Below are positions 1 through 26,640 of a stretch of 26,640 nt of DNA, one piece after another. The position numbers and the translations under genes are program-made. Numbering within the stretch: position 1 is the stretch's first letter; every line of letters begins with the position of its first letter. Source of the stretch: a virus. The notes beneath the pieces are model-generated. The model saw only the letters and a list, made by a program, of their open reading frames with translations, ran no database searches and was not told the DNA's origin. The stretch is taken from positions 1-26,640 of IMG/VR virus record IMGVR_UViG_3300029923_000329. One strand, written 5' to 3'.

Positions 1-1
1 C

Positions 2-3000
2 TCCAGCTTGCCCACCCGCGCCTACCTAATCGACGGCCTGTATGTCCGCGTGCCTTCGAACTATGACCCAGAAACGCGCGTATACACGGGCGTCTGGGAC
101 GGCTCGTTCAAGATCGGTTTCACCAGTAACCCGGCGTGGATTCTCTACGACCTGATGCTGTCGCGCCGCTACGGCCTCGGTGAGTTCGTAAAAGAATCAC
201 ACATCAACGCCGCGAAGCTCTACACCATCGCGCGCTACTGTGACGGTCAGGTAGATAATGGCAAGGGCGGCACCGAGGCGCGATTCTCGATTAACACCAG
301 CATCGCCAGCCGCAATGACGCCTACAAGGTAATCTCGGATATTTGCTCCACCTTCCGAGGAATGTCCTATTGGTCTGGCGGCATGGTGCAGACCGTGCAG
401 GACTCTCCAACCGACCCTGTCTACCTGTTCAACAACACGAACGTGGTTGACGGCATGTTTCACCGCGTCGGCTCGGCCCGCAAAGACCGTCACAGTGTTG
501 TTCACGTTCAGTGGAACGACCCCGACGATCAATACAAGCAGAAGATCGAATATGTTGAAGACCCAGAGCTGATTCTGACCCTGGGTTACAAGCGTCTGGA
601 CACTATCGCTTTCGGCTGCACGTCGCGCGCCCAGGCTCACCGCGTAGGCTTGTGGGTTCTCTACACCGAGAAGGTCGAAACCAACATCACCAGCTTTGAA
701 GTCGGCAATGACGGTATGTTGGTCATGCCCGGCGACGTGGTGAAGATTCACGACCAGTGGAAAGCAGGTAAGCGCAACGGCGGTCGTCTGCTTTCGGCTA
801 CGCGCATGGGTTGCACGCTCGACAAGACCACTCACGTATCCGCCGGTAGCATCGTCAGCATTCGCATGCCGAATGGCAAGTTCGAAGAGAAGCAAGTGAA
901 TGAGGTTGGTGACACGAATGTTCTGACATTCGTAAGCCAACTGTCAGAAGTGCCAGTATCGAACACGATCTGGATTTTGATCGAAGCCAACCTTGTTCCG
1001 GTATTAGGCAGAGTTGTCGCAGTTGCCCAGTCCGACAAGCCGCAGCAATACACAATCAGCGTCGTCGACCACAACCCAAGCAAGTTTGCGTCTATCGAGC
1101 AAGGCTTGTCGCTTGAGCCGCAAGCGACGACCATCATCGACCCGACTTTCTCGACTCCAGAGTTCATGAAGATCGAAGAGGTGACTTACCTTGTCGCCCC
1201 TGGTCAGTTGGGCTCGCGCCTGGAAGTGTCGTGGGAGGGCAAGTCGCCAACCTACTTCATCAGCTACCGCGTCACCAGCGCCGACGGCGTAGTGAGCGGC
1301 TGGCAGATGTTCACGACGACAGTCGCGGCTTACTCGGTGATGAACGTTGAGGGTGGTTCCGTCTACGACTTCAAAGTGGTCGGCCGTGCCGTCACCGGCA
1401 AGCTGTCCAGTGAACTCACCAGCACCTATGTCGCCCTGGGCACCACAAGCCCGCCATCGGCGCCGACTAACCTCACCGCCATCGGTGACTTCCGTCAGAT
1501 CGGCCTGGCCTGGTTGAACTCGTCTAACGTCGACTTTGACTACGTTGAAATCTGGGAGAACACCCACGACGACCTGGCGAGCGCCTACTACCTCGACCGG
1601 ACGCCGAGCAACAAATACATTCGCGGCGGTATCCCGGGCCTCATGCAGTATTGGTATTGGGTCCGCACCGTGAACAAGCGCGGCATGAAGTCGGCTTACA
1701 ACTCCACGGCCGGCACATCAGCTATCGCGGGCACCATTGCTGTGACTGACTTGGATGCAGAACTCGCCAAGGCAATCGCAGACATCAGCGGCGGTCTCGA
1801 CGGGATCGTGGACAAAGTCATTGACCGCGTGAACATCATCACTGACGGGCTCCCAGATCGCGTTACAGAGGCGGAAGCCTTGGCGGCGGCTGCGAGGGCG
1901 GGTAACTCCATCGAAGCGCTCCTGCGCGACGACGTGGACGTTCAGATGAAGCGTGACACCTACGAACTGGGCGTCACCTTGAGCGACGACATCGCCGCCA
2001 AGATTCGCGAAGTAAACGAGGTGATGGTTACCAATCAGCAGGCGGTAGCTCAGCAACTGACTGTGATCGACGCGAAGTTCCAAACGAGCGATGCGGCTTT
2101 GGTTCAAGAGCAGACCGCCAGAGCCACCGCAGACAGCGCACAAGCGACAAGCATCAACGCGCTGACCGTGAAGACCGACGCGACGAACGCGAGCCTTACG
2201 CAAGAGCAGACGACCCGGGCCACCGCAGACAGCGCCCAGGCTAGCGACATCACCAGCTTGAAGTCGAAGACCGACACCACGAACGCGAGTCTCGCAACTG
2301 AGGCGACCACCCGTGCAAACGCCGACAGCGCCCAATCCACGCTGATCACCGCGTTGACGTCCAAGACCGACACCACGAACGCAAGCCTGGCGACAGAGTT
2401 GGTGACCCGGGCGAACGCAGACACCGCACTCAGCAGCTCCATCACGGCGATGGGCGTGACGGTGGGTCAGAACACGTCTGCACTTTCATCGGAACAGACT
2501 GCCCGGGCCAACGCCGACAGCGCCTTGAGCACGCGGATTGACAGCACTGTCGCAGCGAACGCGACCAATAGCACCGCGATTCAAAGCGAGACCACGGCGC
2601 GGGCGAACGCAGACGGTGCCCTGGGCACCCGCATTGACCAGATGGTGAGCAAGACCGACACCACGAATGCGGCACTCGCTACAGAAGCCACCACGCGGGC
2701 GAACGCAGACGGTGCCCTGACAACGCTGGTGACCACCGCGCAAGCGACGGCTAACAGTGCAAGCGCGTCGGCACAGACGAACACCAGCGCGCTTGCAGAC
2801 ACCACCGGCAAACTCAGCGCGTATTGGAACGTGAAGCTGCAACTGACATCGGGCGGCAAACTCTACAGCGCCGGTATGGGCATCGGGATTGAGAACACCG
2901 CCCAGGGCATCACCCAGTCGCAGATCGCGTTTCAGGCTGACCGGTTCGTGGTGATCAACCCAAGTGTTGGCACGGACTTCTACCCGTTTCAGATCATCGG

Positions 3001-3535
3001 CGGCGTAGTCTTCATCAACACGGCGATGATTGCTTCGGCGACCATCACCAACGCCATGATTCAAGACGCCTCGATCACTACGGCGAAGATTGCAAACGCC
3101 TCGATCACTACGGCGAAGATTGGCGATGCGCAGGTAGATACCTTGCAAATCGCTGGGCAAGCTGTGACATTCCCAGTTGCAGCTTACACAGCAGCAACTG
3201 TGACTATTGGCGGACAGCAAAGCATCCCATGGACGGAAATGCAGCGATTGGTGGTGCCTGGTAATGGCGGAACTAACCGACTCATCACATGCACGGCAGT
3301 TGTTGCGCGAAACGATCAGATCGGCATCGCGAACATTCTGGTGACATTGGACGGGGTAACCGTGTATCAAGCGAACGGCTGCATGATCAAAAACTCGGTA
3401 GAGTCGTTTGTCGCCTCGTTCATTATCACATCGCCGGGCACGCTGATCTTCTACGTCTCAACGACTTCTGGATCGCTTAGCTCTTCACTTGCATACGCGA
3501 ACCGCAGCATCATTTCCCTGGAGCTGAAGAAATGA
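2..3535 (+). CDS. Tail-tip host-specificity protein, lambda J-like (5' end outside window)
   Basis: This is the C-terminal 1177 residues of a central tail-tip protein of the lambda gpJ family, which sits at the tail tip and usually contacts the receptor. The frame is open to the window edge, so the apparent TTG start at 8 is probably internal. The first part carries the J-family signature VWDGSFK followed by NPAWILYDL. Two fibronectin-III-like beta domains follow at about residues 393-480 and 480-575. Residues about 690-930 form a Thr/Ala/Asp-rich stalk of 32-residue repeats. A DUF1983-like block with AGMGIGIE and QIAFQADRF lies at about 940-1010, and SITTAKI repeats lead to a beta-rich C-terminal tip of about 130 residues that is likely the receptor-facing part. 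The stop overlaps the next start (ATGA). The family is clear; the receptor cannot be told. Confidence 0.93.
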   Translation, partial: SSLPTRAYLIDGLYVRVPSNYDPETRVYTGVWDGSFKIGFTSNPAWILYDLMLSRRYGLGEFVKESHINAAKLYTIARYCDGQVDNGKGGTEARFSINTSIASRNDAYKVISDICSTFRGMSYWSGGMVQTVQDSPTDPVYLFNNTNVVDGMFHRVGSARKDRHSVVHVQWNDPDDQYKQKIEYVEDPELILTLGYKRLDTIAFGCTSRAQAHRVGLWVLYTEKVETNITSFEVGNDGMLVMPGDVVKIHDQWKAGKRNGGRLLSATRMGCTLDKTTHVSAGSIVSIRMPNGKFEEKQVNEVGDTNVLTFVSQLSEVPVSNTIWILIEANLVPVLGRVVAVAQSDKPQQYTISVVDHNPSKFASIEQGLSLEPQATTIIDPTFSTPEFMKIEEVTYLVAPGQLGSRLEVSWEGKSPTYFISYRVTSADGVVSGWQMFTTTVAAYSVMNVEGGSVYDFKVVGRAVTGKLSSELTSTYVALGTTSPPSAPTNLTAIGDFRQIGLAWLNSSNVDFDYVEIWENTHDDLASAYYLDRTPSNKYIRGGIPGLMQYWYWVRTVNKRGMKSAYNSTAGTSAIAGTIAVTDLDAELAKAIADISGGLDGIVDKVIDRVNIITDGLPDRVTEAEALAAAARAGNSIEALLRDDVDVQMKRDTYELGVTLSDDIAAKIREVNEVMVTNQQAVAQQLTVIDAKFQTSDAALVQEQTARATADSAQATSINALTVKTDATNASLTQEQTTRATADSAQASDITSLKSKTDTTNASLATEATTRANADSAQSTLITALTSKTDTTNASLATELVTRANADTALSSSITAMGVTVGQNTSALSSEQTARANADSALSTRIDSTVAANATNSTAIQSETTARANADGALGTRIDQMVSKTDTTNAALATEATTRANADGALTTLVTTAQATANSASASAQTNTSALADTTGKLSAYWNVKLQLTSGGKLYSAGMGIGIENTAQGITQSQIAFQADRFVVINPSVGTDFYPFQIIGGVVFINTAMIASATITNAMIQDASITTAKIANASITTAKIGDAQVDTLQIAGQAVTFPVAAYTAATVTIGGQQSIPWTEMQRLVVPGNGGTNRLITCTAVVARNDQIGIANILVTLDGVTVYQANGCMIKNSVESFVASFIITSPGTLIFYVSTTSGSLSSSLAYANRSIISLELKK
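2075..2746 (+). repeat. Seven in-frame 96-bp repeats in the tail-tip stalk
   Basis: The block AAGACCGAC recurs at 2171, 2267, 2363 and 2651, exactly on a 96-bp register. The units at 2075, 2459 and 2555 are diverged but stay in phase. Each unit encodes 32 residues with a core like TTRANADSAQ followed by KTDTTNASL. The pattern fits an elongated trimeric stalk built by tandem duplication. Confidence 0.85.
3066..3122 (+). repeat. 27-bp direct repeat encoding SITTAKI
   Basis: Two identical 27-bp copies (3066-3092 and 3096-3122) lie on a 30-bp period inside the tail-tip gene. They encode two successive SITTAKI motifs, the short repeat that often joins the DUF1983-like region to the C-terminal tip in J-family proteins. 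Confidence 0.85.
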
Positions 3536-3903
3536 AACTCTACGACTACGACCCGGAAACCGGGAGAATCAACCGGGTGATGACTTACCCGAACAGTTGC
3601 GTCAAGGAAATCATCACCCTCATCCCGGACGCGATTTACTGCGCAGACGGCCACGAGGGTGATGACCTCACCCATTACGTCAAAGACGGCGAAGTTGTGC
3701 CACGCCCAGAGCAAAGCATCCAGCTCGAAGGGATGATGCTAAAAGGGGCGAGCAACACTGCCACTGTTACTATTGAGGGGGTTGTCTATAATTGCGATGG
3801 GTCGAACATTGAATTGAGCTTCGTTCGACCCGGCAACTACACCGTGACAGTGAAAGATTGGCCTTACTCAGACTGGAGTGCTCAAATTGAAGTTAGTGCA
3901 TGA
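3532..3903 (+). CDS. Small tail-tip-associated protein, unknown function
   Basis: This 123-residue protein starts at an ATG overlapping the J stop by four bases, so it is probably translationally coupled to it. I do not recognise a named family. The N-terminal half starts MKLYDYDPETG and is rich in charged residues. The C-terminal half (about 70-123) alternates hydrophobic and polar residues, with TATVTIEGVVYN and GNYTVTVKD, and looks like a small Ig-like beta-sandwich. No signal peptide or membrane segment is visible. Its place directly behind the receptor-binding gene suggests a tail-fibre decoration or assembly partner; that role is inferred from position alone. Confidence 0.8.
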   Translation: MKLYDYDPETGRINRVMTYPNSCVKEIITLIPDAIYCADGHEGDDLTHYVKDGEVVPRPEQSIQLEGMMLKGASNTATVTIEGVVYNCDGSNIELSFVRPGNYTVTVKDWPYSDWSAQIEVSA

Positions 3904-4063
3904 TTCGGGGCATGAGAACCGCAGGGCTGCTGAATACCCTGCTGTGGCCGATCAGCTTGACGCGCTGTGGCACGCAATGGACCAAGGGGTGATCCCCAAG
4001 GTTGAAGGATTTTACGACCCAATCAAGGCTGTCAAAGACCGCCACCCAAAAAAGGAAACATAG
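3887..4063 (+). CDS. Short conserved phage tail-region protein
   Basis: This is a protein of about 58 residues. Its core EYPAVADQLDALWHAM followed by IKAVKDRHPK matches a short sequence commonly found near tail-fibre genes of many phages, whose function is unknown. The start is ambiguous. I prefer TTG at 3887, because GGAG at 3875-3878 gives an 8-base spacing. GTG at 3878 (61 residues) and GTG at 3896 are also possible. The gene overlaps the end of the preceding one, and the next gene starts two bases after its stop. It is hydrophilic, with no signal peptide. Confidence 0.75.
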   Translation: MKLVHDSGHENRRAAEYPAVADQLDALWHAMDQGVIPKVEGFYDPIKAVKDRHPKKET

Positions 4064-4065
4064 AA

Positions 4066-4329
4066 ATGAAACGGATCATGATGTTTGCGGTGATGGCTTT
4101 GGCGTTCGGTCTGACCGGCTGCGCTGGTAAGAGCTGGGATACCTACGCGGCGACCAACAAGTGCGAATACAGCGGCGAGCGCGCCATGCGTCGACAGTTC
4201 ATGAACTTGAACCAGCCGACCACCAACGGCGCTATGACCCTCACCCCGGGCCCGCTTCTTGAATTCCGCGCCGTCTACAAATACAACTGCGCGAACGGCG
4301 ACATCTGGGCGTATGACGCCCCGAAATAG
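4066..4329 (+). CDS. Small secreted lipoprotein, candidate superinfection exclusion factor
   Basis: This 87-residue protein starts MKRIMMF, continues into a hydrophobic stretch and ends the signal with lipobox LTGC at residues 16-19. Signal peptidase II processing would leave Cys19 lipidated and a mature domain of about 69 residues in the envelope. Two further cysteines, Cys33 and Cys75, could form a disulfide in the periplasm. It is the last gene of the tail-tip operon, starts two bases after the preceding stop and precedes a strong terminator. In phage T5 the receptor-blocking lipoprotein gene llp also lies beside the receptor-binding gene, so a similar job is plausible. It does not look like an Rz1 spanin: it is not embedded, and a better Rz1 candidate exists downstream. 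The lipoprotein call is firm and the role is inferred. Confidence 0.85.
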   Translation: MKRIMMFAVMALAFGLTGCAGKSWDTYAATNKCEYSGERAMRRQFMNLNQPTTNGAMTLTPGPLLEFRAVYKYNCANGDIWAYDAPK

Positions 4330-4348
4330 CAAAATAAGCAGTTGACAC

Positions 4349-4378
4349 AGCCGCCCATGGGCGGCTTTGTTGTTTCTT
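4349..4378 (+). terminator. Rho-independent terminator after tail-tip operon
   Basis: The 7-bp stem AGCCGCC/GGCGGCT with loop CATG (4349-4366) is followed by TTGTTGTTTCTT. It lies 20 bases after the lipoprotein stop and 50 bases before the first fibre gene. Confidence 0.85.
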
Positions 4379-4394
4379 GGCTATGCGGTATAGT
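4366..4394 (+). promoter_or_regulatory. Candidate promoter for fibre operon
   Basis: TATAGT (4389-4394) is a good -10 match. TTTGTT (4366-4371), 17 bases upstream, is a weak -35 that overlaps the terminator T-tract. The fibre GTG start lies 41 bases after the first base of the -10. Confidence 0.45.
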
Positions 4395-4429
4395 TGCGCA
4401 AATCCGCCAACACCAAGAGGCATCACCCA

Positions 4430-5482
4430 GTGAGAACATATCGAGCGGGAACCCTTTCTCTTACCGCAGCCAGCACAACAATCGTTGGTGTTGGAACGCA
4501 ATTCCTCGCCAATGTAGCAATCGGCGACGTCATTGTCGTAGAGAACGGCCAGTGCTTTGAAACCGTTGCCGTGCCTGACGACACCCACATCACCGTCGAC
4601 ACCCCAGCTAAGGCAACAGGGCCGTTCAGTTACGCCGCCCTGCGCTTCGTTACTGCCGTGAATTTCCGCGACTTGAGCGTCAAGATCGAACAGTTTCTGA
4701 CAGATCGCCAAGTAAACCTGGCCGAGTTCACCACTTGGATGACGGGCTCGCGAACTGGCGGGCCGACAAGCAACGGCTACTACCCGCTGACAGACCGGTT
4801 TGGCGTGACCAAGCAATACATGAGCCCAGAAACGATTGCCTACGGGTATGCGGACTCGATTGATCAGGCTACGGCGGCAGCGGCAAGTGCGGCGGCAGCG
4901 CTCACATCAAAAAACTCCGCGAACAGTTCAGAAGCCAACGCGGGAACCAGCGCAGCCGCCGCCCTGGCTTCGAAGAACGCCGCAGCAAGTTCTGAGACGA
5001 ATGCCCTGGCTTCGAAGAACGCCGCAGCTACATCGGCCACAGCAGCGGCAGGTTCTGCGACATCCTCGGACGCATCCGCAACATCCTCGCTAAGTGGGCG
5101 CGACAGCTCGCAGGCTTTCGCTGTCAACTCGCTCGCGGCAGCGGCAAACGCACAAACGTTGCAAATCCAAGCCCAACAATCCGCACTGGACGCACAAGCG
5201 GCGGCACTATACAACTTGCCGACCTGGGCCTACTCGCAGGCGTTCAGGCTTGCATCAGCTACACGGGACGCCAACGGGGCAATCACCACGGCGAACATCG
5301 TGTGGCCGGACGGTGTGTCTGGTGTGTTCACGACTGACGCCGCGTCTACTACGTTTCTCGGCGCTGTAGATGCGTGGCACGCAACGTATGTTGGAGTCAC
5401 AACCAAGACCATCACGCAACCGGCGGTAACCCGGGATGCGAACGGCGGCATTGTCGCCCAACCAGCAATCACAATCGCATAG
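4430..5482 (+). CDS. Tail fibre protein with Ala/Ser/Asn-rich shaft
   Basis: This is a 350-residue fibre protein. GTG at 4430 is chosen because AAGAGG (4415-4420) lies nine bases upstream and the product then begins MRTYRAGTLSLT. A longer frame back to TTG at 4394 would run into the promoter region. Residues 1-85 contain a beta-rich N-terminal domain with VVGVGTQF-like spacing (TIVGVGTQF here), probably the attachment end. Residues about 145-245 are low-complexity, built of ASKNAAA and SSETNAL units typical of side-tail-fibre shafts. The final 90 residues (about 260-350) form a short globular end with a VTRDANGGI-type motif. It lacks a large receptor domain, so it may serve as a connector or base for the longer fibre proteins that follow. 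Confidence 0.85.
   Translation: MRTYRAGTLSLTAASTTIVGVGTQFLANVAIGDVIVVENGQCFETVAVPDDTHITVDTPAKATGPFSYAALRFVTAVNFRDLSVKIEQFLTDRQVNLAEFTTWMTGSRTGGPTSNGYYPLTDRFGVTKQYMSPETIAYGYADSIDQATAAAASAAAALTSKNSANSSEANAGTSAAAALASKNAAASSETNALASKNAAATSATAAAGSATSSDASATSSLSGRDSSQAFAVNSLAAAANAQTLQIQAQQSALDAQAAALYNLPTWAYSQAFRLASATRDANGAITTANIVWPDGVSGVFTTDAASTTFLGAVDAWHATYVGVTTKTITQPAVTRDANGGIVAQPAITIA
4865..5130 (+). repeat. Ala/Ser/Asn codon repeats in first fibre
   Basis: Near-identical units occur here, including CCCTGGCTTCGAAGAACGCC twice, about 42 bp apart, each encoding ALASKNAA. The same unit reappears with few changes near 7943 in the second long fibre gene. Confidence 0.8.
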
Positions 5483-5490
5483 GTGAAATA

Positions 5491-7431
5491 ATGGGAAGCA
5501 TACTCGACGCCCCTGGCATCCAAGTTCAAAAAGCGGACACGCGCTATCCTGCTAAAACGGACATCGTCTCCGGCCTTGGTGACTTCAGCCCAGACGGCGC
5601 GCTCATTATCGCGTGCGGTGACTCGACCACGGAGCAGTTCAACCAGAACCAAGGCGGTAGTCAGGAGGTGGTGAAGCTGCGCTCCCCTGGTGAGGTATGG
5701 CAGAACATCGTCGGCTTCATCAACTTCGGCGGCTCTGGCTACACGCTGAACGGTTTCGTGAACGATGCGGCTGCAACCGTCCCGACGATACCGATGACCG
5801 GGCTCGGCGCTATCAGCACCTGGGACACCTATGGGCACAAGCCGTCTGGCGCCATATCGCTTGCTACCGCGTTGGCATGGCGTGCCGGGAAGGCCGACCG
5901 CGCTCTCTGGCGCATCTGCTACGGGATCAACGACGTCATTCTCTACGCGGCGACTGGCAACCTTTCGCAGCAGGGCATCACGAACTACTTGGTCCCGCTG
6001 CTGCGAAAGGCTGTAAACACGATCTTCTCGAAATTCCCAACCGATAGCGTGGTGTTGGACATTTCCAACCCGATGACGGCCAGACCGTTCACCGCACCCG
6101 GCCAGGGATTCCCTTCATACGCCGCATATCCAAACTTCGGCAACGTTCTCGCAGACGACCAAGCCCTGGTTGAGAAGTGGAACCAAGGCATCCGCGCCGC
6201 ATACATCACGGTCAGAAACGAGTTCCCCAAGACGAAGCTGATAGACTCCTGGGCTGAAATCTTTGGTCAGTCTGATACGACGCTCGTAGCGACCACACAG
6301 CTCCCGTATCTGACAAACCTTGTTCACCCCAACGGCACCGCCGACGCAGCGCGCATACGCGCACTCAGTCGCGTTACGAACCCTATCCCGGTAGCGTCAG
6401 AAGGTCGTCGCGCTGAAGCGGCGGCGCGCTCCACCGCTCTCGGTGTTAACCCGTGGGATACTTACCCTGGATACTTTCGCGGCAACGTGCGCTACAAGCT
6501 GGCCGGTGAGGTGAACCTTGTGGGTGTCGGGTCGAACTATATCGACCTGGGCATACCGTTTTCACAATTCCAGCAGCAAGTAGCCGGGCCTCTATACATC
6601 GTAGTTGCCGACCGGGTCGCCCAGCTCTTCACCACGTATGCAGCGGTAGCCAGCGGCTCGAATACTCGGCTGACCGGCGTTGCGCCGTCCACGAGCATGC
6701 AGGCATCTGTAGCGCGTCAATCGGTCCAAATGTATCTGGACAACGTGATAAAGCTCGTGTCGAACGACACCTATGTGAACGCCGCCGCATCTGCCGCCAA
6801 GGAATACATCGAACTCGGGACGAACATCGGCGGCGGCGTTGGCTACATCGACATCGGCCTGGCGATCACCACCGGCCGTCTTTCATCCAAATACGCCTCG
6901 GGCTTGAAGAACGGCGTGCTGGTGATCGGCGGTTCGATCAACGCGACGTTGAGCCTTTCGTCTGCCGTGGTATTGCGCGCCGGGGCAACCAGTCAACGGT
7001 CGGTGAGGTTTTCGCTCACCGGTGATTATTCGTCCTATGCCGGCCAGCCAGCAGCGATCACCTTTGCGGACGACAAGCCATCCCCGAAAGTGTGGGAACG
7101 TATTGTCACGCCAAGCTGCTTCATTCCGCTTGCGGCAGCGGCTGGCCGGGCGTTCATGTTCACCGATGTTCCAATCTTGGACGGCGTCACGTTCAAGGCG
7201 GCAGTTCTCGGCACAAGCATCAGTGCGATACTCACCGTGGACGTCTACGCCCTGACGTTCAACGGGAGAACACTGCTGGGGACAATCAGCATCCCATCGG
7301 GCGGCGCCAGCGCAACCCTAAGCTCTGGCAACCCGACTGCAATCGCGGCTGGCGCTGCATATGAGCTGGTCTACACTTCAGCTTCTGTTAGCGCAACTAC
7401 CACGCTGCTGATCACGGCGGACCCGGTGTGA
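5491..7431 (+). CDS. Tail protein with SGNH/GDSL-hydrolase-like domain
   Basis: This is a 646-residue protein. ATG at 5491 follows AGGTG by about five bases and lies eight bases after the preceding stop. Residues about 35-300 look like an SGNH hydrolase. Block I is IIACGDSTTEQF with candidate nucleophile Ser45. A glycine-rich block II sits near 79-83. Block III is YGINDVI (Gly145, Asn147, Asp148). Block V is NLVHPNG with His279. Block V normally reads DxxH, but here the Asp position is Asn276. Such domains in phage tail proteins often de-esterify surface polysaccharide such as O-antigen or capsule. The C-terminal 345 residues are beta-rich with no domain I can name, and may trimerise or bind the substrate. 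Family assignment is fairly sure; substrate and activity are unknown. Confidence 0.85.
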   Translation: MGSILDAPGIQVQKADTRYPAKTDIVSGLGDFSPDGALIIACGDSTTEQFNQNQGGSQEVVKLRSPGEVWQNIVGFINFGGSGYTLNGFVNDAAATVPTIPMTGLGAISTWDTYGHKPSGAISLATALAWRAGKADRALWRICYGINDVILYAATGNLSQQGITNYLVPLLRKAVNTIFSKFPTDSVVLDISNPMTARPFTAPGQGFPSYAAYPNFGNVLADDQALVEKWNQGIRAAYITVRNEFPKTKLIDSWAEIFGQSDTTLVATTQLPYLTNLVHPNGTADAARIRALSRVTNPIPVASEGRRAEAAARSTALGVNPWDTYPGYFRGNVRYKLAGEVNLVGVGSNYIDLGIPFSQFQQQVAGPLYIVVADRVAQLFTTYAAVASGSNTRLTGVAPSTSMQASVARQSVQMYLDNVIKLVSNDTYVNAAASAAKEYIELGTNIGGGVGYIDIGLAITTGRLSSKYASGLKNGVLVIGGSINATLSLSSAVVLRAGATSQRSVRFSLTGDYSSYAGQPAAITFADDKPSPKVWERIVTPSCFIPLAAAAGRAFMFTDVPILDGVTFKAAVLGTSISAILTVDVYALTFNGRTLLGTISIPSGGASATLSSGNPTAIAAGAAYELVYTSASVSATTTLLITADPV

Positions 7432-7442
7432 TTCATTAGCGC

Positions 7443-7471
7443 TTGAGGGGTTGGAGCGATTCAAACATAAT
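7443..7471 (+). promoter_or_regulatory. Sigma70-like promoter before second long fibre
   Basis: TTGAGG (7443-7448) and CATAAT (7466-7471) are separated by 17 bases. This is the best consensus match among the intergenic candidates. The start site would fall near 7478, within the hairpin that starts at 7470. Confidence 0.55.
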
Positions 7472-7497
7472 GGACGGCAATGCCGTCCATTTTCGTT
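7470..7497 (+). terminator. Terminator after SGNH tail gene
   Basis: The perfect 9-bp stem ATGGACGGC/GCCGTCCAT with loop AAT is followed by TTTCGTT. It overlaps the -10 of the promoter candidate. It also contains an in-frame ATG (7480) that should not be taken as the start of the next gene. Confidence 0.75.
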
Positions 7498-7539
7498 AAA
7501 TCAACCAGCGCGGCGACAAGCAGCATCACGGAGGTAAAA

Positions 7540-9612
7540 ATGTCTTACGACACGTTGGCGCAAGCCGTCACAGACCTATCGACCGGCAACAGCGCGCTCG
7601 TTGCCGCTGTGACCGCGACACAGGTTGCAAGCAACGCAGCGGCGACTTCTGCAACAGCGAGTAAGGTCGCGGCGGCAGACTCCGCAACCAGTGCAGCAAC
7701 ATCGGCGGCAAGCGCAACCACATCGCAAGCGTCCGCATCGGCAAGCAAGTCGGCCGCGAATGCGTCTGAACTGAATGCTGGTAACAGTGCGGCCGCAGCC
7801 CTGACATCCTCGAATAACTCGGCTGCGTCGGCTGGTGCCGCTGCAACCAGCGCATCGAATGCCGCAACCAGCGAAGTCAACGCACTCACCTCGAAGAATG
7901 CCGCTGCGACTTCGGCTACCAACGCCGGGACCAGCGAGACGAACGCCCTGGCTTCGAAGAATGCGGCAGCAACCAGCGCGACAACCGCGACCAACCAAGC
8001 GTCGGCAGCAAGCACCAGTGCGTCAGGTGCTGCAACTTCCGCCACTGCCGCAGATGGGTCCAAGACAGCAGCCGCTTCTTCTGCCACCGCAGCCGCTTCT
8101 TCTGCAACTTCCGCATCCGGCTCCGCGACAACCGCGACCAACCAAGCGTCGGCAGCAAGCACCAGTGCCGGGAATGCCGCGACCAGCGCAACCACGGCTA
8201 CCAATCAGGCGTCCGCAGCTAACGCCAGCGCCGGAAACGCCGCTACATCGGCGACTACCGCGACCAACCAAGCGAGCGCCGCGTCTACATCGGCAAGCAA
8301 TGCTGCAAACAGTGCCTCCCAGGCTGCAACCAGCGCTACCAACGCCGCGAACTCACTTGCGAACAAGCAAGACAAGGCTGACAACCTGACTGCCCTGGCC
8401 GGGCTCACAGGGGTTGCAGACAAGGTTCCGTATTTCACTGGTGCTGGCGCGTTGAGTTTGGCAGCATTCACCGCTAAGGCGCGTGCGTTGTCGGCGCGCA
8501 CTGATACGGCCGGGATGCAAGCGGAATTGGGCCTTGTGCCAGTTTCCTCGCTCACTGACGTAACCGCTGGCCGTGTAACTATCCCCGGGTGGATGGGATT
8601 GGGTGGCGTTGCAATCGCGGCAAACTCCGGGGATTTTAACGCCCTCGGTTCGTCTACTGGATTTTTCGTCGTCAACAACGGGACTAACGGCCCAATTTCT
8701 GGCGGCTCGCAGTATGTAATTCAGATTAACGCGTCGACTGGTTACCTTTACCAGCAAGCTACGGACGTGACGACTGCACGAACTTGGGAACGTCAGCTTA
8801 TGGCAACCCAATGGCAACCGTGGCTTGAAATTTCCAAAATCGGCGGCAATTCGGCCGCCCTGACAGTAGGTAATGGCGGGACCGGCGTAACGAGCCTGCC
8901 GGTCCCATTTACGCGTCTGCGAGATTCGCAGGCATTGACTTACACTGAAGCAACGGCTGAGCGTCTACGCATGAAGACGTTCGAGCCGATCAACTTCATT
9001 ACTGACCTTGACGATACAAGCACCGCGCAGGTTCGCGGCCCTGGATATGTCAGCAACACCACTGTCGGGACTAAACCGGGCGGGTATGTTTACGGGGTCG
9101 TGAACACAATTCTTATCACGGCAGATACTCTGTGTCAGACATTTGATCCGCTTACTGGCACAGCGGGCGTCACGTATCCTCAGTATCGCCGTCAAGGTTA
9201 CGGCACGGCGGCAGGCAAGTGGGGGCCATGGAGAATGGTTATCGACTCTTCCTCCGCGCTACTTGATCCGGCTAGCGGCGGGGTTATGATGCGAACCGTC
9301 GTTTCTGGGATCGCCCTAACGAAATACCTTGATGGGCGGAATATCGCGAACGGCACTTTTCTGTCAGCTACAGCAACGGTAGCAGCTAACGCAATCACCG
9401 CAATGACTGTTACCCTTCCGTTCAGTATTGGAACGGACGATAACTATTCAACGGCGAATCTTGTCGCTCAACCGTCCATCACTTACGATCACTACGGCGT
9501 CGTGTCGTGTTTTTTCACAGGCTCTGGGACTGTGCTTAACTTTGTTATCAGAAACGGCGCTACCGCTCAAACGTTCAACGTTCGCGGCATTATTACGGGG
9601 CATTGGAAATGA
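7540..9612 (+). CDS. Long tail fibre with Ala/Ser/Thr shaft and pyocin-knob-like domains
   Basis: This is a 690-residue fibre. ATG at 7540 is preceded by GGAGGT with good spacing. The upstream in-frame ATG at 7480 lies inside the terminator hairpin and is rejected. Residues about 20-275 are almost entirely Ala, Ser, Thr and Asn in short repeats such as TATNQASAAS, the usual shaft type of side tail fibres. A conserved junction DKVPYFTGAGAL lies near 290. Two pyocin-knob-like domains follow at about 350-430 and 485-568, each ending in a W-x-P-W motif (QWQPWLEI and KWGPWRMV). The last 120 residues form a beta-rich tip likely to bind the cell surface. The stop overlaps the next start (ATGA). Confidence 0.9.
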   Translation: MSYDTLAQAVTDLSTGNSALVAAVTATQVASNAAATSATASKVAAADSATSAATSAASATTSQASASASKSAANASELNAGNSAAAALTSSNNSAASAGAAATSASNAATSEVNALTSKNAAATSATNAGTSETNALASKNAAATSATTATNQASAASTSASGAATSATAADGSKTAAASSATAAASSATSASGSATTATNQASAASTSAGNAATSATTATNQASAANASAGNAATSATTATNQASAASTSASNAANSASQAATSATNAANSLANKQDKADNLTALAGLTGVADKVPYFTGAGALSLAAFTAKARALSARTDTAGMQAELGLVPVSSLTDVTAGRVTIPGWMGLGGVAIAANSGDFNALGSSTGFFVVNNGTNGPISGGSQYVIQINASTGYLYQQATDVTTARTWERQLMATQWQPWLEISKIGGNSAALTVGNGGTGVTSLPVPFTRLRDSQALTYTEATAERLRMKTFEPINFITDLDDTSTAQVRGPGYVSNTTVGTKPGGYVYGVVNTILITADTLCQTFDPLTGTAGVTYPQYRRQGYGTAAGKWGPWRMVIDSSSALLDPASGGVMMRTVVSGIALTKYLDGRNIANGTFLSATATVAANAITAMTVTLPFSIGTDDNYSTANLVAQPSITYDHYGVVSCFFTGSGTVLNFVIRNGATAQTFNVRGIITGHWK
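7978..8168 (+). repeat. 44-bp exact direct repeats in fibre shaft
   Basis: Identical 44-bp blocks occur at 7978-8021 and 8125-8168, starting GCGACAACCGCGACC. Shorter versions continue to about 8280. They encode TTATNQASAAS units and are recent in-frame duplications, prone to length change by recombination. Confidence 0.8.
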
Positions 9613-9989
9613 AAATAACACTTTTCCCTTCATTGGGTGTTGAACCAATTTCTGCATCTGTAAAAGGCGACATCATCACCATCAACGGGGAAGTCGTCGA
9701 CCTATCTGGAATCCCAGAAGGTTATTCGCTCCCTGGTGGAGCTGTTGGCAACAAATATTTCGTGATTCACGTTCCAGTTACGCGTGTGAATGGTGAGCTT
9801 TCGTTCTCGCTAATCATGCCGGTGTATGAGGAAACTGACGAGAAATGGCGAAATCCTACAGAGCCGAACGTTTTGCATGTGACGTCAGGTGTGGTGCCAT
9901 TCCCAGATACCATGCCGCCTATTCCAGAAGCATCTGAACCAAACCCACTGCCGGAGGAACCAGAAGATGGTGGACTTGAGCCAGCTTGA
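9609..9989 (+). CDS. Small fibre-associated protein
   Basis: This 126-residue protein starts at ATG 9609, overlapping the fibre stop by four bases. It begins MKITLFPSLGV and continues DIITINGEVVDLS and PEGYSLPG. That pattern resembles small proteins found directly behind tail fibre genes in Pseudomonas phages and prophages, where they are thought to help fibre folding or attachment. The middle is beta-rich, with KYFVIHVPVTR. The last 25 residues are Pro/Glu-rich (PIPEASEPNPLPEEPE) and probably unstructured. There is no signal or membrane segment. The chaperone role is inferred from position and loose resemblance. Confidence 0.8.
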   Translation: MKITLFPSLGVEPISASVKGDIITINGEVVDLSGIPEGYSLPGGAVGNKYFVIHVPVTRVNGELSFSLIMPVYEETDEKWRNPTEPNVLHVTSGVVPFPDTMPPIPEASEPNPLPEEPEDGGLEPA

Positions 9990-10167
9990 AAAGGTAAAAA
10001 CGCAAGCTGACGTCCAGCTTGAGAACGACGCGGCTACAGCGAAGACGTATCTGCGCGACACCGACTGGTATGTGATGCGCTTCGTCGAGACGCAGAAGGC
10101 TATCCCGGAAGACGTCACTGCGAAACGCGCCGAGGCACGCGCCAAGATCAGTTTGGTGCAAAACTAA
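9967..10167 (+). CDS. Short fibre-assembly-like protein
   Basis: This is a 66-residue protein. ATG at 9967 has GGAGG (9953-9957) nine bases upstream and overlaps the preceding gene by 23 bases. The segment YLRDTDWYVMRFVET followed by PEDVTAKRAEARAKI resembles the C-terminal part of tail fibre assembly proteins, which often contain TDWYV, then an ExG/P turn and ARxxAR. The N-terminus (residues 1-30) is predicted helical. With the preceding gene it could form a two-part fibre chaperone. It ends just before a strong hairpin. Confidence 0.78.
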   Translation: MVDLSQLEKVKTQADVQLENDAATAKTYLRDTDWYVMRFVETQKAIPEDVTAKRAEARAKISLVQN

Positions 10168-10189
10168 ACAACCGAATGAAGGTCAACAA

Positions 10190-10215
10190 ACATGCGGGGC
10201 TTCGGCCCCGCATGT
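10190..10215. terminator. Strong TTCG-loop hairpin between tail and lysis genes
   Basis: The perfect 11-bp stem ACATGCGGGGC/GCCCCGCATGT has a TTCG loop. On the + strand no T-tract follows (CGTATCC). On the minus strand the stem is followed by TTTGTTG. It may stop antisense transcription or act as an RNA-stabilising end for the tail transcript. Confidence 0.6.
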
Positions 10216-10304
10216 CGTATCCGAGGAATGATGGCATTCCAATTACACACCCAATGGGCTATCGTGCGCGCTAACCCATCCTGCAAGCGAGCGTAGGTGA
10301 AGAA

Positions 10305-10661
10305 ATGGCAAATCCGAACGGGACACCGACCATGCCTGACAAATCTGTGTTTGAAGAACGGATGAACGAGGTCCGAGAGGATATTCGTGAAGTTCGTTCT
10401 GCAATGGGTAAGATCGCTGAAGCGATCACCCGAATGGCAGTTCTTGAAGAACGACACCGGGGGACTGATGATCGAGTGGGGAAGGTGGAAGAGCGTCTTC
10501 GCGACGTCGAGAAGAAGTCCAGCGAAAACGAGAAATCCCACTTGAAGTTGATCGCAACCATCAGTGGCATCACTGGCACCAGTCGAGTATTGTGGCTCGT
10601 GGGCGGCACTGTAATCGGTGGGCTCGCAATCAAGCTCTTCTCTTCCTACTTGCACCTGTGA
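10305..10661 (+). CDS. Coiled-coil protein with C-terminal membrane anchor (lysis cassette)
   Basis: This 118-residue protein starts at ATG 10305 behind AGGTGAAG. Residues about 12-80 are highly charged with heptad-like spacing (EERMNEVREDIREV, then RVGKVEERLRDVEKK) and should form a coiled coil. Residues about 94-113 form one membrane segment (LWLVGGTVIGGLAIKLF), giving a tail-anchored topology similar to haemolysin XhlA-type proteins that accompany holins. It lies 12 bases upstream of the holin candidate. It could be an accessory holin component or antiholin; I cannot choose from sequence alone. Confidence 0.8.
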   Translation: MANPNGTPTMPDKSVFEERMNEVREDIREVRSAMGKIAEAITRMAVLEERHRGTDDRVGKVEERLRDVEKKSSENEKSHLKLIATISGITGTSRVLWLVGGTVIGGLAIKLFSSYLHL

Positions 10662-10673
10662 GGCAAACGACAC

Positions 10674-10976
10674 ATGAAAGCAATCCTGCGTTCGATGCGC
10701 GATAGCCGCATCTTCATCCTGATCTTCCCCGCGACCTGCATTCTCTGGATTCTGGACCCAATCCTGACCGAAACTTGGTGTCAGTGGGGTTTGGTGATCT
10801 TTGCAGTGGCCGGCCTGACCCTGCTTCTGCGCAAAATCCTGTTCAACACCTTCGACATGTCGGCGGCTATCGCCAAGGCAGTTGAGACCTCCGGCGGCGC
10901 TGGTCAAGTGGTGATGGCAGTAGCAATCGTGATGGCCTCCATCATGCTGTCGGTGACGTTGTGGCTTTCCCGGTAG
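10674..10976 (+). CDS. Putative holin with three membrane segments
   Basis: This is a 100-residue protein with hydrophobic segments at about 14-31 (ILIFPATCILWIL), 38-57 (GLVIFAVAGLTLLL) and 79-98 (VVMAVAIVMASIML). Short charged ends begin MKAILRSMRDSR. Three segments and about 100 residues fit a class I holin, which forms the timed inner-membrane holes that release the endolysin. Its 3' end overlaps the endolysin start by 16 bases, and the upstream gene is also membrane-anchored. GAGG at 10660-10663 gives a rather long spacing of ten bases to the ATG. The holin call rests on topology and position. Confidence 0.8.
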   Translation: MKAILRSMRDSRIFILIFPATCILWILDPILTETWCQWGLVIFAVAGLTLLLRKILFNTFDMSAAIAKAVETSGGAGQVVMAVAIVMASIMLSVTLWLSR

Positions 10977-11587
10977 ACCTGCCGCCGGGCGCCTACCTCC
11001 ACCTGCCCGTTCTGATCGAAGAGATTCGCCAGAACTGGGCGGGGGTGCCTTACCCTTCGGTCTTGGCCGCACAAGTCGAACAGGAAAGTCGCTGGAAAGA
11101 GAAGGCAACGCTGAACATGCCAGCGAACCATGAGCTTGGGGTCGGCCTGGGCCAGTTCACCAAGACTAACAAGTTCGACGCGATCACCGAAATGAAGGAC
11201 AAATACCCGAAGGCTCTGGCCGGCTGGGGCTGGAAGAACCCATATGACGTTCAGTATCAGGCTCGCGCCCTGGTGCTGAAGAACCGTGATAACTACGCGG
11301 CGATCAAGTGGACCACCAAGGATGAATACCAGAAGATGGCGATGGTAGATGCCAGCTACAACGGCGGCTCTGGTGGGCTACAGAAACGCCGCACCATCTG
11401 CATGAAGACGAAGGGTTGCGACCCCGGCATCTGGTTCGGGCACCTGGAGTTCACCTCGGCGCAAAACCGCAAACCGTCCAACGGCTACAAGCGATCTTTC
11501 GCCGACATCACCAACGAGCACGTCTACAACGTGATGGTTCTGCGACGGGCTAAATACCTGTTCATGGACTCGAAGGAGAGCAAGTGA
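10961..11587 (+). CDS. Endolysin, lytic transglycosylase-like
   Basis: This 208-residue protein degrades peptidoglycan, probably by cleaving the glycan strand as a lysozyme-like transglycosylase. The motif AAQVEQESRW places the candidate catalytic Glu at residue 42. GVGLGQFT at 61-68 matches the G-x-x-Q-F/I block of SLT-type folds, and DASYNGG near 135 matches the later conserved Asn/Tyr-Gly region. GTG at 10961 is the only reasonable start; it overlaps the holin end, with GGTGA just upstream. There is no signal peptide, so it should depend on the holin. It is followed at once by the spanin genes. Confidence 0.85.
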   Translation: MAFPVDLPPGAYLHLPVLIEEIRQNWAGVPYPSVLAAQVEQESRWKEKATLNMPANHELGVGLGQFTKTNKFDAITEMKDKYPKALAGWGWKNPYDVQYQARALVLKNRDNYAAIKWTTKDEYQKMAMVDASYNGGSGGLQKRRTICMKTKGCDPGIWFGHLEFTSAQNRKPSNGYKRSFADITNEHVYNVMVLRRAKYLFMDSKESK

Positions 11588-12168
11588 TGTTGAGAACACT
11601 TGGAACCTACCTGGGCATTCTTGTCGGCGGCATCATCATGGGGGTGCTCATCGCCCTTCTGATGATGAGCAAGCAAGAAGCCCGACAAGTTGCGGCCGAA
11701 GCACGCACGGTGGTCTCTACGACCGCTGATAGCGTCGTAGAAGCCGTCAAAGAGAATTCCCGCATCGAGACAACCCTTGACGCGGGAAAAGCCTCTACCG
11801 AAGCCGTGAAGGCTTCTGTGGGCAACCAGATCAAGCCGCCGAAGGAGGTGGTGTATGTCGAAGTCAGAGTCCCGGGTAAAACCGAAGTCCAAGTTTGTCC
11901 GGCTATCAACGGCGATAGCGCTATGCCTTTGTCTAATCATAGCGTCAGGTTGCTCAACGACTTGCGTGCCTACCGAACTGTTGATCTTGCCGCAATCAAC
12001 CCTTCAGAAGTCCAAGCCACTTCCGGCGTTACAGTTGCAGAGTTCGTCAGCAACGACACCGACGTCGTCGGTCTCTACAACGAACTCGCAACCCGGCACG
12101 ACGCATTAGTCGACGCTGTTATCGCATACATGAACCGCCAGAAAGAAAACGCCAAGGACGGCAAATAG
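11587..12168 (+). CDS. Rz: Rz-like inner-membrane spanin subunit
   Basis: This is a 193-residue protein. ATG at 11587 is preferred over GTG at 11584 because AAGGAG (11573-11578) lies eight bases before it. It overlaps the endolysin stop by one base (TGATG). One N-terminal membrane segment spans about residues 5-28 (LGILVGGIIMGVLIALLMM). A long hydrophilic periplasmic part follows, with helical Ala/Glu/Val-rich stretches (EARQVAAEARTVV). This is the type II topology of i-spanins, which join an outer-membrane lipoprotein to fuse the two membranes at lysis. It is longer than lambda Rz (153 residues). The embedded Rz1-like frame strongly supports the call. Confidence 0.85.
   Translation: MLRTLGTYLGILVGGIIMGVLIALLMMSKQEARQVAAEARTVVSTTADSVVEAVKENSRIETTLDAGKASTEAVKASVGNQIKPPKEVVYVEVRVPGKTEVQVCPAINGDSAMPLSNHSVRLLNDLRAYRTVDLAAINPSEVQATSGVTVAEFVSNDTDVVGLYNELATRHDALVDAVIAYMNRQKENAKDGK
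11855..12109 (+). CDS. Rz1: Rz1-like outer-membrane lipoprotein spanin, embedded in Rz
   Basis: This 84-residue protein lies wholly inside the Rz gene in another frame. A strong AAGGAGG (11842-11848) sits six bases before ATG 11855, which supports real translation. Residues 16-33 form a lipoprotein signal (LSTAIALCLCLIIASGC) with lipobox ASGC, so Cys33 would be lipidated. The mature part of about 52 residues is rich in Ser, Thr, Pro and Gln, as in o-spanins. It should sort to the outer membrane and bind Rz. A second cysteine at residue 37 might make dimers, as in lambda Rz1. Embedding and order match lambda Rz/Rz1. Confidence 0.88.
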   Translation: MSKSESRVKPKSKFVRLSTAIALCLCLIIASGCSTTCVPTELLILPQSTLQKSKPLPALQLQSSSATTPTSSVSTTNSQPGTTH

Positions 12169-12181
12169 CTTCATGATCCAG

Positions 12182-12210
12182 TTGTGTGGGTAGGAGTCTT
12201 CGCTTAGGAT
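12182..12210 (+). promoter_or_regulatory. Candidate promoter for phoH operon
   Basis: TTGTGT (12182-12187) and TAGGAT (12205-12210) are 17 bases apart. The -10 lies in the loop of an inverted repeat (12193-12219). The chosen PhoH start is 40 bases after the first base of the -10, similar to the spacing at the first fibre gene and the CobT-like gene. Confidence 0.5.
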
Positions 12211-12219
12211 GAAGGCTCC
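12193..12219. repeat. Inverted repeat around the phoH -10 box
   Basis: GGAGTCTTC (12193-12201) pairs with GAAGGCTCC (12211-12219) with one G-U pair and a 9-base loop containing TTAGGAT. No T-tract follows. It could be an operator or the remnant of a terminator. Confidence 0.55.
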
Positions 12220-12244
12220 CAACCCATCTGCGGGACACACCCTC

Positions 12245-13069
12245 ATGACTTACCCTTCCAGCAAAAACGGCAACAAAAAACCTCAATCGCGTCAAAAAGG
12301 CCGCACCGAACGTCGCAGCAAGGACAGCAATGCCCGTCTGCACGATCAAGCGAGCCTTGATATTGCCGCGCATGAAGCAGCGTTGCAGTGCAAGGGCCGG
12401 GACACATCGGCGATTGAAGGCCGGAATCCAAATCAGAAACGCTACATTGCTGGTATCAAAAGCTCGCCGATCACCATTGGCGACGGCCCTGCTGGCGTTG
12501 GTAAGACCTGGCTGGTAGCCGCCCTGGCTGCTGAAATGCTGGAAGCCAAGGAAATCGACAAGATTCTGCTGACCCGCCCAGCCCAGGAAGCTGGCGAGAA
12601 GTTGGGCTTTCTGCCCGGCGAGAAAGAAGAAAAATACGAACCCTACCTGCAACCGTTCCGTGAAGCCCTGGAAGAACGCCTGGGCAAGAGCACGCTGGAA
12701 TACTACCTGAAGGTCGGCAAGATCGAAGGCGCCCCGCTCGCTTACATGCGCGGCCGCACCTTCAAGAACTGCCTGATGATCCTCGACGAAGCGCAGAACA
12801 CTTCGGCCGTTCAGATGAAGATGTTTCTCACCCGTGCCGGTGAAGGCTCTCGCATCGTCGTCAATGGCGACTTGGCGCAACAAGACACCTTCGGCGAGTC
12901 GGGCTTGAAAGTCGCCAAGCGCAAAGTCGGCTACCTGCCGTCGGTGAAGCTGGTAGAGTTCAGCACCGCCGATGTGGTGCGCTCCGGGCTGGTGCAAGAG
13001 GTGCTTGAAGCCTGGGAAGCCCCAGAGCTGCCGCCGAACGAGCTGACCAGCAACGTGAAGGAAGTCTGA
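12245..13069 (+). CDS. phoH: PhoH-like ATPase
   Basis: This 274-residue protein belongs to the PhoH family of P-loop ATPases, common in phages and linked to RNA metabolism. Walker A is GPAGVGKT at residues 81-88. LLTRPAQEAGEKLGFLPG is the conserved PhoH block after it, and Walker B is LMILDEAQNTS near 176-186. The later block VVNGDLAQQD carries the sensor region. The first 60 residues are basic and probably disordered (SRQKGRTERRSKD), perhaps for nucleic-acid contact. ATG at 12245 is chosen because the alternative ATG at 12209 falls inside the promoter's -10. It stands alone between a promoter and a terminator. Confidence 0.92.
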   Translation: MTYPSSKNGNKKPQSRQKGRTERRSKDSNARLHDQASLDIAAHEAALQCKGRDTSAIEGRNPNQKRYIAGIKSSPITIGDGPAGVGKTWLVAALAAEMLEAKEIDKILLTRPAQEAGEKLGFLPGEKEEKYEPYLQPFREALEERLGKSTLEYYLKVGKIEGAPLAYMRGRTFKNCLMILDEAQNTSAVQMKMFLTRAGEGSRIVVNGDLAQQDTFGESGLKVAKRKVGYLPSVKLVEFSTADVVRSGLVQEVLEAWEAPELPPNELTSNVKEV

Positions 13070-13098
13070 TGCACGACGAGCGACCTGACATCTGAACC

Positions 13099-13126
13099 AG
13101 CGGCCCACCCGGGCCGCTTTTCATTT
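13099..13126 (+). terminator. Terminator after phoH
   Basis: The 8-bp stem AGCGGCCC/GGGCCGCT with loop ACCC is followed by TTTCATTT, 30 bases after the PhoH stop. Confidence 0.85.
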
Positions 13127-13136
13127 CCCTCGGCAC

Positions 13137-13165
13137 TTGGGGCTTGCCACGATCTTCTGTAAGTT
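13137..13165 (+). promoter_or_regulatory. Candidate promoter for helicase operon
   Basis: TTGGGG (13137-13142) and TAAGTT (13160-13165) are 17 bases apart. The AT-rich leader after them (ATATACCATT, then a CTTTCTCTTTTTC tract) is unusual for this genome and may include other start signals. The assignment is weak. Confidence 0.35.
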
Positions 13166-13223
13166 ATTTCATATACCATTCAACCCTGTATTTAAGTCTT
13201 TCTCTTTTTCGTCGGGAGTTCCG

Positions 13224-13958
13224 ATGCCAACCACAAATCACTTCGGCCCATTTTATGGGCAAGACCTATCGCCGGAAGAGGCTGATGTGCTCGCTATCGC
13301 TCACATCCCGGGCCCGGTGCTGAAACGTGAAGCTGACCTGATGCAGACCAAGTGGTTCGACTACCGCATGCTTCACCCCACGGTAGCGACCTATCTGTTC
13401 GCCCAGTGCTACAGCAAGGCGTATCAGCGGTATATCGCCGTCACGCAAGACTTTGAACGGGCGCCGTTCACCAAGGGCTTCAAGGGCCAAGACTTTTTCA
13501 TGAGCCGCGAGAAAGCGACCTTTTGGAAGATGCGTCAGAAGGCCGATGAGGTCTGCATGCGCTACGACTTCTTCATGAGCAACGCCATCAACTACTGCAT
13601 CGCGAAGGGCTGGCAACAACCGCCCCGCCCGGCGCATATCTACACCAACCACGACATGATCGTTGACATCATGGACAGTTGGCACCACGAGACCCGCGCA
13701 CGCATTCAATACCCGAAAGACCCTACCTTCAGGGTTGAGAACTTCACCGGCACCCGCGAGCAGTTGGCCTTTGAAGCCTGGCTGCTGGATCAGGTGGCAA
13801 CCCGGGTTCACCGCAAATACAGCCTACACTCGGCGATCTACGTTGAAGGTATGCTGCGAATCGAACCAGCAATCGAACGCTTCGGCGCCGAGGCAGTTGA
13901 AAGCGCCTCGGACTATGCACTTCACGACTTTGAAAACGCACAGGTAACCCTTCCATGA
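13224..13958 (+). CDS. Unknown protein upstream of the Hfq-like gene
   Basis: This is a 244-residue protein I do not recognise. ATG at 13224 follows CGGGAG by about seven bases. The in-frame stretch back to 13137 lies in the promoter and AT-rich leader and is rejected. The sequence is soluble, rich in aromatic residues, His and Met, and mostly helical in appearance (YLFAQCYSKAYQRYIAVTQ; KATFWKMRQKADEVCMRYDFF). It has no P-loop, zinc finger or signal. The C-terminal half ends with several Glu/Ala-rich helices. It opens the transcription unit that continues into the Hfq-like protein and helicase, with its stop overlapping the next start (ATGA). A role in replication or RNA handling is possible from context only. 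Confidence 0.8.
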   Translation: MPTTNHFGPFYGQDLSPEEADVLAIAHIPGPVLKREADLMQTKWFDYRMLHPTVATYLFAQCYSKAYQRYIAVTQDFERAPFTKGFKGQDFFMSREKATFWKMRQKADEVCMRYDFFMSNAINYCIAKGWQQPPRPAHIYTNHDMIVDIMDSWHHETRARIQYPKDPTFRVENFTGTREQLAFEAWLLDQVATRVHRKYSLHSAIYVEGMLRIEPAIERFGAEAVESASDYALHDFENAQVTLP

Positions 13959-14308
13959 ATGATCAAGACCAAATCCGCCGCGACCAGATCGAACAGGGTC
14001 GCAAAATGGGCCGCTTAGGAGTCCCTGAGCGCATCGAAGTGCTGAACCCGGACTACAATCGCCCTCGTTGCAAGCCTAGCCCGCCCAAGCAACTCACAGG
14101 GCACGAGGCGTATATCGAGAACCTTCGGACCTCGGCTGCTGAAGTGAAGCTGTATCTGGTGGGCAACATTTCGTCGGTCGGCGTGGTGCGCGCTGCTGAC
14201 AAATACACAATCAGCATTGCGACAGCCGACGGCACGGTGGAAGTCGTCTTCAAGAGCGGCATCGTGAAGTTGGTTCCAACAAAACGAGGGGTCAAGAAAA
14301 ATGACTGA
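13955..14308 (+). CDS. Hfq/Sm-like protein (candidate)
   Basis: This is a 117-residue protein with a charged N-terminal extension of about 48 residues and an Sm-like core at about 50-111. The core lines up with E. coli Hfq almost without gaps. EAYIENLR corresponds to DPFLNALR, VKLYLV to VSIYLV, and Gly76 to the conserved Sm1 glycine. DKYTI corresponds to DQFVI, and VVFKSGIVKLVPTKR to MVYKHAISTVVPSR. The latter is the bacterial Sm2 motif: Lys100 keeps the proximal-face lysine, while the usual His becomes Ser101 and Tyr becomes Phe99. A two-residue insertion lies between the Sm1 and Sm2 parts. Hfq forms RNA-binding hexamers that pair small RNAs with mRNAs. The gene is coupled to the unknown protein before it and overlaps the helicase by eight bases. 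The alignment was made by eye; the Sm call is likely and the RNA role inferred. Confidence 0.8.
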   Translation: MNDQDQIRRDQIEQGRKMGRLGVPERIEVLNPDYNRPRCKPSPPKQLTGHEAYIENLRTSAAEVKLYLVGNISSVGVVRAADKYTISIATADGTVEVVFKSGIVKLVPTKRGVKKND

Positions 14309-15728
14309 AGTTGCTGAAAAATCTGTAGCTGAAGCGACCGCGTCGATGGCTGCAATTCTCGGGGCATCATTCTCGGGCGGGGCGGTCCCGACTGGCCCGG
14401 CAACGCCGCCAGAAGAAGAGGTCGAGCGCTTTGAATTTGACACCGACTTTCAGAGCAAGATCGCCGCCCACGTTCTTGGCGACTATGGCTTCATGCGTCG
14501 GGTCGGCCAGCTCATTCGCCCCGAATACTTCGAAGGTATCGGCGATGCAGCTATCGTCAACATGGCGCTGAAATACTGGAACCGATACGGTCAAATCGCG
14601 CCGAAGTCGAGCCACGGCGTGCTGCTGAAGGCTGAAATCGACGGTGGGGCTATCCGTGGAGACGCAAAGGGTGAAGCGATCACCGCGATCAAGCGACTCT
14701 GGCAAGAAGACCTGGCCGGCGGTCTGCACGCTGCCGAGCAAGTGGCCGACTTCTGCAAGCACCAAGCGATGACCCAGGCGATTCTTTCGTCGGTCGATCA
14801 CCTGGGCAAGAAGAAGTTCGACAAGATCGAAATGGCCGTGAAAGAAGCGCTGGCCGTGGGCATCAACGAGGACGGTGACGCATACGACTACTTCGAGCGC
14901 ATTCAAGAGCGAACCGAAGAGCGCATGGACAAAGCTGCCGGTAAGGTGCCGCCGCAGGGCGTGACGACCGGGTTCCCGAAGATGGACGACGTGCTGTATC
15001 ACCGGGGCTGGGGCAAGAAAGAGCTGTCGGTGCTCATGGGCGGCGCCAAGTCTGGTAAGACCACGGCAATGATCGGCTTCGCCAAGTCTGCATCGCTGGC
15101 CGGTAAGAACGTGCTGTATGTCACCCTTGAAGTATCGGCCAAGATCATTTCGGAACGTCTCGACGCAAGCATGTCGGACAACATGATGAAAGAGCTTGGC
15201 AAGAACATTGTCGATATTGACACCAAGATTCGGGACATTCACAAGCGCGCCGGGTGCCTGAAAATCCACGAATATCCGCCAGGATCGTTCACCCCGTCGC
15301 AGCTCACCCGCCTGATCGACTCCTACGAAGCGAAGGGCATCTTCCTCGAGCTGGTGGTGGTCGACTACGCAGACATCATGGCGCCCGATCACCGCATCAA
15401 CGACCCAATCGAGAACTCGAAGAACGTCTACATCGGCTTGCGTGCCGTTGCGTTCGAGAAGAACGTTGCTGTTTTGAGCGCGACCCAGTCGAACCGGGAA
15501 GGCTTCAAGGCGACAGTGGCAAAGGCCGAGCACATCGCAGACGACTTCAACAAGGTGCGTATCGTCGACTTGCTCATTTCGATCAACATCACCGAAGAGG
15601 AACGAGCCAACGGCGAAGCACGTCTGTTCTTCGCAGCGAGCCGTAACCAAGAGTCAAACTTCACGATCTTCATCAAGACGGACATCGCCAGGATGAAGTT
15701 CATCGTTTCAATCCTAAAAATCGAGTAG
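14301..15728 (+). CDS. Replicative DNA helicase, DnaB family
   Basis: This 475-residue protein is a hexameric 5'-3' helicase type that unwinds DNA ahead of the replisome. After about 40 flexible residues comes a DnaB N-terminal-like helical domain (about 45-190, with LIRPEYFEGIGDAAIVNMAL). A linker and RecA-like domain follow, beginning TTGFPKMDDVLYHRGWGKKE. Walker A is GGAKSGKT at 247-254, Walker B is LVVVDYADIM near 350, and ATQSNRE near 395 is the Gln/sensor motif. The C-terminal block SRNQESNFTIFIKTDIARM fits the family. The ATG overlaps the Hfq-like gene by eight bases. The length matches bacterial DnaB (about 470). Confidence 0.92.
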   Translation: MTEVAEKSVAEATASMAAILGASFSGGAVPTGPATPPEEEVERFEFDTDFQSKIAAHVLGDYGFMRRVGQLIRPEYFEGIGDAAIVNMALKYWNRYGQIAPKSSHGVLLKAEIDGGAIRGDAKGEAITAIKRLWQEDLAGGLHAAEQVADFCKHQAMTQAILSSVDHLGKKKFDKIEMAVKEALAVGINEDGDAYDYFERIQERTEERMDKAAGKVPPQGVTTGFPKMDDVLYHRGWGKKELSVLMGGAKSGKTTAMIGFAKSASLAGKNVLYVTLEVSAKIISERLDASMSDNMMKELGKNIVDIDTKIRDIHKRAGCLKIHEYPPGSFTPSQLTRLIDSYEAKGIFLELVVVDYADIMAPDHRINDPIENSKNVYIGLRAVAFEKNVAVLSATQSNREGFKATVAKAEHIADDFNKVRIVDLLISINITEEERANGEARLFFAASRNQESNFTIFIKTDIARMKFIVSILKIE

Positions 15729-15737
15729 GTGACAGGT

Positions 15738-15836
15738 ATGAACTTTTTAGTGTTCTGGTTGGTTGTTGGCGCTTGCACTGGTCACTTCGACAGCGCGTTT
15801 GTCATTGCCCTGTTCGCGGCAGTCATGTTCGATTAG
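15738..15836 (+). CDS. 32-residue membrane microprotein
   Basis: ATG at 15738 starts a 32-residue frame ending TAG at 15836, with AGGTGACAGGT just upstream as a usable ribosome binding site. The product is almost wholly hydrophobic, with two short hydrophobic segments (MNFLVFWLVVGACTG and SAFVIALFAAVMF) around a polar HFD turn. It lies nine bases after the helicase stop and before the terminator, so it would be co-transcribed. No function can be assigned. Size and position fit the small membrane proteins common in phages. Confidence 0.55.
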   Translation: MNFLVFWLVVGACTGHFDSAFVIALFAAVMFD

Positions 15837-15853
15837 CGCCAGGCGCAAACACC

Positions 15854-15884
15854 CTCGGGGCACTTCGGTGTCCTGAGTCGTTTC
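15854..15884 (+). terminator. Terminator with TTCG tetraloop after helicase operon
   Basis: The 10-bp stem CTCGGGGCAC/GTGTCCTGAG (two G-U pairs) with loop TTCG is followed by TCGTTTCTG. The T-tract is short and interrupted. Confidence 0.7.
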
Positions 15885-15892
15885 TGTAACAT
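15864..15892 (+). promoter_or_regulatory. Weak candidate promoter for primase operon
   Basis: TTCGGT (15864-15869) and TAACAT (15887-15892) are 17 bases apart, just inside and after the terminator hairpin. The -10 lies 33 bases before the primase ATG. The match is weak but fits the layout seen at other junctions. Confidence 0.3.
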
Positions 15893-15919
15893 CGGGGAAT
15901 CACCTGAAAGGTATCGAAT

Positions 15920-17059
15920 ATGGCAACCCACATCAGCAAGCGCGGCCGGGATGGCGACAACGAACTTGAAGAAGCTCTGGCACAAATTGACCTTGAAGGT
16001 TGGCTAGACGCCGAGGGGATCGACTATAAAATTGGCCGTGGGCACTCTGGGGTTCAAATAAATTTACGCGAATGTCCGCTTTGTGGTCATGACAAATGGA
16101 AAACTTACGCGAACGCTGAGACAGGTTTGGGTAAGTGTTTCGTGTGTGAGCAGGGCTTAAACCGATGGAAGATCATCAACGGGTTCACCCCTGGTATGGG
16201 CGGGCGCGAGACGGTCGACCACATCAAGAGCTACGCACGCACCCAGGGCTGGGTAGCCAAGAAGACAACCACGGTCGCCGTGAACCTTGAAAGCGACCTG
16301 ATCATTCCGCAGTCGGTTGCCTTACCGGTGGGCGGGCGCAACCTGGGCTACCTGGACAATCGGAACATAACTGGGGCATACAGCGAGTATTTCGGCTTCA
16401 GGTTCTGCGTGCGCGGCGGCTTCAAATACATCGACCACAACGGTCGGCCAAAGGTGCAGAACTACGACAGCCGCGTGATCATCCCGGTATTCGACATGCA
16501 AGGGGAGCTGGTCAGCTTCCAGGGTCGGGACATCACCGGCAAAGCAGATTTGAAGTATCTCTTCCCGCCTGGATTCGCGTCGACCGGCGCCCACCTATAC
16601 AACGGCCAGAACGCAATCGGAGCCAAGCGTATCGCCATCGGAGAGGGTGCATTCGACGTCGCGGCAATCAAGATCGCAATCGACAAAGACATGTCACTGC
16701 GCGACATCGTGCCGGTCGGCACCTTCGGTAAAAGCCTTTCGTTCGGCGACGAAGATAGCCAAATGGCGAAGCTGATGTATCTGCGCGACAAAGGACTGCA
16801 AGAGGTGATCTTTCTATGGGACGGCGAGGCCAAAACAATCCTTGCCGCGATTGAAGCGGCGTTGCGGGTTCGAGGTATGGGATTGACAGCCCGGGTCGCC
16901 GTGTTACCGCTAGACAAAGACCCGAACGAAGTTCCAGAGACTGTCGTTCAATCTGCCATCTGGAAAAGCACGGTGATCACACAGACGTCTGCTGTGGCGA
17001 TGAAGTTGAAATACAGCATTCTCGCCAGCAGTAAGTCCAGCCGCTCATTGCTACGATGA
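15920..17059 (+). CDS. DNA primase with zinc finger and TOPRIM domain
   Basis: This 379-residue DnaG-type primase makes RNA primers at the fork. The N-terminal zinc finger is CPLC at 52-55 and CFVC at 73-76 (C2C2). A helical and beta region follows, with the primase-like stretch SRVIIPVFDMQGELVSFQGR near 185-205. The TOPRIM part has IAIGEGAFDV with Glu242, then FLWDGEAK with Asp301 and Glu303 where DxD is usual. VAVLPLDKDPNEV is the typical primase motif after it. There is no helicase-type Walker motif, so it acts with the separate DnaB-like protein. ATG at 15920 has AAAGG about nine bases upstream. At 379 residues it is shorter than bacterial DnaG and has little room for a helicase-binding C-terminal domain. 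Confidence 0.9.
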   Translation: MATHISKRGRDGDNELEEALAQIDLEGWLDAEGIDYKIGRGHSGVQINLRECPLCGHDKWKTYANAETGLGKCFVCEQGLNRWKIINGFTPGMGGRETVDHIKSYARTQGWVAKKTTTVAVNLESDLIIPQSVALPVGGRNLGYLDNRNITGAYSEYFGFRFCVRGGFKYIDHNGRPKVQNYDSRVIIPVFDMQGELVSFQGRDITGKADLKYLFPPGFASTGAHLYNGQNAIGAKRIAIGEGAFDVAAIKIAIDKDMSLRDIVPVGTFGKSLSFGDEDSQMAKLMYLRDKGLQEVIFLWDGEAKTILAAIEAALRVRGMGLTARVAVLPLDKDPNEVPETVVQSAIWKSTVITQTSAVAMKLKYSILASSKSSRSLLR

Positions 17060-17083
17060 ATCATGAAAGTTGTGGAGGTGTGA

Positions 17084-17548
17084 ATGATCAGAGTTACGCA
17101 TAAATACCGCGAGCACGCTGGCGGTAGCAAGTTCTACGAAACGGTTCTGTTTGAAGACCTGGGCGGCGGACCGTCGGTGCTTGTGAAACGATTCGGTAAG
17201 GTCGCCCAGCGTTGCGGCGGCGGGCAATACAAAATCGAGAACTACAACAACAGGGCTGAAGCTGTAGAAGCTGATTCGAAAATCTGGAAAGAGAAGGGCA
17301 AGCCGAAAGAATACAGCGGCCCAGCCGCTCTCACTCATGGCTTCGGCTTGTTCAGCGGTGGCGTGAGCAGCGAATACTCAAACAAGTCCGCGCTATTCAG
17401 GGATACGGCGGGTCACTACGCTGACGACGAAGGCGCGGCAAACACGATCATCGACTTTCTCAATTTGGCCGCAACGTCGAACGATCCACAACCCAAGCCG
17501 ATTGTGGCGTGGAAACCAACCGAAACAGAAGACTTTGGGAGCTGGTGA
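17084..17548 (+). CDS. WGR-like domain protein
   Basis: This is a 154-residue protein. ATG at 17084 has GGAGG (17074-17078) five bases upstream. Residues about 17-77 resemble a WGR domain: FYETVLFEDLGGGPSVLVK, then RFGKVAQRCGGGQ in the place of the W-G-R-I-G core, then NRAEAVEADSKIWKEK and KPKEY, which match the late A-x-x-x-F/I-x-K-K-x-K-x-Y pattern. WGR domains occur in PARP-type and DNA-ligase-associated proteins and can bind nucleic acids. Here the signature Trp is Phe37 and the Arg is Lys39. The C-terminal 75 residues are low in motifs and end PTETEDFGSW. It sits between primase and ligase. The call is by eye and of middling certainty. Confidence 0.78.
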   Translation: MIRVTHKYREHAGGSKFYETVLFEDLGGGPSVLVKRFGKVAQRCGGGQYKIENYNNRAEAVEADSKIWKEKGKPKEYSGPAALTHGFGLFSGGVSSEYSNKSALFRDTAGHYADDEGAANTIIDFLNLAATSNDPQPKPIVAWKPTETEDFGSW

Positions 17549-17576
17549 TGTTCACCATTAATTCAGGAATCAAACC

Positions 17577-18140
17577 ATGAAGCGCGCACACCAGTTCCAA
17601 GACGATGAGGTCTACCCGGCCGCAATGTCAGCCAGCGGCACCAACGCCCACCACGTCAACGGGTGCCCCATAGTTGGGCAGTCCCAGCCGTATGCCGCAT
17701 GTCTGAAGCGCATCAGCGACTACGAGGCAGGCGGTGCCCTTGAATCAATGCCCGATTGCCGCCGCGCAATCGGCGGGCCCGCCTGCACCGCCTGGAAGAT
17801 GCGCGAAGACGAAACCAAGGCTGGGAAAGCCCTGTTCTACGTCAACCGCTCGAAGCTGCAAGCGTTCAACGGCACAGTGATCGTCACCGACCGGCCCGAG
17901 AAGGCCGCTGCAAGCCCGGTCACGATCAACGACGGCCCGACGAGCACCTACGCCGTCAAGAATGAACCGAACCACCCTACAGCGTATCTGGGCGGCTCAT
18001 ACGCAGATGCGATCAATGCCACGATGCAGACACTGTCTACTCCAGCGCCCGCACAGCAGAATACCGACAACAAACCAGCGATGAACCCGGGCGAAACCGC
18101 TATCGAATACGTTCGCCGCCTCAAATCCATGTCCGTTTAG
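17577..18140 (+). CDS. Cysteine-containing unknown protein upstream of ligase
   Basis: This is a 187-residue protein I do not recognise. ATG at 17577 has AGGA about eight bases upstream. Four cysteines at 30, 42, 61 and 70 (NGCPIV, AACLKR, PDCRRA, GPACTAWK) lie in the N-terminal third and could bind zinc or an iron-sulfur cluster. FYVNRSK near 87-93 ends this part. The rest (about 95-187) is Pro/Thr/Asn-rich and probably flexible, closing with a short helix TAIEYVRRLKSM. It precedes the ligase by ten bases in the same operon, and its last bases contribute to the ligase ribosome binding site. Confidence 0.78.
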   Translation: MKRAHQFQDDEVYPAAMSASGTNAHHVNGCPIVGQSQPYAACLKRISDYEAGGALESMPDCRRAIGGPACTAWKMREDETKAGKALFYVNRSKLQAFNGTVIVTDRPEKAAASPVTINDGPTSTYAVKNEPNHPTAYLGGSYADAINATMQTLSTPAPAQQNTDNKPAMNPGETAIEYVRRLKSMSV

Positions 18141-18150
18141 GAGATACACC

Positions 18151-19536
18151 TTGAACAGCACCCAAATTCTTGAAGCCCTCGACCTGATTGCGGCGGCGAA
18201 ACCGAAAGAAAAGCTGGTTATTCTCGCCAAGCATGCTGAAGACCCCGAGTTCAAGCGCGTCCTGAACGCTGCCTACAACCCTTTCATCACCTTCGGCATC
18301 AAGCCGCAGCGCGTGTCCGGTCATGGCAAAGAAGACTTCACCGATGAAACGTGGTCAACCCTGAGCGCCCTGGCGAATCGCAAGCTGGTCGGCAACGACG
18401 CCAAAGGCACCTGCGACAGAACCATGGACCGGCTGAACGGCGCTTCTGCTGAATTGTTCTGGCGGATCAGCAACAAAGACCTGAAGGCCGGGTTCGGCGA
18501 GTCCACCATCAACAAGGTGCTCAAAAACTTCATCCCCGAATTCCCATACATGCGCTGTTCGTTGCCGAAGGCTGTAGACCTGGGCTCGTGGGACTGGGAA
18601 GGCGGCATCATCAGCCAGGTAAAACTGGACGGCCGCTTCACCAACGTCAACGTCGAGCCTACCGGCGAGGTCGCACTGACCTCTCGCCAGGGCAAGGCGA
18701 TGCCAATCGAGAAGTTCCCGCAGATCGCCCACGACCTGCGAGTTCGCGCTCCACGCGGCACCCAGAGCCACGGTGAAATGCTGGTGATGAAAGACGGCAA
18801 GGTTCTGCCGCGTCAGGTCGGCAACGGCATGATCGAAAAAGTGTGCGAGGGCGGCGAGTTCGAAGAGGGCTGCACCCCGGCACTCCAACTCTGGGACAAC
18901 ATCCCACTGTCGTGCGTGGTCAAGAAGGGCAAGTGTGTAACGCCTTACGCGCTTCGCCTGGGCTCGCTGCTGAAGGCGTTCAAAGATTGCGAGACGGTCA
19001 GCGTTGCAGAGACCCGCATCGTCAAATCCATCGGCGAAGCTGTCGAGCACTTCCTTGAAGTGTTGAAGCGCGGCGGTGAAGGCACCGTGGTCAAGCGCAA
19101 GGACGGCGTCTGGGAAGATACCGGCGGCAGCGGCAGTATCTATCAGGTTAAGATGAAAATCGCAGCCGAAGTGGAGCTGAAAATTGTCGGCTACCGTGAA
19201 GGCAAAGAAGGCTCAAAGCGCGAAGAGACCATCGGCGCCCTGCTGTTACACTCTGGCGACGATCTTCTCGAAGTGGGCGCCGGTTCCGGCCTGAAGCAAG
19301 CCGACCTTGATCGCTATGCGGCAGACCGCGAAGGCAATCTTGGTGGAATCGTGACTATTCAGTTCAACGACATCATGGAGCCGAGCGAGTCGAACGAGCT
19401 GCATTCGTTGTTTCTGCCGGTATTCATCGAGCACCGCTTCGACAAGTCGACCGCAGACGACCTTCAGACCATCAAGGCTGTGCTGGCTGAAGCGAAGACC
19501 GGTAAGGAACTGCTGACCGCGAGCAAGAAGAAATGA
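18151..19536 (+). CDS. ATP-dependent DNA ligase
   Basis: This 461-residue protein seals nicks using ATP. TTG at 18151 is the start: AGGAG (18139-18143) lies seven bases before it and no better codon exists. Motif I is SQVKLDGRF with the adenylated Lys158, and motif Ia is LTSRQGK. Motif III contains SHGEMLV with Glu209, motif IV is GGEGTVVK (Glu310 to Lys315), and motif V is YQVKMK with Lys334 and Lys336. The N-terminal 140 residues are helical, as in T4-like ligases (487 residues in T4). The C-terminal 115 residues form the OB-fold, ending in a Lys-rich tail. It would join Okazaki fragments made by the phage replisome. The stop overlaps the next start (ATGA). Confidence 0.94.
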   Translation: MNSTQILEALDLIAAAKPKEKLVILAKHAEDPEFKRVLNAAYNPFITFGIKPQRVSGHGKEDFTDETWSTLSALANRKLVGNDAKGTCDRTMDRLNGASAELFWRISNKDLKAGFGESTINKVLKNFIPEFPYMRCSLPKAVDLGSWDWEGGIISQVKLDGRFTNVNVEPTGEVALTSRQGKAMPIEKFPQIAHDLRVRAPRGTQSHGEMLVMKDGKVLPRQVGNGMIEKVCEGGEFEEGCTPALQLWDNIPLSCVVKKGKCVTPYALRLGSLLKAFKDCETVSVAETRIVKSIGEAVEHFLEVLKRGGEGTVVKRKDGVWEDTGGSGSIYQVKMKIAAEVELKIVGYREGKEGSKREETIGALLLHSGDDLLEVGAGSGLKQADLDRYAADREGNLGGIVTIQFNDIMEPSESNELHSLFLPVFIEHRFDKSTADDLQTIKAVLAEAKTGKELLTASKKK

Positions 19537-19946
19537 GTGCATATCCCGGCGGTGGCGCGCTGGGCAACTTCTTCGACAGTGTGATCATTAATGGCACAGC
19601 GACCCCGCATGGCACATGTGCCATGTCTTTGGGTCAGCATGTTGACGGGCGCGACTATACGATAGGGTTCACTTACGACGAGATAGACCCAGGTCGCACA
19701 GGCGCTAAGATGTGGCATGCAATGCAAACTGAAGAGCTGCAAATCATGATGGATGCGCTCTGGTCGGCCGGTGTGAGGCCGAAAGTTCTCAATCCTATAG
19801 AAACGACTGGGTCAGAAGGGTTCAACGCTGGTAAAGTGGCTGCAATGCAAGATCATCTGGCAGATATGCGCCGCCTAGTTTTCGGTCAACCGCAAGTTGA
19901 GGAAATTAGCAGCCCAGATATACCACTGACCCGGAGTATCGAATGA
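19533..19946 (+). CDS. Unknown protein coupled to ligase
   Basis: This 137-residue protein starts at an ATG that overlaps the ligase stop by four bases. I do not recognise a family. It opens with a Gly-rich segment (SAYPGGGALGNFFDS) and has a beta-rich stretch near 30-50. A helix then follows with EELQIMMDALWSAGVRP, which looks like a compact alpha/beta domain. Residues 90-125 are likely helical, with GKVAAMQDHLADMRRLVFG. It is soluble, with no signal. Its 3' end overlaps the next small gene by four bases. Confidence 0.8.
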   Translation: MSAYPGGGALGNFFDSVIINGTATPHGTCAMSLGQHVDGRDYTIGFTYDEIDPGRTGAKMWHAMQTEELQIMMDALWSAGVRPKVLNPIETTGSEGFNAGKVAAMQDHLADMRRLVFGQPQVEEISSPDIPLTRSIE

Positions 19947-20116
19947 CTGACGAAGAGTGGCGAAAGGCCAAAGAAACATTCCCATGGACGCATGAAATCG
20001 AGGTGAGCGGCCTGGGTGGCATCATTCGCCTAAAAGACAAAAGCGGTAAAGAGGTGCCATTGCAGACAATGGTGATGGTTATGGAACGGCTCACCCTTCA
20101 TATTTCGAAGAAGTGA
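19943..20116 (+). CDS. 57-residue unknown protein
   Basis: ATG at 19943 overlaps the preceding stop (ATGA). The 57-residue product begins MTDEEWRKAKETFPW and ends in TLHISKK. It holds a short beta-hairpin-like part, GGIIRLKDKSGKEVPLQ, then a Met-rich helix (TMVMVMERL). No motif is recognised. It is the last gene of the primase-ligase operon, ten bases before a terminator. The tight coupling supports translation despite its size. Confidence 0.72.
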   Translation: MTDEEWRKAKETFPWTHEIEVSGLGGIIRLKDKSGKEVPLQTMVMVMERLTLHISKK

Positions 20117-20125
20117 GAAAAGACG

Positions 20126-20155
20126 ATGGCGGCACTTTAGCCGCCATGCGTTTTT
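20126..20155 (+). terminator. Terminator after ligase operon
   Basis: The perfect 8-bp stem ATGGCGGC/GCCGCCAT with loop ACTTTA is followed by GCGTTTTT. It has the most uniform T-tract of the terminators in the window. Confidence 0.9.
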
Positions 20156-20157
20156 AA

Positions 20158-20186
20158 TGTCTTTGCCTACGGGCGTGCAATAAAAT
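20158..20186 (+). promoter_or_regulatory. Candidate promoter for CobT-like gene
   Basis: TAAAAT (20181-20186) is a strong -10. The -35 TGTCTT (20158-20163), at 17 bases, is weak. The -10 lies 39 bases before the ATG, close to the spacing at the first fibre and phoH genes. Confidence 0.45.
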
Positions 20187-20219
20187 GAACCCACTTTCAA
20201 CAAACGCTGAGAATCCCTC

Positions 20220-22103
20220 ATGAAGCCAAAAAGAATGAAACACGACAGGATTTTTGTCCTTCGTGAGTCAATTGTGAAGATTGCGCAAATGCTGTCCGGC
20301 AACAGCATCAAAGTTACCCAGCGCGGCGTGTCTGCTTACGTCGAGCCAGACGCGAGCGGTAAGCCGGTGCTGATCAACCTGCCATTCATCCCCGACAATG
20401 CGACTGAAGAGCTTTGTGAAGCGATCCAGGGCTTTCTCGACCATGAAGTGGCTCACTGCTTGTTCACCGACTTCAAAGCCTTCAACGCGATTGCAGCGAA
20501 CAAGCCGCTACATGGCATGGCTAACCTTCTCGAAGACGCCCGCATTGAAAAGGCGATGGCGGATAGGTTCACCGGGTGCGGCGGCAACCTGAGCAACACT
20601 GGTGAGTTCTTCCTGAACAAATACACCATCCCGAAAATGCAAGAGGCTGACTTGGCCGGTGACAAAGAAGCGATGGTCGGCGTGCTGTCGGTCCCGCTGA
20701 TCAGGTCTATGGCTGGGCAGCGCGTGTTCAGCGAGTTCATGCGCGGCAAAGAACACCACGTCGAGGACTTCTACGACAAGATCAAAGACCTCAAGCCAGA
20801 CATCGAAGCGATGAAGTCGACCGCTGACGCAATCACGCTGGCTCGCGAGATTCGCAAGCGTATGGGCGCTGAAGAGGAAGAGGAAGAAGGCGGCGGTGGC
20901 CCGCCAAGCCCGAAGGCGGGCAAGGGCAAGGGTGGCGGCAAAGGCAAGGGTGGCTTACCAACTCCCGGCGAGGGCGCCGGTGAAGAAGAGGAAGAGGCTG
21001 GTGCCGGTGAAGAAGAGGAAGAGGGCGAAGAGGGTGGCCCTGGAACCGGCGAGGGAGAAGAAAACTGGGATGACGACGAAGACGTCAAAGGCATGGCCGA
21101 GACTGACCCGCTCGCATCATTGCGCGCAATCGACAAAGAAAACGCCAACGGCTTTGACGAAGAAATGTCCCGTCAAATCGGCGTAGACGCCGCAAAAGCA
21201 GCGAAGCATGCCGAATACTTGGTCTACTCGACCGAAGAGGACGTGATAGAGCCGCTGGTTATCGGTTCTGGCTACGAAGACAGCATGTTCACCAAGTTGG
21301 AAGACAAGGTTCAGCACATGGTTGGCCCGCTGCAAAAAGACCTTGAGCGGGCAATCGTTGCCCGGTCGCGAGCAACCTTCAGCGGCGGTCACCGTTCCGG
21401 CCGACTGCACGGCGCCGGGCTGTCGAAGCTGCTGGTCGGCGATGATCGTGTTTTTCGTCACAAGGAAGAGAACACCTCCAAAGACGTAGCCGGTTCGCTT
21501 GTGATCGACGTTTCTGGGTCAATGGGCGGCGCCAAGATTCACCTGGCATCCCAAGCTGCATACGCGGTGAGCCAGGTTCTCGACCGACTGAAGATCAGCC
21601 ACGAGGTGATCGCGTTCACCACCGGGCCGAAGATTTGCGGCAGCGCAACGCTTATGGCTGACGAAGAGAAGCGCATGGGCCGGAGCTTCACCCGCACCGA
21701 GTCCATCTACATGCCGATTCTCAAGGGCTACAACGAGCGCATCGGCACCGAGACCAAAAAGCGCTTTGGTTGGTTGCCGCACAGCCGCATCATGCGCAAC
21801 AACGTCGACGGGGAATCTATCGAGAAGGCAGCTCGCCGCCTTCTGGCTCGCAAAGAGGTCGGCAAGTTCATGATCGTGCTTAGCGACGGCTCCCCAGCTT
21901 GCGCTGGTGATAGTGCTCGCGCCTCCAAGCACCTGAAGCGCGTGATCAAGGACTTGATCAATACTGGCATCAACGTGATCGGTATTGGCATCCAAGATAG
22001 CTCGGTGACTGAATACTACCCGAAGAGCATTGTGATCAACGACGTAGACGAACTGCCATCCCGGGTTGTTCATGAGCTGCGAAACATGCTCATGCCGAAG
22101 TAA
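20220..22103 (+). CDS. cobT: CobT-like protein with HExxH and VWA domains
   Basis: This is a 627-residue protein. Residues 1-215 include HEVAH at 75-79, a zinc-protease-like HExxH, followed by HGMANLLEDARIEKAM near 98-113 that could supply the third metal ligand. Residues about 215-300 are a low-complexity Glu/Gly/Lys linker. The C-terminal 200 residues form a von Willebrand A domain with MIDAS DVSGS at 430-434 (within SLVIDVSGSMGGAKIH). VLSDGSPACAGDS comes later as another metal-site loop. Bacterial CobT with CobS is a cobaltochelatase part. Phage copies lack the rest of that pathway and pair with a CobS-like ATPase, as here. A chaperone or remodelling role, perhaps with proteolysis, is inferred. 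ATG at 20220 has only a poor ribosome site (GAGAAT). Confidence 0.87.
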   Translation: MKPKRMKHDRIFVLRESIVKIAQMLSGNSIKVTQRGVSAYVEPDASGKPVLINLPFIPDNATEELCEAIQGFLDHEVAHCLFTDFKAFNAIAANKPLHGMANLLEDARIEKAMADRFTGCGGNLSNTGEFFLNKYTIPKMQEADLAGDKEAMVGVLSVPLIRSMAGQRVFSEFMRGKEHHVEDFYDKIKDLKPDIEAMKSTADAITLAREIRKRMGAEEEEEEGGGGPPSPKAGKGKGGGKGKGGLPTPGEGAGEEEEEAGAGEEEEEGEEGGPGTGEGEENWDDDEDVKGMAETDPLASLRAIDKENANGFDEEMSRQIGVDAAKAAKHAEYLVYSTEEDVIEPLVIGSGYEDSMFTKLEDKVQHMVGPLQKDLERAIVARSRATFSGGHRSGRLHGAGLSKLLVGDDRVFRHKEENTSKDVAGSLVIDVSGSMGGAKIHLASQAAYAVSQVLDRLKISHEVIAFTTGPKICGSATLMADEEKRMGRSFTRTESIYMPILKGYNERIGTETKKRFGWLPHSRIMRNNVDGESIEKAARRLLARKEVGKFMIVLSDGSPACAGDSARASKHLKRVIKDLINTGINVIGIGIQDSSVTEYYPKSIVINDVDELPSRVVHELRNMLMPK

Positions 22104-22111
22104 CCGCCAGC

Positions 22112-22142
22112 GCAGGGCGCTTTATCTTCCTAAGCGCCCTGC
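22112..22142 (+). terminator. Large hairpin between CobT- and CobS-like genes
   Basis: The perfect 11-bp stem GCAGGGCGCTT/AAGCGCCCTGC with a 9-base loop lies directly upstream of TAGAAT. No T-tract follows, so it may be an attenuator or an RNA processing site rather than a full terminator. Confidence 0.6.
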
Positions 22143-22149
22143 ATAGAAT
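22121..22149 (+). promoter_or_regulatory. Candidate promoter for CobS-like gene
   Basis: TAGAAT (22144-22149) is a good -10, and TTTATC (22121-22126) a poor -35 at 17 bases that lies inside the hairpin. The gene start is 49 bases downstream. Confidence 0.4.
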
Positions 22150-22192
22150 TAAACTATTGCATACCGGGCGATTTGCCCCACTGGAGAAAACG

Positions 22193-23431
22193 ATGACCGT
22201 GCCAACCCAAGACGACAAAATCATCTGCAAGATCGACGGCGCACCGACGCATTCGATCAGCATGTATCTGCGAAACAACCACCCGGAAATCACCCTGGCC
22301 GAGTATCAGGAGAAGTTCCCAGGTGAGCCAATTATCTCCCCGTATGCCCAGCATCTGATGGATGAAAAGGCGAAGAAGACCGCGACCGAAGCAGCAGAAG
22401 CGACGAGCACGCCGGAAGTTGCAAAAAAGGTTGAAATGGTTGGCACGGCAGAGAAGCCAGCGGCAAGCGTGTCCTCCCTGGTGACCCCGGGCAGCATCAC
22501 CAAGCAGCCGTTTCATGAAGTCTTCGGCCTGGGCAAGATCAAACAGGCGCTGTCGTCACGCGGTGATGAAATTCCGATCACTGTGCTGTCGGCCCATGAG
22601 CCTGCTAACCAAATGTTCGTGCCGAAAGCCAACGACACCTACGTCTACGACATCGACGAGTTGAAGAACGCCATCATGGCTATCGACTTGAACATCCCGT
22701 GCTACATCTGGGGCCACAAAGGCACCGGCAAGTCGGAACTCTGGGAGCAGATCGGCGCCCGCACCAACCGTCCGCACTTCCGTGTTCAGCACACCGGCAA
22801 CACCGAAGAGTCGCACGTTGTCGGTCAATGGACTGTAAAGAACGGTCAGACTGTGTTCGAGCTGGGCCCATTGCCCCTGGCAATGAAAAATGGCTGGATG
22901 TATGTCGCAGACGAATACGACTTCGCGATGCCATCGGTTCTCTCTGTGTATCAGGCGGTGCTGGAAGGTAAAGCCCTGGTAATCAAAGAAGCCGACGTCG
23001 AGAATCGCGTTATTCATCCGCACCCGAACTTCCGATTCGTAGCCACCGGCAACACCAACGGCAGCGGCGATGAGACCGGGCTGTATCAGGGCACCACCTT
23101 GCAGAACTCGGCGAACTACGACCGTTTCGGCATGGTAGTCCACAAGAAATACATGGCCGCTGCTGCTGAATCGCTGATTCTGCAACGTCGTCTGAAGATG
23201 GTCGCGGCAGACGCTGACAAGCTCGTGTCCTTTGCAAACTCGGTGCGCGAGGCTTACGATGCTTCCAAGATCAGCGAAACCATTTCGCCCCGGACCCTCA
23301 TCTTCGCAGCGACAATCGGCATCAAACGCGGCTCGTTCGTGCAGGGCGTGACTTTGTCCTACATCAACAAGCTGACCAAGATCGACGCCGAAGCGGTAAA
23401 GGGTATGGCAGAGCGCATCTTCGGCAAGTAA
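22193..23431 (+). CDS. cobS: CobS-like AAA+ ATPase
   Basis: This is a 412-residue MoxR/CobS-type AAA+ ATPase. ATG at 22193 has GGAG (22183-22186) six bases upstream. The N-terminal 50 residues (ICKIDGAPTHSISMYLRNNH, then LAEYQEKFPGEPIIS) match the small domain found at the start of CobS proteins. A flexible Ala/Glu/Thr linker follows at about 60-100. Walker A is GHKGTGKS at 174-181, and Walker B is MYVADEYDF with Asp240 and Glu241. The sensor region is VATGNTNGSGDETGLYQGT. Ring ATPases of this family act with VWA partners, here the preceding gene. Bacterial CobS serves cobalt insertion; no other cobalamin gene is present, so the target here is unknown. Confidence 0.9.
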   Translation: MTVPTQDDKIICKIDGAPTHSISMYLRNNHPEITLAEYQEKFPGEPIISPYAQHLMDEKAKKTATEAAEATSTPEVAKKVEMVGTAEKPAASVSSLVTPGSITKQPFHEVFGLGKIKQALSSRGDEIPITVLSAHEPANQMFVPKANDTYVYDIDELKNAIMAIDLNIPCYIWGHKGTGKSELWEQIGARTNRPHFRVQHTGNTEESHVVGQWTVKNGQTVFELGPLPLAMKNGWMYVADEYDFAMPSVLSVYQAVLEGKALVIKEADVENRVIHPHPNFRFVATGNTNGSGDETGLYQGTTLQNSANYDRFGMVVHKKYMAAAAESLILQRRLKMVAADADKLVSFANSVREAYDASKISETISPRTLIFAATIGIKRGSFVQGVTLSYINKLTKIDAEAVKGMAERIFGK

Positions 23432-23447
23432 TCGAAACAGCTCCATC

Positions 23448-23475
23448 ACGCCCGGGCACTCCCGGGCGTTTCTGT
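23448..23475 (+). terminator. Terminator after CobS-like gene
   Basis: The stem ACGCCCGGG/CCCGGGCGT with loop CACT is followed by TTCTGTC. The T-tract is short, so termination may be partial and the genes after it may still be read through. Confidence 0.65.
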
Positions 23476-23487
23476 CTGCGAGGTCCA

Positions 23488-24141
23488 ATGAACACTCCAG
23501 GATGCTACGGCGCCGCAAGCGCCTTCAGTCACGACTCGGCTACCTGTCAGGGTTGCCCGCACTTCACGCCATGCGCCGGTCTCTCGCTGGAGAGGCTCCA
23601 GGCCATATCTGGCACCATCAACGTCACCGACTTGCTCAAGAAGCACGAGCGAGCGCAAGCAAAGGCCCGCCCAGAGCGCGCACAACGTCACCAGAGCGAC
23701 GAAACCCGAGACTTACGCATAGTGCAAAGGGCGGCGCCCATCGAGCCCCCACAGCGCAAGACGCAGGTCGAGAAGGTCACGTTTGAAATAAACACCGAGA
23801 CCCGGCAGCTCATCGCCAACATCACCAACAAAAAAGCCCAGGCTCACGCGCTAATTCTGTGCAAGGGTCAAGACCTGCAAGACCTAATAGACCGCTTCGG
23901 CGCTGGTGAGAACCCAATGCCAGCATCGCCAAAGTGGCTGCATCAGGTGGGCGAAGAACTGCTGGCCGGAAAGATCAACCGGCAGAACCTGAAGGTGAAC
24001 CTGGCGCAGCAGCAGCAATGGGGTGAAGCCACCGCCGGTTCGCACGTTTCGATAGCTTGGTCCATGTTTATAGGGCTTGGCATAGCTGTGGAGCAAGAGG
24101 GCTCAATGCTTCTTTCTCCAAGGGTCGGTGGTCACAATTGA
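23488..24141 (+). CDS. Unknown protein with N-terminal cysteine cluster
   Basis: This is a 217-residue protein. ATG at 23488 has GAGG about five bases upstream. Cysteines at 6, 20, 23 and 29 (C-x13-C-x2-C-x5-C, in CYGAASAFSHDSATCQGC and FTPC) form a compact cluster that could bind zinc or an iron-sulfur cluster. Similar short clusters occur in phage proteins near CobS/CobT-like genes, to my recollection. Residues about 50-95 are basic and flexible. The C-terminal part holds TRQLIANITNKKAQAHAL near 107-125 and a Gln-rich LAQQQQWGEA, with helical character. It sits between the CobS-like ATPase and the polymerase. Function is unknown. Confidence 0.8.
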   Translation: MNTPGCYGAASAFSHDSATCQGCPHFTPCAGLSLERLQAISGTINVTDLLKKHERAQAKARPERAQRHQSDETRDLRIVQRAAPIEPPQRKTQVEKVTFEINTETRQLIANITNKKAQAHALILCKGQDLQDLIDRFGAGENPMPASPKWLHQVGEELLAGKINRQNLKVNLAQQQQWGEATAGSHVSIAWSMFIGLGIAVEQEGSMLLSPRVGGHN

Positions 24142-24162
24142 GCGATAATTCGAGGAGAAAAT

Positions 24163-26640
24163 ATGAACATTAACCACCACTTATCAGCGCGCTCTGATTT
24201 TTCGGTCGGCGAGTCGCTGTTGCAGGTGAAGAAACTTGTCACCGCAGCTAAGGCCGCAGGATATGAAAGTGTCGCCCTGGTAGACACGATGAGCATCCAT
24301 GCCATTGTCGACTTCACCGCCCAGTGCAAGAAGGCGGAAATCCGCCCGATCATTGGCTGCACACTGCGCGTGGTCGAAGACCCAACGCACCGCAAGCCTT
24401 CAAAGGCCAGCGGCATCGCGGACAAGCCAAACCCTGGCTACCAGCTCAAGGTCTACTGCAAGACCGAAGCCGGTGTGCAATCGCTGTTCAAGCTGTTGAG
24501 CCGCGCCAACTCGCCGGAATACTTCTACTACGTGTCTCGCGTCGGCCTAGATGATGTTCTGGCGCTAGAGGATGTGATCGTCACTACCGGCGACTTCTAC
24601 GGCCTGTTCGGCAGCAAAGACGTGAAGCATCCTGGCGGCATCGCAATCGCGCTCAAGGTGCGATTCGGCGATGACTTTCTGGTCGAGCTGACCCCGGGCG
24701 ATACGCCGCTCTACGACACGGTCAACGCGCGCTGCATAAAGGTCGCCGATGCTCTGGGCATCCGAACGATTGTTGGCTACCCTTCGCTTTATGTCGCGAA
24801 CGCAGAAGCGCCGACGCTTCAGGTTTTGAACTCGATCACGACCAACACGTCAATGGACTCACCGTGGCGCCCGAAGCAGCACGTCGTTGACTTCGAAGTG
24901 TCACCGCCGGCCAAGCTGCTTGAGCGGGTTAAGTCTTCTGCTAAGCGCATGGCTACCTTCACGGGTATCGTGTCGGCGTCGACCTGGGCAGATTCCCTGG
25001 CGAACATCCAGAAGGTGGTCGACGAGTGCGCCTACCGTTTCGAGAAGATGCCCGTCAGCCTTCCCAAGATGGCAGAGAACGAATTCGTAGAGCTGGGCCG
25101 ACAGTGCGCCGAAGGCTGGAAGCGCCGCTTCGGCGCTGAAGTCCTGGGTCACCAGCCGCTCACTTCAGAACTGCCGGTATACGCCGCTCGCTTGAAGTAT
25201 GAAATGGGCGTGCTGAAGTCTATGGGCTTCGCTGGTTACTTCCTGCTTGCCGCTGACCTCGTGAACTGGTCGAAGGCTAACGACATCATCGTCGGCCCAG
25301 GTCGTGGTTCGGTGGGCGGCTCCCTGGTTGCGTATCTGGTCGGGATCACCGAGGTGGACCCTGTTCGCTTCGGCCTGATGTTCGAGCGTTTCATCAACCC
25401 CGAACGTCTCGACTTGCCCGACGCCGACCTCGACTTCATGTCGAGCAAACGCCATTTGGTTATCGAATACCTGACCAACAAATACGGCGCCGAGCGCGTT
25501 GCCGGTATCTCCAACTATTCAACCCTGGGTTCGGCGTCTGCATTGCGTGACGCCGGGCGCATGCACGGGCTGAACCCGCTTGAGCTGTCTTGCAGTAAGC
25601 TGGTGCCAGCAGAACACGGGATCAGCTTCAGCCTGACCGAGTCGGCCGACATGGTTCCTGAAATCGCGAAGTTCCGCGATGAGCGATCCGACATCTGGGC
25701 TCACGCCCTGAAACTTGAGGGCACGATTCGTTCCTTTGGGCAGCACGCCGCCGGGTTGGTGGTGGCCGGTGAACCAATCACCAATCGCGCGGTGCATGAA
25801 ACGCGCGGCGACAGCGCCATCGTCAACTGGGACAAACGCTCCGTAGAGGACTGGGGGCTGGTCAAAATGGACTTGTTGGGTCTGTCGACCCTCGACGTTC
25901 TGGAAATTGCCCGCCAATACATCAAAGAGCGCCACGGTGTCGACGTGATCTACACCAAGATTCGCCTTGACGACGAAGACGTGATGAAAGCGTTCAGCGC
26001 TGGCGAGACGACTGGTGTGTTCCAGTTTGAATCCCCAGGTATGCGCAAGCTGTTGCGCGACCTGGCAGTAGGTGGGTTGCTCACCTTCGCAGACATCACG
26101 GCGGCGACCGCGCTCTACCGCCCGGGCCCAATGGACTCCGGCCAGCTTGAAGACTTTGTGCAGATTCGCCAGGGTCACCGGTCGCCGTCGTATGAGCACG
26201 CCCTGATGGAGCCCGTTCTCGAAGAGACGAATGGGGTTATCACCTACCAAGAGCAGGTGATGCAGCTCGCGGTTCACTTGGCCGGCTTCACCGGCGCCGA
26301 GTCTGACCACCTTCGGAAAGCGATGGGTAAGAAAGACGCTGACAAAATGTCTGAAATGCGCGCCAAGTGGATTGACGGCTGCGAGAAGACGGCGGGCATG
26401 CTCCCGGCGAACTCCGGCAACCTGTTCGACAAAATCCTCGCGTTCGCTGGTTACGCATTCAACAAGTCCCACTCCGTTGAATACTCCATCATTTCGGTTT
26501 GGACGATGTGGGTGCGCGTGCGCTACCCAGCGGAATACTTCGCCGCAAGCCTGTCCATCGTGTCTGAAGAGAAGCTGACCGGGTTGGTGCGTGATGCGCG
26601 CTCGTGCGGTATCGAAGTTCTACCGCCAGACATCAACTAC
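24163..26640 (+). CDS. dnaE: DNA polymerase III alpha-type polymerase (3' end outside window)
   Basis: This is the first 826 residues of a DnaE-like replicative polymerase. The frame is open to the window edge. ATG at 24163 has GAGGAGA seven bases upstream. Residues 1-70 align with a PHP domain, but HHLSARSDFSVGES replaces the metal-binding HxH core and ALVDTMSIH replaces the ALTDH-like block, so PHP activity is doubtful. Fingers/palm motifs are intact: GPGRGSVGGSL near 377-387, then LPDADLDF with Asp420 and Asp422 as the likely catalytic pair, and KMDLLGL with Asp570 as the third acid. ATALYRPGPMDSG and FNKSHSVEYS are also typical. It would copy the phage genome with the helicase and primase upstream. 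Confidence 0.94.
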   Translation, partial: MNINHHLSARSDFSVGESLLQVKKLVTAAKAAGYESVALVDTMSIHAIVDFTAQCKKAEIRPIIGCTLRVVEDPTHRKPSKASGIADKPNPGYQLKVYCKTEAGVQSLFKLLSRANSPEYFYYVSRVGLDDVLALEDVIVTTGDFYGLFGSKDVKHPGGIAIALKVRFGDDFLVELTPGDTPLYDTVNARCIKVADALGIRTIVGYPSLYVANAEAPTLQVLNSITTNTSMDSPWRPKQHVVDFEVSPPAKLLERVKSSAKRMATFTGIVSASTWADSLANIQKVVDECAYRFEKMPVSLPKMAENEFVELGRQCAEGWKRRFGAEVLGHQPLTSELPVYAARLKYEMGVLKSMGFAGYFLLAADLVNWSKANDIIVGPGRGSVGGSLVAYLVGITEVDPVRFGLMFERFINPERLDLPDADLDFMSSKRHLVIEYLTNKYGAERVAGISNYSTLGSASALRDAGRMHGLNPLELSCSKLVPAEHGISFSLTESADMVPEIAKFRDERSDIWAHALKLEGTIRSFGQHAAGLVVAGEPITNRAVHETRGDSAIVNWDKRSVEDWGLVKMDLLGLSTLDVLEIARQYIKERHGVDVIYTKIRLDDEDVMKAFSAGETTGVFQFESPGMRKLLRDLAVGGLLTFADITAATALYRPGPMDSGQLEDFVQIRQGHRSPSYEHALMEPVLEETNGVITYQEQVMQLAVHLAGFTGAESDHLRKAMGKKDADKMSEMRAKWIDGCEKTAGMLPANSGNLFDKILAFAGYAFNKSHSVEYSIISVWTMWVRVRYPAEYFAASLSIVSEEKLTGLVRDARSCGIEVLPPDINY

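Follow-up and report, generated by a model that had tools for sequence, protein, structure and literature searches.

A viral CobS/CobT-like gene pair that probably encodes a MoxR-type AAA+ ATPase and a VWA adaptor with an N-terminal gluzincin-like HExxH domain

Does a virus that carries neighbouring cobS- and cobT-like genes contribute to cobalamin synthesis, or does the pair serve another purpose? Viral cobS and cobT have repeatedly been counted as auxiliary metabolic genes for vitamin B12. The core genes of the T4-like cyanophages include cobS (PMC3037559), a cobaltochelatase role has been assumed for cyanophages (PMC2984593, PMC3037559) and for Roseobacter phages (PMC11288001), and cobST was found to be widespread in tailed viruses and read as cobaltochelatase (Liu et al., 2021; PMC8651126). 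In the Roseobacter phage study, phage CobT is given a lower-ligand-activating function (PMC11288001). Many of the related pairs named below carry a cobalamin or porphyrin label, or the combination of 'peptidase' and CobS. The lower-ligand-activating function belongs to an unrelated enterobacterial enzyme that is also named CobT. We addressed the question for a stretch of 26,640 nucleotides of viral DNA (IMG/VR record IMGVR_UViG_3300029923_000329, positions 1 to 26,640), here called the window, with these features:

14301..15728, + strand, DnaB-like helicase
15920..17059, + strand, DNA primase
18151..19536, + strand, ATP-dependent DNA ligase
20220..22103, + strand, CobT-like VWA protein of 627 aa (phrog_1576, labelled 'unknown function')
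20220..20864, + strand, N-terminal gluzincin-like domain, aa 1-215 (predicted fold; AlphaFold2, VIA-align)
20442..20456, + strand, HEVAH (HExxH), aa 75-79
20523..20549, + strand, NLLEDARIE, aa 102-110 (N102 and D106 co-vary with HExxH)
20865..21119, + strand, acidic/Gly-rich linker, aa ~216-300
21450..22091, + strand, CobT-type VWA domain, aa 411-624 (PF11775, E=1.4e-38)
21507..21521, + strand, MIDAS motif DVSGS, aa 430-434
22157..23431, + strand, CobS-like AAA+ ATPase (AAA_5, CbbQ_C; phrog_249, E=3e-92)
22205..22330, + strand, ROS/MucR-like zinc-finger region at the ATPase N-terminus (PF05443, E=0.004, below cut-off)
22706..23068, + strand, AAA_5 domain (Pfam, E=8e-19)
22712-22735, + strand, Walker A, GHKGTGKS
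22901-22915, + strand, Walker B, YVADE
23488..24141, + strand, phrog_3616 protein of unknown function (present in 69/80 CobS-anchored loci, see below)
~24163..26640, + strand, DNA polymerase III alpha subunit, continuing past the window end

An AAA+ ATPase gene thus adjoins a gene for a MIDAS-bearing VWA protein. The earlier note on this DNA, made from the letters alone, had described a VWA protein with HEVAH and a downstream NLLEDARIE, an acidic/Gly linker leading to a MIDAS-bearing VWA domain, and a CobS-like AAA+ neighbour with intact Walker motifs. Each of these elements was recovered at the positions listed, and Pfam added a CobT N-domain in the 627-aa product (PF06213, E=2e-9). The domain calls of the window ATPase are its Pfam matches to AAA_5 and CbbQ_C only; the GxxGxGK residues of Walker A and the ADE of Walker B are invariant among six relatives. 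The ATPase gene is listed from a TTG at 22157, which is probably too early, the in-frame ATG at 22193 being the likelier start. Most CobS-like relatives carry the finger pattern C-x2-C-[GN]..H..H, with Asp in place of the second Cys in the window copy. In our view the two genes probably encode a viral MoxR-type AAA+ ATPase and a VWA adaptor bearing an N-terminal gluzincin-like HExxH domain, rather than a cobaltochelatase.

If the pair were a cobaltochelatase auxiliary metabolic gene, viral CobST would team up with the CobN of the host to place cobalt in the corrin ring, and the extra cobalamin would serve nucleotide synthesis. The homology to CobT across both domains, and to CobS, is real, and some hosts could supply the partner, CobN being present in rhizobia and a PF02514 protein in Synechococcus and Haloferax. 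However, the scores lie far under the NCBIfam equivalog cut-offs, with 99.6 bits against 759 for TIGR01651 (CobT) and 120.1 bits against 558.6 for TIGR01650 (CobS). CobN (PF02514) was absent from every virus record tested, namely the window record, 14 named virus records and two viral contigs. The earlier statement that no other cobalamin gene is present holds for CobN in the window record, the one gene looked for. A relative is present in ~1,000 plasmid records, chiefly from Klebsiella, Escherichia and Acinetobacter; E. coli, a host of such relatives, has no PF02514 protein, yet 229 Escherichia plasmid records contain the CobT-like gene. Together with the position of the viral pair in replication modules and a HExxH motif that is kept in viruses but missing from 130 alphaproteobacterial CobTs (both described below), these results make a chelatase role very unlikely.

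To follow the motif among viruses, we used a combined pattern, HExxH-x(12-45)-NxxxDxx[hydrophobic][E/N/D]. It matched 148 of 5,505 ORFs, all 148 of them viral CobT-like, and 2 of 34,000 shuffled CobT-like sequences; the two-part motif is not there by chance. Since one of the contig scans had used peptides spanning the motif, conservation was measured in loci found via the CobS-like gene (CobS-anchored loci). A single-protein scan of viral contigs, with peptides that were lineage-specific, gave no match. The CobS-anchored set held 65 distinct CobT-like proteins, many mutually related and hence fewer than 65 independent observations; HExxH was present in 54, missing in 9 and fell to incomplete sequences in 2 (54/63 testable). 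N102 and D106 were retained in all 54 HExxH-bearing proteins. Eight of the nine motif-less proteins are near-copies from one Acinetobacter phage-plasmid lineage (QEVAK), and the ninth differs by a single change (HEVAR). Two loci, L066 and L069, were rejected as motif losses: their genes are split, and the motif sits on an ORF of its own.

The motif also extends to very distant viruses, HExxH together with NxxxDxxI[E/N] being conserved in viruses of bacteria and of archaea alike. HExxH was found in Salmonella SSU5, a Klebsiella phage, two Rhizobium phages, Roseobacter CRP-810, the cobavirus-type T5S1, Vibrio ICP2, Gordonia SteveFrench, the cyanophage S-RIM2, haloarchaeal HVTV-1, Prochlorococcus phage P-HM1 and a Microcystis phage. 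Profile comparison by hhalign aligned P-HM1 (probability 95%), HVTV-1 (96%) and the Microcystis phage (97.5%) over both motifs and gave 96-98.5% for S-RIM2, T5S1 and CRP-810; the ICP2 and Gordonia proteins had no significant match by this method. In three lineages both histidines are gone, namely Pseudomonas phage nickie (SEISK), a Stenotrophomonas phage (REVST) and the Acinetobacter phage-plasmids (QEVAK); in these, N102 or D106 is altered too and the genes are retained. The earlier note had named non-conservation of HExxH as a refutation; overall the survey shows conservation instead, with these three losses as exceptions.

What fold carries the motif? AlphaFold2, run on the N-domain with 68 viral sequences, returned a model with a pLDDT of 94.3 and a pTM of 0.90. 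Because the underlying alignment (A4) was built using a motif-containing pattern, the CobS-anchored set alone counts for conservation. In the model, HExxH belongs to helix 63-82 and NxxED to helix 95-116, preceded by a helix and three short strands in the order seen in gluzincins. N102, E105 and D106, the candidates for a gluzincin-type third ligand, are all placed on helix 95-116. As N102 and D106 co-vary with HExxH and ICP2 has E105 replaced and D106 kept, D106, perhaps with N102, is the likelier partner of the histidines and a putative ligand.

A Foldseek search of the PDB with the model gave no match below E 0.4. By VIA-align the nine best chains were all zinc peptidases, with weak Z scores of 4.1 to 5.5 (the tool regards values below 8 as common). 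Jannalysin came first (Z 5.5, 98 residues aligned, rmsd 3.1 A), and the other best matches were ZMPSTE24, M48, abylysin, selecase, M32 and M1. With Z scores of this size, it is the consistency of the top rows that points, weakly, to a gluzincin-like fold. The minigluzincins (jannalysin, abylysin, selecase), the best N-domain matches, share a HExxH helix followed by a ligand helix; they differ in the weak Z and in having no VWA or ATPase partner. In a BFVD search, almost every named match among the top 29 was a viral CobT or VWA protein, some of them haloarchaeal. A kinship with AcrIIA26 was dismissed, the weak sequence match covering little beyond the NxxED helix and looking like chance.

The comparison with cellular CobT is informative on the same point. 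Cobaltochelatase CobS/CobT (TIGR01650/TIGR01651; PDB 9uka) shares with the viral pair a homologous ATPase and VWA protein and the same predicted N-domain fold, but cellular CobT lacks HExxH and NxxED, and the viruses lack the CobN partner. HExxH was found in the N-domain of 0/130 alphaproteobacterial CobTs; HE..H in three cellular CobT reading frames was discounted, since these stretches lie upstream of the gene. In the solved CobT 9uka, which was found by sequence and is absent from the fold-search matches, the motif places read DSMALR and DAVEQARVE. The predicted N-domain of cellular CobT (pLDDT 96) has the same element order, and mini-gluzincins once more come out as the best structural matches, with Z about 5. 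By these two features, cellular CobT resembles the viral domain without a metal site, and to judge from the models it looks like a version of the N-domain that lacks this site. The CobT subunit of a vitamin enzyme may thus be built on an inactive protease fold, as the predictions suggest. In a tree of VWA domains, cellular CobT formed one clade (SH-aLRT 100); the tree was quick and midpoint-rooted, and the cyanophage and Gordonia proteins sit on very long branches in it.

If cellular CobT can keep the predicted fold without the motif, the viral pair could be a MoxR-VWA chaperone without proteolysis, its N-domain being a structural or substrate-binding relic whose conserved residues maintain the fold or a metal but do not cut. 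The retention of the pair in the three viral lineages that lost both histidines speaks for such a chaperone, as do Staphylococcus and Listeria phages, in which a CobS-like ATPase is paired with DUF7192 and no HExxH. On the other hand, H, E, H, N and D are strongly conserved in very distant viruses, which is hard to explain without a selected metal site, and we regard a purely chaperone function as unlikely. The three lineages nevertheless indicate that remodelling suffices by itself or that the target is a different one there, and that proteolysis is dispensable in some of them. It is these histidine losses, and a cutting step read from motif and fold, that keep our overall reading at probable.

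The surroundings of the pair were examined in the CobS-anchored loci. The ATPase and VWA genes lie on the same strand in 76 of 80 loci, nearly always at most 150 bases apart, and DNA polymerase III alpha is encoded in all 66 loci with enough downstream sequence (66/66). The cyanophage pair lies with gp46/gp47 on one side and the genes for the sliding clamp (gp45) and the clamp loader (gp44) on the other, and within a few kilobases of the ICP2 and T5S1 pairs there are genes for a primase, a helicase or a polymerase. These neighbours favour a role around DNA replication. The interval 20220-23431, to which the earlier note was confined, ends before the DNA polymerase III alpha gene.

A different placement was proposed for a similar architecture in jumbo phages, where the guess was virion assembly (Iyer et al., 2021; PMC7824862). 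Applied to the present pair, the machine would remodel and trim structural proteins during virion assembly or maturation; besides the published proposal, there is the precedent of a MoxR-vWA system that takes part in forming the tail of an archaeal virus (PMC7824862). In the groups that we examined, however, the pair is found among replication genes and away from virion genes. Gene position is indirect evidence; an assembly function is highly improbable in our estimation.

How might a MoxR-type ATPase and a VWA adaptor with a protease-like domain work together? We infer that the ATPase ring, driven by ATP, pulls or reshapes a protein that the MIDAS site of the VWA domain is holding, and that the flexible acidic linker transmits this action. 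In described MoxR-vWA systems, the VWA domain captures a substrate peptide and the ATPase passes a conformational change via helical, charged linker regions (PMC7159879); the acidic linker of the window protein would fit this mechanism. In the motif-keeping lineages, zinc would be held by H75, H79 and an acid of the next helix (probably D106), and the N-domain would cut the held protein. This cutting is the least certain step of the overall reading, suggested by the motif and the predicted fold. The target would probably be a protein that acts in replication or in host takeover. The proposal in the earlier note of a MoxR-VWA pair with a HExxH domain gained from distant conservation, the gluzincin-like predicted fold, co-variation of HExxH with the second motif and the lack of CobN; its suggestion of targeted cleavage during infection is a hypothesis.

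At replication forks, Wss1/Cdc48 and SPRTN/p97 combine a zincin protease with an AAA+ partner. They are analogous in the way they work only, with another ATPase class and no VWA, and non-homologous on present evidence. By this analogy one may picture a replication-fork machine in which an AAA+ ring, anchored on DNA through its ROS/MucR-like finger, feeds DNA-bound proteins to a zinc peptidase and so frees the path of the viral polymerase, with CobT as an inactivated relative of the protease family; we consider this specific version quite unlikely.

Iyer et al. devote one sentence to the MoxR-vWA pair of the group 2.2 jumbo phages and leave CobS unmentioned (PMC7824862). That pair resembles the one in the window in that an ATPase adjoins a VWA protein with a putative metallopeptidase domain at its N-terminus, a comparison made by description only. 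The window pair differs from it in the CobT-type VWA, the replication-module position and the ROS/MucR-like ATPase finger. The cyanophage 'peptidase' (phrog_459) and 'CobS' (phrog_249) share with the window pair the adjacency, HExxH, NxxED, the VWA MIDAS and the position near replication genes; the phrog_459 protein is ~19% identical to the window protein, and no Pfam domain was found in it. PF13203 (DUF2201_N, putative metallopeptidase) likewise shows HExxH..NxxxDxxIN followed by a VWA, in one example beside a MoxR-like ATPase. As a parent family it was rejected, with no match in the window and an hhalign probability of 0.8% with one member.

Our literature search found no paper joining phage CobS with MoxR. 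The comparison suggests that what Liu et al. (PMC8651126) surveyed as viral CobST has the architecture described by Iyer et al. (PMC7824862). For the cyanophage protein, the label 'peptidase', which had been called a mistake (PMC8651126), may be the better one. Our results make it more likely that the viral pair remodels proteins at the expense of ATP, carries a protease-like domain and is tied to replication; if this reading is true, a widely repeated annotation of a phage 'metabolic gene' for vitamin B12 is wrong. The motif architecture spans viruses of enterobacteria, rhizobia, marine bacteria, cyanobacteria, Vibrio and haloarchaea.

The Acinetobacter phage-plasmid lineage (L132-L142; plasmid matches H161-H166) keeps the gene pair, and its CobT-like protein carries QEVAK and SLLEEARVE in place of the HExxH and downstream motifs. 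With QEVAK, this lineage amounts to 128 plasmid records. Judged from these two motifs, the putative metal site is lost naturally in the Acinetobacter phage-plasmids.

At the viral loci L066 and L069, two ORFs stand in place of one CobT-like gene, separating the HExxH domain from the VWA domain; the CobT-like gene of HHTV-2 is likewise split (PMC8651126). In Staphylococcus and Listeria phages, the partner of the CobS-like ATPase is DUF7192 (PF23822), which lacks HExxH (L302, L303). The VWA region of the Gordonia phage CobT-like protein gave a weak match to DUF7192.

Pairings of CobS-like ATPase and DUF7192 (Staphylococcus/Listeria phage set):
L302:4704-6680
L303:4746-6594

Among 29 CobT-bearing (PF06213) alphaproteobacterial genomes, chosen by hand from G002-G098 and some possibly incomplete, CobN (PF02514) was not found in 17; the control Caulobacter vibrioides also has CobT, with CobN not found. 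Cellular CobST may have a role beyond cobalamin synthesis.

Further features of the pair and its surroundings were as follows:
window 22205-22330, ROS/MucR-like zinc finger, N-terminal on the CobS-like ATPase
window 12209-13069, PhoH-like ATPase, upstream of replication genes
L304:1809-2525, second HExxH protein of halovirus HVTV-1, annotated SprT-like

Both the window and Rhizobium phages have Asp at the position of the finger's second Cys. The SprT-like protein is encoded a few genes away from the ATPase-VWA pair of HVTV-1.
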